Position numbers and translations under genes: made by a program. 64,000 bases of DNA from a bacterium 210917-SL.2.15. GTDB lineage: Bacteria; Bacillota; Clostridia; Oscillospirales; Oscillospiraceae. Below are positions 1 through 64,000 of this stretch, one piece after another. The stretch covers positions 24,742 to 88,741 of the forward strand of contig JAJCJC010000008.1 in NCBI GenBank assembly GCA_020555605.1, given 5' to 3'. Below the pieces are notes generated by a model. It made no database searches. It saw only the letters and a list, made by a program, of their open reading frames with translations, and had not been told where the DNA came from. Positions within the stretch are counted from its first letter, which is position 1. Each line of letters begins with the position of its first letter.

Positions 1-372
1 GTTCAGATTGACGGTATGCCCCCACAGAAGATGCGTTACACGAAACAGGATCTCATTCAGCCCGTAAAAGAAAATCAGGGCGGTGCCCAGTGTTTGAAAA
101 CTGCGCGCGGCGGAGCCGGTGAACGTGCCGGCGCAGGCAAACAGAAAGCGGTGGAACACCAGGGTCACGGCGGCGAAGAGCAGATAAAACCAGATCGTCT
201 GCCGCAGTGCCGGACCAATGGAAAGCCCCAGAAGGCCGCCGGCCCAGTTCAGGATCGCTGCGCCACACAAGGGGATCAGGGCCAGGTAGATGAGCAGCAG
301 GATCACGCCGCCCAGCTTTTCCAGATCTGTTAAGTGGGAGTCGCGAGTTTGTTTTTTTGTTGTTTTTGCCAT
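1..372 (-). CDS. Putative integral membrane protein, N-terminal 124 aa only
   Basis: This minus-strand frame starts at an ATG (370-372) and runs off the window edge without a stop, so only the first 124 residues are visible. A Shine-Dalgarno-like AAAGGA lies about 10 nt upstream. The start is 22 nt past the mutS stop, so the two genes are probably cotranscribed. After a Lys/Thr-rich cytoplasmic start (MAKTTKKQTRDS) there are hydrophobic stretches at about residues 20-42, 62-82 and 96-112, consistent with at least three membrane helices. I recognise no catalytic motif in the visible part. A CPBP-type membrane protease or a polytopic protein of unknown function would both fit. The function stays open because the C-terminus is missing. 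Confidence 0.7.
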   Translation of the reverse strand, partial: MAKTTKKQTRDSHLTDLEKLGGVILLLIYLALIPLCGAAILNWAGGLLGLSIGPALRQTIWFYLLFAAVTLVFHRFLFACAGTFTGSAARSFQTLGTALIFFYGLNEILFRVTHLLWGHTVNLN

Positions 373-394
373 AGAAAATGTCGTCCTTTGGTCG

Positions 395-2995
395 TTATTG
401 CAGCTTCTTTTTCAATTCGTATAAAAGATTCATAGCCTCCAGCGGAGTGAGCATATCCACCTGGGTGCGGCGCAGCGTGTCCAGAACTTCGCCTTCGCCC
501 AAGGCTGTCAGGGAGATCTGGTCGCTGCCGGGGGCGGCGGGAGCGCGTTTCGGCGCGCCGTCGTCCTGTTCCAGTTCGGACAAAATCTCACGGGCGCGGC
601 GGATGACGCCGTCGGGCAGGCCCGCCAGTTTGGCTACCTCGATGCCGTAGCTGCGGTCGGCTCCGCCGGGGATAATCTTGCGCAGAAAGGAAATTTCGTC
701 CCCGTGGGCCTTCACGGCTATGTTATAGTTTTTTACGCCGGGCAGGGTCTGCTCCATTTCCGTCAGTTCATGATAATGGGTGGCAAAGAGAGTTTTTGCG
801 CCCAGTTTCTTTTTGTCGGCGCAGAATTCCAACACAGCCCGGGCGATGCTCATGCCGTCGAAGGTGGAGGTGCCGCGGCCGATCTCGTCGAGAATCAGCA
901 GCGAGCGGGGCGTGGCCTGACGCAGGATGGAGGCTACCTCGTTCATCTCCACCATGAAGGTGGACTGGCCTGAGGACAGATCGTCGCTGGCGCCGATGCG
1001 GGTGAAAATGCGGTCCACGATGCCGATGTGGGCGGACTTTGCGGGTACGAAGGAACCGATCTGAGCCAGTAAAACGATCAGGGCCACCTGGCGCATGTAA
1101 GTGGATTTGCCGGCCATGTTGGGGCCGGTGATGATGGCGGTGCGGTCCTCTTTTTCACCCATGAAAGTATCGTTGGGTACGAACAGGGTGTCTTTGAGCA
1201 CTTTTTCCACCACCGGATGCCGGCCATCGTGGATCTCGATGACGCCGCTCTCATCCACGGTGGGGCAGGCGTAACCGTTGCGCACGGCCACAGCGGCCAG
1301 AGAGGCGTAAGCGTCCAGCTCGGCCACCTCGGCAGCGGTTTTCTGAATGCGCCCAGCGGCGGCGGCGATCTCCTGGCGCAGAGCGGAAAACAGTTCGTAT
1401 TCCAGGGCTGCTACCCGGTCGGAGGCGGTGAGGATGGTGTGTTCCAAATCTTTCAGTTCCTGGGTCACATAGCGCTCGGCATTGGCCAGGGTCTGCTTGC
1501 GGATGTAGTGCTCCGGCACCTGATCTTTAAAGGAATTGGATACTTCGATATAATAGCCGAATACCCGGTTGTATTTGATTTTCAGCGTGCGGATGCCGGT
1601 TTTTTCTTTTTCACTGGCCTCAATACCGGCAATGGTGCCCTTGCCGCCGCTGAGGATGTCCCGGAGCCGGTCTACTTCGGCGTGGAAACCCGGGCGGATG
1701 AAGCCTCCCTCGCGCACGGAGAAGGGTGGCTCGTCCACCAACGTCTGCGCGATGCGCGCGGCCAGGTCGGACAGGGTGTCCAGATCCCGGGCCAGCTCAC
1801 CCAGCCGGCCGGAGGAAAAGCGACGCAGCTGCGCGGCCACGGCGGGCAGCTGTTCCATGGCCCCGCGCAGCGAGGCCATATCCCGTCCGCCGGCGGTGCC
1901 GTATACAATGCGGCCGATGAGCCGCTCCATATCGCCGATGCCGGTCAGGGCCAGGATCAGCTCTTCCCGGGCCATGGTGTCCTCCACCAGAGCGGCCACG
2001 GCGCGTTGGCGCTTTCCGATGGCGGTGGGAGAGAGCAGGGGACGTTCGAGAAAACCGCGCAGGCAGCGCGAGCCCATGGGCGTTTTCGTTTTATCCAGCA
2101 CCCATAAAAGGCTCCCGCGCTTTTCCTTGCTGCGCAGGGTTTCCGTCAGTTCCAGGTTGCGCCGGGCGGCCACGTCCAGCTCCATGAATTCGCCCTGCTC
2201 GTAATAATCCAGGTCGTTTATGTACGAAAGGTCGGTTTTTTGCGTTTCGTAGAGGTAACTGAGCACGCCGCCCAGGGCCATGGTCACGGGGGGGATGCTC
2301 TGGGGAAGGGCTTTGCGCGCCTCTTCGCCGAACTGCCGGCGTACGGTGCGTTCAGCGGCGGAGAGATCGAAGGCGGCGTCCTTGCCCCGCTCGCGGTGGC
2401 AGTGAAGCCGGTCGCGGAGGAATTCGTTCAGCGCCGCATTGTCCGCGGCCGCGCCGCCCAGTACCACCTCCGCGGGGGAGAAGCGGCCCAGCTCGTTGAT
2501 GAGGTGGCTCACCTGCTCCGCTCCGGAGAAGGCGGTGGCCAGGGTGCGGCCGGTGGATACGTCTACAAAGCACACGCCGGAGCCGTTGTCGCTGAGGAAC
2601 ACAGCGCTGATATAGTTGCTGCGGCCTTCCTCCAGCATGGAGCTGTCGGTCACAGTGCCGGGAGTGACCACGCGGATGATGTCCCGCTCCACCAGCCCCT
2701 TGGCCGTGGCCGGGTCCTCCATCTGCTCGCAGATGGCCACCTTGTAGCCCTTGGCGATCAGACGGGCGATGTAGCCCTCGCAGGAATGGTAGGGCACGCC
2801 GCACATGGGAGTCTGGTCGGCTTTGTCCTTTCCCCGGTCCCGGGTGGTCAGAGTGAGATCCAGTTCCCGGGAGGCGGTTTTGGCGTCCTCCCCGAACATC
2901 TCGTAGAAATCGCCCAGGCGGAAGAAAAGAAGGGCGCCGGGGTTGGCCTCTTTCAGTTTTACGTATTGCTGCATCATCGGCGTGAGTTCAGCCAT
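395..2995 (-). CDS. mutS: DNA mismatch repair protein MutS
   Basis: MutS is the mismatch-recognition ATPase of post-replicative repair. The 866-residue length matches bacterial MutS1. The N-terminal domain has the mismatch-wedging F-Y-E (GDFYEMF, residues 28-34). The C-terminal ABC-type ATPase domain shows the Walker A GPNMAGKST, a Walker B LLILDEIGRGTS and the conserved ATHYHEL. The start ATG is preceded by GAGGTGAAAGC, a good ribosome binding site. The partial membrane protein follows 22 nt after the stop, and the zinc-ribbon gene ends 45 nt upstream, so these minus-strand genes plus miaB look like one transcription unit. No mutL is visible next to it in this window. Confidence 0.98.
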   Translation of the reverse strand: MAELTPMMQQYVKLKEANPGALLFFRLGDFYEMFGEDAKTASRELDLTLTTRDRGKDKADQTPMCGVPYHSCEGYIARLIAKGYKVAICEQMEDPATAKGLVERDIIRVVTPGTVTDSSMLEEGRSNYISAVFLSDNGSGVCFVDVSTGRTLATAFSGAEQVSHLINELGRFSPAEVVLGGAAADNAALNEFLRDRLHCHRERGKDAAFDLSAAERTVRRQFGEEARKALPQSIPPVTMALGGVLSYLYETQKTDLSYINDLDYYEQGEFMELDVAARRNLELTETLRSKEKRGSLLWVLDKTKTPMGSRCLRGFLERPLLSPTAIGKRQRAVAALVEDTMAREELILALTGIGDMERLIGRIVYGTAGGRDMASLRGAMEQLPAVAAQLRRFSSGRLGELARDLDTLSDLAARIAQTLVDEPPFSVREGGFIRPGFHAEVDRLRDILSGGKGTIAGIEASEKEKTGIRTLKIKYNRVFGYYIEVSNSFKDQVPEHYIRKQTLANAERYVTQELKDLEHTILTASDRVAALEYELFSALRQEIAAAAGRIQKTAAEVAELDAYASLAAVAVRNGYACPTVDESGVIEIHDGRHPVVEKVLKDTLFVPNDTFMGEKEDRTAIITGPNMAGKSTYMRQVALIVLLAQIGSFVPAKSAHIGIVDRIFTRIGASDDLSSGQSTFMVEMNEVASILRQATPRSLLILDEIGRGTSTFDGMSIARAVLEFCADKKKLGAKTLFATHYHELTEMEQTLPGVKNYNIAVKAHGDEISFLRKIIPGGADRSYGIEVAKLAGLPDGVIRRAREILSELEQDDGAPKRAPAAPGSDQISLTALGEGEVLDTLRRTQVDMLTPLEAMNLLYELKKKLQ

Positions 2996-3040
2996 GCTTT
3001 CACCTCGTATGTGTTCTCTTTCTAATCGGCGGGGAGAAGT

Positions 3041-3232
3041 TTACCGGAATTTGTAAGGTTCAGCGGCCTGCAGCTCCACATAGCCGCAGCCGGGGCAGAC
3101 ATGGCAGCGCACAGCGCTGCGAATTTCCATGCCCTGCCAGTTGGGCACGCCCTGGGAGAGCGTCATATCCACGCCGGGCAGGCCGAACAGATTTACTTTT
3201 TTCATTTCCATTCCGCATTTGATACATTCCAT
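3041..3232 (-). CDS. Small zinc-ribbon protein of unknown function
   Basis: This 63-residue protein has two cysteine knuckles, CIKC at residues 3-6 and C-x2-C-x2-C (CHVCPGC) near residue 47, which together form a likely zinc-ribbon fold. Such small proteins are common in Clostridia and are usually annotated only as zinc-ribbon or nucleic-acid-binding proteins, so no precise role can be given. The start ATG has a strong upstream GGAAAGGAG. It sits between miaB and mutS on the same strand with short gaps (58 and 45 nt), which supports cotranscription and argues that it is a real gene. Confidence 0.8.
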   Translation of the reverse strand: MECIKCGMEMKKVNLFGLPGVDMTLSQGVPNWQGMEIRSAVRCHVCPGCGYVELQAAEPYKFR

Positions 3233-3290
3233 AATGGTTGACTCCTTTCCTTTTGCAACAAAATTTCGCTGTGTTCTGTGCGCCTGGGCA

Positions 3291-4709
3291 TTACTCCGTC
3301 AGCTCGCCAAAGAGCGCCCAGGTATTGCTGTCGGTAATTTTGGCGGTTTTAAAGCACCCGATGGCCTCCTCATCGCCCACCAGATGGACCAGGCGCCCGC
3401 CTGCTGTGCGGGCCGAGAGCGGCCAGCGGGAATCGCCGCTTTTGCCGTCCACCAGCAACCGCTGCACCGTGCCTACATAGGCGGCGTGTTTTTGGGCGGA
3501 GTTGGCGTTCTGAACCTGCAGCAGGGCGTCGAACCACTGCTGCTTTTCCGCACGGGGCACCGGGTCGGGCAGCTTTGCTGCCGGAGTGCCGGGGCGGGGG
3601 GAATAAATGAAGGTGAACAGCGCGTCAAAGCGCACCTGCTGCACCAGAGAGAGGGTTTCTTCAAATTCTTCCTTCGTTTCGCCGGGGAAGCCCACGATGA
3701 CATCGGAGGTGAGCACAATATCCGGCATAACGGTGCGGGCGTAGTCCACCAGCGCGAGATATTCCTCGCGGCTGTAGCCCCGGTTCATGGCGCGGAGGAC
3801 GCGGGTGGAACCGGATTGGAAGGGCAGATGGAGATGACGGGCGATTTTCTCATGACGGGCCATGGTGTCGAGGAGCTTGTGAGAGGCATCCTTGGGGTGG
3901 CTGGTCATAAAACGCAGCAGGAAATCGCCGTCCAGGCGGGCCAGCTCGTCCAGAAGGTCGGCAAAGTCGCACGCCTCGGGCAGATCCTTTCCGTAGGAGT
4001 TCACATTTTGTCCCAGCAGGGTGATCTCTTTATAACCCTCGGCGATCAGATTTTTCACATCGGCAACAATGCAGGCTTTGTCCCGGCTGCGCTCCCGGCC
4101 CCGGACATAGGGGACGATGCAGTAGGTGCAGAAATTGTTGCACCCGTACATTACCGAAACCCACGCTTTGGCGCCGCCTTCGCGGACGATGGGCAGCCCT
4201 TCGGCGATGGAGCCGTGGGCGTCGTCAATGGAAAACACGCGGCCGTGCTGGCGGTAGACCTTCTGCAGCAGCTCCGGAAAACGCCACAGGGCGTGGGGAC
4301 CGAATACCAGGTCTACATGGCGGTAAGAGGCACGCACCTTGTCGGCCACCTGTTTTTGCTGAGCCATACAGCCGCACAGGCAGATCACCTGCCGGGGATT
4401 GGCTTTTTTAGTGTGAGTCAGGGCGCCGAGATTTCCGTAGACCCGCTGCTCGGCGTGCTCCCGCACGGCACAGGTGTTGAGAACGACCACATCGGCCCGG
4501 TGGGCATCGTCGGTAAAGGCAAAACCCATTTCGCGGAGCATGCCCATAATATGTTCGCTGTCGGCCACGTTTTGCTGGCACCCAAAGGTGTCCACACAGG
4601 CCAGGGGCGCGTGATCCAGGGTCTCCTGCAAATGCGCGCGGATCTCCTGCATGATCTCCCGCTGCCGCGCCAGCTGCTCGGGGGATACGACGACTTCTTC
4701 TCGCTTCAA
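3291..4709 (-). CDS. miaB: tRNA-2-methylthio-N6-dimethylallyladenosine synthase MiaB
   Basis: MiaB is a radical-SAM methylthiotransferase that adds the 2-methylthio group to i6A37 of tRNAs. The 472-residue protein has the expected order. The N-terminal UPF0004 domain carries three cluster cysteines (TFGCQQN, NTCAVRE, CLCGCMAQ). The radical-SAM motif C-x3-C-x2-C is in YGCNNFCTYC, followed by PYVRGRERSR. A C-terminal TRAM-like segment is the tRNA-binding part. The start is TTG (4707-4709), chosen because AGGAG lies about 9 nt upstream; the nearby ATG is in another frame. A minus-strand promoter is predicted just upstream at 4782-4810. It heads the run with the zinc-ribbon gene, mutS and the partial membrane protein. 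Confidence 0.97.
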   Translation of the reverse strand: MKREEVVVSPEQLARQREIMQEIRAHLQETLDHAPLACVDTFGCQQNVADSEHIMGMLREMGFAFTDDAHRADVVVLNTCAVREHAEQRVYGNLGALTHTKKANPRQVICLCGCMAQQKQVADKVRASYRHVDLVFGPHALWRFPELLQKVYRQHGRVFSIDDAHGSIAEGLPIVREGGAKAWVSVMYGCNNFCTYCIVPYVRGRERSRDKACIVADVKNLIAEGYKEITLLGQNVNSYGKDLPEACDFADLLDELARLDGDFLLRFMTSHPKDASHKLLDTMARHEKIARHLHLPFQSGSTRVLRAMNRGYSREEYLALVDYARTVMPDIVLTSDVIVGFPGETKEEFEETLSLVQQVRFDALFTFIYSPRPGTPAAKLPDPVPRAEKQQWFDALLQVQNANSAQKHAAYVGTVQRLLVDGKSGDSRWPLSARTAGGRLVHLVGDEEAIGCFKTAKITDSNTWALFGELTE

Positions 4710-4781
4710 AAAACATTCTCCTGTCTCCCCGGCCGAAAGGACCGGGAGGCAAATCCTGCCAAATTATACTTTAACTAATAT

Positions 4782-4810
4782 AGTATAGCGCTTTTTGCGT
4801 GTTGGCACAA
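4782..4810 (-). promoter_or_regulatory. Predicted sigma-A promoter for miaB
   Basis: On the minus strand, TTGTGC (4805-4810) and TATACT (4782-4787) are separated by 17 nt. The -10 box is strong and the -35 box matches only its TTG. Transcription would start about 65 nt upstream of the miaB TTG. Confidence 0.45.
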
Positions 4811-4935
4811 TCTTTTTTTACGCCGAAACGGCAAAAATTTGGCCCGGCGGGGGGCGGTGGTCAGGGATTCCTTTTTGCTCCAGGCCGTGCTACAATAGAC
4901 CGGAAACCATTCCGGCGGAGAAAGGGGAATGTCGT

Positions 4936-5637
4936 GTGCGTTTGCTGCTGGTGGAAGACGATGAAGAGATCAGCGCCATGCTCAAGGATTTTTTGGAGGG
5001 CGAGGGCTTTTCGGTGGATACGGCCGCCGACGGGGAGGCGGGCTGCGCCCGCTCTGCCGCAGCGCAGTATGATTTGGTGTTGCTGGATCTGATGCTGCCC
5101 CGGCGCAGCGGGTTGGATGTGCTGCGCGCCATTCGAAAAAACGGGAGCACTGTTCCGGTGATTATCCTGTCTGCCCGGGACAGCGATTCGGATGTTACGC
5201 TGGGCCTGGGGCTGGGGGCCGATGATTATGTGGTTAAACCCTTTTCCGTCAGCCAGGTGCTGGCCCGCATCAAGGCAAACTTGCGCCGCTCCACCGTGTG
5301 GGCAGAGGGGACAGAGGCGCCGGCGGAGGTGCTGCGCGCCGGAGCGCTGGCTATGGACTGCGCGGCCCACCGGGTGGAAAAGGACGGTATTCCAGTGGAG
5401 CTGACGGCCAAGGAATACGCGATTTTGGAGCTGTTGCTGCGCAATCCCAGACGGGTCTACACCAAGGCGCAGCTTTATGCCGCGGTGTGGGGCGAGGCGT
5501 ATCTGGGCGATGAGAACGCGGTCAACGTCCACATCAGCCGCCTGCGCTCCAAGGTGGAAGACGATCCAAAAAAGCCCCGCTGCATCTGCACGGTTTGGGG
5601 CATTGGTTACAAGCTGGGGGATGGCGATGGGCGGTAA
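4936..5637 (+). CDS. OmpR-family two-component response regulator
   Basis: A 233-residue DNA-binding response regulator. The receiver domain (about 1-115) has the acidic pocket EDDEE, the phospho-acceptor Asp in LVLLDLMLP, and the switch Lys in YVVKPF. The C-terminal winged helix (about 135-230) ends in the typical WGIGYKL. The start is taken as GTG 4936 after AGAAAGGGG; the open frame extends further upstream, but residues before this point do not belong to the receiver fold. The gene overlaps the downstream kinase gene, as is usual for cognate pairs. With the adjoining BcrA-type ABC genes it probably senses cell-envelope stress or an antimicrobial peptide and controls the transporter; this role is inferred from context. 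Confidence 0.93.
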   Translation: MRLLLVEDDEEISAMLKDFLEGEGFSVDTAADGEAGCARSAAAQYDLVLLDLMLPRRSGLDVLRAIRKNGSTVPVIILSARDSDSDVTLGLGLGADDYVVKPFSVSQVLARIKANLRRSTVWAEGTEAPAEVLRAGALAMDCAAHRVEKDGIPVELTAKEYAILELLLRNPRRVYTKAQLYAAVWGEAYLGDENAVNVHISRLRSKVEDDPKKPRCICTVWGIGYKLGDGDGR

Positions 5638-6580
5638 CGGTGTGCTGCTGCTTTTGGCTGTCGCACTGGGCTTTGCAGCGCTCCATTCTGCTCTGCGGCA
5701 GCGGCGGCTACTGCGCCAGCTTTCGCAGGCGGCACAGCGATTGGAGGTTATTTTAGACGGCGGGAGCGACGAAGCGCTGCTCGTGCCGCTTTGCGATGAC
5801 GCTTTGACGCCGCTGTTGGGGCAGATCGACCGGCTGCTGCTGGAAAAGAAAAAACTGTGTGTGCAGCAGCGGCGCGCCCGTTTGGCGCAGCGGCGTATGC
5901 TTGCCAACATGGCCCATGACCTGCGCACGCCGCTGACCGTACTGCTGGGGCAGTTGGAAATCGCACGGCTGCGGGGCGAAGAGAGTGAAACGCTGCGCCG
6001 GGTGCAGGCCAAAGCCGAAGAGGTGCTGGCCTTGAGCGAAGCGTTTTTTACACTTTCCAAGCTGGAAGCGGGAGACACGAAACTGCCCTGTGCTGCGGTG
6101 GATCTGAGTGAGCTGTGCCGTGCTGCCGCGCTGGAATATTACGATTTTCTGACACAGCAGCGGTTTGAGGTGGAAATTCACGTCCCGGAGGAGACGTGTT
6201 CCGTTTGGGGGCACGAGGAATCTATCCGCCGCATTTTATCCAACCTGATTTCCAATGCCGTGCGCTACGGTGCGGCGGGACGCTATTTGGGCATTGCGCT
6301 GGAGCAGCAGGAGGACGGCGCCTGTGTGCGCGTGCAGGACCGGGGACGGGGCATTGCCCCGGAGGCGCTAAGCCATATTTTCGACCGGCTCTACACACCG
6401 GAGGATTCCCGCAGCCGCGCTCTGGGCGGCAGCGGTCTGGGACTGGCCATCGCAAAGGGGCTGGCGGAAGGCATGGGCGGCACGCTGTGGGCTGAGAGCA
6501 CGGTGGGAAAAGGAACGACGTTTGTGCTGAAGCTGCTCTGGACGGAGCCGGTGCAAGATGGCCCCGAAAGAAAATCGTAA
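5621..6580 (+). CDS. Membrane sensor histidine kinase, short sensor type
   Basis: A 319-residue kinase partnering the preceding regulator. There is one hydrophobic segment at the extreme N-terminus (about residues 6-20) and no sizeable extracellular domain, so it belongs to the intramembrane-sensing type often paired with antibiotic-peptide ABC transporters. The phospho-acceptor His is in NMAHDLRTPLT. The ATPase part has an N-box (LISNAVRYG), a G1 box (VQDRGRGI) and a G2 box (GGSGLGLAIAKG). ATG 5621 overlaps the regulator stop by 17 nt; ATG 5627, two codons later, is better spaced from the GGGGG and may be the true start. The ABC genes follow after 75 nt. Confidence 0.93.
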   Translation: MAMGGNGVLLLLAVALGFAALHSALRQRRLLRQLSQAAQRLEVILDGGSDEALLVPLCDDALTPLLGQIDRLLLEKKKLCVQQRRARLAQRRMLANMAHDLRTPLTVLLGQLEIARLRGEESETLRRVQAKAEEVLALSEAFFTLSKLEAGDTKLPCAAVDLSELCRAAALEYYDFLTQQRFEVEIHVPEETCSVWGHEESIRRILSNLISNAVRYGAAGRYLGIALEQQEDGACVRVQDRGRGIAPEALSHIFDRLYTPEDSRSRALGGSGLGLAIAKGLAEGMGGTLWAESTVGKGTTFVLKLLWTEPVQDGPERKS

Positions 6581-6655
6581 GATTTACGAAAGACCATTGC
6601 AAAACGGCGGGTGTAGTATGGGAAACAGAACACGACGAAAGGAGAGGAAACAAAC

Positions 6656-7567
6656 ATGTCGTATCTCATTCAGAGTCGGCGGTTGTGCAAACGTCTGGGT
6701 GAAAAAAACCTCCTGAGCGATGTGGAAGTGCACGTGCCTCAGGGGCGGGTTTATGCTCTGCTGGGGCCGAACGGCGCGGGCAAAACCACACTGATGCGCC
6801 TGGTGCTGAATCTGTGGAAACCCACCAGCGGGGAGGTGGAGCTGTTCGGCGCACCGCTGCGGCCGGGGGATTGCGCGCCGCTGGGGCGCATGGGCAGCAT
6901 TATTGAATTTCCGGCCTTTTTCGAAATGCTGAGCGGCCTGGAAAATCTGCGCCTGCATTGTGCCTATATGGGGTATCATCGCCCAGGTGCGGCGGAGGAA
7001 GCGCTGGAGCGGTTGGGCCTGGGCGCGGCCGGGAACAAAAAGGTGAAACATTACTCGCTGGGCATGCGCCAGCGGCTGGGGCTGGCCCGGGCGGTGCTGA
7101 CCCATCCGGAACTGCTGGTGCTGGACGAACCGGCCAACGCCCTGGATGCTGCCGGTATGAAGCAGGTGCGCGATTTGCTGCGCACTTTGTGTCGGGACTG
7201 GGGTACCACGGTGTTTTTATCCAGTCATCTGCTCTCCGAAGTGGAGCAGATAGCCGATACAGTGGGCATTCTGCACCGGGGAAGGCTGCTGCGGGAGATT
7301 TCTTTGAGCGAGCTGGCTGCGCAGAGTTTGACCTATATTGAATTGGTGACGCCCGACGTGCGCGCGGCGGCGCGGGTGCTGGAAGAGCTGGGGGTGCGCC
7401 GGTTCAAAGTGCTGCAGGAGGGTGTGGTGCGCATTTACGAGGCGTCTATGGCACCGGAAGAACTGTCCCGTGCGCTGGCCCTTCAAAATGTGGCCATTGC
7501 CTCGTTTCAGAAACATGCCGACACCTTGGAGGATTATTATCTGCGCCTGACAGGGGAGGAAAATTGA
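6656..7567 (+). CDS. ABC transporter ATP-binding protein, BcrA / lantibiotic-immunity type
   Basis: A 303-residue single-domain ABC ATPase with Walker A GPNGAGKTT, a variant signature YSLGMRQRLGLARA, Walker B LLVLDEPANALD and the H-loop SSHLLSEVE. The C-terminal extension of about 90 residues is typical of the BcrA and lantibiotic-immunity (LanF-like) branch. These complexes expel or detach peptide antibiotics from the membrane. A strong AGGAGAGG ribosome site precedes the ATG. The permease starts 1 nt after the stop. Its position behind a two-component system suggests induction by an envelope-active compound, which is inference. Confidence 0.93.
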   Translation: MSYLIQSRRLCKRLGEKNLLSDVEVHVPQGRVYALLGPNGAGKTTLMRLVLNLWKPTSGEVELFGAPLRPGDCAPLGRMGSIIEFPAFFEMLSGLENLRLHCAYMGYHRPGAAEEALERLGLGAAGNKKVKHYSLGMRQRLGLARAVLTHPELLVLDEPANALDAAGMKQVRDLLRTLCRDWGTTVFLSSHLLSEVEQIADTVGILHRGRLLREISLSELAAQSLTYIELVTPDVRAAARVLEELGVRRFKVLQEGVVRIYEASMAPEELSRALALQNVAIASFQKHADTLEDYYLRLTGEEN

Positions 7568-7568
7568 T

Positions 7569-8276
7569 ATGGGCAAGCTGATTGTGCTGGAGTGGAAGAA
7601 AAACCGAGCCGGGCGCTATGGTCTGGCAGCAGCGATACTGACGGCGGCGCTGGCGCTGTTCCTGTTTGCCCAGGTGTACCTGGGCATCGCCAACGACCCG
7701 GTCACCGGCGTGCCGGATGCCGCGCCGGGCACTTTCAATATCTCCTCGCAGGTGGAACTGGTCAGCAACGTGACGTTTTTGGTTTTCACCTGCGTTATGC
7801 TGGCGGGCTGCGTCACATCGGCGCAGCGGCGCAAAACAATGCTCGTGATGTATACCTATCCCATCCCACGGAAAAAACTGATGCTGGCGCAGATCCTGGC
7901 GGTATGGATTTTCTCGGCCGTTGCGCTGGCATTGGCAAAGCTTCTGCTGTATGGGATGCTGTTTGCCGCAGGGCAGGTTCTGGAGCCGGATTTTCCGATG
8001 GACTATACCCTTTTTGCGCCGGACCTTTATCTGCAGATTGTGCTGAAAGCCGTCGTGATCGCCACGGTCAGTCTGATTGCCATGCTGGCGGGACAGGTGT
8101 TCCGTTCGGCCAAAGCCACGATTGTCGCCTCGCTGCTGCTTCTGGTGCTGATGAACGGAACGGTGGGCCCGTTTTCTCTGGCCGATAACGCTGCGGTGCC
8201 GTTGGTGCTCAGCGCGGCCGGCGTCATATGCGCGGCGGCCACCCTGGCGGGCATCGACCGGCGGGACGTGATATGA
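7569..8276 (+). CDS. ABC-2 type transporter permease
   Basis: A 235-residue polytopic protein, the membrane partner of the preceding ATPase. Hydrophobic segments can be seen near residues 17-35, 60-80, 108-130, 152-175, 180-200 and 205-225, giving the usual six helices of small ABC-2 permeases. The stop-to-start distance from the ATPase is one nucleotide, so translation is probably coupled. The first residues (WKKNRAGRY) are positively charged, as expected for a cytoplasmic N-terminus. It is the last gene of the regulator-kinase-transporter set and is followed by a shared terminator. Confidence 0.88.
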   Translation: MGKLIVLEWKKNRAGRYGLAAAILTAALALFLFAQVYLGIANDPVTGVPDAAPGTFNISSQVELVSNVTFLVFTCVMLAGCVTSAQRRKTMLVMYTYPIPRKKLMLAQILAVWIFSAVALALAKLLLYGMLFAAGQVLEPDFPMDYTLFAPDLYLQIVLKAVVIATVSLIAMLAGQVFRSAKATIVASLLLLVLMNGTVGPFSLADNAAVPLVLSAAGVICAAATLAGIDRRDVI

Positions 8277-8323
8277 CGGAATAGGGAAGCATGGAATTAA
8301 AACAATATCTTTTCTGTGTGAAA

Positions 8324-8357
8324 AAAGGGGACAGACTGTAAATCTGTCCCCCTTTCC
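8324..8357. terminator. Bidirectional terminator between convergent genes
   Basis: A stem of about 12 bp, AAAGGGGACAGA (8324-8335) against TCTGTCCCC(C)TTT (8343-8355), has A and T runs outside it. It closes the ABC operon on the plus strand and the AlkD-like gene on the minus strand. Confidence 0.8.
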
Positions 8358-9058
8358 TATTTCTTTTTCAGTGTGTTCAAATAAGCTTTGTCCTCGGCGC
8401 TGACGCGATAGCTTTCCCGGCATTTCTGAATGGCTTTGTTGTGCACGGCTGCAGGAAATACGCCTTGTTCCAAAAGGGGCAGCGTCTTGGCGCGCTGCTT
8501 GACAAAAAAGACGCTCAATCCCCAGGCCAGGGCCATGGTGACATAGTAGCCCTCGTGCTGTACGGTGCGGTAAGCGGTCAGGGAACGGTCGATCCATTCC
8601 TCGCGCCAGAAATAGTCCATCAGTTGCACCACGGCAAAGCGCACTTCAAATTCCTGCTTGCTTTGGAGGCAGGGGGCAAAGAAATCCCATACAGCGGGCA
8701 GATCTTTTTCCTTCCACTTGCAGTCTCCGGCAGTCATATCACATACGGCCCAATTGTTGATGCGGGGGAGAAAGGTGCGCAGCAGTGTGAGCTTTTCTTC
8801 GAGGGAGCATTTTGCTCCGGCACACACCATGCCCTGAAGCAGACGCTCTTCGTGGCTGTCGGCCCGGACAAGAGAGAGAAAGCCCCGCCAGTCGCCCCGG
8901 AGCAGCTCTTTTGCAATCACACGCAGCGCGGGAGCACGCACGCCGTAGGTGCGCTCTGTGCCGGGGATAAGGCTTTCGTTGAACACGCGATAGCGCTCAT
9001 CGCTCTCCCTGCGCAGCCGTTCGAGCAGGATGCCGTAGTCGGCCTGGGTATAGCTCAT
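8357..9058 (-). CDS. AlkD-like DNA alkylation repair protein (HEAT-repeat glycosylase family)
   Basis: A 233-residue all-helical protein of the AlkD/AlkC-like family, whose characterised members are DNA glycosylases removing bulky or cationic alkylated bases. Recognisable family features are GVRAPALRVIAKEL near residue 40, NNWAVCDMTAG (about 103-113) with the conserved W and D, and repeated helical hairpins. The start is set at ATG 9056-9058: it shares an ATGA overlap with the pncC stop and gives the family length. The in-frame region further upstream is Arg/Pro-rich and lies inside pncC, so it is not part of the protein. Last gene of a thiI-pncC-alkD-like operon. Confidence 0.88.
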   Translation of the reverse strand: MSYTQADYGILLERLRRESDERYRVFNESLIPGTERTYGVRAPALRVIAKELLRGDWRGFLSLVRADSHEERLLQGMVCAGAKCSLEEKLTLLRTFLPRINNWAVCDMTAGDCKWKEKDLPAVWDFFAPCLQSKQEFEVRFAVVQLMDYFWREEWIDRSLTAYRTVQHEGYYVTMALAWGLSVFFVKQRAKTLPLLEQGVFPAAVHNKAIQKCRESYRVSAEDKAYLNTLKKK

Positions 9059-9558
9059 GACAGTGCCCCCTCTGCCATATCTGCGCCGCTGAGGTAGCGG
9101 AGCACGAGGCTCAGGGCGAACTCTGCGGCGGAGCGGCGGATCCGGGCGCGATCGCCGTCGAAATGGCACAGATAGCACCACGTTTTCCCCTGCGCAGACA
9201 AAGAAACATATACGGTACCCACGGTATTGCCGCGGTCGTCCGGATTGGGACCGGCTACGCCTGTGGTGGATACGGCCAGATCCGTGCCCAGCAGACGCGC
9301 TGCGCCGGAGGCCATCTGCCGCCCCACTGGGGCGGACACGGCGCCGTATTGCTCCAGATCCCGGGCGGACACACCCAGAACGTTTTGCTTTACCGCGTTC
9401 ACATAGGATACCACGCCGCCGTGGAACACCGTGGAGGCGCCGGAGACATCGGTGATGCGTTTGGCGATCAGTCCTCCGGTGCAGGATTCGGCGCAGGACA
9501 GCGTCAGATTGGCCTTGCTCAGCGCGGAAACCACTTTTTGCTGTAGTGTTTTTGCCAT
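9055..9558 (-). CDS. pncC: Nicotinamide-nucleotide amidohydrolase (PncC / CinA C-terminal domain)
   Basis: A stand-alone 167-residue CinA C-terminal domain. Family members deamidate nicotinamide mononucleotide to nicotinate mononucleotide in NAD salvage. The diagnostic motifs are CAESCTGGLIAKRIT (about 22-36), SYVNAVKQ, YGAVSAPV and TTGVAGPNPD. It lacks the N-terminal molybdopterin-binding-like domain of full-length CinA, which is normal for PncC. The stop overlaps the next start as ATGA. A PnuC-type pyridine or vitamin transporter is encoded elsewhere in the window (31.7 kb), but no link is shown by the sequence. Confidence 0.95.
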   Translation of the reverse strand: MAKTLQQKVVSALSKANLTLSCAESCTGGLIAKRITDVSGASTVFHGGVVSYVNAVKQNVLGVSARDLEQYGAVSAPVGRQMASGAARLLGTDLAVSTTGVAGPNPDDRGNTVGTVYVSLSAQGKTWCYLCHFDGDRARIRRSAAEFALSLVLRYLSGADMAEGALS

Positions 9559-9574
9559 ACTGCCCGCCCTCCTT

Positions 9575-10747
9575 TTACCAACTCAGTTTCAGTTTTTCTT
9601 CTCCGGCCAGAGCGCGTTCCACCAATTCGCTGATGGGCAGTGCGGCCTCGGCTTCACGCACTTCGCTGAGATTCGGGTGCGTTTTTGGGTGGCGGGGCGT
9701 AAACACGGTGCAGCAGTCCTCGTAAGGAAGGATGGAAGTGCCGAAGGTGCCGATTTTGCGGGAAATGGATACGATCTCTTCCTTGTCCATGCCTACCAGA
9801 GGACGGAATACGGGGTAATCACACACGTCTTCCGTGGAGCGCATAGCCTCCATGGTCTGGCTGGCTACCTGTCCCAGACATTCGCCGGTGACGATACAGC
9901 CTGCGCCGATGCGCTCCGCCACGCGGTTGGCAATGCGCATCATAAAGCGGCGCATGATCAGGGTGAAGTATTCCTCCGGGCAGTTTTTGCGGATCTCCTC
10001 CTGGATTTCGGTAAAGGGGACAATGTGGAGGATCGTATGGCCGGTATAGGGCGTGAGCAGCCGGGCCAGCTCGATCACCTTTTCCTTGGCCTGCTCCGAG
10101 GTGTACGGCGGCGAGAAGAAATGCACCATGTCCAGCGCCAGACCGCGTTTGGCCATCATATAGGAGGATACGGGGGAGTCAATGCCGCCCGAGAGCAGCG
10201 ACACGCCCGCGCCGTTGATGGAAACGGGCAGGCCGCCGGCTCCCGGCTCGGGGTTGCCGTGCACATAGGCGGCCTGTTCCCGCACCTCCACGTGCACCGT
10301 CAGTTCCGGGTGGTGCACGTCGGCGGTCAGGTTGGGGAAGCAGTCGTCCAATTCGCCGCCCACCCACTGGGAGAGCTGAATGGAAGTCATGGGGAAATTT
10401 TTGTCGGCCCGTTTGGATTCCACTTTGAAGGTTGTGGCAGCAGAAAGCTGGCCGTGCAGGTACGTTTTGGCGGCCTCCAAAATTGCTTCCTTGGTTTTTT
10501 CGCAGGGGTGGGCCTTGGAGAGGGCCACAATGCCGAAAATGCATTTGCAGGCCTCGAAAGCGGCATCCAGATCAGACTCCTCGCTGAGCGGTTCAATATA
10601 AATGGTACTTTGCTTGGAGGTGATCTGGAATTTGCCGCAGTGCTTGATGCGGCGGCGGATGTTGGCGCACAGGCGTTCTTCAAACACGTGGCGGTTGAGT
10701 CCCTTGAGCACCAGTTCGCCGAGTTTCAGTAAAATCAATTCTTGCAT
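9575..10747 (-). CDS. thiI: tRNA 4-thiouridine synthase / sulfurtransferase ThiI
   Basis: ThiI adenylates U8 of tRNA for 4-thiouridine formation and can donate sulfur for thiamine synthesis. The 390-residue protein has an N-terminal ferredoxin-like and THUMP domain (1-170) and a PP-loop ATPase with the motif SGGIDSPVSSY (about 183-193), then FRPLVGMDKEEI near the C-terminus. It ends without a rhodanese domain, the common short form in Firmicutes. I chose ATG 10745-10747 (MQELILLK), which matches the family's usual N-terminus; an ATG four codons upstream directly abuts the AAAGG and is a poorer start. Next downstream are pncC (16 nt) and the AlkD-like gene. Confidence 0.96.
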   Translation of the reverse strand: MQELILLKLGELVLKGLNRHVFEERLCANIRRRIKHCGKFQITSKQSTIYIEPLSEESDLDAAFEACKCIFGIVALSKAHPCEKTKEAILEAAKTYLHGQLSAATTFKVESKRADKNFPMTSIQLSQWVGGELDDCFPNLTADVHHPELTVHVEVREQAAYVHGNPEPGAGGLPVSINGAGVSLLSGGIDSPVSSYMMAKRGLALDMVHFFSPPYTSEQAKEKVIELARLLTPYTGHTILHIVPFTEIQEEIRKNCPEEYFTLIMRRFMMRIANRVAERIGAGCIVTGECLGQVASQTMEAMRSTEDVCDYPVFRPLVGMDKEEIVSISRKIGTFGTSILPYEDCCTVFTPRHPKTHPNLSEVREAEAALPISELVERALAGEEKLKLSW

Positions 10748-10755
10748 GGGTCGAT

Positions 10756-10938
10756 TCATCCTTTTTGTTTGATATTAAATATGTAAGAATACAGCACCTC
10801 ACGCACCGAAGCGCTGCCGATGAGATCGTGCTGACAGCGGTTCATACACCGAAAACCGAAGGCCTCATAGAAACGCCGGGCGCGGCGGTTGCCCTCGAGC
10901 AGCCATAGGAGCACGGCGCAATAGCCTTCTGAGGCCAA
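10756..10938 (-). pseudogene. C-terminal remnant of a GNAT N-acetyltransferase
   Basis: The frame encodes about 60 residues containing LLEGNRRARRFYEAFGF, the typical last beta-alpha unit of a GNAT acetyltransferase (acetyl-CoA-binding side). The N-terminal two thirds of the domain are missing: upstream the same frame hits a stop (TAA) about 65 nt before, and the preceding coding potential is in another frame and belongs to an unrelated protein. The only possible start is an internal TTG without a ribosome site. I read it as the tail of a gene fused by deletion to the broken gene upstream. Confidence 0.7.
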
Positions 10939-11328
10939 AGCGTCCTGTGCGGTGGTGCGGCAGGCGGGGCAGCAGCGCGCCGGCGGCGGTGAATTCGGCG
11001 TGGTTTAGCGCACCGCTGTGCAGCACTTCCGCCAGGCCGGATTTTTCTACGCAGGTCAGGGCGGAGTATTCCGGCATCACGTCATTGTGCCAGCCTTCCA
11101 GCAACAGCCAGCGGCGGATGGCATCACTGCTGGGTTCCAGCTGGGCCACGGCGTGGATACGGCCCCAGCCGGACACATGCCGGGCTGCTTCCCACACGGC
11201 GTCGTTGCCGTCGTGATTAGGCCCGCGATCTCGGTTAGGGGTTTGATCTCCCGTTTGTCCGGGGCCATGTGATACAGGGATGGCGCTTCCGGCGTGCCCT
11301 AGGCGTGCAGATGTGGAGCCTGAGACAT
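10865..11328 (-). pseudogene. Broken gene, possibly a helical-repeat protein (early stop plus frameshift)
   Basis: An ATG at 11326-11328 with a good ribosome site (AAAGGGTGA, inside the end of comM) opens a frame that reads nine residues and hits TAG. The same frame continues as HMAPDKREIKPLTEIAGL, then coding potential shifts frame near 11212-11222 into NHDGNDAVWEAARHVSGWGR and on through a Leu/Trp-rich segment with about 65 plausible residues. After about 10960 the frame runs into nonsense over the GNAT remnant. The protein style recalls clostridial HEAT-like hypothetical proteins, but I cannot name the family with certainty. At least two inactivating lesions are visible. Confidence 0.65.
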
Positions 11329-11332
11329 AAAA

Positions 11333-12850
11333 TCACCCTTTCAGAATGTCTGTGTTTCGATATTGGATGGCCTCCGCCAGATGGACGGGCTCAATGGCTT
11401 CGGCGCCGTCGAGATCGGCGATGGTGCGGGCCACGCGCAGAATGCGGTCGTGGGAGCGGGCAGTGAGACCCATTTTTTCAAAGGCGTGCTTCATCAGTGT
11501 TTCGCCGGCTGTGTCCAGGGCACAGAACTGCGCCAGCATGGAAGGAGGCATATGGGCGTTGCAGGAAACTTTTGTGCCGGCAAAGCGTGCACGTTGGCGT
11601 GCGCGGGCGGCGTTTACCCGCGCGCGCACAGCGGCACTGTCCTCGGGGGCCTCTTTGCGGCGCATGGATTCATATTCTACACTGGGCACACGGACGTGCA
11701 GGTCAATGCGGTCCAGCAACGGACCGGAGATGCGGGAAACGTACTTTTGCACCTGGGCACCGGTGCAGGTGCAGCGGCCAGAGGGGTGGCCGTACCATCC
11801 GCAGCGGCAGGGGTTCATGGCGCACACCAGCATAAAGCGGCTGGGCAAGCGCAGCGTGCCCGAGGCCCGGGTGATGGTCACTTCGCCGTCTTCAAGGGGC
11901 TGGCGCAAGACCTCGAGGGCGTCTTTGTGGAATTCCGGTAGCTCGTCGAGGAACAATACACCGTTGTGGGACAGAGAGATTTCCCCAGGCCTGGGAAAGG
12001 ATCCGCCGCCGGACAGGGCCACGGCAGACACTGTGTGATGGGGCGCGCGGAAGGGGCGGTGGGCGAGCAGCGGATGGCGGCTGTCTGTCAGGCCTGCGAC
12101 AGACCAGATCTCTGTAGCTTCCAGAGCCTCCTGCCGGGTCATATCTGGCAGGATGGAGGGCAGGCGGCGGGCCAGCATGGATTTGCCGGCGCCCGGACTG
12201 CCAATCAGCAGCAGGTTATGGCTTCCTGCGGCGGCTACTTCCAGCGCACGGCGGCAGTTTTCCTGGCCCATTACATCCCGCAGATCCGGCATATGGGCCG
12301 TGTCCTCCCCGCTTTGCCAAGGCGTGGCAGGGGAGAGACGCGCATGACCCTTCAGATGGGCGACCAGGGATTCGGCCGTCTCCACACCGTATACGATCAG
12401 TCCCTCCGCCAGCGTGGCTTCGGCAGCGTTTTCTGAGGGCACATAAAGCGTGTTTATCCCGGCACGCCGGGCCGCCATGGCCATGGGCAGTACGCCGCGC
12501 ACCGGGCGCAGCGCGCCGGTCAGGGACAGCTCGCCCAAAAACGCGGCGTCTTGGGGCGGTGCGTCCAGTTCGCCTGCGGCGGTCATCAGGCCCAAAAAAA
12601 TAGGCAGGTCATACAGCGTGCCTTCCTTTTTGCGGCTGGCGGGGGCCAGATTGATGGTGATGCGGCTGACGGGGAACTTGGCTCCGCAATTTTTCACAGC
12701 TGCCCGTACCCGTTCGCGGGATTCACGCACGGCGGCGTCCGGCAGGCCGACTACGTCAAAAGCCGGCAGCCCGCCGGACAAGAAACACTCCACACTGACT
12801 TCGTAACCGGCGATGCCTGTCAGGCCCAGGGAGCGGATGGAAACGACCAT
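11333..12850 (-). CDS. comM: ComM / YifB family Mg-chelatase-like AAA+ ATPase
   Basis: A 505-residue protein with an N-terminal Lon-protease-like fold (about 1-170, including GLPDAAVRESRERV), a central AAA+ domain with Walker A GSPGAGKSMLARR and Walker B GVLFLDELPEF, and a C-terminal Mg_chelatase_C domain. In Gram-negative bacteria ComM is a helicase that promotes branch migration in natural transformation; its job in Clostridia is unproven. The start is set at ATG 12848-12850 (MVVSIRSLGL), after an AGGAG 8-9 nt upstream and matching the family N-terminus. The longer in-frame extension runs through AT-rich promoter DNA and is not credible. Confidence 0.95.
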   Translation of the reverse strand: MVVSIRSLGLTGIAGYEVSVECFLSGGLPAFDVVGLPDAAVRESRERVRAAVKNCGAKFPVSRITINLAPASRKKEGTLYDLPIFLGLMTAAGELDAPPQDAAFLGELSLTGALRPVRGVLPMAMAARRAGINTLYVPSENAAEATLAEGLIVYGVETAESLVAHLKGHARLSPATPWQSGEDTAHMPDLRDVMGQENCRRALEVAAAGSHNLLLIGSPGAGKSMLARRLPSILPDMTRQEALEATEIWSVAGLTDSRHPLLAHRPFRAPHHTVSAVALSGGGSFPRPGEISLSHNGVLFLDELPEFHKDALEVLRQPLEDGEVTITRASGTLRLPSRFMLVCAMNPCRCGWYGHPSGRCTCTGAQVQKYVSRISGPLLDRIDLHVRVPSVEYESMRRKEAPEDSAAVRARVNAARARQRARFAGTKVSCNAHMPPSMLAQFCALDTAGETLMKHAFEKMGLTARSHDRILRVARTIADLDGAEAIEPVHLAEAIQYRNTDILKG

Positions 12851-12980
12851 ATGCACACAGCTCCTTTGCAGCAGATACAGTATTGCAAATAATATTAATT
12901 TTATTTTACAACAATCCGGTCGGCCCTGCAAGAACACATTTTTTATACGGGAAACAGAAATTCCACCAGTGGTGGACAGA

Positions 12981-12998
12981 ATGATAAAAATTTAACAA
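12981..12998. promoter_or_regulatory. Rex-like redox operator upstream of pyruvate oxidoreductase
   Basis: ATGATAA-AAAT-TTAACAA matches the clostridial Rex consensus TTGTTAA-N4-TTAACAA at 12 of 14 defined positions. It is part of a 20-nt sequence (12983-13002) repeated exactly at 48071-48090. Rex represses fermentation genes until NADH is high. It lies about 50 nt upstream of the best -35 box. Confidence 0.5.
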
Positions 12999-13047
12999 TT
13001 TTCAAAAAAATATCCAAGCAAAAATTGGGGAAAATGAAAAATAGTCA

Positions 13048-13076
13048 TAGACACTCATTCAAATTTATGATATGGT
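13048..13076 (+). promoter_or_regulatory. Predicted sigma-A promoter for pyruvate oxidoreductase
   Basis: TAGACA (13048-13053), a 17-nt spacer and TATGGT (13071-13076). This would give a leader of about 80 nt ahead of the TTG start. Confidence 0.55.
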
Positions 13077-13161
13077 ATATGATAGTATTCTATCAAGTTA
13101 AAGCACGAAATAGCGGTTTGTTGGTGCTTTGCAAGCATTTTTATAAGGAGAGTGAAGCGTT

Positions 13162-16100
13162 TTGATTAAAAGAGCGATGAAGACAATGGATGGCAATACG
13201 GCTGCGGCCCATGTCGCTTATGCGTTTACCGAAATCGCCGCGATTTATCCGATCACACCGTCTTCGGTCATGGCGGAATGTGTGGATAAATGGTCCGCCA
13301 ACGGCCGGCTGAATCTGTTCGGCCAAACGGTCCGCGTGGCTGAGATGCAGTCCGAAGGCGGCGCGGCCGGTGCAGTCCATGGATCCCTGACCGCCGGCGC
13401 CCTGACGACCACGTTTACTGCCTCCCAGGGCCTTCTTCTGATGATCCCCAACATGTACAAGATTGCCGGCAGCCAGCTGCCCAGTGTGATCCATGTATCT
13501 GCCCGCGCTCTGGCTACCCATGCGCTATCCATTTTCGGCGACCATACCGACGTGATGGCCTGCCGTCAGACGGGGTATGCCCTGCTGTGCTCCAACAATC
13601 CCCAGGAGGTCATGGACTTGGCGGCTGTGGCCCATCTGGCCACGTTGAAGGGCGAGGTCCCCTTCCTGCACTTCTTTGACGGATTCCGCACATCCCATGA
13701 GATCCGCAAGGTGGCAGCCTGGGACTACAACGACCTTAACGATATGCTCGATCCTGCGCTCGTGAAGCGTTTCCGCGCCAAGTCCTTGAACCCGGATCAC
13801 CCTGTGCTGCGCGGTAGCGCCCAGAATCCGGACATCTTCTTCCAGGCCCGTGAGGCGGCCAACGGCTACTATGATGCACTGCCTGCTGTGGTGCAGGAAA
13901 CCATGGATGCGATCAACGAGCGGATCGGCAGCAGCTATCACCTGTTCGATTACTATGGCTCTCCCACGGCTAAAACCGTGATGATCGCCATGGGTTCCGT
14001 GTGCGATGCGGCAGAGGAAGTCATTGATTATCTCAATGCTAAAAACAAAGAGGACCAGGTGGGCCTGATCAAAGTGCGCCTGTACCGCCCCTTCTCCATT
14101 GAGCATTTCCTGGCGCAGATCCCCGATACCTGCAAGAACATTGTGGTAATGGATCGCTGCAAAGAGCCTGGTGCACCCGGCGAGCCGCTGTACCTTGACG
14201 TAGTGCGCGCCCTGAGCGGCAGCGCCAAAGCCGGTATGCGCGTGGTGGGCGGCCGCTATGGCCTGGGCAGCAAGGACACCACCCCAGGCGGTATCCTGGC
14301 AGCGTTCAAAAACGCTGCGGCCGAGACGCCGGTCAACAGCTTCACCATCAACATCAACGATGATGTCACCGGATTGTCCCTGCCTATTGAAGACGAACCG
14401 GATGTGGCGGCCCAGGGCACCATTGCCTGTAAGTTCTGGGGTCTCGGCAGCGACGGTACTGTCGGCGCCAATAAGAACTCCATTAAGATTATTGGTGATC
14501 ACACGGATATGAACGTGCAGGCCTATTTCCAGTACGACTCCAAGAAGTCCGGCGGTGTCACCATCTCCCACCTGCGTTTTGGCAAAAAGCCCATCAAGTC
14601 CACCTATTACGTTACCAAGGCGGACTTTGTGGCCTGCCACTGCCCGGCCTATATCGAAAAGTACGACATCGTGCAGGACATCAAGAAAGGTGGTACATTC
14701 CTGCTCAACTGCGACTGGCTGCCTGAGGATCTGGAAGCACACCTGCCTGCTGCCGTGAAACGGTATCTGGCCAAGAACAAGATTGAGTTTTATACTTGCG
14801 ACGCCATCAAGCTGGCCCGCGACATCGGCTTGGGCGAGCGCACCAATATGGTGCTCCAGTCTGCGTTCTTCAAGCTGGCCAACATTATCCCCATCGGCGA
14901 CGCGGTGGAGTATATGAAGGATGCGGTGGCCAAAACCTACGGCCACAAGGGCGAGTCCATTGTCAATATGAACTGCGAAGCCATTGATGCGGGCCTCAAC
15001 GCTTTGCGCAAAATCGAGATCCCCGAAGAATGGAAAACTGCGAAGGACAAAAAGGCTAAGGTGCAGATCGATACGGATCGGCCCGATCTGGCAGCTTTTG
15101 TAGAAAAGGTTATGATCCCTGCCAATGCCATGCGCGGTGACGCTATCCCGGTTTCCGTCATGAAAGAGGTCTGCCCCGGCGGAACCCTGCCTCAGGGTAC
15201 GTCCCAGTTTGAACGCCGCGGCATTGCGGTGGATGTCCCCACTTGGGTGCCCCGCCACTGTATCCAGTGCAATCGCTGCGTGATGGTGTGCCCTCATGGT
15301 GTACTCCGCTCTTATGCCGTCAGCGCCGAGGAACTTTCTGGTGCCCCCGAAAAAACGAAGACTGCGCCTATGATCGGGAAAGGATTGGATAAGTATAAGT
15401 TTGCCATTACCGTTTCACCGGTGGACTGCACTGGCTGCGGTTCCTGCTCTAATGTATGCCCGGCCAAGAATAAGGCTATCGATATGATGCCTTATGAGGA
15501 AGAAACCGAGCAGCAGGAAATTTATGATTATGCCCTCAAACACTTTACCGACAAGGATCTGCGTTTCCCGGACAATCTGACCAAGGAAGCCCAGTTCCAC
15601 CGTCCGCTGCTGGAGTTCTCCGGTGCCTGCGGCGGCTGCGGTGAAACGCCTTATGCCAAGCTGGTGACCCAGCTGTTCGGCGACCATATGTATATTGCCA
15701 ACGCTACGGGCTGCTCGTCCATTTGGGGCGGCAGCGCACCCTCCACGCCTTACACGGTGGACAGCCAGGGCCGCGGCCCTGCCTGGGAAAACTCACTCTT
15801 TGAGGACAACGCCGAGTTTGGCTACGGCATGAAGCTGGCTGTGCGTCAGCGTCGGGCCAAGCTGCACAGTGTAATCACAGAATTGGCCAAGAATATGGCT
15901 TTTGCCGAGATTGCTAACCGCTGGCTGGCCGAGCGGGACGACTATGCCGCTTCCCGTGAACTGGGCGATAAGCTGGTGGCCAAGTGCGAAAAGAATACCG
16001 ACCCGGCCTATGCCGAGCAGTGCAAGTATATTTTGGACAACAAGGATATGCTGGCTTACAAGTCCGTCTGGATTTTCGGCGGCGACGGCTGGGCCTACGA

Positions 16101-16701
16101 TATCGGATACGGCGGTTTGGATCACGTGCTGGCCTCTGGTTTGAACGTAAACGTACTGGTATTTGATACCGAAGTGTATTCCAATACCGGCGGTCAGGCG
16201 TCTAAAGCCACGCCCACGGCGGCCACTGCGCAGTTCGCGGCATCCGGCAAGCTGATCAAGAAAAAGGACCTGGCTGCCATTGCCATGTCTTATGGCTATG
16301 TGTATGTGGCGCAGGTGGCCATGGGCGCCGACTATGAGCAGTGCATGAAAGCCTTTATTCAGGCGGAGCACTACGATGGCCCCTCTCTGATCATTGCTTA
16401 TGCTCCCTGCATCAATCATGGCATCAAGGCCGGCATGAGCAAATCTATGACGGAAATGGAGAATGCGGTCAAGGCTGGTTACTGGCACCTGTTCCGCTAT
16501 GATCCGCGCCGTGATACTAATCCGTTCCAGCTTGACAGCAAGGAGCCGAACGAGAGCTACCGCCGTTTTGTGATGGGCGAGCATCGCTACTCTTCCCTGA
16601 CGATCACCTTCCCTGAACGGGCGAAAGAACTGATGGCTGTGGCAGAAAAGCAGGCAAAGAACCGCTATCTGTCGCTGAAAAAGCGTGCAAAAGAAGATTG
16701 A
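13162..16701 (+). CDS. nifJ: Pyruvate:ferredoxin (flavodoxin) oxidoreductase, single-chain
   Basis: A 1,179-residue homodimeric-type PFOR. It oxidises pyruvate with CoA to acetyl-CoA and CO2 and reduces ferredoxin, the central step of clostridial fermentation. In order: the pyruvate-binding domain with YPITPSS (29-35); the gamma and CoA-binding domains; a two-cluster ferredoxin domain with CIQCNRCVMVCP and CTGCGSCSNVCP; the proximal-cluster cysteines in CGGCGETPY and ATGCSS; and the thiamine-diphosphate site GDGWAYDIGYGG followed by SNTGGQ. The start is TTG 13162, because AAGGAG is 11 nt upstream; ATG 13177 is too far (26 nt). It is monocistronic, with its own promoter, a Rex-like site upstream and a strong terminator. 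Confidence 0.98.
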   Translation: MIKRAMKTMDGNTAAAHVAYAFTEIAAIYPITPSSVMAECVDKWSANGRLNLFGQTVRVAEMQSEGGAAGAVHGSLTAGALTTTFTASQGLLLMIPNMYKIAGSQLPSVIHVSARALATHALSIFGDHTDVMACRQTGYALLCSNNPQEVMDLAAVAHLATLKGEVPFLHFFDGFRTSHEIRKVAAWDYNDLNDMLDPALVKRFRAKSLNPDHPVLRGSAQNPDIFFQAREAANGYYDALPAVVQETMDAINERIGSSYHLFDYYGSPTAKTVMIAMGSVCDAAEEVIDYLNAKNKEDQVGLIKVRLYRPFSIEHFLAQIPDTCKNIVVMDRCKEPGAPGEPLYLDVVRALSGSAKAGMRVVGGRYGLGSKDTTPGGILAAFKNAAAETPVNSFTININDDVTGLSLPIEDEPDVAAQGTIACKFWGLGSDGTVGANKNSIKIIGDHTDMNVQAYFQYDSKKSGGVTISHLRFGKKPIKSTYYVTKADFVACHCPAYIEKYDIVQDIKKGGTFLLNCDWLPEDLEAHLPAAVKRYLAKNKIEFYTCDAIKLARDIGLGERTNMVLQSAFFKLANIIPIGDAVEYMKDAVAKTYGHKGESIVNMNCEAIDAGLNALRKIEIPEEWKTAKDKKAKVQIDTDRPDLAAFVEKVMIPANAMRGDAIPVSVMKEVCPGGTLPQGTSQFERRGIAVDVPTWVPRHCIQCNRCVMVCPHGVLRSYAVSAEELSGAPEKTKTAPMIGKGLDKYKFAITVSPVDCTGCGSCSNVCPAKNKAIDMMPYEEETEQQEIYDYALKHFTDKDLRFPDNLTKEAQFHRPLLEFSGACGGCGETPYAKLVTQLFGDHMYIANATGCSSIWGGSAPSTPYTVDSQGRGPAWENSLFEDNAEFGYGMKLAVRQRRAKLHSVITELAKNMAFAEIANRWLAERDDYAASRELGDKLVAKCEKNTDPAYAEQCKYILDNKDMLAYKSVWIFGGDGWAYDIGYGGLDHVLASGLNVNVLVFDTEVYSNTGGQASKATPTAATAQFAASGKLIKKKDLAAIAMSYGYVYVAQVAMGADYEQCMKAFIQAEHYDGPSLIIAYAPCINHGIKAGMSKSMTEMENAVKAGYWHLFRYDPRRDTNPFQLDSKEPNESYRRFVMGEHRYSSLTITFPERAKELMAVAEKQAKNRYLSLKKRAKED

Positions 16702-16763
16702 TTTCTGAGAAGCCCCCATCGGCCCACTGAACCGTTCCCTATCAAGTAGACAAAAGAAAAACC

Positions 16764-16804
16764 AAAAGGACCGGAGGAATTTATATTCCTTCGGTCCTTT
16801 TTAG
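16764..16804 (+). terminator. Terminator after pyruvate oxidoreductase
   Basis: A 17-bp stem (AAAAGGACCGGAGGAAT, 16764-16780, against 16785-16801, one mismatch) with a TTAT loop is followed by T residues. Confidence 0.88.
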
Positions 16805-16967
16805 ATTGGAACAAGTGTATTGGGGGTATGTATTGTAAAAGAAAAAACACACCAGGTGACTGGAAAGAAGGTGCACTTTTGCGTAGAGTTAAAACAGCGA
16901 ATCGAAGACCACATCTAACAAGGGGAACCAGATCAACATTTTAATTAAAGGCATTGTTGCATCCCAT

Positions 16968-17360
16968 TCACTGTATCCGGTATTCCATCGGAGCCAACCT
17001 ACTGGGTTGGAGTTGGTAGCGGGAATCATTATAGAATTGGATATACTCAGCAATAGCCCTTTTCTGGGCGCTGTAGTCAGGAAATGTCCGTAGGTAGTAC
17101 ATTTCCGCTTTCAGTGTCCCCCAAAGCCGGTACAGATAAAATCTGTATCCGGAGCTGGTAAGATCATAGACGGACAGATCCGTGTCGATTTGTGTTGCTT
17201 CTGTGTCAGTGGTTATCTCCGCCAGTTTATTCCGGGGGCATGCCGACCGCAGGGCTGTGATCGCCGCGTCTATTTTTTCATTGTTCCGGTTAAAGTCTTC
17301 CCGCAGGACGCGATCGGCGGCGTCCCACTGGTTCAGTTGATAGTGTTCTGTATACTTCAA
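16968..17360 (-). pseudogene. Chimera: phage-tail-like N-terminus fused to the C-terminus of an IS3-family transposase
   Basis: The 130-residue frame has two unrelated halves. Residues 1 to about 80 (beginning MKYTEHYQLNQWDAADRVL, with NEKIDAAI) resemble the opening of clostridial phage tail or fibre-associated proteins. From about residue 81, LWGTLKAEMYYLRTF then YIQFYNDSRYQ and LAPMEYR reproduce the end of the DDE domain of IS3/IS150-family OrfB. Neither half is complete. The simplest reading is deletion or imperfect IS excision that joined a tail-gene fragment to a transposase remnant. No complete IS or terminal repeats can be seen. Probably non-functional. Confidence 0.7.
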
Positions 17361-17394
17361 GTCGATTTCTCTCTTTTGTAGTCGAATTTCGGGG

Positions 17395-17437
17395 CTTTTG
17401 CCCTGCCCTACACTTACCGTGTAGGGCAGGGCAAAAG
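17395..17437. repeat. 19-bp perfect inverted repeat without U-tract
   Basis: CTTTTGCCCTGCCCTACAC (17395-17413) is exactly complementary to 17419-17437, with a 5-nt loop (TTACC). It lies between two diverging frames, and neither strand has a clean T-run after it, so it is not an ordinary terminator for a neighbour. Confidence 0.8.
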
Positions 17438-17550
17438 TTGTACAATTTTATGCAACTTCTGCCGGTTTTTTTGTAAACAATCCGATGCCCTTCCATCCGA
17501 TGCATAGAGCTACGGCTTCCGGCATAAGATCGAACGAGGTGAGTGCGAAC

Positions 17551-18825
17551 ATGTTGATTCATACGGTGCTGCGCGGCGAGAGCCTTTATTCCATCGCCCG
17601 GGATTACGGGGTAAATCCGGTTCAGATGGCGGCGGAGAACGGATTTTCCATGGAGGAGCCGCTGGTGGTGGGGCAAACGGTAGTGGTTCAGTTCCCCAAA
17701 ACCGTTCATATCGTGCGGGAAGGACAGACGCTTTCCGCTGTGGCGCAGCAGTATGGTGTGAGCGTGATTACACTGCGGCGCAACAACCGCTGGCTGGAAG
17801 GGGGCAGCCTTCTTCAGCCGGGGCAGGTTCTGGTGATTGAATATTTCAACGAGCCGCTGGGTCGGTATTCCGTGGGCGGATATGCTTACAGCACCATTGA
17901 ACAGGGGCTTTTGCGCAGTGTGCTGCCCTATCTCTCCAACGTGACGCCTTTTACCTACGGGCTGACGCAGGAGGGACGTCTGCTGGAACTGTCGGATGCG
18001 GCGATCCGGCAGACGGCGGCGGAATATGGCGTGGGCGTGCTGCTGCATCTGTCCACTGTGACGGAGCAGGGAACGTTCAGCAATGAACGCTCCAGCAGGG
18101 TGCTGGGCGATGTGGCGCTGCAGCGGCAGTTGGCCGAAGAGGTGCTGAGAACAATCCAGGTTAAGGGCTATGCCGGCGTGGACGTGGATTTTGAGTATCT
18201 TCCGGCGCGGGAAGGCGAAGCCTACGCCGGATTTATTGCTTTGTTGCACAGTATGCTGCAGCCCTATGGCTATACGGTGACGGTGGCGCTGGCGCCAAAG
18301 ACCTATGCCGACCAGCCGGGACTGCTCTATGAAGGTCACGACTATGCCCGTTTGGGCGCGGCTGCCGATTTCGTATTTCTTATGACTTATGAATGGGGCT
18401 ATACTTACGGTCCCCCTATGGCGGTGGCGCCGCTGCCCAATGTGCAATCGGTGGTGGAGTATGCCCTTTCGGAGATCCCGGCAGAAAAATGTATTTTAGG
18501 GGTGCCCAATTATGGCTACAACTGGACGCTGCCGTATCTGCAGGGGGCCAGCCGGGCGCAGTCGCTGTCCAATGAGGCGGCGGTGGCGCTGGCCCGGCGG
18601 TATGGGGCGGAGATTTCCTTTGACGAAACTGCCCGTGCGCCCTGGTTCCGCTATTGGGATGAGGAACGGCGGGAGCACGTTGTCTGGTTTGAAGATGCGC
18701 GGAGCATACAGGAGAAACTGTTGCTGGCGGCGCGCTACGGCATGGCCGGCGTGGGCTACTGGAATCTGGACCGGCCCTTTGCACAAAATTGGCTGGTGGT
18801 CAATGCGCTGTATGACATTCTGTAA
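17551..18825 (+). CDS. LysM and glycoside hydrolase family 18 protein, YaaH/SleL-like
   Basis: A 424-residue protein with two N-terminal LysM repeats (about 1-48 and 51-97; HTVLRGESLYSIARDYG and HIVREGQTLSAVAQQYG) that bind peptidoglycan. A GH18 barrel (about 105-424) has the catalytic DxxDxDxE-type motif at GVDVDFEY. This architecture is that of YaaH/SleL spore-cortex N-acetylglucosaminidases, so a role in the spore coat or in germination is likely; it also implies a spore-forming lineage. There is no signal peptide, as in YaaH. The start ATG 17551 follows GAGGTGAG; residues encoded upstream do not fit a LysM. The gene is followed by a strong terminator and appears monocistronic. Confidence 0.93.
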   Translation: MLIHTVLRGESLYSIARDYGVNPVQMAAENGFSMEEPLVVGQTVVVQFPKTVHIVREGQTLSAVAQQYGVSVITLRRNNRWLEGGSLLQPGQVLVIEYFNEPLGRYSVGGYAYSTIEQGLLRSVLPYLSNVTPFTYGLTQEGRLLELSDAAIRQTAAEYGVGVLLHLSTVTEQGTFSNERSSRVLGDVALQRQLAEEVLRTIQVKGYAGVDVDFEYLPAREGEAYAGFIALLHSMLQPYGYTVTVALAPKTYADQPGLLYEGHDYARLGAAADFVFLMTYEWGYTYGPPMAVAPLPNVQSVVEYALSEIPAEKCILGVPNYGYNWTLPYLQGASRAQSLSNEAAVALARRYGAEISFDETARAPWFRYWDEERREHVVWFEDARSIQEKLLLAARYGMAGVGYWNLDRPFAQNWLVVNALYDIL

Positions 18826-18828
18826 AAG

Positions 18829-18868
18829 AAAAGGGAGCGGACGCGGCAAGTGCGTCCGCTCCCTTTTT
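18829..18868 (+). terminator. Terminator after the LysM-GH18 gene
   Basis: AAGGGAGCGGACGC (18831-18844) pairs with GCGTCCGCTCCCTT (18852-18865), followed by T residues. Confidence 0.9.
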
Positions 18869-18913
18869 TGCCGGGGCAAATATGAAAAAATTGTGAATAT
18901 CACCAAATCTGGC

Positions 18914-18941
18914 TTGACAAAATTGGTTATATTCCTATAAT
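18914..18941 (+). promoter_or_regulatory. Promoter of the MarR-ABC-cdd operon with possible operator
   Basis: Consensus TTGACA (18914-18919) and TATAAT (18936-18941) are 16 nt apart. Just downstream, an AT-rich tract with TTAGACTAA and related ATTAG repeats (about 18945-18965) could be the binding site of the MarR regulator encoded next; that part is a guess. Confidence 0.75.
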
Positions 18942-18996
18942 GATTATTAGACTAAATATTAGTATGGTAATTATTTAGCGAAAGGAAGGAGAACCG

Positions 18997-19455
18997 GTGG
19001 GCTATCATAGCGGTGAATGGGAGTATGTGGGTCCCATGCTGGGCGCAACGGCACAGCTGTTCAAACAGCGGGTGGATGAGAATGTGGAGCGGCACGGTCT
19101 GACCAGCGTGCAGTCCCGGGTACTGCTGTATCTGATTTATGTCAAGCAGGGCACAGAAACCAACCAGCGGGATCTCGAAAAGTTGTTGGATGTGAAAGCG
19201 CCCACGGTGAACGGCATTGTGGGGCGGATGGAGGAGAAAGGTTTTATCCGGCGCCTTCCAGGCAGACGGGACGCGCGGTGCCGCAGTATCACTGTGACGG
19301 AAAAAGGCCGCCTGCTGGAACGGGAAGTGACCGAGAGCATGCGGGCCGTAGAAGCGCAGGTCACTGAAGGGTTCACCCCGCAGGAGCGGGAGCTGCTGAA
19401 GAAGCTGCTTCTGCGTGCAATTGAGAATCTCAAGGGAGGAGAAACGAAAGCATGA
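18997..19455 (+). CDS. MarR-family transcriptional regulator
   Basis: A 152-residue winged-helix regulator. The MarR fold is clear: LTSVQSRVLLYLI (start of the HTH), VKAPTVNGIVGRMEEKGFIRR (recognition helix) and the wing GRRDARCRSITVTEKG. It starts at GTG 18997 behind AAAGGAAGGAG. Its stop overlaps the first ABC exporter gene as ATGA, so it very likely controls its own operon with the exporter and cytidine deaminase, in the way MarR proteins repress multidrug exporters. The ligand is unknown. Confidence 0.92.
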   Translation: MGYHSGEWEYVGPMLGATAQLFKQRVDENVERHGLTSVQSRVLLYLIYVKQGTETNQRDLEKLLDVKAPTVNGIVGRMEEKGFIRRLPGRRDARCRSITVTEKGRLLEREVTESMRAVEAQVTEGFTPQERELLKKLLLRAIENLKGGETKA

Positions 19456-21188
19456 TCCAAAAACTCTGGCCGTATCTGCGGCCATACAAAAAATGGTTTA
19501 TTCTGGGTATTATCTGCTCGGCGGCGGAAGCTGTGTTCGAGCTGCTGATCCCGCTGGTCATGGCTAAGATTGTGGATGTGGGCATTCAGAATGGTGACGC
19601 ATCCTATACCATGCGCATGGGGGCGCTGATGGTGGTTATGGCGGTGATATCGCTGTTGATCGGCGTTTCGTCCGCGTACCTGTCGGCCAGAACCGGCCAG
19701 GGCTTCGGCGCCAGTCTGCGTGCAGCGGAATATGAAAATATTCAAACCTTTGCGTTCAGCAATATTGAGCGCTTTTCCACGGCATCTTTGATTACCCGAT
19801 TGACCAGTGACGTCAATGCCATGCAGCTGACTATGATGATGGGCATGCGCCTGCTGGTGCGCGCCCCGGTGATGCTGGTTTCGGCGCTGGTGCTGGCAAT
19901 GATGATTTCGCTGCAGCTGTCCCAGGTGTTCCTGGTGGCAATTCCCGTGCTGGCGGTAGCCATTGGAGCGCTGCTGTTCCTGGTGTCGCCGCTGTTCCGG
20001 CAGATGCAGGAAAAAACAGATAGCTTGAACCTGGATGTGCAGGAAAATCTGACGGCGATCCGTGTAGTGAAAGCGTTTGTGCGGGAGGATTACGAAAAGA
20101 GCAAATTCGACCGGAACAACCAGGATCTGCGGGATATTGCAGAAAAAGCTAACGGCCGTGTCGTAATCAACATGCCTATTATGATGCTGGTGATCTATGG
20201 CACCATCATCGCAATCCTGTGGTTTGGCGGCCATATGGTGCAGACCGGTGCGCTGGAAGTGGGGCTGCTGACCACGTTTGTCACCTATGTGACACAGATC
20301 ATGGTGTCACTGCTGATGGTGTCCATGATGTTTATGATGTTGACCCGTTCCGTGGCCTGCGCCCGGCGTATTATCGAAGTGCTGGACGAGAAACCCGATA
20401 TCAATGACAGCCACTGCGATTCCACCATGCGCGTCAAAGACGGCAGCATCCGGTTTGAGCACGTCTCTTTCAAGTACGATCCGAAAAGCCCGGACTGGAA
20501 TCTGGAGGATATCAACCTGGATATCAAGGCCGGGCAGACGATCGGTATTATCGGAGGCACCGGCAGCGCCAAAACGACACTGGTGCAGTTGATCCCCCGC
20601 CTGTATGAGGCCACGGCGGGCCGCGTGCTGGTGGGCGGCCAGAATGTGCGAAGCTACACCATGGAGCACCTGCGCGATAGCTGCGCCATGGTGCTGCAGA
20701 AGAACACCCTGTTTTCCGGCACGATTCGTGAAAACCTTCTGTGGGGCAATGAAAATGCCACGGACGAGGACATTGAGCGCGCCTGCCGGATTGCCTGTGT
20801 GGACGAATTCATCGACCGGATGCCCGAGGGGTACGATACCGATTTGGGTCAGGGCGGCGTCAATGTGTCTGGTGGGCAGAAGCAGCGCCTGTGTATTGCC
20901 CGCGCCCTTTTGAAGAATCCAAAGGTGCTGATCCTGGACGATTCCACCTCCGCTGTGGATATGGCGACCGACGCCAAGATTCGCACTGCTTTTGCCACGG
21001 AGTTGCCCAAAACTACGAAAATCATTATCGCACAGCGCATCGCTTCGGTGTGCGATGCGGATCAGATTATTGTGATGGACGACGGAAAGATCTCTGCTGT
21101 GGGCACGCATGAGGAATTGATGCAAAACAGTGCGATTTACCGTGAGGTATACACATCCCAGAAGGAAGGAGGGAATATCGATGGCTAA
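19452..21188 (+). CDS. ABC exporter half-transporter, degenerate-site subunit of a heterodimer
   Basis: A 578-residue type IV ABC exporter: six membrane helices (about 15-310) and a C-terminal ATPase. The Walker A is GGTGSAKTT, with Ala where the last Gly of the loop is usual. Walker B reads LILDDSTSAVD, with Asp replacing the catalytic Glu, while the signature VSGGQKQR is intact. This pattern marks the non-hydrolysing site of heterodimeric exporters such as TM287/288 or LmrCD. The next gene has a canonical Walker A and the catalytic Glu, so the two should form one asymmetric drug exporter. It overlaps the marR gene by 4 nt and the partner by 8 nt. Confidence 0.95.
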   Translation: MIQKLWPYLRPYKKWFILGIICSAAEAVFELLIPLVMAKIVDVGIQNGDASYTMRMGALMVVMAVISLLIGVSSAYLSARTGQGFGASLRAAEYENIQTFAFSNIERFSTASLITRLTSDVNAMQLTMMMGMRLLVRAPVMLVSALVLAMMISLQLSQVFLVAIPVLAVAIGALLFLVSPLFRQMQEKTDSLNLDVQENLTAIRVVKAFVREDYEKSKFDRNNQDLRDIAEKANGRVVINMPIMMLVIYGTIIAILWFGGHMVQTGALEVGLLTTFVTYVTQIMVSLLMVSMMFMMLTRSVACARRIIEVLDEKPDINDSHCDSTMRVKDGSIRFEHVSFKYDPKSPDWNLEDINLDIKAGQTIGIIGGTGSAKTTLVQLIPRLYEATAGRVLVGGQNVRSYTMEHLRDSCAMVLQKNTLFSGTIRENLLWGNENATDEDIERACRIACVDEFIDRMPEGYDTDLGQGGVNVSGGQKQRLCIARALLKNPKVLILDDSTSAVDMATDAKIRTAFATELPKTTKIIIAQRIASVCDADQIIVMDDGKISAVGTHEELMQNSAIYREVYTSQKEGGNIDG

Positions 21189-23043
21189 AGGCGGTTTTGG
21201 AAAAGGGCAGAAGTTTGCGAAGCCCCAGAATATGAAAAAAACTCTTCGCAGCCTGATGCATTATGTAGGCCGCTATAAAGCGCTGATGGCGTTGGTTGTC
21301 GTATTCCTGTTGCTCAATACGGTCTGCATTGTGGCAGGTTCCTACTTGCTCAAGCCTCTGATCAATGATTATATTATTCCGGGTGATTTCGCCGGACTGG
21401 CGCGCATGCTGGCACTGATGGCGGGCATTTATATTACAGGTGCGCTGTGCAGCTTTGCCTATTCCCGCATTATGGTGCACGTTTCTCAGAAAACCGTATA
21501 CGCGATTCGCAGGGATCTGTTTGAAAAAATGCAGTTGCTGCCCATCAAGTATTTCGACAGACATACACATGGCGAACTGATGAGCCGCTATACCAATGAT
21601 ATTGATACCATCAGTGAAATGATCAACAACAGCATCGGAACGCTCCTGTCCAGTGCGCTGACTTTTGTGGGCATTTTGATCATGATGTTTGTGCTGAGTT
21701 GGAAGCTGCTGCTGATTACAGCGGGCATGCTGGTGGTGATGGTGCTGGTCGTCAAAGCGATTGGAAAGCGGAGCCGCCTGTACTTTGCAGCACAGCAGCG
21801 GGATATCGGTACGGTCAACGGTTATATTGAAGAGATGATCGAAGGCCAGAAGGTTATCAAAGTGTTCAACCATGAGGAAAAAGCCAAAGAAGGTTTTTAT
21901 AGCCGGAACGATGCGTACCGCAGATCCGCCACCGCGGCTCAGGCCTTTGCTGGCGCCATGATGCCGACTATGGCGAATATTTCCAACATCAACTATGCGC
22001 TGACATGCTGCATCGGCGGCCTGTTGGCCATCGGCGGCGCCTTTGACATTGGCACCCTGGTTGCTTTTCTGCAGTATGTGCGCCAGCTGACACAGCCGGT
22101 GAACATGATTTCCCAGCAGGTGAACACGATTTTGGCGGCAGTGGCTGGCGCGGAGCGCGTGTTTGAAGTGATGGAAGAGGAGCCGGAGGCTGACGAAGGC
22201 ACCGTAACGCTGGTCAACATTACCGGCGATGAAAACGGCGAAATTGTGGAAACCGATCGGCGCACTGAGGACTGGGCCTGGAAAAAGGCGGACGGCACGC
22301 TGGTGCCCCTGATGGGCGATGTGCGCTTTGACCATGTGGTGTTCGGCTACAACGATGAGAAGATTATCCTGCACGATATCAGTTTGTTTGCCAAAGCCGG
22401 ACAGAAGATCGCTTTTGTCGGCTCCACCGGCGCAGGCAAGACCACGATCACCAATCTGATCAACCGGTTTTATGAGATCCAGAGCGGTACGATTACCTAC
22501 GACGGCATTGATATCCGGGAGATCCGGAAGGATTCCCTGCGCGCCTCGTTGGGTATTGTGCTGCAGGATACGCACCTGTTTACCGGTACCATTGCGGACA
22601 ATATCCGCTACAGCAAACTGGACGCTACGGATGAAGAGGTGGTGGCCGCGGCCAAGCTGGCCAACGCAGACGCCTTTATCCGCCATCTGCCCCACGGCTA
22701 CGATACCATGCTGACCGGCGACGGCGGCAACCTGAGTCAGGGCCAGCGGCAGCTGCTGGCCATTGCCCGCGCGGCCGTGGCGGACCCGCCGGTGCTGATC
22801 CTGGACGAAGCCACTTCCAGTATCGACACCCGCACGGAAAAGCTGATCGAAAAGGGGATGGACCGCCTGATGGCAGGCCGCACCGTGTTCGTAATCGCCC
22901 ACCGCCTGTCCACCGTGCGCAACTCCCAAGCTATTATGGTGCTGGAACAGGGCCGGATCATCGAGCGCGGCGACCACGATGACCTGATCGCCGAAAAGGG
23001 CCGCTACTATCAGCTTTATACCGGCCAGGCCGAACTGGCCTGA
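21181..23043 (+). CDS. ABC exporter half-transporter, catalytic-site subunit of a heterodimer
   Basis: A 620-residue partner of the preceding protein. Six membrane helices (about 25-330) are followed by a linker longer than usual (about 335-395) and an ATPase with Walker A GSTGAGKTT, Walker B LILDEATSSIDTRTE with the catalytic Glu, and H-loop IAHRLS. The signature is LSQGQRQ, with Gln replacing the first Gly of LSGGQ; this half of the composite sites is therefore the weakened one, as is common in heterodimers. I chose ATG 21181 (MAKGGFGKG) after AAGGAGGG; the longer frame upstream lies within the first subunit. Confidence 0.95.
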   Translation: MAKGGFGKGQKFAKPQNMKKTLRSLMHYVGRYKALMALVVVFLLLNTVCIVAGSYLLKPLINDYIIPGDFAGLARMLALMAGIYITGALCSFAYSRIMVHVSQKTVYAIRRDLFEKMQLLPIKYFDRHTHGELMSRYTNDIDTISEMINNSIGTLLSSALTFVGILIMMFVLSWKLLLITAGMLVVMVLVVKAIGKRSRLYFAAQQRDIGTVNGYIEEMIEGQKVIKVFNHEEKAKEGFYSRNDAYRRSATAAQAFAGAMMPTMANISNINYALTCCIGGLLAIGGAFDIGTLVAFLQYVRQLTQPVNMISQQVNTILAAVAGAERVFEVMEEEPEADEGTVTLVNITGDENGEIVETDRRTEDWAWKKADGTLVPLMGDVRFDHVVFGYNDEKIILHDISLFAKAGQKIAFVGSTGAGKTTITNLINRFYEIQSGTITYDGIDIREIRKDSLRASLGIVLQDTHLFTGTIADNIRYSKLDATDEEVVAAAKLANADAFIRHLPHGYDTMLTGDGGNLSQGQRQLLAIARAAVADPPVLILDEATSSIDTRTEKLIEKGMDRLMAGRTVFVIAHRLSTVRNSQAIMVLEQGRIIERGDHDDLIAEKGRYYQLYTGQAELA

Positions 23044-23065
23044 GAACGGGGAGGGAGAGGCCATT

Positions 23066-23473
23066 ATGACAGAGCATGAACTGGTAGTCCTGGCGCTGAA
23101 CATGAGGGAACGCGCGTATGCGCCCTATTCGGGCTTTCGTGTCGGCGCGGCACTGCTGTGCGGCGACGGAACAGTCTACACCGGATGCAACCTGGAGAGC
23201 GCATCCTATCCCTGCGGCCTGTGTGCCGAACGGGTGGCGGCCGCCAAAGCGCTCAGCGAAGGACGGCGGGATTTCGGCGTGCTGGCGGTGGCTGGATCTG
23301 CCAAAGAACTGTGCACGCCCTGTGGGCTGTGCCGGCAGTTCCTGTTTGAATTTGCTCCGCAGCTGCGTATCCTGTGTGCTAACGACGTAGGGATATGGAA
23401 AGCGTACGACCTTCACGCTCTGCTGGCGGAGGGCTTTGGCGGCGCTTCGCTCTCAATGGGGCCCGAAGATTGA
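23066..23473 (+). CDS. cdd: Cytidine deaminase
   Basis: A 135-residue tetrameric-type cytidine deaminase, which converts cytidine or deoxycytidine to uridine or deoxyuridine in pyrimidine salvage. The zinc site is complete: CAERVA, in which the Glu is the proton shuttle, and PCGLCRQ with two Cys ligands. The substrate motif GCNLESASYP is present. It starts 22 nt after the exporter gene with a GGGAGGGAG ribosome site, so it probably shares the MarR-controlled transcript. Why a deaminase travels with a drug exporter is not evident; nucleoside-type drugs are one speculative link. Confidence 0.95.
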   Translation: MTEHELVVLALNMRERAYAPYSGFRVGAALLCGDGTVYTGCNLESASYPCGLCAERVAAAKALSEGRRDFGVLAVAGSAKELCTPCGLCRQFLFEFAPQLRILCANDVGIWKAYDLHALLAEGFGGASLSMGPED

Positions 23474-23507
23474 CAAACGTCGGTTTTTGTCTGTAAATAA
23501 TTTGTTT

Positions 23508-23539
23508 CCGGCCCGCTTTTCGATTGACAAGCGGGCCGG
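23508..23539. promoter_or_regulatory. 11-bp GC-rich hairpin overlapping the degV -35 box
   Basis: CCGGCCCGCTT (23508-23518) pairs with AAGCGGGCCGG (23529-23539). The 3' arm begins on the last base of the TTGACA and covers half of the spacer. It may act as an operator or as a partial terminator of the preceding operon; it has no T-run. Confidence 0.5.
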
Positions 23540-23552
23540 AAAAGCATATACT
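23524..23552 (+). promoter_or_regulatory. Promoter of the DegV gene
   Basis: TTGACA (23524-23529), a 17-nt spacer and TATACT (23547-23552) are a near-consensus sigma-A promoter about 70 nt before the start codon. Confidence 0.8.
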
Positions 23553-23621
23553 GTAAATGTAAAGTATTACATAATGTGGTTATGAATATCAAATTAGAGG
23601 ACCTGTTTTGGGAGATGGCTT

Positions 23622-24464
23622 ATGAGTTTTAAAATTATCGGCGACAGCTGCACCGATCCCGTGCCGGGACTGAAGGACGCGCCGGAATATGCCATGGTGC
23701 CGCTGATTATCCGCATTGGGAATCAGGAATATGTGGACAACGGCATGCTAACCACGGAGGATCTGGTGGCCCGGATGGCTGCTTCGCCGGAGGGGACCGG
23801 CACGGCATGTCCTGCACCCCAGTGGTATATGGATGCCTTTGAAGGCGCGGACGAAGTGTATGTTATTACGCTGTCGGCGGAGCTGAGCGGTTCTTACAAC
23901 AGCGCGGTTCAGGCGCGGGACATCTATCTGGAGGAGCATCCGGAGAAAAAAATCCATGTGTTCAATTCCCACTCGGCCTCGGCGGGGCAGAGCGCGCTGC
24001 TCATCAAGCTGTTCGAGTTGTGCCGCGCCGGGCTGCCCTTTGAGCGGGTGATTGAGGAGATGGATCATTTCATCGCCCACCTAACCACGCTGTTTGTGTT
24101 GGAAAACCTTGACAATCTGCGCAAAAACGGCCGCCTGAGCGAAGTGCAGGCGCTGATCACTGGTACGCTGCATATCAAGCTGGTAATGGAAGGCACCCCT
24201 GCCGGCACCATCCGCAAAGTGGGCCAAGCGCTGAGCGTGAAGCAGGCTCTTTCCCGCCTGGCGGATGCGGCAGCGGAAAAGGCAAAAAAACACGGCATTG
24301 AGGGCCGTACTTTGGTGATTTCCCATTGTAACTGTCCCGACCGGGCAGTGTATGTGCGCAATCTCCTGTTCAAAAAGCTGCCCTTTACCCGGGTCGAGAT
24401 CGTCCGCACCGGCGGTATCAGTACGGTATATGCCGGTGACGGCGGCGTGGTCGTGGCGTTCTGA
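23622..24464 (+). CDS. DegV family fatty-acid-binding protein
   Basis: A 280-residue DegV (FakB-like) protein. Members bind a fatty acid between two domains, and some hand it to the FakA kinase for phosphorylation. Family features here are the opening IIGDSCTD, the motif LSGSYNSA (about 87-94), the tract FNSHSASAG (about 112-120) and ENLDNLRKNGRLS. The last part GGVVVAF is also typical. No fakA is seen nearby, so whether it delivers fatty acids for phospholipid synthesis is unknown. It has its own strong promoter and a terminator, and is therefore a single-gene unit. Confidence 0.93.
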   Translation: MSFKIIGDSCTDPVPGLKDAPEYAMVPLIIRIGNQEYVDNGMLTTEDLVARMAASPEGTGTACPAPQWYMDAFEGADEVYVITLSAELSGSYNSAVQARDIYLEEHPEKKIHVFNSHSASAGQSALLIKLFELCRAGLPFERVIEEMDHFIAHLTTLFVLENLDNLRKNGRLSEVQALITGTLHIKLVMEGTPAGTIRKVGQALSVKQALSRLADAAAEKAKKHGIEGRTLVISHCNCPDRAVYVRNLLFKKLPFTRVEIVRTGGISTVYAGDGGVVVAF

Positions 24465-24520
24465 GCGGGTGTTCAGAACAAAATATGGGACCGTTTCTGT
24501 GCGCCTCATGGGACGGCAGA

Positions 24521-24546
24521 AAGAAGGCCTTCGGGCCTTCTTTTTG
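24521..24546 (+). terminator. Terminator after the DegV gene
   Basis: AAGAAGGCC-TTCG-GGCCTTCTT (24521-24542), a 9-bp stem with a UUCG loop, is followed by T residues. Confidence 0.9.
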
Positions 24547-24737
24547 CATTATTTTGGGATGTGATTGCATAAAATGTCAAAAAGTGCTGGGAATATACGG
24601 AATTGTTAGCATAAATAACCAAAAGCTGCCGCGGATTTTTAGATAACATTCTCTGCCTTCTGTTCACAGTTTTTTCATGATTGTTTCGTATACTATAAAT
24701 ACAACATCCTTTAAAGCAAAAAAGGAGGACGGACCGG

Positions 24738-25157
24738 ATGAATATTATTCGCTCCCTACAGAGAAAGACGGAGTGCCCGTTTTTTTACGATTATAAAACC
24801 GTGCAGCAGGCGCTGCGCTTTATGCGCAGCCACGGCTGTGTGCAGGTTCCCGTGGTAAATCAGGACGGGCGGTATCTCGGCACGGTCAGCGAGGGCGATT
24901 TCCTGTGGCATATCATCGACTGGGGCGGTTACGAGGCGGCAAAGGATCACAAGATTGCCGAGTTGCTGCGCCGTGGCGCTCCGCTGGCCCTGAAGATCAC
25001 TGCTCCGGACGATGAACTGCGGCGTGCAGCGCTGTGCGGTGCGGTCATCCCCATCGTGGATGACCGGGGCATGTTTGTGGGCGTCGTGCCCCGGGAGGAC
25101 ATTGTGCAGTATTTTGCGGAAAAGAGCGCGGCAGCTGCGGCGGCAGTGACGGCCTGA
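24738..25157 (+). CDS. CBS-domain-pair protein
   Basis: A 139-residue protein made of a tandem CBS pair (about 8-65 and 70-130), seen from VQVPVVNQDGRYLGTVSEGD and VIPIVDDRGMFVGVVPRED. Such modules bind adenosyl nucleotides and act as energy or ligand sensors; stand-alone pairs usually control a partner protein that cannot be identified here. The last ten residues are an Ala-rich tail. A strong AAAGGAGG ribosome site precedes the ATG. Neighbours are unrelated single genes, so context gives no clue about its target. Confidence 0.9.
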   Translation: MNIIRSLQRKTECPFFYDYKTVQQALRFMRSHGCVQVPVVNQDGRYLGTVSEGDFLWHIIDWGGYEAAKDHKIAELLRRGAPLALKITAPDDELRRAALCGAVIPIVDDRGMFVGVVPREDIVQYFAEKSAAAAAAVTA

Positions 25158-25349
25158 GCGATCGCGACAGAATGGTTTGTACACAAAAGATATGCAAAAA
25201 AGCGGTGCTTTTCTATGAGTAATATAGGCGGCGCTTTATTTAGTAGAACTGACAAAAAACAATTTGACGGCATCGGTTTCCCCCCGGGAGACACTTACAG
25301 AATCCGTGACAAAAAATTCAAAAAATTTAACACAGTGCTGTAAAAAACT

Positions 25350-26786
<1,437 letters not shown>

Positions 26787-26811
26787 GCAGCAGACGTCCC
26801 ATATCCTGAAT

Positions 26812-26852
26812 CACAAAAAAGAAGCAGGCTCCGGATCTGTCCGGGGCCTGCT
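26812..26852 (-). terminator. Terminator of the amidase gene (convergent with gdhA)
   Basis: AGCAGGCTCCGGA (26823-26835) pairs with TCCGGGGCCTGCT (26840-26852). On the minus strand it is followed by a T-rich run (from 26822 down), so it serves mainly the minus-strand gene; gdhA may share the stem. Confidence 0.75.
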
Positions 26853-26864
26853 GTGTGATTGATC

Positions 26865-27590
26865 TTATTGATTGCTTTGCCGGGTTGCCTCCACGGCGGA
26901 CTGTACCTGTTCCTTGAAGGCCTGCCAGGCGTCCGGATTGCGGACATAGTAGACGGGGCATTCCTTGCCGGTTACATCGTAATGGCGGATAACATCCCGC
27001 TGGGGATCGAGGCCGAATTCCTGGCACAGCCAAGCGGTGAGGCGCACCAGGGAGTCCATGGTGACGTCGTTGAAGCGTCCCTCTGCGTCGGGGTGGCAGA
27101 CTTCAATGGAAACGGTATCATAGTTCCGGTCGCTGGAACAATAAGCCACTTCGCTGACGGGGACACACTGTAGGATCTCGCCGTCCAGCCCCACGACAAA
27201 GTTTGCGCTGGCGTATGTCTCGCCGCTGGCGGCAAGGCCCTCGAAATAGCTGCGGTTGGCCGCGGCGGAAGTACCGGGATTGCCCACGTAGTGAACGACG
27301 ATGGCGTTGACCTGTTTTACCGGGGTCTGGGGGCGGGAATATTCATTGGGCGTCAGCAGTTCCTGAGTCACCCAAGCGGGCATATGAGCCTGCACCCGCT
27401 CCGGCAGGGTGCGTCGGGCCAACTGTGCGTGGAGGGCGAAAGCGAAAACCGCCGCTACCAGCACCAGGGCCACCAGGCCGGTCAGGGCCAGCTGCTGCTT
27501 CTGCTTTTGCGGCAGGACGCGTCGTCTGCTGCGGGTCGATCGTTTTTTTTCTGCCAAGGGAGACACCTGTTCTTTCTTGCTTGATAGCAT
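26865..27590 (-). CDS. Membrane-anchored N-acetylmuramoyl-L-alanine amidase (amidase_2 type)
   Basis: A 241-residue protein: an Arg/Lys-rich cytoplasmic start, one membrane helix (about 35-55, TGLVALVLVAAVFAFAL) and an extracellular amidase_2/PGRP-like domain. Zinc ligands are suggested by VVHYVGNPG and by HYDVTGKECP near the end. It should cleave the MurNAc-L-Ala bond of peptidoglycan. I chose ATG 27588-27590 rather than ATG 27630-27632: the latter lies within the TATAAT of the only visible promoter (27631-27636) and has no ribosome site. The start used here has a weak GGCGGA before it, so the precise N-terminus is uncertain. Confidence 0.85.
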   Translation of the reverse strand: MLSSKKEQVSPLAEKKRSTRSRRRVLPQKQKQQLALTGLVALVLVAAVFAFALHAQLARRTLPERVQAHMPAWVTQELLTPNEYSRPQTPVKQVNAIVVHYVGNPGTSAAANRSYFEGLAASGETYASANFVVGLDGEILQCVPVSEVAYCSSDRNYDTVSIEVCHPDAEGRFNDVTMDSLVRLTAWLCQEFGLDPQRDVIRHYDVTGKECPVYYVRNPDAWQAFKEQVQSAVEATRQSNQ

Positions 27591-27630
27591 TCCGCCGCTA
27601 AAAAAAGAGGTGGATTGGGTCGTTTTTCCC

Positions 27631-27659
27631 ATTATAGCAGAATGGAACGGCGGTTTCCA
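27631..27659 (-). promoter_or_regulatory. Promoter of the amidase gene
   Basis: On the minus strand, TGGAAA (27654-27659), a 17-nt spacer and TATAAT (27631-27636). Transcription would begin downstream of the ATG at 27632, which therefore cannot be the start codon if this promoter is used. Confidence 0.65.
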
Positions 27660-27735
27660 CCTTTGTGACGTATAAATTTACATCGAATGGGGCATCCTTT
27701 CCATGCATTATAGTAGCAAAAGGAGGAGATTTTGT

Positions 27736-27921
27736 ATGATTGCAAGTGTAGATCAGAGCGGCTGCATCGGCTGCGGCATGTGTGAACAGACGGCGCCGGA
27801 GGTCTTTCAGCTGCAGGGCGGCACAGCGCAGGCCATTTCCGGAGAGGTGCCGCCGCACTGTGAAGAGGCGGCCAAGGAGGCCGCGGCAAACTGCCCTGTG
27901 TCGGTCATCCACATCGACTGA
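27736..27921 (+). CDS. Small single-cluster [4Fe-4S] ferredoxin
   Basis: A 61-residue ferredoxin. Three cluster ligands are in CIGCGMC (residues 12-18) and the fourth in NCPVSVI near the C-terminus; this is the monocluster type, not the 2[4Fe-4S] clostridial type. It is an electron carrier, possibly a partner of enzymes such as PFOR, though which ones cannot be said. The start ATG 27736 follows an excellent AGGAGGAG; an upstream in-frame ATG has no ribosome site and would add a non-ferredoxin stretch. Confidence 0.92.
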   Translation: MIASVDQSGCIGCGMCEQTAPEVFQLQGGTAQAISGEVPPHCEEAAKEAAANCPVSVIHID

Positions 27922-27991
27922 GCGGCGGGGCGCACAGACAGATTCCCCCTGTAATGCATCTTTTTTGCAGGACGGGACGCACTTTTTGGGG

Positions 27992-28020
27992 TTTACAAAC
28001 CAGGAAACTTATGGTATAGT
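27992..28020 (+). promoter_or_regulatory. Promoter of rpsO
   Basis: TTTACA (27992-27997), a 17-nt spacer and TATAGT (28015-28020), about 110 nt before the rpsO start codon. Confidence 0.75.
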
Positions 28021-28026
28021 ACTACT

Positions 28027-28133
28027 GTCCGCGCACAGCGCGGAATCAACATCCCGTCGCTTAGCTTTGCGGAGCATTCACCGGCCCGAGGCTCAGAGGC
28101 AGGGAATTCAATTTGGAAAGGTGGAAACAAACC
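28027..28133 (+). promoter_or_regulatory. Structured rpsO leader, possible S15 autoregulatory site
   Basis: The predicted 5' leader has a TCCGCGC-ACA-GCGCGGA hairpin at about 28028-28044 and a second GC-rich folded part (28080-28110) before the ribosome site. S15 is known to repress its own mRNA through folded leaders in several phyla. The match here is by position and foldability only. Confidence 0.4.
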
Positions 28134-28400
28134 ATGATGCTGAAAGACGAAAAGACTGCGGTTATCGAAGCAAACCGCACCCACGAGAAGGACACCGGCT
28201 CGCCCGAAGTCCAGATCGCCATTCTCACCGCCCGCATCCAGCAGCTCACTGAGCACATGAAGAAGAACCCGCAGGACAAGCACTCCAACCGCGGCCTTCT
28301 GAAGATGGTCGGTAAGCGCCGCAAGATGCTGGATTATCTGATGGAAAAGGATATCGAGCGCTATCGCGCCCTGATCGCCAAGCTGGGTATCCGCAAGTAA
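28134..28400 (+). CDS. rpsO: 30S ribosomal protein S15
   Basis: An 88-residue S15, a primary binder of the 16S rRNA central domain. The protein has the canonical [29 protein letters not shown] and [12 protein letters not shown]. The start is one of two consecutive ATGs (28134 or 28137); both are well spaced from GGAAAGGTGG, and the second gives the commonest N-terminus MLKDEK. Its usual neighbour pnp follows, separated by an intrinsic terminator, the conserved rpsO-pnp order. Confidence 0.98.
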
Positions 28401-28410
28401 GTCAAACCGT

Positions 28411-28443
28411 GCGCGGGGAAGGGCAGCCTTCCCCGCGCTTTTT
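28411..28443 (+). terminator. Terminator between rpsO and pnp
   Basis: GCGCGGGGAAGG (28411-28422) pairs perfectly with CCTTCCCCGCGC (28427-28438), loop GCAG, followed by five T. Confidence 0.93.
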
Positions 28444-28586
28444 CAGCAGTGCTGTGGAAAACCACATTTGGGAGTTTTGCCGCCTTTTTAGCCTTTGATC
28501 CTGTCCCCCCCGGCGGGGAGATATGATCAAGCGCTAAACCGGCAGCCCGGCTCCCGTCCAATTCAAACAGAAAGAAGGAGCCAAAC

Positions 28587-30737
28587 ATGTCAACCATTAT
28601 CAAGCATAGAGAGTTCAGTAATTATAAGACCTACAGCATGGATCTGGCGGGCCGCCCCCTGACCCTGGAGGTGGGCAAGCTGGCCGAGTTGGCCAACGCT
28701 TCTGTCCTGGTGCGCTACGGCGACACCGTGGTGCTGGTGTGCGCCACCGCTTCGGCCAAGCCCCGCGACGGCATTGATTTCTTCCCCCTGAGCGTGGACT
28801 TTGAGGAGAAGATGTATTCCGTGGGCCGCATCCCCGGCAGCTTTCTGCGCCGCGAAGGCCGTCCCGGCGAAAAGGGCATACTGACCTCCCGCGTCATCGA
28901 CCGTCCCATCCGGCCCCTGTTTCCTGGCGACTTCCGCAACGACGTGTCTATCATGGCCACGGTGATGAGCGTCGATCACGACTGCTCGCCCGAGATTGCG
29001 GCCCTGATCGGCACCTCCGCCGCGCTGGCGATTTCCGATATTCCCTGGAACGGCCCGGTGGGCGCGCTGAAGGTGGGCCTGGTGGACGGCGAGCTGGTGC
29101 TCAACCCCAACAGTGAACAGCGCAAAGTCAGTGACTTGGATGTCACTGTGGTGTCAACGGGCAAGAAAGTCGTTATGATCGAGGCCGGGGCCAATGAAGT
29201 GGACAATGACACGATGTTCCGCGCCATTGAGCTGGCCCACCAGGAGAACCAGAAGCAGGTGGAGCTGATCAACCGGATGGTTTCCGAGATCGGCAAGCCC
29301 AAGTTCGACTATCCTCATGCCGATTTCAACCAAGAGCTGTTCGACAAGATCGTGGAAGCCACCATGGATGAGGCCAAGGCCGCTATGGATACCGACGACA
29401 AGAACGTGCGCGAGGCCCGTTGGAACGTGCTGATGGATCACTGGCACGAGTTGTTCGCCGAGGAATACCCCGACATGGATAAGTATCTCGACGAGATCAC
29501 CTATAAATTCCAGAAGAAGATCGTCAAGGCCTGGCTGCTGCAAGGCCACCGCGTAGACGGCCGGGCCAAGAACGAAATCCGTCCCTTGGCTGCCGAAGTG
29601 GGCGTGCTGCCCCGGGTACACGGTTCGGGCCTGTTCACCCGCGGCCAGACCCAGGTGCTCAGCGTGTGCACGCTGGACACCCTGTCCGCCGCGCAGAAGC
29701 TGGATACCATCTGGGAAGAGGAATCCAAGCGCTACATGCATCATTACAACTTCCCCGGCTACAGCGTGGGTGAGGCAAAACCGGCCCGCAGCCCCGGCCG
29801 CCGCGAGATCGGCCACGGCGCACTGGCGGAACGTGCTCTGGTGCCGGTGCTGCCCAGCGTGGAGGAATTCCCCTATGCCATCCGTGTGGTGAGCGAAGTG
29901 CTCTCATCCAACGGCTCCACGTCCCAGGGCTCCATCTGCGGCTCCACGCTGGCGCTGATGGATGCCGGCGTGCCAATCAAGGCTCCTGTGGCCGGCATTT
30001 CCTGCGGCCTGATCCAGGATGATGACGGTTCTTTTACCACCTTTATCGATATCCAGGGCGTGGAGGATTTCCACGGCGAGATGGACTTCAAAGTGGGTGG
30101 CACCAAGAAGGGCATCACTGCCATTCAGATGGATCTGAAAAATGACGGGCTGACCATGGAGATCATCAAAAATGCGCTGGAGATCACCTATGATGCCCGC
30201 TGCCAGATCCTGGACCAGATCATGCTGCCCGTGATCGCCGAGCCGCGGCCCGAGGTCAGTAAGTATGCGCCCAAGATGCTCACCATGCACATCGATCCGG
30301 ACAAGATCCGCGAGGTCATCGGCTCCGGCGGTAAGGTTATCCAGAAGATCGTGGCCGACACTGGCGCCAAGATCGACATCGAGGACGACGGCTCCATCTT
30401 CATTTCCGCGCCCAACCCGGAGAGCTGCGACGCAGCCAAGAAAGCCATCGACACCATCGTGTTCGTGCCGGAAGTGGGCAGCCTGTACTATGGCCGCGTG
30501 GTGCGCCTGATGCAGTTCGGCGCGTTCGTGGAACTGGCTCCCGGCAAGGATGGCCTGGTGCACATCTCCAAGCTGGCCAACCACCGCGTGGAAAAGGTGG
30601 AAGACGTATGCAAGATCGGCGACATGATGTGGGTCAAGGTCACAGAGATCGACGAAAAGGGCCGCGTGAACCTGAGCCACAAGGACGCTATGAAGGAAAT
30701 CGAGGCCAAGAAGGCTGCCGGCGAGGAGATCAAGTAA
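28587..30737 (+). CDS. pnp: Polyribonucleotide nucleotidyltransferase (PNPase)
   Basis: A 716-residue phosphorolytic 3'-5' exoribonuclease of the RNA degradation machinery. Order: first RNase PH domain (about 10-150, DRPIRPLFP), helical domain, second RNase PH domain with the catalytic region GRREIGHGALAERAL and SNGSTSQGSICGSTLALMD, a KH domain (about 560-620, IREVIGSGGKVI) and a C-terminal S1 domain (GRVVRLMQFGAFVELAPG). The start ATG 28587 has AAGGAG upstream. The C-terminal tail after S1 is short (EAKKAAGEEIK). Confidence 0.98.
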   Translation: MSTIIKHREFSNYKTYSMDLAGRPLTLEVGKLAELANASVLVRYGDTVVLVCATASAKPRDGIDFFPLSVDFEEKMYSVGRIPGSFLRREGRPGEKGILTSRVIDRPIRPLFPGDFRNDVSIMATVMSVDHDCSPEIAALIGTSAALAISDIPWNGPVGALKVGLVDGELVLNPNSEQRKVSDLDVTVVSTGKKVVMIEAGANEVDNDTMFRAIELAHQENQKQVELINRMVSEIGKPKFDYPHADFNQELFDKIVEATMDEAKAAMDTDDKNVREARWNVLMDHWHELFAEEYPDMDKYLDEITYKFQKKIVKAWLLQGHRVDGRAKNEIRPLAAEVGVLPRVHGSGLFTRGQTQVLSVCTLDTLSAAQKLDTIWEEESKRYMHHYNFPGYSVGEAKPARSPGRREIGHGALAERALVPVLPSVEEFPYAIRVVSEVLSSNGSTSQGSICGSTLALMDAGVPIKAPVAGISCGLIQDDDGSFTTFIDIQGVEDFHGEMDFKVGGTKKGITAIQMDLKNDGLTMEIIKNALEITYDARCQILDQIMLPVIAEPRPEVSKYAPKMLTMHIDPDKIREVIGSGGKVIQKIVADTGAKIDIEDDGSIFISAPNPESCDAAKKAIDTIVFVPEVGSLYYGRVVRLMQFGAFVELAPGKDGLVHISKLANHRVEKVEDVCKIGDMMWVKVTEIDEKGRVNLSHKDAMKEIEAKKAAGEEIK

Positions 30738-30770
30738 AGATCCCGTCGGTTTGGAACAGGCAGAGTAACA

Positions 30771-30813
30771 AAACTGGGGGCGGAGACGGCTGGAGCGTCC
30801 CGCCCCTGTTTTT
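30771..30813 (+). terminator. Terminator after pnp
   Basis: An imperfect GC-rich stem (AAACTGGGGGCGGAGACG, 30771-30788, against CGTCCCGCCCCTGTTT, 30796-30811) runs into a T-rich tail. Confidence 0.6.
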
Positions 30814-30845
30814 AAACCGATCACGCAATCTATGGAGGGAAAATC

Positions 30846-31523
30846 ATGATCTTTATCGCAGCGGTCATCATTGCGGCGGTGCTGACGTTTATCAGCGTCC
30901 GCATTTTCACTAACGCGCGTAGCGGCAAGGCGCTGGCGCAGTTTGAGCTTCCGGCGGACTCGAATAAGGAGAGCTTTCTGGATCAAAAAACCGGCAAGCG
31001 CTACGACCGGGAAGCCTACCAGAATTACCTTGCCAAGACGGTGCAGCGCATGACGGACCCGCAGCTGCAGAATCTGACCCGTTCGCGCGGGGACGGCAGC
31101 GTGTGGAACGAACTGTTGATGGAGGCGGTCAATGCCGAATTGACCTGCCGCCGCACCGCCATGGAAGCGGCCTGCGCCGAGGATGAAGAAGCGCTGGAGG
31201 AATTGTGCGAGGAGATCGCGCCCTTTTTCTGGGTGGAACAGGCACAGGGCGCGTCGGTGGGCCTGCGGACCGACACCGAACTGCAGTCCGTTTGCACCGG
31301 GCAGGGACTGCAGGGCACGGGGTTTGACTGGGACACGCTGGCCAAGCGCTATGTGGAGGAGCAGGCCCCTGCGCTGAAAGGAAAACTGGAATTTGACTCG
31401 CAAGAGGATCTGTTCAGCGTGTATGCCCGGGACGAGGCGGCGCTGCAGACCTTTATCCGCGGGTTCCGGGAAGTCTGTGAAGATGCTGGGCAGTGTGCTG
31501 CCCGGCTCGTCGCAGAGCGATGA
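30846..31523 (+). CDS. Membrane-anchored protein of unknown function
   Basis: A 225-residue protein that I do not recognise. Residues 2-20 (MIFIAAVIIAAVLTFISVR) form one membrane anchor with no cleavage motif. The rest is hydrophilic and mostly helical, with an acidic patch (CAEDEEALEELCEEI, about 108-122) and scattered Cys. It has a clear ribosome site (GGAGGGAA) and a long perfect terminator directly after it, so it is expressed as its own gene or as the tail of the pnp unit. There are no catalytic motifs. Confidence 0.8.
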   Translation: MIFIAAVIIAAVLTFISVRIFTNARSGKALAQFELPADSNKESFLDQKTGKRYDREAYQNYLAKTVQRMTDPQLQNLTRSRGDGSVWNELLMEAVNAELTCRRTAMEAACAEDEEALEELCEEIAPFFWVEQAQGASVGLRTDTELQSVCTGQGLQGTGFDWDTLAKRYVEEQAPALKGKLEFDSQEDLFSVYARDEAALQTFIRGFREVCEDAGQCAARLVAER

Positions 31524-31532
31524 AAAGACAAA

Positions 31533-31585
31533 GCAAAACAGCAGGCGGGACAGCGGATTTCTCCCTGTCCCGCCTGCTGTTTTGC
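31533..31585 (+). terminator. 21-bp terminator hairpin
   Basis: GCAAAACAGCAGGCGGGACAG (31533-31553) pairs perfectly with 31565-31585; the loop is 11 nt. The arms are flanked by A and T runs. Confidence 0.85.
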
Positions 31586-31597
31586 ACAGGGAGTGTA

Positions 31598-31626
31598 TTG
31601 ACAAGGTTTGGGGCACTTGTTATCAT
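31598..31626 (+). promoter_or_regulatory. Promoter of the PnuC-family gene
   Basis: TTGACA (31598-31603), a 17-nt spacer and TATCAT (31621-31626): near-consensus, leaving a leader of about 105 nt. Confidence 0.8.
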
Positions 31627-31632
31627 ACAGGT

Positions 31633-31735
31633 TAATGAGTGAGAAAATACGCGGCACTTTGGCGCCGGGGAAAGCGGTTGTGGGCAGTTCCGCCGTTTTT
31701 CTTCGGCGGGTGCGGCCGGCGGATCTGGAGGAGAG
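31633..31735 (+). promoter_or_regulatory. GC-rich structured leader of the PnuC-family gene
   Basis: The leader contains a CCGCCG/CGGCGG hairpin (31690-31695 with 31704-31709, U-rich loop) and a GGCGCC-centred element near 31660. Vitamin-type PnuC genes are often riboswitch-controlled, but I see no TPP, FMN, preQ1 or NAD-II consensus. Confidence 0.35.
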
Positions 31736-31741
31736 ATGAGC

Positions 31742-32440
31742 ATGGAACAATGGAAGAGACTGCTGCGCTACTTTTCGCGCTCGGAAAAGCTGCTGTGGGG
31801 TGGCTCGGTGGGGCTGATCCTGGCAGCATTTTTGCTGTTTGACCGGGAAAATTATCTGACACTGACGGCGTCTTTGATTGGTGTGACGGCGCTGATTTTT
31901 GTGGCCAAGGCCAACCCCTTCGGCCAGTTCCTGGTGATTGTGTTCAGCGTGCTCTATGGCATCATTTCATATTCCTTTGCCTATTATGGGGAGATGATTA
32001 CATATTTGGGCATGACGCTGCCCATGGCGGTATTCTCCCTGATCACCTGGATACGCAACCCCTATCAGGGCAACCACGCAGAGGTAGAAGTCAACCATCT
32101 GCGCCGCGGAGAAGGCGTTTTTCTGGCGGTGCTGGCAGCGGCGGTGACGCTGCTGTTCTATTTTATCCTTGCCTATTTCAACACGGCTAATCTCCTACCC
32201 AGCACGGTTTCCGTGACCACCAGCTTCGGCGCGGCCTATCTCACCTTCCGCCGTAATCCCTGGTATGCGGCCTGGTATGCGGCCAACGATCTGGTGCTGG
32301 TTGTATTGTGGGTGCTGGCCTCGACGGTTAATATCATGTATATCTCGGTAACCGTATGCTTTGCAGCTTTCTTCGCCAATGACCTGTATGGATTTATCAA
32401 TTGGAGAAGGATTGAAGCGCGGCAGGTGGAGAAGCCGTAA
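31742..32440 (+). CDS. pnuC: PnuC-family vitamin/nicotinamide riboside transporter
   Basis: A 232-residue polytopic protein with seven likely helices, the PnuC/SWEET-like fold that transports nicotinamide riboside (PnuC), thiamine (PnuT) or riboflavin (PnuX) by facilitated diffusion with metabolic trapping. The family-typical motifs are SLIGVTALIFVAKAN, VLYGIISYSFAYYGEM, FSLITWIRNPYQGN and, near the end, FFANDLYGFINW with the conserved N-D-x-Y. Which vitamin is carried cannot be decided; there is no kinase gene next to it. I chose ATG 31742 because GGAGGAG is 8-10 nt upstream; ATG 31736 is too close to it. mnmE follows after 23 nt. Confidence 0.88.
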   Translation: MEQWKRLLRYFSRSEKLLWGGSVGLILAAFLLFDRENYLTLTASLIGVTALIFVAKANPFGQFLVIVFSVLYGIISYSFAYYGEMITYLGMTLPMAVFSLITWIRNPYQGNHAEVEVNHLRRGEGVFLAVLAAAVTLLFYFILAYFNTANLLPSTVSVTTSFGAAYLTFRRNPWYAAWYAANDLVLVVLWVLASTVNIMYISVTVCFAAFFANDLYGFINWRRIEARQVEKP

Positions 32441-32463
32441 ACAGAGGGAAAGGGAGCGAGCAA

Positions 32464-33843
32464 ATGGATACAATCGCAGCGATTGCCACGGCCCGGGGAA
32501 ACGCGGGTGTGGGGGTGCTCCGCATCAGCGGGGAAGAAGCCGTTGCCACGGCGCAGCGGGTGGTGCGCCGCGCGGGCGGCGCGCGGCTGGCGGATGCGCC
32601 GGCGCGCACATTGGTGCGCTGTGCGCTGCTGGATGGGAGCGGCGCAGTGATTGACGACATCTTGGCTGTGGTGTTTCCCGCGCCCCACAGCTACACTGGG
32701 GAAACGGTGGTGGAGCTGCAGTGCCACGGCGCGCCGGTGGTACTGGAAGAAGGGCTGCGGGCGCTGTTCGCCGCCGGGGCACGGCAGGCGCGGCCTGGCG
32801 AGTTTACAAAGCGGGCTTTTTTGAATGGCCGCATGGATCTGACTGCCGCAGAGGCGGTGATCGATCTGATTGACGCGGAGACGGTTCAGGAGGCCCATAA
32901 CGCAGCGCTACAGCTGAACGGCGCTGTGGCCCGGCCCGCCGGGCAGGTGTACGACGCTCTGATGGAGATCGCTTCCCGGTTTTATGCAGTGGTAGATTAT
33001 CCGGATGAGGATATTGCGCCGCTGCAGCAGGCAGAGATGGCCTGTACGCTGCGGGACGGGGAGGCGGCGCTGCGGGCGCTGCTTTCCACGGCGGAACGGG
33101 GGCGCATTTTGAAAAAAGGCGTTCCTACGGCGATTGTGGGCCGGCCTAATGTGGGAAAATCCTCTCTGCTCAACGCGCTTTTGGGGTATGAGCGGGCCAT
33201 TGTCACTGATGTGGCGGGCACCACCCGGGACACGGTGGAGGAAAAAGTACTCTGCGGCGGTGTGCTGCTGCGCCTGACGGACACCGCAGGTATCCGGGAG
33301 ACGGAGGACACAGTGGAGAAGATCGGTGTGGAACGCTCCCGACAGGCTATGGAGCAGGCGGAGCTGGTGCTGGCGGTGCTGGATGGCTCTCGCAGCGTGA
33401 CGGAGGAGGATACAGCGATCCTGGAACGGGCTGCGCGGCATGAAAAGTGGATTCTGGTCTGGTCCAAGGCAGATCTACCTGCGGAAGGGGCGGTGCCCTA
33501 TGCCAGCTTTAAAGCGCCCTATCATGCGCCCGCCGCTATTGTCAGCGTTTCTGCGGTGACCGGCCAGGGACTGGACGCGCTGCAACGGGCGGTGGCGGAA
33601 CAGTTTCCCCTGCCGGAGGCGCAAGAGGGGGCGCTTTTGACCAACAGCCGGCAGAGTGAGGCCGTGGGCCGGGCATTGCAGGCGGTATGCAGCGCCCGGC
33701 AGGCGCTGGAGGCAGGGCTGACGCCCGATGCAGTGCTGACGGATGTGGAAGAGGCCATGACGGCGCTGGGGGAATTGACGGGAAAGACCGTCCGCGAAGA
33801 CTTGGTGGAAACGATCTTTTCCCGCTTTTGCGTGGGAAAGTGA
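32464..33843 (+). CDS. mnmE: tRNA uridine-5-carboxymethylaminomethyl GTPase MnmE (TrmE)
   Basis: A 459-residue MnmE, which with MnmG modifies wobble U34 of tRNA. The N-terminal tetrahydrofolate-binding domain opens with the diagnostic DTIAAIATARG and has SYTGETVVELQCHG; the helical domain is interrupted by the G domain with G1 GRPNVGKSS, G2 GTTRDTVEE, G3 DTAG and G4 WSKAD. The protein ends in FCVGK, the conserved C-terminal C-[IV]-G-K needed for activity. No mnmG is visible in this window. Confidence 0.98.
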   Translation: MDTIAAIATARGNAGVGVLRISGEEAVATAQRVVRRAGGARLADAPARTLVRCALLDGSGAVIDDILAVVFPAPHSYTGETVVELQCHGAPVVLEEGLRALFAAGARQARPGEFTKRAFLNGRMDLTAAEAVIDLIDAETVQEAHNAALQLNGAVARPAGQVYDALMEIASRFYAVVDYPDEDIAPLQQAEMACTLRDGEAALRALLSTAERGRILKKGVPTAIVGRPNVGKSSLLNALLGYERAIVTDVAGTTRDTVEEKVLCGGVLLRLTDTAGIRETEDTVEKIGVERSRQAMEQAELVLAVLDGSRSVTEEDTAILERAARHEKWILVWSKADLPAEGAVPYASFKAPYHAPAAIVSVSAVTGQGLDALQRAVAEQFPLPEAQEGALLTNSRQSEAVGRALQAVCSARQALEAGLTPDAVLTDVEEAMTALGELTGKTVREDLVETIFSRFCVGK

Positions 33844-33915
33844 GACGCTGCGATACGTCTGGGAACAGGAAGTACAATCGGGGCAATGGCGTTTTTGTGC
33901 GGAAAGGAGCAGGAC

Positions 33916-34449
33916 ATGCCGTATACAGCGCACTATAAATCGCCGTTGGGAGATATCCTTTTGGCAGCGGATGACATGGGATTGACCGGGCTTTGGTTCG
34001 AGGGGGAAAAATATTACGCGCGTCATCTGGCGCGGGAACATGAGATGCGGCGGACTGCTGTGCATGAACAGACGGCGGCGTGGCTGGATGTGTATTTTTC
34101 CGGACGGGAGCCGGACTTTATGCCGCCGCTGCATCTGATCGGCACGCCGTTCCAGCAGGAGGTCTGGGCGCTGCTGCAGAAGATCCCCTACGGAAAAACC
34201 ACGACCTATGGCGCACTGGCTGTGGCCATTGCGGCGCGGCGGGGGCTGAAACGAATGTCCGCGCAGGCTGTGGGCGGCGCGGTGGGGTACAATGAAATTT
34301 CGATTCTGGTGCCCTGCCACCGGGTTGTCGGCACCGGGGGAGGCTTGACGGGATATGCAGGCGGTGTGGACAAAAAGAAAGCGCTGCTGGAATTGGAGGG
34401 CGTATCTATGGAAGGGTTGTTTGTGCCCAAGCGGGGCACGGCACTGTGA
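33916..34449 (+). CDS. ogt: Methylated-DNA--protein-cysteine methyltransferase
   Basis: A 177-residue suicide DNA-repair protein that transfers alkyl groups from O6-alkylguanine to its own Cys. The active site is intact: VPCHRVVG (about 139-146) preceded by the Asn-containing helix region GGAVGYNEISI, and the HTH segment PYGKTTTYGALA. The start ATG 33916 follows GGAAAGGAG; a longer frame upstream has no ribosome site. The gene starts 72 nt after mnmE. The AlkD-like gene at 8.4 kb would be a second alkylation-repair function in this window. Confidence 0.95.
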   Translation: MPYTAHYKSPLGDILLAADDMGLTGLWFEGEKYYARHLAREHEMRRTAVHEQTAAWLDVYFSGREPDFMPPLHLIGTPFQQEVWALLQKIPYGKTTTYGALAVAIAARRGLKRMSAQAVGGAVGYNEISILVPCHRVVGTGGGLTGYAGGVDKKKALLELEGVSMEGLFVPKRGTAL

Positions 34450-34465
34450 GAAAGGAGAGGGGGCC

Positions 34466-34872
34466 GTGCGGGAAGCCGAAGGCGTTGCGCTGCGGGACGG
34501 AACCCACGTGGATTTAAGCTGCTTTGGGTGGCGCTGCTACTGAATGGCCGGGAACACAGGGTGGCAGTGTTGTGGGCGTTCGATTTTGCGGGGAAATCCG
34601 TTCGCCGGCTGGAAGAGCAGTATCCGGGTGAGGAACGGCCGGGGCGCGCCTTGCAGGCGGCCCGGGACCGGGCCGCCGCAAAAGTGAAAATACCCCTGGC
34701 GCAGCGGGCGATTTTGGATTGCCACGGAAACCGGCGATGGGCCATCTCATGCTTGAGGCGGCCCATTTTTGCTGCGGATGATACCGTATCCGGGTTGGAT
34801 GGCCGGCAAGCGGCGGAAAAATTGTCCGTTTTATGTGATGCAGCCAATTCTTGCGGGGCGGGTTGCTTGTAA
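34466..34872 (+). pseudogene. Decayed putative-immunity-protein-like gene (Imm-5-like family)
   Basis: A frame opening at GTG 34466 behind GAAAGGAGAGGGG reads about 25 residues (ending CFGWRCY) and stops. Coding potential resumes in another frame at 34528: LWAFDFAGKSVRRLEEQYP, RPGRALQAARDRAAAKVKI and PLAQRAILDCHG, which is the pattern of a family annotated as putative immunity protein in clostridial genomes. After about 34735 the expected His/Ala-rich C-terminal half is absent, and the frame drifts into unrelated residues. A frameshift plus loss of the C-terminus make it non-functional. The family assignment is from memory of the pattern. Confidence 0.6.
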
Positions 34873-34928
34873 AAACTGCCGGAAAACCGTATGCTGACAG
34901 GGAAACTATACATTGGAGGCGAATCGTT

Positions 34929-35358
34929 ATGGCGGATGAAAAAGCGGCGGAAGCGGTGCTGGGGAGCCTGATCCGGTATAAGCGGCAGGCCACGGGGCTT
35001 TCTCAGGAGCGGCTGGCGGAGCGTCTGGAGGTGAGCCGCCAAGCGGTGGCAAAGTGGGAAAGCGGAAAGAGGTTTCCTTCAGCGGAGCGGCTGCTGCATC
35101 TTGGGCAGGCGTTGGATATCCCTGTTGAGGCGCTTTTGGGCCGGGCGGCAGTGCGCTGGCTGTTTTGCCCGCAGGCTGCTGGCAGCGGGAATGGCTGCGC
35201 TCTGGATCGGGTTTGGAATCCTGTGGTGTGCCAGCGGCGGGCGGATGATTGATTGGAATCTGCTGTGGACGTTTGTCAATTTGTCCATTCTCTATCTGGT
35301 GCTTTGGGGCATTGCTCCGGCGCTGTATCTGCTTTGGAAAAGAATAGCGAAAGAATAA
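34929..35358 (+). pseudogene. XRE-type HTH protein with membrane tail, frameshifted
   Basis: The first frame (ATG 34929, GGAGG upstream) encodes an XRE helix-turn-helix: LGSLIRYKRQATGLSQERLA, then VSRQAVAKWESGKRFPSAERL. After about residue 72 it becomes Cys-rich nonsense and stops at 35252. The natural continuation is in another frame (about 35150-35358): a membrane helix LLAAGMAALWIGFGILW and a second one NLSILYLVLWGIAPALYLLW ending WKRIAKE. HTH proteins with C-terminal membrane segments are common in Firmicutes. A single frame lesion near 35140-35175 separates the two parts. Programmed expression of both frames is possible but no slippery site is seen. Confidence 0.7.
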
Positions 35359-35386
35359 AAAGGCCCGGCATCTGCCGGGCCTTTTT
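35357..35386 (+). terminator. Terminator after the HTH-membrane gene
   Basis: AAAAAGGCCCGGCA and TGCCGGGCCTTTTT (35357-35386) form a tight GC stem with A/T flanks and can act on both strands. Confidence 0.9.
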
Positions 35387-35431
35387 GCCTCTATACATTG
35401 TTTTGCACATCGGATTATATTATATTTCAGA

Positions 35432-35460
35432 TTGCGTTTGGCGCAAATATGTGCTATAAT
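35432..35460 (+). promoter_or_regulatory. Promoter of the DUF1836-prmA unit
   Basis: A perfect TATAAT (35455-35460) lies 17 nt after TTGCGT (35432-35437), 44 nt before the start codon. Confidence 0.6.
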
Positions 35461-35503
35461 ACAAATAATATAAATACGATTTTGCGAAAGGAAGGGACAG
35501 GCG

Positions 35504-36085
35504 ATGAATGAAGTTTCCGGTTTGAAGGAGCGGCTGCGCGAGCAGCGGCCGGCATCCTGGGAAACGTTGCCGGACATTCCGCTGTATATGGATCAGGTGC
35601 TTTCCCTGATGAGCCGCCAAACCATCCGCTTCGGAGAAGAGGATGCGCTGACAGCGGCCATGGTGAACAATTATATCAAGGACGGCGTGGTGCCCCGGGC
35701 GGAGGGAAAACGCTACCACGCCGAGCATTTGGCGTACCTCACCATGGTGTGTGTGCTCAAGCAGGTGCTGGCGGTGAAGGACGCGGCACTGCTGACTGGC
35801 AGCGCCATGGCAAATCGGTCCGTGCAGGAAAATTACGACCGTTTTTGCGCGGAGCTGAGCAGTGCCCTCAACAGCGCGGCGGATCAGCTGCCAGAGGAGA
35901 TGGAAGAAAGCGAATTGGGTGAGAACGCCATGAAATTCGCACTGCTGAGCTACGCTTTCAGGCTGACTTGCCGCCGCCTGACGGAGATCATGCGCGAGCG
36001 GGAGACGGAAGGGCATGGAGAGAAAAAGCAGGAGCGGCGCAAACGGAAGCGGACGGACAAGAACGGAGAGGATGAGCAGGCATGA
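35504..36085 (+). CDS. DUF1836 domain protein
   Basis: A 193-residue protein of the DUF1836 family, found widely in Firmicutes and predicted to be a MerR-like helical DNA-binding fold. Recognisable parts are LPDIPLYMDQVLSLM, MVNNYIKDGVVP with the following AEGKRY, and AYLTMVCVLKQVL. The last 30 residues are strongly charged (Glu/Lys/Arg). Its function is unknown. It is translationally coupled to prmA through an ATGA overlap and transcribed from its own promoter, suggesting a conserved two-gene operon. Confidence 0.88.
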   Translation: MNEVSGLKERLREQRPASWETLPDIPLYMDQVLSLMSRQTIRFGEEDALTAAMVNNYIKDGVVPRAEGKRYHAEHLAYLTMVCVLKQVLAVKDAALLTGSAMANRSVQENYDRFCAELSSALNSAADQLPEEMEESELGENAMKFALLSYAFRLTCRRLTEIMRERETEGHGEKKQERRKRKRTDKNGEDEQA

Positions 36086-37050
36086 AGTGGCTGGAGCTTT
36101 GCATCGACACGGCTCAAGATGGCTTGGACAAGCTGGAGGCCATGCTTTCAGCCTTGGGGATCGACGGCATCGAGATTGAGGACGAGGCGGATTTCCAATC
36201 TTTCCTTGCAGGAAATGAAAAATACTGGGACTATGTGGACGACGATCTTCTGGCACAGAAAAAAGGAAAATGCCGCATTAAGTGCTATCTGGAAGACAAC
36301 GAGGAAGCCGCTGCCCAGCTGGCTCGCGTGCGCCTGGGTATGGAGGATGTGAAAAAAGCCCATCCCGGCGCGGCGCTCGGTCCCATGATCTTGACGGTAA
36401 CGGAAGTTCAGGACGCAGATTGGGAAAACAACTGGAAACAGTATTACCAGCCCATTGAAATCGGAGAACGGCTGCTGGTGGTGCCCGAATGGCTGAAAAC
36501 GGAGTCCGCCGGGCGAGTGCCGCTGGTATTGGATCCCGGCCTTGCTTTCGGCACCGGGAGCCACGCCACCACCCGCATGTGCCTCAAACAGCTTGACAAG
36601 CGTGTGCGCGGCGGCGAACGGGTGCTGGATCTGGGCTGCGGTAGCGGCATTTTGTCCATCGCTGCCTTGCGCCTGGGCGCACAGGAGGCTTTTGCCTGCG
36701 ACATTGATGAAAAGGCTGCAGATGTGGCCTATGAAAACGCGGCACTCAATGGCATCGGAAAAGAGCGCTACACGGTGCTGGCGGGAGACATTTTGATCGA
36801 TTCCAAACTGCAAACAGCCATCGGCGGAGGATATGATCTGGTGCTGGCTAATATTGTGGCAGACGTGATTCTTGCCCTGGCCCCGACGGTGAAAGGGCTG
36901 CTGGCTCCCGACGGCGTGTTTTTGTGCTCGGGCATCATCGACACCCGGGCTGAAGAGGTGGCGGATAAGCTGCGTGCAGCGGGACTGGAACTGCTGGAAA
37001 CCAACTGTGAAGAGGGCTGGTTCGCTTATGCCGCCCAGGCAAAAGAATAA
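36082..37050 (+). CDS. prmA: Ribosomal protein L11 methyltransferase PrmA
   Basis: A 322-residue SAM-dependent enzyme that trimethylates L11. The N-terminal substrate-recognition domain (about 1-100) precedes a class I methyltransferase fold. Its markers are LDPGLAFGTGSHATTRMCL (about 151-169), motif I VLDLGCGSGILSI (about 182-194) and the catalytic-loop motif LVLANIVADV. It overlaps the DUF1836 gene as ATGA. A terminator follows directly. Confidence 0.97.
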   Translation: MKWLELCIDTAQDGLDKLEAMLSALGIDGIEIEDEADFQSFLAGNEKYWDYVDDDLLAQKKGKCRIKCYLEDNEEAAAQLARVRLGMEDVKKAHPGAALGPMILTVTEVQDADWENNWKQYYQPIEIGERLLVVPEWLKTESAGRVPLVLDPGLAFGTGSHATTRMCLKQLDKRVRGGERVLDLGCGSGILSIAALRLGAQEAFACDIDEKAADVAYENAALNGIGKERYTVLAGDILIDSKLQTAIGGGYDLVLANIVADVILALAPTVKGLLAPDGVFLCSGIIDTRAEEVADKLRAAGLELLETNCEEGWFAYAAQAKE

Positions 37051-37056
37051 AAAACC

Positions 37057-37094
37057 AAAACCCGCTGCCCCTGAGAAGGGGCGGCGGGTTTTTG
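37057..37094. terminator. Terminator between convergent prmA and lipoprotein genes
   Basis: AAACCCGCTGCCCC (37058-37071) pairs with GGGGCGGCGGGTTT (37078-37091), with a G-U pair, and is flanked by A and T tracts on both sides. Confidence 0.88.
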
Positions 37095-37112
37095 CGCGGG
37101 CGGAGCGGAACG

Positions 37113-38195
37113 TCACCATCCGTAAAGAGAACCGTTGTCGATCTGATAGTCAGGAGAATCAACGGGGCAAAGGAAGTAGTCGTCGGTACCGGTGGTGTCG
37201 TCCCAGGTGCAGTCGACAATGTAATTTTCACCGTCCAGATATACGATGTTCCACTGATGGCCCACGCCTTCGCTGGTGCCGCCCACGGACCAGCAGGGAA
37301 GATCCAGCCGGTCACACAGGAGCTTGAAGGCGGAGGCATAGCCGTAGCATACGGTGGAGCCTTCCACCAGCGCGCCGTAAGCCGTATATTCCGGTCCCAT
37401 CCGCTCGGCGGTGTCCACTGTATCGATATAGTCAGACAGGGTATAATCGTACTCCACCGTTTCGATCACGGCATCGTGAACGGCGCGGTAAAGGGTCTGG
37501 GGATCGTTGTCAGGCGTTTGGGCGCGGATCGCTGCGGAAAGCGTGGAAAGCGCCTCGTCCAGTTCCGATTTGCAGGAGGCATATTCTGCTTCCTCCAGCG
37601 TTGGCTCGCACAGCAGGACAATAAACTGCCGGTCGATGTGTTCCGCTGGGCAAAGAAGATAGGAGGTGGAAACGGTGCAGGGAAGGGCGGCGTTGTCAAT
37701 GGCGGAGAAAGCCAGCTGTTCCACATCCGCCTCGCTCCATCCGCCATCCCCGGGCCGCAGCGCGATGCAGAAAGTGCCGCGGCTCAATGCCTCTGCTATG
37801 GTATGTACTGCATCCTGTGTACCGGCGACGACCAGCGGTGCCACCGTGCGGTCGGCAGTGCTGTCATAGGTGAATTTTACTGTCAGCCGGACGCAGGAGG
37901 GGCCTGCCGGGCGGTTTGTCCAGCGGTATTCAGAGACATAGTAGTACAAAATGCCGTCCTGGTCGATGGCTTCGCTCAGCAGCGCATCCAGCACGGCAGG
38001 ATCGGATGCTGCACCATCGCCGGTGAAATAACCGGTGACGGACGGCTCACCGGAGAGGACGGCATCTTCCAGAAAGGTGTAAACCGCCTCCTCGCTGTAG
38101 GGAATAGCATTTTCAGGCGCGCTTTGACAGCCTGCGCACAGCAGCGCGCACAGGAACAGCGCGGGAAGCAGGGAGAGGGCCGGTAGCCTGCGCAT
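37113..38195 (-). CDS. Lipoprotein with transglutaminase-like domain
   Basis: A 360-residue secreted lipoprotein. The signal peptide (MRRLPALSLLPALFLCALL) ends in a lipobox-like CAGC, with Cys instead of Leu at -3. The C-terminal part (about 245-355) is a transglutaminase/protease-like fold: Cys in VCYGYASAFK, His in GVGHQWNIVYLDG and Asp in YIVDCTWDD complete a triad. The middle region has no known motif. A role in cell-envelope processing is likely but unspecified. I chose ATG 38193-38195 because AAAGGA is about 11 nt upstream and the signal peptide starts there; the longer open frame adds a basic stretch that is not a signal. Confidence 0.85.
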   Translation of the reverse strand: MRRLPALSLLPALFLCALLCAGCQSAPENAIPYSEEAVYTFLEDAVLSGEPSVTGYFTGDGAASDPAVLDALLSEAIDQDGILYYYVSEYRWTNRPAGPSCVRLTVKFTYDSTADRTVAPLVVAGTQDAVHTIAEALSRGTFCIALRPGDGGWSEADVEQLAFSAIDNAALPCTVSTSYLLCPAEHIDRQFIVLLCEPTLEEAEYASCKSELDEALSTLSAAIRAQTPDNDPQTLYRAVHDAVIETVEYDYTLSDYIDTVDTAERMGPEYTAYGALVEGSTVCYGYASAFKLLCDRLDLPCWSVGGTSEGVGHQWNIVYLDGENYIVDCTWDDTTGTDDYFLCPVDSPDYQIDNGSLYGW

Positions 38196-38309
38196 CAGCA
38201 GCACATCCTTTCTCTTTTTTTGTATGCGGCTCTTTTTACGACCATACCGGTTTCCCGTTGGGCAGCGCCGGAAGGCAGCCGCAACGTCCGTTGTGGGGGA
38301 AATGGGCAA

Positions 38310-38352
38310 ACACCGGCCGGGGACTGCGCGGAGGCGGCATCCCGGCCGGTGT
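38310..38352 (-). terminator. Possible terminator of pyrG
   Basis: CACCGGCCGGG (38311-38321) is complementary to CCCGGCCGGTG (38341-38351), 38 nt... i.e. shortly after the pyrG stop. The T-tract on the minus strand is only TTTG, so termination may be weak. Confidence 0.45.
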
Positions 38353-38363
38353 CGGTTTGGTAT

Positions 38364-42086
<3,723 letters not shown>

Positions 42087-42088
42087 TC

Positions 42089-42121
42089 AAAAGCCGCGGA
42101 GGAAACTCCGCGGCTTTTGTG
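42089..42121 (+). terminator. Terminator after the VanW gene
   Basis: AAAAGCCGCGGAG-GAAA-CTCCGCGGCTTTT (42089-42118): a perfect 13-bp stem with GNRA loop and T-tail. Confidence 0.93.
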
Positions 42122-42180
42122 CACTTTGCGCAAAAGCGTCCAAAAGCGCCGGGAAGCGACGGTTTTTTCCAATTTTGCTG

Positions 42181-42209
42181 TTGAAAAAAATTTTACAGAT
42201 AGATATAAT
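42181..42209 (+). promoter_or_regulatory. Promoter of the xpt-nucleoside transporter unit
   Basis: TTGAAA (42181-42186), a 17-nt spacer and TATAAT (42204-42209), about 80 nt before xpt. The leader has a short CAGAGG/CCTCTG hairpin (42225-42244) but no purine-riboswitch signature. Confidence 0.75.
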
Positions 42210-42288
42210 AAATTTATCTATTGGCAGAGGTTTTAACGCCTCTGTGCGCTGCTGCCGGCAAAGCGAGAGAGAAAAAGGGGACGAAACT

Positions 42289-42867
42289 ATGCAGTTGATG
42301 GAAGAGCGAATTCGGAAAAACGGCATCGTCCGGGCCGGGAATGTGCTCAAAGTGGACAGCTTTTTGAACCATCAGATGGACATTGATCTCTTCAATGAAA
42401 TGGGAAAAGAATTCTACCGCCTGTTCGGCGAAGAGCATGTGACGAAGATCGTTACCATCGAGGCTTCCGGGATCGGCATTGCCTGCGTGGCCGCGCAGTA
42501 CTTCCGTGTGCCTGTGGTATTTGCAAAAAAATCGGAGAGCAAAAATCTGGACGGCGACGTGTATACCAGCGCCGTCGCTTCCTTTACCCATAATAAGGTA
42601 TATGATATCCGAATCTCCAAAAAATATTTGAGTGAAGACGACCGCATCCTGTTGATCGACGACTTCCTGGCCAAGGGCAACGCCCTGCTGGGACTGCTGG
42701 ACGTGTGCCAGCAATCCGGCGCCACCGTGGTGGGCGCCGGCATCGCCATTGAAAAAGGGTTTCAGGAAGGCGGTCAATTATTGCGCAAGCGTGGGCTGCG
42801 CGTGGAGTCCCTCGCCATTGTGGATGCGATGGACGAAAATGGCGAGATCGTGTTCCGCCGGCAGTGA
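42289..42867 (+). CDS. xpt: Xanthine phosphoribosyltransferase
   Basis: A 192-residue type I phosphoribosyltransferase that turns xanthine and PRPP into XMP. The PRPP loop is [18 protein letters not shown] (about 123-140), and the N-terminal part ([21 protein letters not shown]) is that of Xpt rather than Hpt or Apt. ATG 42289 has AAAGGGG upstream; the frame remains open farther up, but that region covers the previous gene's terminator. It leads a set of nucleoside-uptake genes, so purines taken up by the transporter could be fed to this enzyme. Confidence 0.96.
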
Positions 42868-42949
42868 GGCAGGAGATATCCCGACCGATGTTGCGGTTAT
42901 AACGCCCGCGGGCGTCATAATAAAAAATGAATTTGGAGGAAGTTCAGAA

Positions 42950-44122
42950 ATGAAAAGAATTCTCGCTTTGGGTTGCTCCATCGCACTGGCGGCTATGCTG
43001 CTAGCCGGCTGCGGCAACGGCGGCAACAATGAGCAGCCTTCCGGCGGCGAGGGCACTGGCATCGCAGTGGAAGACGTCAAGGTGGGCGTGATCCACATCG
43101 GCGATCCTGCCACCGGTTCCGGCTATAGTTACACCCACGACCAGGGCATCGTGGCCATGCAGGAGACCCTGGGCCTGAGCGACGATCAGATCGTGCGCAA
43201 GAACAACATTGACGACGGTAATACCACCGCCATCGAGAACGCCATGAACGAGTGCATCGAAGAGGGCTGCAACATCATCTTTGCTACCTCCTGGGGCTAT
43301 ATGGACACCTGCGAGGCGCTGGCAGCGGAGTATCCCAACGTGTTCTTCTCCCATGCCACTGGCTACAAGTCCAACGAGACCAACTTCAACCACTATTTCG
43401 GCCGCATTTATCAGGCCCGGTATCTGTCCGGCATCGTGGCCGGCATGAAGACCGAGACCAATAAGATCGGCTATGTCAGCGCCATGGGCAGCGAGAACGG
43501 CGAGTGCACTTCCGGCATCGACGCTTTTGCCATGGGTGTGGCGTCTGTGAATCCCGAGGCCACCGTGGAAGTGAAAGTCACCAACTCCTGGTATGATCCC
43601 GAGGGCGAAGGCCAGGCGGCGCAGGCCCTGATCGACGACGGCTGCGACGTGATCGCTCAGCACTGCGATACGAACAACCCCCAGATCGCTGCGCGTGACG
43701 CCGGTGTTTGGGGCGTGGGTTACAACTCCGATATGACTGCTGAAGTGGGCGAGAGCGTGCTGACCAGCGTGGTCTGGAACTGGGGCGCTTACTACACAGC
43801 TGCTGTGCAGAACGTGATCGACGGCACCTGGACGCCCGGCGTGCATGTGGAGGATTACTTTGGCTCCATGGCCGATGGCCTGCTGAACATCACGGATCTT
43901 TCCGAAGAAGCGGCCGAGGGCACCCAGGAAGCTGTGGATGTGGCTAGGGCTGCCATCGAGGATGGTTCTTTTGACGTGTTCACCGGCACCTATACCGACG
44001 CTGCCGGCAACACCGTCGGTTGCGACGGCGTGATGGAGTGCAACGACGGTACCACTCTGGAAGTGGACGGCGCCAACTATGCTGCCATCACTGCATATTA
44101 CAAGAACGTCGTCGTCAAGTAA
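42950..44122 (+). CDS. BMP-family nucleoside-binding lipoprotein
   Basis: A 390-residue substrate-binding protein of the BMP/PnrA (Med) family, the receptor of purine-nucleoside ABC importers. Signal peptide with lipobox: LAAMLLAGC, the Cys at residue 21, then a Gly/Asn-rich linker. The ligand-domain motifs are VGVIHIGDP, NIIFATSWGYMD, NHYFGRIYQARYLSGIVAG and YVSAMGS. GGAGGA precedes ATG 42950. The ATPase and two permeases of the transporter follow after a 270-nt gap with a terminator, which would let the binding protein be made in excess. Confidence 0.95.
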   Translation: MKRILALGCSIALAAMLLAGCGNGGNNEQPSGGEGTGIAVEDVKVGVIHIGDPATGSGYSYTHDQGIVAMQETLGLSDDQIVRKNNIDDGNTTAIENAMNECIEEGCNIIFATSWGYMDTCEALAAEYPNVFFSHATGYKSNETNFNHYFGRIYQARYLSGIVAGMKTETNKIGYVSAMGSENGECTSGIDAFAMGVASVNPEATVEVKVTNSWYDPEGEGQAAQALIDDGCDVIAQHCDTNNPQIAARDAGVWGVGYNSDMTAEVGESVLTSVVWNWGAYYTAAVQNVIDGTWTPGVHVEDYFGSMADGLLNITDLSEEAAEGTQEAVDVARAAIEDGSFDVFTGTYTDAAGNTVGCDGVMECNDGTTLEVDGANYAAITAYYKNVVVK

Positions 44123-44136
44123 GACGATCCGGCGGC

Positions 44137-44173
44137 AAAGAGGGCGGCTCCCAACGCAGGCCGCCCTCTTTTT
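44137..44173 (+). terminator. Terminator after the BMP lipoprotein gene
   Basis: AAAGAGGGCGG (44137-44147) pairs with CCGCCCTCTTT (44161-44171), followed by further T. Partial read-through would set the lipoprotein-to-transporter ratio. Confidence 0.8.
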
Positions 44174-44205
44174 CGCCACAGCGCGCCGGGCAGCAGTCCG
44201 GCCGC

Positions 44206-44361
44206 TGCGCAAAGCGGAGAGAGGGCTTTCCGTTTTGCGTAGCGAGGCAATATGCCTTCGCTGCACAAAGAAACCGATTTTTGCGGTTCTCATGCGGACG
44301 CCGACCGGCCCCGCATGAGAAGCGAACGCGGCGTGCGCGCAGACGCGGCGCGCTGTTTTTT
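44206..44361 (+). promoter_or_regulatory. Multi-hairpin leader ending in a terminator, upstream of the ABC ATPase gene
   Basis: Four stems in series: A, 44206-44218 with 44229-44241 (13 bp, two wobbles); B, 44241-44248 with 44254-44262 (one bulge); C, TTCTCATGCGG 44287-44297 with CCGCATGAGAA 44311-44321 (11 bp, perfect); D, GCGCGC 44335-44340 with GCGCGC 44348-44353 followed by TGTTTTTT. The end of D resembles an attenuator 33 nt before the start codon. No known riboswitch consensus was recognised. Confidence 0.5.
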
Positions 44362-44393
44362 GATTTTTATACCGAAGAGGTGGGGGGAACTCT

Positions 44394-45923
44394 ATGGCTG
44401 AAACCGAGTATGCGATCCGGTGCGAGAAGATCCGAAAAACCTTCGGCAGTGTGGTCGCTAACGATGCGATCGATCTCGACGTCCGTTATGGCGAAATCCT
44501 GGCTCTGCTGGGGGAAAACGGCAGCGGCAAGACTACGCTGATGAATATGATCTCCGGCATCTATCACCCGGACGGCGGCACGATTTATGTGGACGGAAAG
44601 GCGGCGTCAATCCAAAGTCCGCTGGACGCCCAAAACCTGGGCATCGGCATGATCCACCAGCATTTTAAGCTGGTCAATATTTTTTCCGCCATGGAAAATA
44701 TCGAGCTGGGCACGCCGGGGCGTAAGCTGCCGGCGAAGGTGCTGCGGGAAAAGGTGATGGAACTGTGTCGGACCTATGGGCTGGAGACCGATCCGGAGAA
44801 GCCGGTTCACGCCATGAGCGTTTCGGAAAAGCAGACGGTGGAGATCCTGAAAGTGCTGTACCGGGGCGCGCGCATTTTGATTTTGGACGAGCCGACGGCG
44901 GTACTGACGCCCCAGGAAACGGAAAAGCTGTTCGCGATCCTGCGCCAGATGCGCAGGGCCGGCTGCGCGGTGATCATCATTACCCACAAGCTCAACGAAG
45001 TGCTTTCCATTTCCGACCGAGTGACGATCCTGCGCAAGGGCAAGAGCTACGGCACGGTGAAAACGGCTGAAGTGGACGTGGCCAAGCTGACCGAATTGAT
45101 GGTGGGCCATGCGGTGACGCTGGAGATCGACCGCCCGGCACCGAAGGACCCTGAGGATATTTTGAAGCTGGTGGATCTGACTGTGCGCCGCAGAGACGGC
45201 AGCATCGCTTTGGACGACGTGTCCTTTTCTATCCGCACCGGGGAGATCCTGGGCGTGGCCGGCATTGCCGGCAGCGGCCAGAAGGAGTTGTGCGAAACCA
45301 TTGCGGGCCTGCTGCCGCCGACGCAGGGTGCGATCCTGTATAAAAAAGAAAATCTGGCGGGAAAAACACCGCGGGAATTGATCGACATGGGCATTTCTAT
45401 GAGCTTTGTGCCCGAGGATCGTTTGGGTATGGGCCTGGTGGCCGGCATGGGTATGACGGACAACATGCTCCTCAAGACTTATACCCGCGGGAAAGGCCCC
45501 ATGGTGGACCGCGCCCCCGCCCGGAAAATGGCTGAGGAGCTGGTGGAAAAGCTGGATATTGTCACGGCGGGCATTGAAGCGCCGGTGCGTATGATGTCCG
45601 GCGGCAATGTACAGAAGGTACTGCTGGGCCGGGAGATCGAGTCGAACCCCGATCTGCTGATCACGGCCTATCCGGTGCGCGGCTTGGACATCAATTCAAG
45701 CTATCTGGTGTACGATCTGCTCAATGAGCAGAAGGAAAAGGGCGTGGCTGTAGTGTACATCGGCGAGGATCTGGACGTGCTGCTGCAGCTGTGCGACCGC
45801 ATCATCGTTTTGTGCCACGGGCGGGTGACCGGCGATGTCTCCGCTCAAAGCGTGAGCAAAGAGCAGATCGGCCTGATGATGACCGGCGAATCGGCCCAGG
45901 AGGTGCTGGAATATGGAAGCTAA
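44394..45923 (+). CDS. Nucleoside ABC importer ATP-binding protein (tandem domains)
   Basis: A 509-residue protein with two ABC ATPase domains, as in the NupO/YufO and sugar-type importers. Domain 1 (about 5-240) has Walker A GENGSGKTT, an atypical signature MSVSEKQTVE and Walker B LILDEPTAVL. Domain 2 (about 255-505) has a degenerate Walker A GIAGSGQKEL, the signature MSGGNVQKV and RGLDI. The split between an active and a degraded site is normal for this family. ATG 44394 follows GGTGGGGGGA. It overlaps the first permease gene by 11 nt. Its substrate is inferred to be purine nucleosides from the BMP lipoprotein and xpt next to it. Confidence 0.95.
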   Translation: MAETEYAIRCEKIRKTFGSVVANDAIDLDVRYGEILALLGENGSGKTTLMNMISGIYHPDGGTIYVDGKAASIQSPLDAQNLGIGMIHQHFKLVNIFSAMENIELGTPGRKLPAKVLREKVMELCRTYGLETDPEKPVHAMSVSEKQTVEILKVLYRGARILILDEPTAVLTPQETEKLFAILRQMRRAGCAVIIITHKLNEVLSISDRVTILRKGKSYGTVKTAEVDVAKLTELMVGHAVTLEIDRPAPKDPEDILKLVDLTVRRRDGSIALDDVSFSIRTGEILGVAGIAGSGQKELCETIAGLLPPTQGAILYKKENLAGKTPRELIDMGISMSFVPEDRLGMGLVAGMGMTDNMLLKTYTRGKGPMVDRAPARKMAEELVEKLDIVTAGIEAPVRMMSGGNVQKVLLGREIESNPDLLITAYPVRGLDINSSYLVYDLLNEQKEKGVAVVYIGEDLDVLLQLCDRIIVLCHGRVTGDVSAQSVSKEQIGLMMTGESAQEVLEYGS

Positions 45924-47058
45924 AAAAAGAGAGCCTCTGCTGCGTGTGGTCAAACACGCGGAGCTGTCCAAGGGACAGAGCGTGGGGCTGCGGATCCTAG
46001 CTGTGGTGCTGGCGCTGATCGTGGGCGGCATTTTTATCGCGGCCATCGGCTACAATCCTTTTGAAATTTATGTAACGATGGTCGCCGGCTGTTTCCGCTC
46101 CCCCATGGCGATCCAGGCCACGGTGAAGTTCTGCATTCCCATGTGCATTTCCGCGCTGGGCGTCACGCTGGCCTTTAAAATGAAATTCTGGAATATCGGC
46201 GGCGAGGGGCAACTCATCATGGGTGCGGTATTTGCCTCGTTCTTTGCGCTGTTTTGCAGCGGAATGCCACATCTATTGCTGCTGGTGGTCATGTTCATCG
46301 CCGGTTTTATCGGCGGCGGACTGTGGGGGCTGATTCCTGCGGTGTGCCGTGAAAAATGGGGGACCAACGAGACGTTGTTCACGCTGATGCTGAACTATAT
46401 TGCGCTGTATATCGTCATGTTTCTGCGTGACGGCCCCTGGCGCGATCCGGAGGCGGCTGGTTTCAACAAGATCGCCCGCTTTGATGCCAATGCCATGCTG
46501 GACAAGGTGCTGGGCGTGCATGCCGGCTGGATCATTATGCTGGTGCTGGTAGTGGCGCTCTCGATCTATATGAACCGCACCAAGCAGGGCTATGAGATCG
46601 GCGTGGTGGGCGAGAGCCGTGACACGGCCCGCTATGCGGGCATCAATGTGCGGCGCGTGGTGCTGCGCACGATGTTCCTCTCCGGCGGTATTGCCGGTAT
46701 TGCCGGCATGGTACAGGCCACCGGGTCGGATATTACGCTGAGTATGGGCGTAGCCGGCGGCGTGGGCTTCACAGGCATCATCATCGCATGGCTGGCCCAG
46801 CTGAATGCCTATGTGTCGCTGCTCATCTCTTTTGCTTTCAGCATCTTGGTCAAGGGGTCCAGCGTGGTACAGTCTGCCTACGGTCTGTCCACGGACTGTG
46901 CCGATGTGCTGCAGGGAATCATCCTGTTCTTTATTATGGCCATGGAATTTTTTGTGCGCTATAAGATCGTATTCCGCGGACGCCGCGAGCAGACAGCGCC
47001 GCCTGCCGCGGGGAAGAACACCCCGGAAAAGGATGAGAAGGAGGCGGAGCAGGCATGA
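45913..47058 (+). CDS. Nucleoside ABC importer permease 1 (BPD_transp_2 family)
   Basis: A 381-residue permease with about ten hydrophobic segments, related to NupP/YufP. The family motif is present: ALGVTLAFKMKFWNIGGEGQ (about 80-99), which is the EAA-like region of this family. The C-terminal 30 residues are charged (Lys/Glu-rich). It begins inside the end of the ATPase gene (11-nt overlap), and its stop overlaps the next permease as ATGA, so the three cytoplasmic and membrane components are translationally coupled. Confidence 0.94.
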   Translation: MEAKKREPLLRVVKHAELSKGQSVGLRILAVVLALIVGGIFIAAIGYNPFEIYVTMVAGCFRSPMAIQATVKFCIPMCISALGVTLAFKMKFWNIGGEGQLIMGAVFASFFALFCSGMPHLLLLVVMFIAGFIGGGLWGLIPAVCREKWGTNETLFTLMLNYIALYIVMFLRDGPWRDPEAAGFNKIARFDANAMLDKVLGVHAGWIIMLVLVVALSIYMNRTKQGYEIGVVGESRDTARYAGINVRRVVLRTMFLSGGIAGIAGMVQATGSDITLSMGVAGGVGFTGIIIAWLAQLNAYVSLLISFAFSILVKGSSVVQSAYGLSTDCADVLQGIILFFIMAMEFFVRYKIVFRGRREQTAPPAAGKNTPEKDEKEAEQA

Positions 47059-48011
47059 TTTCTCTGGCATTTATTCTGAAATTTATTGTAGCCGCCGTGG
47101 GGGCCGGAACGCCGCTGCTCTTCGGTACGGTGGGTGAGATCATGTCCGAAAAGGTGGGGCACTTGAACCTGGGCGTGGAGGGCATGATGGCCATTGGGGC
47201 TGTGGCGGGATTTGCCGCAGGCTATGCCACGGGCAACCTGGCAGCGGCCATGGCGGCGGCCTTCTTGGCGGGCATGCTCGCCGCGCTGATCTACGGGGTG
47301 CTCACCGTGGGCTTTATGGCCAACCAGAACGTGATCGGGCTGACCCTGACAATTTTCGGCGTGGGACTAGCCAACTTTATCGGCGTGTATATGATCGGAA
47401 AGACGGACAGCAACACCTGGCAGCTGCCTGCAGAGTTGATTGGGCAGATGAAAAATGTGACCATTCCCGTTTTGACTGATATTCCCGTGCTGGGCAAGCT
47501 TTTGTTCAACTACGATCCCTTTACCTATGTGGGTATCATCATCGCCCTGCTGTGCGGATGGTACCTGTTCCGTACCAAGACGGGATTGAATGTGCAGGCG
47601 ATCGGTGAAAACCCATCCGCGGCGGATGCGGCTTCGATCCAGGTGACCAAGTGGAAATACATCAATATTCTGCTAGGGGGCGGCATCTGTGGCATCGGTG
47701 GAGCTTACTGCTCCATGGTCATCAACGGCGGCGTCTGGATCTCCGACTGCGTGGGCGGTTTGGGCTGGATTTCCGTGGCGCTGGTGATCTTCGCAGCCTG
47801 GCGGCCCCAGGTGGCGATTTTGGGCAGCTTTGTGTTCGGTGCGCTGCGCATTTTGAAATATTATATGCCGGCCATGATCCCCATTGCGTTTTTCAATATG
47901 CTGCCCTTTATCATTACGGCCATTGTGCTGCTGGCAGCTTCGATCCGCGGGGCCAAAGGCAGCCACATTCCGGAAAATCTAGGCAACAATTATTTCCGGG
48001 AGGAACGCTGA
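47055..48011 (+). CDS. Nucleoside ABC importer permease 2 (BPD_transp_2 family)
   Basis: A 318-residue permease that pairs with the preceding one, NupQ/YufQ-like. The motif GTVGEIMSEKVGHLNLGVEG (about 24-43) is family-specific. About eight to nine hydrophobic segments are evident. A conserved tail ending with charged residues (NNYFREER) closes the protein. It is the last gene of the xpt-BMP-ABC set, and a strong terminator follows after 11 nt. Confidence 0.94.
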   Translation: MISLAFILKFIVAAVGAGTPLLFGTVGEIMSEKVGHLNLGVEGMMAIGAVAGFAAGYATGNLAAAMAAAFLAGMLAALIYGVLTVGFMANQNVIGLTLTIFGVGLANFIGVYMIGKTDSNTWQLPAELIGQMKNVTIPVLTDIPVLGKLLFNYDPFTYVGIIIALLCGWYLFRTKTGLNVQAIGENPSAADAASIQVTKWKYINILLGGGICGIGGAYCSMVINGGVWISDCVGGLGWISVALVIFAAWRPQVAILGSFVFGALRILKYYMPAMIPIAFFNMLPFIITAIVLLAASIRGAKGSHIPENLGNNYFREER

Positions 48012-48022
48012 AGGTTTTGGGT

Positions 48023-48061
48023 CGAATCCCCTTCGTCCAACAGGCGAAGGGGATTCGTTTT
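48023..48061 (+). terminator. Terminator of the nucleoside transporter operon
   Basis: CGAATCCCCTTCG (48023-48035) pairs perfectly with CGAAGGGGATTCG (48045-48057) and is followed by TTTT. Confidence 0.92.
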
Positions 48062-48068
48062 GACAATT

Positions 48069-48086
48069 TTGATAAAAATTTAACAA
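48069..48086. promoter_or_regulatory. Rex-like redox operator upstream of the antiporter-type gene
   Basis: TTGATAA-AAAT-TTAACAA matches TTGTTAA-N4-TTAACAA at 13 of 14 defined positions. It overlaps a candidate promoter: TTGACA (48060-48065), 16 nt, AACAAT (48082-48087). The same 20-nt core is upstream of the pyruvate oxidoreductase gene. Confidence 0.55.
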
Positions 48087-48307
48087 TTTTTTAAAAATTC
48101 GTACGATTCTATCCATATATCACAATTTTACAATAAAGTTTTTGGAGAATAAAATAAAATTGCGCAAAATAGTTCACTCTTTTTGTGCGCAAGAAGTCTA
48201 CAATAGACACTGTACGCGGGGGATACTGCGTGAAAACCTGCTCTTCGGTCGTGGGGATGATACATGCAAAACAAAGATCAAAGAGCATTTTATGGAGGGT
48301 GAGTTGA

Positions 48308-49753
48308 TTGAAAAAAACATTGTCTGTTCTGGCACTTACCGCCGCTGCAGCGGCACTGTGCTGCCCGAGTGCCTTTGCCGCTGAAATTATGCACAGCGCG
48401 GAACTCGGCGCGGGAATTTCGCTGGTGTTTGCCATACCGTTTGTGGGCATGCTGCTGTGCATTGCCATCTGCCCGCTGGTGATCCCGGAAAAATGGGAAA
48501 AATGGCGCTGGCTGTTTGTCCTGTTCTGGTCGCTGCTGTTTCTGATTCCCTTTGCGCTTACTTATAATGTGCCTACTATGGTGGATCAGCTGCTGGAATC
48601 CCTGGTGGGCGATTACCTGACGTTTATCGTGCTGTTGTTCGGACTGTTCTGCGTGGCAGGTAATATCTGTCTGGAAGGTGATTTGGCCGGCACGCCCAAG
48701 ACCAATGTGATCCTGCTACTGATTGGCACGGTTCTGGCTTCCTGGATCGGCACCACCGGCGCGTCCATGGTGATGATCCGGCCGATTCTGCGGGCCAATC
48801 GCTGGCGCAGCAAATGCGTGCAGACGGTGGTGTTTTTCATTTTCCTGGTATCCAATATTGGCGGCTGTCTGACACCCATCGGTGATCCCCCGCTGTTGAT
48901 GGGCTTTATGCGCGGCGTGCCTTTTACCTGGGAACTGCAGCATTTGCTGCCGATTATGATACTCAACGTGGTGCTGCTGTTGGCCATTTATTTCGTGATG
49001 GATCAGCGGGCGTACCGCAAGGATCTGGCGGCGGGGCGCAAACCCCTGAGCGGCGGCGCAAAGCTGCACCTGAGCGGCGGGCACAACATTGTTTTCATGC
49101 TGGTGATCGTGCTGGCAGTGGTGCTCTCCGGCGTGCTGCCGGGCATGCCTCTGTTCCAGGATGCTGCGGGCAACGTGCTGGGAATTCACATTTTCGGCAG
49201 TGTCAGTTTGAGTTATCCCACTCTGATTGAGATTGTGATGATTCTGGCGGCGGCATTTTTGTCCTTCAAGACCACCAGGAAGGACGTGCGCACTAAGAAC
49301 AACTTTACTTGGGGCGCCATTGAAGAGGTGGCGGTGCTGTTTATCGGCATTTTCATCACCATGATCCCGGCGCTGCTGTTCCTCAAGGCGCACGGCGCAG
49401 ATCTGGGCCTGACGGAGCCTTGGCAGATGTTCTGGGCCACCGGCGCGCTGTCCTCCTTCCTGGATAACACGCCAACCTATCTGGTGTTTATGACCACCGC
49501 GGGTGCTTTGGGCGCGGCCGAAGGCGTGGTGACAACGGTTGGCACTATCGCCGTGCCGATGCTGATTGCCATCTCCTGCGGCGCGGTGTTTATGGGGGCT
49601 AATACATACATCGGAAATGCGCCGAACTTTATGGTGAAATCTATTGCCGATGAAAACGGCGTGAAAATGCCTTCCTTCTTCGGTTATATGGCTTGGTCCG
49701 TCGGGATTCTGATTCCTGTGTTCCTGATCGATACCCTGCTGTTCTTCCTGTGA
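48308..49753 (+). CDS. Ion transporter-superfamily protein, NhaD/CitMHS-like Na+:H+ antiporter type
   Basis: A 481-residue membrane protein with about eleven hydrophobic segments. It starts with a signal-like helix (KKTLSVLALTAAAAAL..SAFA). Motifs of the arsenite/citrate/NhaD ion transporter superfamily are visible: LLIGTVLASWIGTTGASMVM with MIRPIL, NIGGCLTPIGDPPLL (about 178-192), and SSFLDNTPTYLVF plus GANTYIGNAPNFMVK near the end. Sodium:proton antiport is the usual annotation; citrate or another anion is possible. The start is TTG 48308, with GGAGGG about 8 nt upstream. It is a single gene between terminators, with a Rex-like operator about 220 nt upstream. Confidence 0.85.
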   Translation: MKKTLSVLALTAAAAALCCPSAFAAEIMHSAELGAGISLVFAIPFVGMLLCIAICPLVIPEKWEKWRWLFVLFWSLLFLIPFALTYNVPTMVDQLLESLVGDYLTFIVLLFGLFCVAGNICLEGDLAGTPKTNVILLLIGTVLASWIGTTGASMVMIRPILRANRWRSKCVQTVVFFIFLVSNIGGCLTPIGDPPLLMGFMRGVPFTWELQHLLPIMILNVVLLLAIYFVMDQRAYRKDLAAGRKPLSGGAKLHLSGGHNIVFMLVIVLAVVLSGVLPGMPLFQDAAGNVLGIHIFGSVSLSYPTLIEIVMILAAAFLSFKTTRKDVRTKNNFTWGAIEEVAVLFIGIFITMIPALLFLKAHGADLGLTEPWQMFWATGALSSFLDNTPTYLVFMTTAGALGAAEGVVTTVGTIAVPMLIAISCGAVFMGANTYIGNAPNFMVKSIADENGVKMPSFFGYMAWSVGILIPVFLIDTLLFFL

Positions 49754-49782
49754 TGGAAGCGCTGTGAGGTGTATAGCATATG

Positions 49783-49815
49783 AAAAGCGTTCCGCCCTAA
49801 GGGCGGAACGCTTTT
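49783..49815. terminator. Bidirectional terminator between the antiporter-type gene and gap
   Basis: AAAAGCGTTCCGCCC (49783-49797) and its exact complement (49801-49815) with a 3-nt TAA loop; A/T flanks serve both strands. Confidence 0.92.
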
Positions 49816-49839
49816 CCTGTGCGGTTTCGATGAAATCTC

Positions 49840-51213
<1,374 letters not shown>

Positions 51214-52008
51214 GTGGCACAACGGAGCGATGAAGAAAAAAAACTATTAAATGAGGTCCTGCCCAATGTGGCGGCACAGATGCGCGGACCTCTCAGCGTG
51301 CTCCACGCCAGTCTCCAGAAAATGATCCAGACGGATATGCCGGGTACTGCGCTGCTCAACCAGAGTTACTATCAGCTGCTGCGCCTGGCGGGAAATCTGT
51401 CCATGGCGGAATTGCTGGGCGGAGAGCACTATTTGCGCAAACAGGAGAATGGAGATATTGTGGCGTTCTGCCGGGAGCTGACCGAGCAGGTGGGACCGTT
51501 GGCCAAGGGGCAGGGCGTGACGGTGCAGTTTTCCTGTGCGGCACAGTCCTGTGTGATTGCTTATGATGCGCCCCTGATGGAACGGCTGCTGCTGAACCTG
51601 TTTTCCAATGCACTGAAGTTCACCGGCCCTGGCGGGCGGGTCACACTGACGGTACAGGTGCACAAGAGCGATGTGCTGCTGAGCGTGGAGGACACAGGCT
51701 GCGGCATGACGCCGGAAATGATGGATGCGCTGTTTGACCGGTACCTTCACTGTGAGCGCATGGATCCGCGGCCCCATGGGCTGGGCCTTGGCCTTCCGCT
51801 CTGCCGGGCGATCGCCGAGGCTCACGGCGGGCGCATTTTTGGGGAATCCAAATTGGGGAAGGGTACAAAGATCACGGTGTCTTTGCCCAATGAACGCAGC
51901 CTGATGCAGCGTGTGCAGGAGTCGTTCGACTATGCAGGAGGATTCGATCATGTGCTGTTGGAACTGTCGGACGCTCTCAGTGCAAGGGCCTATGAAAGGT
52001 GTTCGTGA
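51214..52008 (+). CDS. Soluble histidine-kinase-like protein lacking the phospho-acceptor His
   Basis: A 264-residue protein with no membrane segment or sensor domain. The HisKA-like helix reads VAAQMRGPLSVLHASL, where the usual S-H-E-x-R-x-P has become A-A-Q-M-R-G-P, so the phospho-acceptor is missing. The HATPase_c part is intact: N-box LLLNLFSNALKFTG, G1 VEDTGCGMT, G2 HGLGLGLPLCRAIAEAHGG. It may therefore be an ATP-binding phosphotransfer regulator, or it may use another His. The start is GTG 51214 after GAGAGGAAA. No response regulator is adjacent. A strong terminator follows. Confidence 0.85.
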   Translation: MAQRSDEEKKLLNEVLPNVAAQMRGPLSVLHASLQKMIQTDMPGTALLNQSYYQLLRLAGNLSMAELLGGEHYLRKQENGDIVAFCRELTEQVGPLAKGQGVTVQFSCAAQSCVIAYDAPLMERLLLNLFSNALKFTGPGGRVTLTVQVHKSDVLLSVEDTGCGMTPEMMDALFDRYLHCERMDPRPHGLGLGLPLCRAIAEAHGGRIFGESKLGKGTKITVSLPNERSLMQRVQESFDYAGGFDHVLLELSDALSARAYERCS

Positions 52009-52028
52009 CCACCGTGCGGCGCGGATAC

Positions 52029-52064
52029 AAAAAGCCACCGGAGCATATGCTCCGGTGGCTTTTC
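52029..52064. terminator. Bidirectional terminator (kinase-like gene and SLH gene)
   Basis: AAAAGCCACCGGAGCAT and ATGCTCCGGTGGCTTTT (52030-52063) form a long perfect palindrome with A/T tails between convergent genes. Confidence 0.9.
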
Positions 52065-52092
52065 TCTGTTCTGTGCAAGGGAAAGGAAACGG

Positions 52093-53154
52093 TCAGGAAG
52101 AGTCGGTGTCCTCGAAGTATTTGGCAAATTGATCAATGGTGATATAAAACCGGTCCGTGACCGAGTTGGGATCACCGCTGGCATAAAATTCCATAGTCAG
52201 CTTTTCGCTGTGAGGATTTTTGGAAGCCTCATAGATCGTCTGCAAGGTCTCCATGGGAAAGGCAAATGTGAAATGCTCCACATCCTGTTCAATGGCGACG
52301 ACTTTAAGAATATACAGACTTTCCGAAGCATTCATGATGGAGAGAAAACGGCTTTCCTGACTTTTGAAGTCCATGGTCAGATAGCAGGAAGTGCCGTCTG
52401 TCGTCATTGTCAGGCCGGTGATGCCGACTTTCCCGGCATTATCAGCAGGGATTGTGAAGCCGACGTACAGCGGGGCGTACAAAGAGAAGGATACCCGCAG
52501 GGACGGATCCACAATGCGGGCGGCCACGGCGGCTACCTCGCTGCGGGTAATCTCATCATCCGGGCGGAAAGCACCCATAGCACTACCGGTGAAAATACCG
52601 GCGCGGTAAAGCGTGTAAACGCCCAAGGAATTCTTCTGTTCCATATCCAAGTCCGGAATGGCACCCAACTCCACCATGTTGATTTGAGTATAGGCCGTTT
52701 CTGGCAGGGCGCGGGCCAAAATGCCGGCACACTGCACCCGCGTGGCGGAAACGGAATAATTTCCGTATTCGTCAGCGGAGGAAAGGATGCCATTCTCGAC
52801 GGCATAATCCACATATGTCTGATACCAAGGGCTGCCCTGCAGGAAGGGTTCACCGTCATTGTAATAAGTGCTGCGGATACGGTCAGCCAGCGTAATGATT
52901 TCGGCCAGTGTGATTGCGCCGTCGGGATCGAAGGCGCGTTCACCATAGGTGTTGATGGAACCCTGCATCAGGCCCATGGAATAAACCGTGGATACATAGG
53001 GGGCAAACCAGCCGGAAACATCCGCAAAGGATTCTTCGGAGAAGGTGTTGACGGGCTGGAAGTAATCAAAGCTGCCTTTACTCGCCCCAAACGCGCTGAG
53101 GCAGAGCGACGCTGCAAGGCATAGAGAGACAAGCGCGGTCAGGATGCGCTTCAA
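52093..53154 (-). CDS. Secreted S-layer-homology (SLH) domain protein
   Basis: A 353-residue exported protein. The signal peptide (KRILTALVSLCLAASLCLSAFGA) would be cut near residue 24. Three SLH-like repeats (about 40-100, 100-160, 165-220) show FADVSGWFAPYVSTVYSMGL, ITLAEIITLADRI and FRPDDEITRSEVAAVAARI. They normally hold proteins on the wall through pyruvylated polymers. The C-terminal 130 residues have no known motif. The start is TTG 53152-53154, chosen because AGAGGTGA lies about 6 nt upstream and the signal peptide begins there. There is a candidate promoter on the minus strand (TATAAT at 53283-53288, weak -35 CATACA at 53306-53311) and a 10-bp hairpin in its leader (53221-53243). Confidence 0.9.
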   Translation of the reverse strand: MKRILTALVSLCLAASLCLSAFGASKGSFDYFQPVNTFSEESFADVSGWFAPYVSTVYSMGLMQGSINTYGERAFDPDGAITLAEIITLADRIRSTYYNDGEPFLQGSPWYQTYVDYAVENGILSSADEYGNYSVSATRVQCAGILARALPETAYTQINMVELGAIPDLDMEQKNSLGVYTLYRAGIFTGSAMGAFRPDDEITRSEVAAVAARIVDPSLRVSFSLYAPLYVGFTIPADNAGKVGITGLTMTTDGTSCYLTMDFKSQESRFLSIMNASESLYILKVVAIEQDVEHFTFAFPMETLQTIYEASKNPHSEKLTMEFYASGDPNSVTDRFYITIDQFAKYFEDTDSS

Positions 53155-53220
53155 ACGGGTTCACCTCTTTCACAGTTCAAAAAAAGCCGGGGCTTTTCGG
53201 CGGAGAGAATGCCTGCGTGT

Positions 53221-53243
53221 AATGGCACGCACGGCGTGCCATT
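53221..53243. repeat. 10-bp perfect inverted repeat in the SLH gene leader
   Basis: AATGGCACGC-ACG-GCGTGCCATT. It is located between the predicted promoter and the start of the SLH gene; it could be an operator or an RNA hairpin. Confidence 0.6.
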
Positions 53244-53386
53244 GTATGGCAAAGCTGTTCATTTTTACAATGGATTGGTTTCATTATAGCATGGGAAATA
53301 TGGTTTGTATGTTACATCTTCATTACAAAAATTGGAGCGGTTTGCATCTGTCGCCCAGGGAACACTAAGGAAAGAGGTGACGAAAT

Positions 53387-53818
53387 ATGAGCGAAAAGAC
53401 AGAATTACTAAACTTTATCTATAAAAATGCCGATATGGGAGAGACGGCGATGCCGCTGGTGATCGGCATGGTGACCCGGCCGGATCTGCGCATGGTCTTA
53501 TGCGGCTGCCTGATGGATTATCGTGCCGTGGGCGGGGCGGCCAAAGAAACGCTACGGCGTTGCGGACACTGCCAGGAGGCCCCTGGGGTGATGAAAAAAG
53601 CGATGATGAAAACGGTTTTGCATTGGAACGCGGTGCTCTCTCCGCCGCCGCGGCACATTGCCGAGATGATGATCCGCGGTAGCACCATGGGCGCCATCCA
53701 GATGGGCAAACGCATCAATGCATATCGCTATACAGCGGGGGAAGAAGCATTGATGCTGGCAGAAAGGTTGCTGAAGGTGGAGGAGGACACCATTGAGCGG
53801 ATGAAGGGGTTTTTGTGA
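53387..53818 (+). CDS. Helical protein of unknown function, conserved in Clostridia
   Basis: A 143-residue, mainly helical, soluble protein. The N-terminus (MSEKTELLNFIYKNADMGE) and the motif HIAEMMIRGSTMGAIQMGKRI (about 86-106, given as its key residues H-I-A-E-M and G-S-T-M-G) look like a small conserved clostridial family with ferritin-like helix spacing, whose function I do not know. Three Cys and a His cluster (CGCLMDYR, RRCGHCQEAP) in the middle might bind metal. The ribosome site AAAGAGGTGA is strong. Its stop overlaps the beginning of the broken PucR-like gene, but they need not be linked. Confidence 0.7.
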   Translation: MSEKTELLNFIYKNADMGETAMPLVIGMVTRPDLRMVLCGCLMDYRAVGGAAKETLRRCGHCQEAPGVMKKAMMKTVLHWNAVLSPPPRHIAEMMIRGSTMGAIQMGKRINAYRYTAGEEALMLAERLLKVEEDTIERMKGFL

Positions 53819-54602
53819 GGACAAGAAGAATAAAAACTGGAAAGAGAAAAAGTTATATACAGTCATATTATATACGCGCGTGCATTGACACTGGAGGCTA
53901 TACAGTTTATTGTCAGAAACAAAAAATGATTTGGAAAAGATCACAGGCTTATGTTTGCCATGCGGATGAACTGCCGCCAGGGGCTGCGATTCCTTCGGAT
54001 GTATGCCTTGTATGCATGGGAATGCCAAGTGAAGTGGATCTCACTCAATACAGGCGCGTCAGTATTCTGATTGTGGATATGCATCAATTCGCTGAGTTCA
54101 GCAACATGCTGATGGAAATTTCCCAGAAATATACACACTTGGAACGAAAACTTGAAGAACATTTTCAAAACTCCCAACTGGTCGATGACGTTACTATGGA
54201 TTTGATGGCGGAACTGGTGGGGGAGCCGCTTTGCATGATGGATGCCAATTGTAATGTGTTTGCTTTCAGTCAAAGATTGAAACCGATTGATGATAAGTGA
54301 TGGTGTTATCTGGGAAAAGGATATGGATATCATTATTATGACATTGTATGCAAAAGTCATCTGCGGCTGGAAGAGGTTGCAAAAGAAAAAACGGAGAACT
54401 GGAAACGATCCACAATATCAGCGGATATACTTTGCGGGTAAAAACGGTTTATATGAACGGCACACCGATTGCCTTTTTGGGCATGCATCCCCATGCTGGC
54501 GTCAGACAGGGGTTTCCAGCACCACATACTGACGGCGGTTTATTTATTGGAATGTATCCGGCGCAGCGGCGGCTGACAAAACGGGAAGCGGCGCAAAGAT
54601 AG
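53815..54602 (+). pseudogene. Degenerate PucR/CdaR-like regulator (N-terminal sensory half only)
   Basis: From about 53890 the frame encodes a plausible sensory region: IWKRSQAYVCHADELP, ILIVDMHQFAEFSNMLMEIS and LVGEPLCMMDANCNVFAFSQ, the style of clostridial PucR-type regulators. It stops at TGA 54298-54300. The same frame continues as WCYLGKGYGYHYYDIVCK, so this TGA is a nonsense change. Coding potential then shifts frame (about 54395) to IHNISGYTLRVKTVYMNG followed by TPIAFLGMHPHAG, and stops at 54600-54602. The C-terminal HTH expected in PucR proteins is missing, replaced by the prophage-side DNA. Family assignment is moderate. Confidence 0.6.
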
Positions 54603-54647
54603 AAAATATGGGACTATTGCTGAGGGGAAATATTTATAGATTTTCAG

Positions 54648-54676
54648 AAAGTTGCACGTTCGCGTGCAACTTTTTT
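54648..54676 (+). terminator. Terminator at the left edge of the prophage structural module
   Basis: AAAGTTGCACG-TTCG-CGTGCAACTTT (54648-54673), a perfect 11-bp stem with UUCG loop and T-run, directly before the terminase genes. Confidence 0.93.
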
Positions 54677-54710
54677 GCGTTTTTGGGGGTGGGATGGAAG
54701 GAGGTTTTAC

Positions 54711-55193
54711 ATGAAAGGAACGGCATGGACACAGGAGAAGCTGGCCTTCTGCCGGGCATATCTGCAGGCGCCGGATGTGGAGCGGGCGGCGCAGTTGGCT
54801 GGGGTGGAGGATGGGTATGCGCTTCTGCGGCAAAAGGATGTGCAGCGCTATCTGATGAAGGCGCGCCAGGGCGCGCGGGACGCGATCCAGAGGGAAGATG
54901 TGGTGCGTTGTTTGTGCCGCCTTGCGTTTTCGAGGCCCAACGATGCGGTGGCGCTGGCCTGCGGCCAGAACTGCGGCAGCATCGAAAACATGGATTTGGC
55001 GGCGGTGGCGGAATTCAAGCACCGGGAAGGGCAGACGGAAGTCAAATTCCTGGACCGGGTGCGGGCGCTGCAGGCGCTGGGTGAGCTGCTGGGCGGCGGT
55101 GAAGGTGGGGATGACACGGCCCGGGCATTTTTCCAGGCGCTGGAGGATGCGGCGGGACCGTCGGAAAAACGGGGGAGCGATACGGTGGATTGA
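54711..55193 (+). CDS. Phage terminase small subunit
   Basis: A 160-residue protein, the DNA-recognition part of the packaging motor. It starts with the typical terminase-small HTH: WTQEKLAFCRAYLQAPDVER, then AAQLAGVEDGYALLRQKDV. The remainder is helical with an acidic C-terminus. The start ATG 54711 follows GGAAGGAGG. It is the first gene of the prophage late operon and overlaps the large subunit by 4 nt. The genes from here to 63.9 kb are all on the plus strand with minimal gaps, as expected for one late transcript. Confidence 0.88.
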   Translation: MKGTAWTQEKLAFCRAYLQAPDVERAAQLAGVEDGYALLRQKDVQRYLMKARQGARDAIQREDVVRCLCRLAFSRPNDAVALACGQNCGSIENMDLAAVAEFKHREGQTEVKFLDRVRALQALGELLGGGEGGDDTARAFFQALEDAAGPSEKRGSDTVD

Positions 55194-56440
55194 ACTTTTC
55201 AAGAAAACAGAAACAAGTGCTGACCTGGTGGTGTGCTGCATCGCCAGCCCATACCTACGATGCGCTGATCTGCGATGGAGCGGTGCGCAGCGGCAAGACC
55301 ATGTGCATGGCGCTGAGCTTTTTGTGCTGGGCCACGGCGTGCTTTGACGGAGCGCAGTTCGGCATCTGCGGCAAAAGCGTGAGCGGCGTGCGGCGCAATG
55401 TGGTGGCGGCGGTGGAACCGTGGCTGCGGCGGCTGGGACTGCGGTGGACAGAAAACCGCACGGAGCATTATCTGGAACTGGGCTGCTGCGGAAGGAGCAA
55501 CCGCTTCTATCTGTTCGGTGGATACGATGAGAAAAGTGCGGCGCTGATCCAAGGCATCACCTTTGCCGGCGTGCTGCTGGATGAGGCCGCGCTGATGCCG
55601 CGCTCTTTTGTGGAGCAGGCCTGCGCCCGTTGTTCCATGGAGGGGGCACGGTTATGGTTTAATTGCAACCCGGAAGGCCCGCAGCACTGGTTTTACCGGG
55701 AATGGATTTTGAAGGCACAAGAAAAAAACGCATTGCACCTGCATTTTACGATGGAGGATAACCCGACGCTGAGCGAAGCGGTGAAGCGGCGGTACCGAAA
55801 TTCCTATTCGGGGGCATTTTACCGGAGGTTTATTCTGGGCGAGTGGACCCAGGCCCAGGGGCTGGTGTATGACTTTTTCGACCGGGCAAAGGATTGTGCG
55901 CCGCCGATCCACGAGCCGTGCGAGCGGTATGCGGTGTCAGTGGATTATGGGACGGCGAATCCAGCGTCCTTCGGACTGTGGGGAAAACGCGGGGCGGCAT
56001 GGTACCGTATCAGCGAATATTATTACGCTTCCCGCCGGGAAGGGAGACAAAAAACCGACGCGGAATATGTGGAGGAGCTTTGGCGCCTGCTGGATGGACG
56101 CAGGCCGGAGGTGGTGGTCGTGGACCCATCGGCGGCCAGCTTTATTGAAGCGCTGCGGCGCACGGGACTGCGGGTACAGAAAGCGGACAACGACGTGCTA
56201 TGGGGCATCCGTGTGACGGCGGGTATGCTTAAGGAGAAAAAACTCATCCTTTGCAGCAACTGCGCTGATTGTTTGCGGGAGATGGAACTGTATTGCTGGG
56301 AAGAGGGTGCGGCGCGGGACGTTCCCCGTAAGGAGCACGACCACGCCATGGATGAGATGCGGTATTTTGCGGCATATCTTGCACGGCAGGAGCAGGGAGA
56401 TGGATTTTATGCCGCTGCTGTGGCCCGTCGGGCCGGATAA
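55190..56440 (+). CDS. Phage terminase large subunit (PBSX type)
   Basis: A 416-residue DNA-packaging ATPase and nuclease. Walker A is DGAVRSGKT (about 29-37) and Walker B is GVLLDEAAL (about 127-135). The RNase H-like nuclease shows VSVDYGTANPASFGLW (Asp about 245), VVVVDPSAAS and the C-terminal HDHAMDEMRY, which supply the acidic metal ligands. The start is TTG 55190, overlapping the small subunit stop. At the level of eye comparison it belongs to the PBSX/terminase_3 group, headful-like packaging; that last point is inference. Confidence 0.94.
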   Translation: MNFSRKQKQVLTWWCAASPAHTYDALICDGAVRSGKTMCMALSFLCWATACFDGAQFGICGKSVSGVRRNVVAAVEPWLRRLGLRWTENRTEHYLELGCCGRSNRFYLFGGYDEKSAALIQGITFAGVLLDEAALMPRSFVEQACARCSMEGARLWFNCNPEGPQHWFYREWILKAQEKNALHLHFTMEDNPTLSEAVKRRYRNSYSGAFYRRFILGEWTQAQGLVYDFFDRAKDCAPPIHEPCERYAVSVDYGTANPASFGLWGKRGAAWYRISEYYYASRREGRQKTDAEYVEELWRLLDGRRPEVVVVDPSAASFIEALRRTGLRVQKADNDVLWGIRVTAGMLKEKKLILCSNCADCLREMELYCWEEGAARDVPRKEHDHAMDEMRYFAAYLARQEQGDGFYAAAVARRAG

Positions 56441-56456
56441 AAAGGAGGGGGCAAGC

Positions 56457-57614
56457 ATGAGATTGAGAAAGAAACCGGAGCCGGGTGTGTCGGCGACAGT
56501 ACAGCTGCGCGCGGTATCCCGACAGCCCTTCGGCGCGCTGGAATCCTATGTGCCGCTGCACAACGGAGAAATTGCGCTGTATCGGGCGGTGCGGGAAGCG
56601 GTGCCGATCGTGGACGCGGCGCTGATGAAGATCATTCGTTTGGTGGGCGGCTTTGAGGTGCGGTGCGCGAACCGGACTGTGCAGGAGGAGCTGACACATT
56701 TCCTGCGGACGGTGCCGGTGGGTCGCGCACAGCGGGGACTGGATCATTTTCTGGAGCAGTATTTGGATTCCATGCTGACCTGTGGGCGGGCTGTAGGAGA
56801 GATTGTGCCCTGCAAAAGAGGCGGCGGCATCGCGGCGGTACTGTGTTCCGAGGCCGAGTCGGTGGAGGTGCGCGAGGGTGCCTCGCCGCTGGAATTTATG
56901 CTGTGTGTGCATGACGAAACCGGCGCGCTGCGGCCTGCGCCGCGGCAGGATCTATTGCTGTTTACGCCATTTAACCCGGAAAGCGGCAGTCCCTATGGCG
57001 TGTCACTGCTGCGCTCCATGCCATTTTTGACGGAGATTTTGCTTAAGATCTATCACGCGATCGGGCAGAACTGGGAACGTGTGGGAAACGTTCACTTTGC
57101 AGTGATTTATAAGCCGGAAGGGGACACTGACCGGACGCTGGCCAGGGAGCGCAGTGAACAGATTGCCCGGGAATGGGCTAGCGCCATGGAAAGCGCCAAG
57201 GGCGGCTATGTGCGCGACTTTGTAGCGGCGGGCAATGTGGATATCAAGGTAATTGGCGCAGACAATCAGGTACTGGACAGCGAAGTGCCGGTGCGGCAGG
57301 TCTTGGAGCAGCTGATCGCGCGGACGGGCATTCCGCCGTTTATGCTGGGACTGAACTGGTCGAGTACGGAGCGGATGAGTTCCCAGCAGGCGGATATGCT
57401 GACCACGGAGATGGATGCCATCCGGCGTACGCTGACGCCGGTGGTGGAAAAGGTGTGCCGGATGTGGCTGCGCGCGCAGGGCTATGCGTGTGATTTCGAA
57501 GTGGTGTGGGACACCATCAATTTGCAGGACGAGGTGGAGGACGCCAAAGCCCAGCTCTATCTGGAGCAGGCGCGCCAACTGCGGCTTGCCAACGACAAGG
57601 AGGAATTCGGATGA
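56457..57614 (+). CDS. Phage portal protein
   Basis: A 385-residue portal, the ring through which DNA enters the head. Features: ALYRAVREAVPIVDAALMKI near the N-terminus, YLDSMLTCGRAVGEIV, LLLFTPFNPESGSPYGVSLL, and LNWSSTERMSSQQADML near the end, matching portals of clostridial prophages. ATG 56457 follows AAAGGAGGGG. The open frame begins 150 nt upstream, inside the terminase gene, but those residues are an artefact. The stop overlaps the next gene as ATGA. I do not see a separate SPP1-type minor head gene next to it. Confidence 0.88.
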   Translation: MRLRKKPEPGVSATVQLRAVSRQPFGALESYVPLHNGEIALYRAVREAVPIVDAALMKIIRLVGGFEVRCANRTVQEELTHFLRTVPVGRAQRGLDHFLEQYLDSMLTCGRAVGEIVPCKRGGGIAAVLCSEAESVEVREGASPLEFMLCVHDETGALRPAPRQDLLLFTPFNPESGSPYGVSLLRSMPFLTEILLKIYHAIGQNWERVGNVHFAVIYKPEGDTDRTLARERSEQIAREWASAMESAKGGYVRDFVAAGNVDIKVIGADNQVLDSEVPVRQVLEQLIARTGIPPFMLGLNWSSTERMSSQQADMLTTEMDAIRRTLTPVVEKVCRMWLRAQGYACDFEVVWDTINLQDEVEDAKAQLYLEQARQLRLANDKEEFG

Positions 57615-58546
57615 GAGAGATTCAGAAAAGCCTGCCCCCGGAAACGCCGTGCGCGGAACAGGCAGCGGATATGGCGCGGATCAACGCGCTGGCCAAGAGG
57701 GAAATGACACCCGAAGAGGTATATACCTTTTCTGTGCGGCTGTGCGACAACGAAATCGACCGGGACGGAGAGCGCTTTGATGAACAGACGCTGCGGGAGC
57801 TGGCGGCGCTGTTTGTGGGGAAAAGCGGTATCTTTGACCACTGCTGGTCCGCTCGGGGACAGACGGCGCGCATTTACCGCGCGGAGGTATGCCGCGAGGA
57901 AGGGCGTACCACGGCGGCGGGGGATGGCTACTGCTATGTGAAAGCAATGGCCTATATGCCGCGCACCGAGGGAAACCAGGAGCTGATCGAAGAGATTGAA
58001 GCGGGCATCAAAAAAGAGGTGTCTGTGGGATGCCGTGTGCGTGCGGCGGTATGCTCGGTGTGCGGCGCGGCGCGGGGCGAATGCGAGCATGTGCATGGGA
58101 AGCGATATGACGGCAGGCTGTGCTATACGGAGCTGCGGGGAGCGGAGGATGCTTACGAATGGTCGTTCGTGGCGGTGCCGGCACAGCGGGAAGCCGGCGT
58201 GATGAAACGGTTTTCGCCCCAAACACGCCGGACGCTGAAGGCATTTCTGCGCACGGAAGGCCGCGAGGAAGCCCTAGCGGAGCTGGAACAGCTGGAATGG
58301 GAGGCGGCGCTGGGCAAACGCTATTTGAACCATTTGCGCAGGGAGACGCTGCACTATGCCTGCTTGGCGGAGCCGGAGCTGGACGAAAAGATTTTTGCGT
58401 CGGCCCTGCAAAAGCTCAGCGAAGGAGAACTTTTGGAGCTGAAACGGGTGTATCAGGCAAAAGAAGAGCGCGCGGCGGCACAGCCGCAGCTGTCCTATGG
58501 CGCGCGGGAGCAAAGCACGGCAGACGGCAGTGCATTTTTGATTTGA
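57611..58546 (+). CDS. Putative phage prohead/capsid maturation protease
   Basis: A 311-residue protein whose N-terminal half resembles phage prohead proteases: FSVRLCDNEIDRDGERFD, an FDHCWSARGQTARIYRAEV with a candidate catalytic His, and IKKEVSVGCRV with a candidate Ser. The middle has a Cys-rich insert (CSVCGAARGECEHVHGKRY) that may bind zinc. The C-terminal third is helical and Glu/Lys-rich, possibly a scaffold region that is cut away on maturation. It lies between the portal and capsid genes, which fits. ATG 57611 overlaps the portal stop. Confidence 0.75.
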   Translation: MREIQKSLPPETPCAEQAADMARINALAKREMTPEEVYTFSVRLCDNEIDRDGERFDEQTLRELAALFVGKSGIFDHCWSARGQTARIYRAEVCREEGRTTAAGDGYCYVKAMAYMPRTEGNQELIEEIEAGIKKEVSVGCRVRAAVCSVCGAARGECEHVHGKRYDGRLCYTELRGAEDAYEWSFVAVPAQREAGVMKRFSPQTRRTLKAFLRTEGREEALAELEQLEWEAALGKRYLNHLRRETLHYACLAEPELDEKIFASALQKLSEGELLELKRVYQAKEERAAAQPQLSYGAREQSTADGSAFLI

Positions 58547-58558
58547 GGAGGAGCGGAG

Positions 58559-58897
58559 ATGAACGTTTCGTATGAAGGGATCGGCGCGTGGAGCGCCACA
58601 TTTGAAACCGCGGATGCCCGAGAGGGCCAGGTGGTGAAGCTGAGTGCGCCGCGCACGGTGAGCCTGTGCACGGCGGGGGATGCTTTCTGCGGTGTAGCGG
58701 GGCCTGTGCGCGGCGGCGTATGCGGCGTACAGCTGGGCGGCCTGGCGGAGGTCAGCTACACCGGGACGGCACCCGGCGTGGGCAGCATTATTTTGACGGC
58801 CGACGGCAGCGGCGGCGTGTGTACGGCGGAGAGTGGAACAGCGTACTGGGTGCTGGCGGTGGATGAAAGCGCCGGACGCTGTGTGATCAAGCTTTAA
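58559..58897 (+). CDS. Putative phage head decoration / capsid-cement protein
   Basis: A 112-residue, Gly/Ala/Val-rich, beta-type protein: GQVVKLSAPRTVSLCTAGDAF and GLAEVSYTGTAPGVGSIILT resemble decoration proteins placed between protease and major capsid genes (lambda gpD-like position). The assignment depends mainly on size, composition and position. It has an AGGAGGAG ribosome site and is 13 nt ahead of the capsid gene. Confidence 0.65.
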   Translation: MNVSYEGIGAWSATFETADAREGQVVKLSAPRTVSLCTAGDAFCGVAGPVRGGVCGVQLGGLAEVSYTGTAPGVGSIILTADGSGGVCTAESGTAYWVLAVDESAGRCVIKL

Positions 58898-58910
58898 GGA
58901 GGAAGAAACG

Positions 58911-59945
58911 ATGGCATATCATTTTGACACGATAAAGCTGGAAAAGGGAATGTACGCCGAGAGCGGCAAGAGTTTTTCCTGCGTTTTGGAAGAACTGGAT
59001 CCCGGCGAGCAGTACCGCGGCACGGCGCTGGAGGGATTGGACGCGTATCAGCGCCAGCTTAAGCGCTTTGATATCAAGGTAAAAGGTGCGCTGAGCGATG
59101 TGGTGGAGAAGTTTTTCCACACTACGGAATCGGCAGTGCTGTTTCCGGAATTTGTGGCACGGGCGGTGCGTCAGGGCATGGAAGAGGAAAACCTTCTGCC
59201 CCATATTACCGCGGCGGTGACACAGTTTGATGGGATGGATTACCGCTCTATCGCTTCGGTGCCGACCAAAGAGGACAAGGCGCTGCGTGTGGTGGCCGAG
59301 GGCGCCGCGCTGCCGGAAACCACGGTGAGAGCGCAAAGCAGCCTGGTACGGCTGCACAAACGCGGCCGGATGCTGGTCGCTTCCTATGAGGCAATCCGTT
59401 TTCAGCGGCTGGATCTGTTTGCGGTGACGCTGCGCCAGATCGGAGCACACATTGCGCGGATGCATCTGGAGGACGCCATTGATGTGATCATGAAGGGCGA
59501 CGGAAACAACAATGCAGCCCAGAGTTATAAGATCGGCACGAAGCCCATTTCCGGCACGGCGGGCACCATGAGCTACAATGCGCTGCTGGACTTCTGGGCG
59601 CAGTTCGACCCGTATGAAATGAATACCATGCTGGTGAGCAGCGATGTGATGCTGGGTCTTCTGAAGCTGGAGGAATTCCAGAATCCGCTGACGGGCCTGA
59701 ATTTCCAGGGTACCGGTACTCTGACCACGCCTCTGGGCGCCACGCTGCTGCGCACTTCGGCTATGCCGGCAGGTACGATGATCGGCATGGATAAGAACTA
59801 TGCACTGGAGCGGATCACCAGCGGGGAGGTGCAGGTGGAGTACGACAAGCTGATTGACCGCCAGCTTCAGCGCGCGGCCATCACAAGCATTTCCGGCTTT
59901 GCCAAGCTTTATCAGGACGCGTCGAAGGTGCTGACGCTGCAGTAA
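58911..59945 (+). CDS. Phage major capsid protein
   Basis: A 344-residue protein, the probable main shell subunit of HK97 fold. The helical N-terminal arm (YAESGKSFSCVLEELDPGEQ) precedes AAVTQFDGMDYRSIASVP, HKRGRMLVASYEAIR, LEDAIDVIMKGDGNNNAA (an N-arm/E-loop style region) and the C-terminal IDRQLQRAAITSISGFAKLY. A strong AAGGAGGAA precedes the ATG. It is not split by a delta-domain, and the upstream protease gene suggests scaffold processing in trans. Confidence 0.88.
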   Translation: MAYHFDTIKLEKGMYAESGKSFSCVLEELDPGEQYRGTALEGLDAYQRQLKRFDIKVKGALSDVVEKFFHTTESAVLFPEFVARAVRQGMEEENLLPHITAAVTQFDGMDYRSIASVPTKEDKALRVVAEGAALPETTVRAQSSLVRLHKRGRMLVASYEAIRFQRLDLFAVTLRQIGAHIARMHLEDAIDVIMKGDGNNNAAQSYKIGTKPISGTAGTMSYNALLDFWAQFDPYEMNTMLVSSDVMLGLLKLEEFQNPLTGLNFQGTGTLTTPLGATLLRTSAMPAGTMIGMDKNYALERITSGEVQVEYDKLIDRQLQRAAITSISGFAKLYQDASKVLTLQ

Positions 59946-59975
59946 ACAAGCGCAGAGGAAACAGGAGGGACGGGA

Positions 59976-60341
59976 ATGGATATGGAAACAGAAATCCAGA
60001 CGCTGGCCCGAAGCATGACCGGCGCAGATCAGGAGGAGCAGGAGTATCTTGCGGCACTGTGCGCGGCACAGTGGGAACGAATTAGTCAAATGCTCCCGGA
60101 AGAGACGGAGCGCGGCTGCAGCCGCCTGATCTGCGCGGCGGCAAGCCTGGCCGCGGCGGATTATTTCAATGCCAAGGGCGCGGCGAGTACTGCTTCGTGG
60201 AGCGCCGGCGATGTGAGCGTACACAACCGAGATGGAGCATCCTGCGCTGCGGCAGCCAGAGAATTACGCGCTGCGGCAGAGCGGTTGTTGGCGCCGCTGT
60301 GCAGTGATGACGGCTTTGCCTTTTTGGGGGTGCGGGGATGA
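59976..60341 (+). CDS. Putative phage head-tail connector (gp6-like)
   Basis: A 121-residue helical protein between the capsid and the tail genes. The size, helical make-up (LARSMTGADQEEQEYLAALC, RLICAAASLAAADYFNAKG) and place fit gp6/gp15-like head completion proteins that bind below the portal. No sequence-specific motif was found. AGGAGGGA precedes ATG 59976. It overlaps the next gene as ATGA. Confidence 0.65.
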   Translation: MDMETEIQTLARSMTGADQEEQEYLAALCAAQWERISQMLPEETERGCSRLICAAASLAAADYFNAKGAASTASWSAGDVSVHNRDGASCAAAARELRAAAERLLAPLCSDDGFAFLGVRG

Positions 60342-60664
60342 CGGAATCGTTTGCTGACATCCTGCGGCAGTTTGGCGCGAGCGTGGAGATCGAGCACGCG
60401 AATGCATCCGTGCAGACGAGGGCGTTTGTGCAGATGATCCGGCGCCAGGAGACCAAAGAGCCCCGGGAGGAAACCAATTTCGGCGCGGCGGACCTGCGGC
60501 GCTGGCTGTATATCGGGCCGAAGGAGCAGCCGCTGCAGGCGGGAGATAAAGTGCGCGCCGGCGACGCCGTGTATGTGGCGCAGCATGCGGCGGCTATCTA
60601 TGTGGGGGCGGAAAAATCCCACTGGTGGGGTATTCTGCGGCCGGAGAGAGAGGCCCTGGCATGA
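60338..60664 (+). CDS. Putative phage head-closure or stopper protein
   Basis: A 108-residue protein of mixed structure, with a DLRRWLYIGPKEQPLQAGD and VRAGDAVYVAQHAAAIYVG stretch typical of small beta-barrel connector proteins. The name is based on gene order (after the gp6-like protein and before the tail terminator). ATGA overlaps on both sides show tight translational coupling. Confidence 0.55.
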   Translation: MTESFADILRQFGASVEIEHANASVQTRAFVQMIRRQETKEPREETNFGAADLRRWLYIGPKEQPLQAGDKVRAGDAVYVAQHAAAIYVGAEKSHWWGILRPEREALA

Positions 60665-61161
60665 GTGCGGGGACGGAGACGGTGCGCGCCCGGCTGGCGC
60701 AGGCATTGGAAGCGCGGGGAATTCCCACGGCGCGGGCTTGGGACAGAACGGCGCTGCCGGCCCTTTCCGGCGCGGCGGCAGTGGTAGGTGTGCAGGAGAC
60801 GCAAAGCGGTGCTGCGGCACTCTGGAACTATCTTGGCCAGCAGTGGGAGGCGGAGCTGGGCGAAATAGTGGAACGCTACGGCCGGGCGCTGGAGCTGAAA
60901 CTGTATGTGGACTTTTATGCGCCGCGCGGAAGCGCGGCAGAGATCGAAAAGGGCTTTGAAGCGTTGGAGGAGGTTTTGCTCGCGCCCCTGGCGGAAGGGC
61001 TGCGGGCAGATGCGGTGCAGCGCGGCGAGATTGGCGCTGACGGCAAAAGCGGATATCTTAAGGGGCGGTGCACCGTGGCGTGCCGGGCCTATTTCACAGC
61101 GGTGCGTGCCGAAGAGGGCGCGGCACTAACGGATTTTCATTTGAAAGGTGTGGTGCAATGA
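60661..61161 (+). CDS. Putative phage tail terminator / tail completion protein
   Basis: A 166-residue protein directly before the sheath gene, the usual place for the protein that ends tail-tube growth. It has an alpha/beta look with LKLYVDFYAPRGSAAEIEKG in the middle. No diagnostic motif was found. ATG 60661 overlaps the previous stop; the frame is open further upstream within the preceding gene, which I treat as shadow. Its stop overlaps the sheath start. Confidence 0.55.
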   Translation: MSAGTETVRARLAQALEARGIPTARAWDRTALPALSGAAAVVGVQETQSGAAALWNYLGQQWEAELGEIVERYGRALELKLYVDFYAPRGSAAEIEKGFEALEEVLLAPLAEGLRADAVQRGEIGADGKSGYLKGRCTVACRAYFTAVRAEEGAALTDFHLKGVVQ

Positions 61162-62228
61162 ACAGCACAGTAATTCATGAGCGGCCGGGGGTGTACTCTT
61201 CCTATGATGCTTCTTCAGCCATCAGCGGCGGCGCGGCCAAAAAGGTGATCGGTGTGGCAGCACGGGCTGCGAAAGGAGAGGCAAACAAAACCGTTCGCCT
61301 CACGAGCTATGCCGCGGGTGTGAACGCCTTTGGCGAGGACAATGAGAGCAGTGCCATGGAGGGATTGCTGCGGCTGCTGTATCAAAACGGCGCGGCAGCA
61401 GTGGCGGCGGTGGCAGTGGCGGCTTCGGCGGAAAAGGAGGACTATGAAGCGGCATTTAACGCGCTGAGTGCACAGGAGGATGTGGGTATCGTGGTGTGCG
61501 ACAGCGCGGATACAGGGGTTTTGCAGGCGCTGCGCGACAATGTGACAGCGGCTTCTGGTGCGCGTCGGGAACGTATTGCCGTGGCCGGCAGCGAGGAGGA
61601 AACCGTGAGCGCCATGATTGAGCAAGCCGAGGCTCTCAACTGCGAACGTATGGTTCTTCTGGGCGGCCGGGCATTGGATACCGGCGGCAAAACGCTGAGC
61701 GGCCCGGCAGCTGCGGCAGCAGTGGCGGGGGTAATCGCGGCCACCGCCGATCCGGCGCTTCCCCTCAACGGCGCGCCGCTGGAGGGCATGAGCGGTGTGG
61801 CAGCAGATTTCAGCGACGATGAGATCGATCTGCTGGTGCGCGGCGGCGTGACGCCGCTGGAGAGCAATGCGGGGATCGTCAGCACGGTGCGCGGTGTGAC
61901 CACCCGCACCACCACCGGAGGAGCAGGAGACAACACTTGGCGCGAGTTGAGCACAGTGCTGATTGTGGACAATGTGATTCCCCAGATCCGCAGCACGCTG
62001 CGCAGAACCTTCAGCCGGGCCAAGAACACGGCGCAGACCCGCAGCGCCGTGCGCTCCCGGGTGATCGTGGAGCTGGAAAACAAACGCCAGGCAGAGATTA
62101 TCGACAGTTACGGCGATGTGACGGTACGCGCTTCGGAAGAGAATGCCACGGTGTGCGAGGTGGAGTTTTCCTTTGCGGTGGCCCACGGGCTGAATCAGAT
62201 CTATCTGACAGCGCACATCACGATTTGA
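61158..62228 (+). CDS. Phage contractile tail sheath protein
   Basis: A 356-residue sheath protein, which shows that this is a contractile-tailed (myovirus-like) prophage. The N-terminus (HERPGVYSSYDASSAI) is the typical sheath start, the middle (VGIVVCDSADTGVLQALRD; variable, Ala-rich) forms the exposed domain, and the end has LSTVLIVDNVIPQIRSTLRR and the final AEIIDSYGDVTVRASEEN..FSFAVAHGLNQIYLT, as in XkdK-like sheaths. ATG 61158 overlaps the previous gene as ATGA. The tube gene follows immediately. Confidence 0.92.
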   Translation: MNSTVIHERPGVYSSYDASSAISGGAAKKVIGVAARAAKGEANKTVRLTSYAAGVNAFGEDNESSAMEGLLRLLYQNGAAAVAAVAVAASAEKEDYEAAFNALSAQEDVGIVVCDSADTGVLQALRDNVTAASGARRERIAVAGSEEETVSAMIEQAEALNCERMVLLGGRALDTGGKTLSGPAAAAAVAGVIAATADPALPLNGAPLEGMSGVAADFSDDEIDLLVRGGVTPLESNAGIVSTVRGVTTRTTTGGAGDNTWRELSTVLIVDNVIPQIRSTLRRTFSRAKNTAQTRSAVRSRVIVELENKRQAEIIDSYGDVTVRASEENATVCEVEFSFAVAHGLNQIYLTAHITI

Positions 62229-62247
62229 GAAAAGGAGGGGGATGGAC

Positions 62248-62637
62248 ATGGAAGTTTCGGGATTTCCCACCAGCAGCGATATTTATCTTGAGGTGGAAGG
62301 GAAAAAGGTGGCCGTGGTGCAGAGCTATACAGCCAAGGCCAGCAAGACCAGCCAGAGCGTGGAGGCTTTCGGCGAGAGTGAGCCGGTGGCGATCCTGCCG
62401 GGGCAGACCCAATACAGCCTGACACTTAAGCGCCTGTACGCCACGGATGAGGCCATCAGCGACGGAATCAACTTTTACGATTTGGCAGACTTTTCTCTGG
62501 TGATCTGCAAGCCGGACCGCAAAGTGATCTACAGCGGCTGCCAGTGGGGCAGCATTGCCGAGGAAGGACAGCTGGGTGCCATGGTGGCCGAAAGCGTGAC
62601 GGTGCTGGCGGCCAAGCGCATGGAGGTGGCAGCCTGA
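62248..62637 (+). CDS. Phage tail tube protein (XkdM-like)
   Basis: A 129-residue protein following the sheath, which is the fixed order in PBSX-like phages. It is beta-rich: IYLEVEGKKVAVVQSYTAKA, the conserved centre EPVAILPGQTQYSLTLKRLY and DFSLVICKPDRKVIYSGCQW. Two ATGs (62242, 62248) are possible; the second is chosen because AGGAGGGGG directly abuts the first. The stop overlaps the following chaperone gene by one base (TGATG). Confidence 0.85.
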   Translation: MEVSGFPTSSDIYLEVEGKKVAVVQSYTAKASKTSQSVEAFGESEPVAILPGQTQYSLTLKRLYATDEAISDGINFYDLADFSLVICKPDRKVIYSGCQWGSIAEEGQLGAMVAESVTVLAAKRMEVAA

Positions 62638-62996
62638 TGGAAAAAGCGCTGTATCGGCTTTTCAATGAGGAGCGGGCGCGGGATTTTACGCTGCGAGGCC
62701 AAAATGTGCGCATGGTACTGCTGAGCGCCGCGGAGCTGCTGGAGCTGCGCGCCAAAGAGCGCGCAGAGGAAGGCGGCGACGCTTTTTTCGATGGCCTGCG
62801 CGGCTGTGCGGCCCTGGTGGCCCGTTGCTTGAAGGTTTGCGGTGCACCGGTCTTTCGAAGCACCCGGGAGGTGCTGCAGACGCTGAGCGCGGAGGAGATC
62901 AACGCTGTGGCGGCGGCCTACAGTGCGTGGAGCCGGGAGATTGACCCTGGGTTCGACTGCGGTGAAGAGACCGTCGAAGTGCTAAAAAAAGTTTGA
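62637..62996 (+). CDS. Phage tail assembly chaperone, upstream frame
   Basis: A 119-residue protein (MEKALYRLFNEERARDF..) in the position of XkdN/gpG-type chaperones, which coat the tape measure during tail assembly and are not in the virion. Its last codons CTA AAA AAA GTT TGA contain seven A residues (62984-62990), a -1 slippery site of form A_AAA_AAA. A ribosome slipping back one base continues into the next frame (AGT TTG AGG..). Thus two products are predicted: the short form and a fused form of about 213 residues. Confidence 0.85.
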   Translation: MEKALYRLFNEERARDFTLRGQNVRMVLLSAAELLELRAKERAEEGGDAFFDGLRGCAALVARCLKVCGAPVFRSTREVLQTLSAEEINAVAAAYSAWSREIDPGFDCGEETVEVLKKV

Positions 62997-63037
62997 GGCA
63001 CGCGCCGGAAGAGCGGCTGCGCTGGCGCGTGCTCAAA
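62984..63037 (+). promoter_or_regulatory. Predicted -1 programmed ribosomal frameshift signal
   Basis: The slippery heptamer A_AAA_AAA (62984-62990) is followed after 8 nt by a hairpin: CACGCGCC (62999-63006) with GGCGCGTG (63024-63031), extended by TTTGAG (62992-62997) with CTCAAA (63032-63037) across one bulged G. Loop 17 nt. The stem covers the zero-frame stop (62994-62996). Confidence 0.75.
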
Positions 63038-63286
63038 CAATTCGGCGTTTTGCCCGGAGAGAAACGGGCAAAACGCATGACACGGCGGGAGCTGCTGTAC
63101 TGCGTTTTGCAGCAACAGCTGGATGGTGAAGAGGTACTTTCTGAACTTTGCCCGGTATGCCGTGCCGCAGCTATGGAGCGGCGGTGCACCGTTTGCGGCG
63201 CGCTGCTGGCGGATACGGAAGGGACGGAGAACACGGCGTTTGACTGGGAACGTTATCAAAACATGAAAGAGGGAAGATCCGTTTGA
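62993..63286 (+). CDS. Phage tail assembly chaperone, downstream (-1) frame extension
   Basis: The frame (97 residues if read from its first TTG) is offset by -1 from the preceding gene and overlaps its stop by 4 nt. It has no ribosome site in a good position other than the A-rich slippery run, so it is probably made only as the C-terminal part of the frameshift product, joining after the Lys codons. It contains four Cys in a zinc-finger-like array, CPVCRAAAMERRCTVC, which is interesting for a T-like extension that should bind the tape measure or tube. Independent initiation at TTG is possible but less likely. Confidence 0.75.
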   Translation: MRHAPEERLRWRVLKQFGVLPGEKRAKRMTRRELLYCVLQQQLDGEEVLSELCPVCRAAAMERRCTVCGALLADTEGTENTAFDWERYQNMKEGRSV

Positions 63287-63876
63287 CATATTGGAGGGCA
63301 CTGGAGAAACGTAGTAAGATTCTCTGGCAGGCGCTGTTCAGTCAAAGCGCTTTGATTGAGCGGGGCGTGTCAGTTTACATAGATACCCGTGCCGTACCGC
63401 AGGGTGCGGAGGGGGAGGGGCAGGCGGCTGCAACGCCACCTGCCCCGGAGGAAACAGCATGGATGGCAGACGCAGCGGCAGAAACGCTGCAGCTGCCGGA
63501 CGGTCAAAGAGATACCGCTGCTGCGTGGGTGCTTCCGGCAGCGGCGCGGAAAAAGCCGTCGAAGGATGCGGAAGAACGGGCGCTGCCGGACGGCATGCAG
63601 ATGGGAACGGGACGTTTGGATGAAACGTTCGGCAACCGGACGCCGGAGGGAAGGGATGAATTCGTTTTGGCTTCCGATGCCGGTGCGGCGCGGCTGCTGG
63701 AAGAGCTGCGGCAGATCGAACGGAGCGGTGCACCGCTGATCCGGCAGGGCAGGCATGCGGCTGCAGCGGAAGAAAACGAGCTGAGCAGCCCGGTGGTGGG
63801 GGCAGAAATGGCGGATTGGTCAGCCTGGTTGGAACGGGATGCCCGCCGTTACGACGGCGGTTTTGAACTGATGTAA
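63283..63876 (+). CDS. Phage protein of unknown function
   Basis: A 197-residue protein starting at TTG 63283 (GAGGGAAGAT upstream, overlapping the previous stop). The first 35 residues are basic and partly hydrophobic. The middle is Ala/Pro/Glu-rich with low complexity (about 40-95), and the end has ARLLEELRQIERSG and WSAWLERDARRYDGGFELM. I recognise no domain. A tape-measure gene is expected in this position, but this protein is far too short and lacks the long helical region; a tail accessory protein is possible. Confidence 0.7.
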   Translation: MTYWRALEKRSKILWQALFSQSALIERGVSVYIDTRAVPQGAEGEGQAAATPPAPEETAWMADAAAETLQLPDGQRDTAAAWVLPAAARKKPSKDAEERALPDGMQMGTGRLDETFGNRTPEGRDEFVLASDAGAARLLEELRQIERSGAPLIRQGRHAAAAEENELSSPVVGAEMADWSAWLERDARRYDGGFELM

Positions 63877-64000
63877 GTCCAATGGTATTAAGTCAAGAGG
63901 GTGATGCAAGAAAAAATTGAGTAAAACAGTGCACAAAGCAGGATGTCGGCAGAAAAAAGGCAACACCAACCAAAGCCCTGTCCCCTAAGATTTTTTGAAA

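Follow-up and report, generated by a model that had tools for sequence, protein, structure and literature searches.

A very probable programmed -1 frameshift joining the halves of a cysteine-bearing tail chaperone in a phage-like gene cluster of Oscillospiraceae

Main finding

Two overlapping reading frames, here called A and B, in all likelihood encode together one tail assembly chaperone like lambda G/GT, fused by a -1 slip at an A_AAA_AAA heptamer. The pair is thus very probably a G/GT-type chaperone that carries four invariant cysteines in its extension, an identity assigned because of the conserved heptamer, the stem downstream of it, the coding selection on the -1 frame, the chaperone fold of A and a match to Bacillus phage G; these are observed, and the slipping itself, its rate and the partners of each half are what we infer. 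The preliminary description of the window (the whole stretch of DNA that was analysed, 64,000 nucleotides) had proposed a programmed -1 frameshift joining two tail-chaperone frames, and relatives, selection, fold and the phage G match now support it. The frameshifting device itself is of a known type and frameshifted tail chaperones have already been described. Of greater interest are the surroundings of the gene: within one homologous cluster family, whose tree resembles that of the hosts, forms with the frameshift coexist with in-frame fusions and with stripped-down versions. This diversity of layouts amounts to a natural experiment on when the chaperone ratio matters.

Under the proposed mechanism, most ribosomes would terminate at the end of A, and a minority, delayed by the hairpin while two lysine tRNAs sit on A_AAA_AAA, would slip one base back and continue in B, yielding an A-B fusion. 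A would then bind the tape-measure-like protein and the extension would recruit tube subunits, by analogy with the lambda model, in which, according to the available part of the source, G binds the tape measure and the T extension binds the tube (PMC5009743).

Table 1. Positions in the window of the chaperone frames, their signals and the named genes around them
Feature	Coordinates	Strand	Basis or remark
Terminase small subunit (start codon uncertain)	54675..55193	+	PF03592 4.4e-9
Terminase large subunit, PBSX family	55190..56440	+	TIGR01547 8.9e-50, over its cut-off
Portal protein	56457..57614	+	phrog_30703 6e-174
Major capsid protein	58911..59945	+	PF25209 8.7e-16, phrog_3922 6.6e-117
Tail sheath protein	61158..62228	+	PF17482 4.3e-11, PF04984 2.2e-10, phrog_279 1e-39
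Tail tube protein	62242..62637	+	Position after sheath; phrog_27038, unnamed
A, zero-frame tail assembly chaperone (very probable), 119 aa	62637..62996	+	ATG 62637, stop TGA 62994-62996
Slippery heptamer A_AAA_AAA, in phase with A	62984..62990	+	Sequence and family conservation
B, -1 frame extension, 98 aa post-slip	62990..63286	+	Stop 63284-63286; -1 coding selection
Predicted stimulatory RNA hairpin	62991..63038	+	Conserved stem 62997-63006 paired with 63024-63033
Four-cysteine cluster CPVC...CTVC in B (C54, C57, C66, C69)	63149..63196	+	Invariant in 48/48
C-terminal motif NxxFDxxR(Y/F) of B	63230..63265	+	Conserved within B; recurs in other layouts by eye
Tape-measure-position gene, 197 aa, C-terminus RRYDGGF	63283..63876	+	Position; no firm family match

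The junction and its relatives

The 3' end of A reads GTG CTA AAA AAA GTT TGA, with seven As that form a heptamer in phase with A, and the next open frame lies at exactly -1 to it, both as first described. A scan of viral contigs with A as query returned zero relatives, and the productive query was the tail tube gene just upstream. The loci gathered comprise 80 of 115 from viral contigs, 80 of 270 from genome contigs, two phage records and three found with B; those from genomes belong to Oscillibacter, Flavonifractor, Pseudoflavonifractor, Dysosmobacter, Ca. Pseudoscilispira and other Oscillospiraceae and Clostridia, among others. Sorted with profiles of A and B, the 166 loci (window included) fall into 56 in which a full B follows A in the -1 frame (39 viral or phage, 16 from genomes and the window), 65 with A only, 27 with neither, 8 with part of B and 10 that were dropped as too short (less than 700 bases past the tube); L051, which has an additional shift within B, was put aside as short.

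An in-phase heptamer stands at the junction in 56 of the 56 frameshift-type loci (A_AAA_AAA in 48 and A_AAA_AAC in 8), a class for which the A-run was no criterion and whose profile seeds were drawn from A-run loci; elsewhere in these clusters, runs of at least seven As occur 16 times per 395,654 bases. The conservation of the A-run in homologues had been suggested earlier as a check; in this class, the heptamer is always present in one of the two forms. By shared words, the 56 loci were reduced to 48 non-redundant ones. A subgroup with nine As is made up of L054, L055, L057 and L060 together with the genomes G094, G282, G189 and G164.

The start codons available to B bear on a rival reading, namely that B is a separate gene with its own start or coupled to the stop of A. 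In the window, a TTG at 62993 overlaps the end of A and is the sole possible start before residue 9 of B, which speaks for that reading, as do B-like halves that lack A and start independently in 7 of 60 genomes (six by profile, one by eye). However, a scan of the upstream sequence in the window found no Shine-Dalgarno-like match for this TTG, in agreement with the original claim that B has no ribosome site of its own; 29 of the 48 relatives have no ATG, GTG or TTG from the upstream stop to residue 9 of B, and just four have a Shine-Dalgarno-like match of at least five bases before some upstream start (L062 has such a match before a start six codons ahead of B). Furthermore, the zero frame of A stays open for 29 codons beyond the heptamer in 33 of the 48, in which stop-start coupling at the junction is therefore impossible. 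A separate gene is, on this evidence, very improbable.

The downstream hairpin

In the window, the 70 nt on the 3' side of the heptamer fold with a predicted energy of -36 kcal/mol (z -3.39), which none of 200 shuffles equalled in stability. Its best fold has a stem of 15 bp, interrupted by a one-base bulge, and four additional inner pairs, and since it begins at 62991 the hairpin does cover the stop of A, as had been claimed. The stem conserved in the family is shorter, with 10 bp and a spacer of 6 nt from the heptamer, and the sequence GAGCACRCGCC / GGCGYGTGCTC is found at that spacing in most of the 48 non-redundant loci, which agrees with the conservation among homologous prophages that the preliminary description had put forward as a check. 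It is absent from the four nine-A loci named above.

Pairing was evaluated in all 48 sequences and in a set of 36 that was picked after two groups were seen to diverge. Stem cells are paired in 95.2% of cases in the 36 and 87.0% in the 48, and changes on both sides of a pair affect three stem pairs in the former and four in the latter. The covariation score (0.134 and 0.128, respectively) exceeds all 500 shuffles in both sets; sliding the partner by +2 columns gives scores of 0.111 and 0.114, with a pairing of only 51.0% and 48.1%. Because the stem sits in coding sequence, the null model shuffled synonymous codons and held the amino acids: against it, the observed mean is 10.4 of 12 stem pairs versus 8.1 expected, and 30 of the 48 loci have more pairs than expected at p 0.05. 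The pair counts of the window (p 0.23), L086 and L087 lie within this null, and the hairpin of the window beats it on energy (p 0.02).

Runs of A are classic sites of transcriptional slippage, and the fusion could be made by the polymerase on the A-run instead of by the ribosome. The four non-redundant loci with nine As, all of them stemless, fit such slippage, but most loci, the window among them, have only seven As, and 8 of the 56 have the interrupted A_AAA_AAC, which should favour polymerase slippage less. The in-phase position of the heptamer and the covarying stem at a fixed spacing in most loci also argue against it, and we regard transcriptional slippage as unlikely, with ribosomal frameshifting as the preferred reading.

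Selection and conserved elements in the extension

Over 319 non-independent pairs, the sequence past the heptamer has a pN/pS of 0.33 when read at -1, as opposed to 1.30 for the zero frame and 1.52 for the third, and upstream A has 0.46. The -1 frame is under purifying selection, and mean column identity between loci is higher for B (68%) than for A (57%).

The four-cysteine cluster that had been noticed in the -1 extension is real and consists of two CxxC pairs, invariant in the 48 non-redundant loci including the window. It may bind zinc, judging from the pattern of the residues. The best match of the B profile was Nop10 (E 0.063), Pfam RUBY_RBDX gave a weak one below its cut-off (0.00099), and a fold search with B returned nothing convincing and no strong match. 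Against a protein database, the B profile matched 573 proteins, and the 120 that were listed have no Pfam domains, are called as short separate proteins and contribute nothing on context. The second conserved element is the NxxFDxxRF tail at the C-terminus of B, which would be the piece delivered to the tube.

Alternative layouts and loss of the frameshift

Sixty cluster-bearing genomes, some of them represented in the genome-contig collection as well, show 26 frameshift layouts, 8 in-frame A+B fusions, 10 with A only, 6 with part of B only and 10 with neither; G119 was reassigned by hand from the last class to the B-half class. The in-frame cases include G049, with only half of B, and the far diverged G018, and have no run of at least six As at the junction. 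G243, G258 and G292, also in frame, group with the nine-A genomes on the cluster tree. Mapped onto the RpoB tree (53 genomes), the five layouts can be explained by 7 changes, where shuffled labels require 27.4, and 4 changes suffice for the in-frame label taken singly.

On the cluster tree, a group with a support of 100 unites the window and L086 with the A-only and no-A genomes, and within that group the A-only and no-A genomes come together at a support of 88. Because of this grouping, the frameshift layout probably preceded the split of the window and L086 from the A-only and no-A genomes. The frameshift has been replaced several times, by in-frame fusion or by truncation.

The existence of in-frame layouts in 8 of the 60 genomes could also suit a different explanation, in which the two frames are a decayed, once-fused gene and a functionless remnant, and so could the missing LysM gene after 63876 in the window. 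Nevertheless, the -1 relation and the heptamer are kept over 48 distinct loci, relaxed selection with a pN/pS near 1 was looked for in A and B and is absent, and on the cluster tree six of the eight fusions are nested in the frameshift clade, a position that points to the frameshift having been lost. Decay is extremely improbable, and a functional frameshifted chaperone remains the preferred reading.

What recurs in several layouts is, by eye, the C-terminal tail. A-only genes end in NPAFDxxRF-like tails that resemble the C-terminus of B, and where A is missing an NxxFDxxRF-like tail stands near the start of the downstream protein. That these tails are homologous is a strong lead, and we grade it so, not as a result, because they were compared by eye and profiles support the likeness weakly, in a few loci. 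The cysteine cluster and the helical half would then be the dispensable parts and the C-terminal motif the recurring one. L080, L071, G155, G121, G010, G141, G054, G024 and G119 have a B-like part that lacks the four cysteines and is not preceded by A; except in L071, this part begins at a start codon of its own close to the stop of the tube gene.

The surrounding cluster and its inheritance

The chaperone lies in a core of about 13 kb whose genes were named from profile matches and, in some cases, from position. Its head part comprises the terminase small and large subunits, the portal, a 308-aa head gene, a decoration candidate, the capsid and connectors; its tail part comprises the sheath, tube, chaperone, tape-measure-position gene, a LysM protein and baseplate genes. 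The tape-measure-position gene is highly variable and ends in RRYDxGF, and no long tape measure was seen in the cluster. Measured from stop to stop, it spans only 144-412 aa in the 187 loci, out of 226, in which it was found, for which reason the tail may be very short; a short tail could in turn explain why the chaperone ratio can be given up.

In the last 124 bases of the window (63877-64000), G+C is 0.41, down from about 0.66, and the LysM gene is not seen there. The LysM motif could be located in 133 relatives and not in 52; in the former it lies at a median of 35 nt downstream, and in most of them the gene begins at a shorter distance than the 124 bases available here. The AT-richer stretch has no match in viral contigs or plasmids, and an insertion or rearrangement after 63876 is possible. 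Upstream of the cluster, a small gene is common to the window (53387-53818) and L086 (431-868), and to no other full-flank locus, hinting at a common chromosomal site.

In a comparison of the window with 32 full-flank genome loci (seven displayed), homologues of the terminase large subunit, the sheath and the tube occur in each of the 32, those of the portal, capsid and baseplate genes in 29 to 31 and those of the small head genes in 13 to 30. Such a set of packaging, head and tail genes is what an ordinary small, mobile, temperate prophage would have, and the flanking genes, which recur in only 0 to 12 of the 32 loci, the many copies from viral contig collections and the 189 of 300 sampled family genomes without a tube match, partly scattered on the tree, all favour a prophage over an inherited host element. 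However, the remaining 111 genomes (three of them with weak matches, E about 1e-13) have a single tube match in 110 cases, and the other one has a second match of 20 residues on another contig. For 53 genomes, 32 of 50 splits are common to the RpoB tree and to one built from six cluster proteins, versus a mean of 0.25 and a largest value of 2 in 200 shuffles, and path distances in both trees correlate at 0.865, the largest of 500 permutations giving 0.17. In this comparison, the RpoB tree was built from motif-checked frames and congruence was judged against the shuffles; it excludes G023, G068, G055, G210, G235 and G292, and G255 has no usable RpoB. The layout classes also track the RpoB tree, and among those of the 237 integrase matches that were listed, from 9 genomes, none lies less than 39 kb from the cluster.

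When 37 tube-less genomes were added (of 40, three having no usable RpoB), the absence was partly clade-wise and partly scattered, with 15 changes on the tree, a figure to which draft genomes that miss genes may contribute. The single copy, the congruence with RpoB and the partly clade-wise absence fit long vertical inheritance with losses, and a mobile prophage is a real but rather unlikely alternative. As an inherited element, the cluster resembles, and perhaps is, a gene transfer agent (GTA).

Comparison with known systems

No firm match was found for A, B or the downstream gene in Pfam, PHROGs or NCBIfam, nor any for the A profile among PDB sequences, and the likeness of A to known chaperones comes from a fold search. 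In it, A resembles the HK97 tail chaperone (2ob9) and YqbN (3klu), with an identity of just 12-13% over the alignment in a comparison that covered A, and its top matches include gp181/gp182 of Bacillus phage G. This last pair (JN638751), annotated as a tail assembly chaperone and a join of two pieces, has, like the one described here, an in-phase heptamer (A_AAA_AAC) followed by a stop and a -1 extension. The A side is alike by fold only and the B side by sequence (E 2e-3 in a search of the collection), the extension aligning with residues 2-50 of the B of a relative at 35% identity. The first half of the -1 extension is homologous to that of phage G. Phage G differs in its longer extension (255 aa), without a four-cysteine cluster by eye, and in the very large annotated tapemeasure gene next door (112076-120757).

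As to gene order, the tube lies directly upstream, as in lambda, where the chaperone follows the tube; the next gene has no tape-measure match. The searches made gave no match to lambda itself. As far as the available part of the source goes, lambda G/GT is likewise a zero-frame chaperone with a -1 extension, but the ratio of its products is described as crucial (PMC5009743), whereas here whole lineages do without the frameshift layout. In the open-licence literature, in the portions available, no description of this cluster or of a cysteine-bearing chaperone extension was found.

With regard to GTAs, the accessible text of a recent report describes GTA-like packaging in Ruminococcaceae, Oscillospiraceae and Christensenellaceae, and a Faecalibacterium operon, FpGTA, that is most likely podovirus-like and has no replication genes (PMC12946183). 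In that text, four MAGs were searched, including Onthomonas and Gemmiger, with Faecalibacterium giving the one strong candidate, and GTA-like packaging was seen in Oscillospiraceae without an operon being found (PMC12946183). If the present cluster were a GTA, it would be a candidate gene set for the packaging so reported in gut Oscillospiraceae (PMC12946183). The combined reading, which we put forward tentatively and at somewhat below even chances, is that of an undescribed, contractile and very short-tailed Oscillospiraceae GTA, whose tape measure would have shrunk to about 150-400 residues, making the chaperone ratio dispensable, so that it was lost several times, with NxxFDxxRF as the minimal tube-recruiting part. 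Compared by description, within the text accessible, FpGTA is most likely podovirus-like and split over two operons, whereas sheath, tube and baseplate genes stand here in one cluster; both share a compact set of terminase, portal and capsid genes, in the case of FpGTA in gut Ruminococcaceae (PMC12946183).
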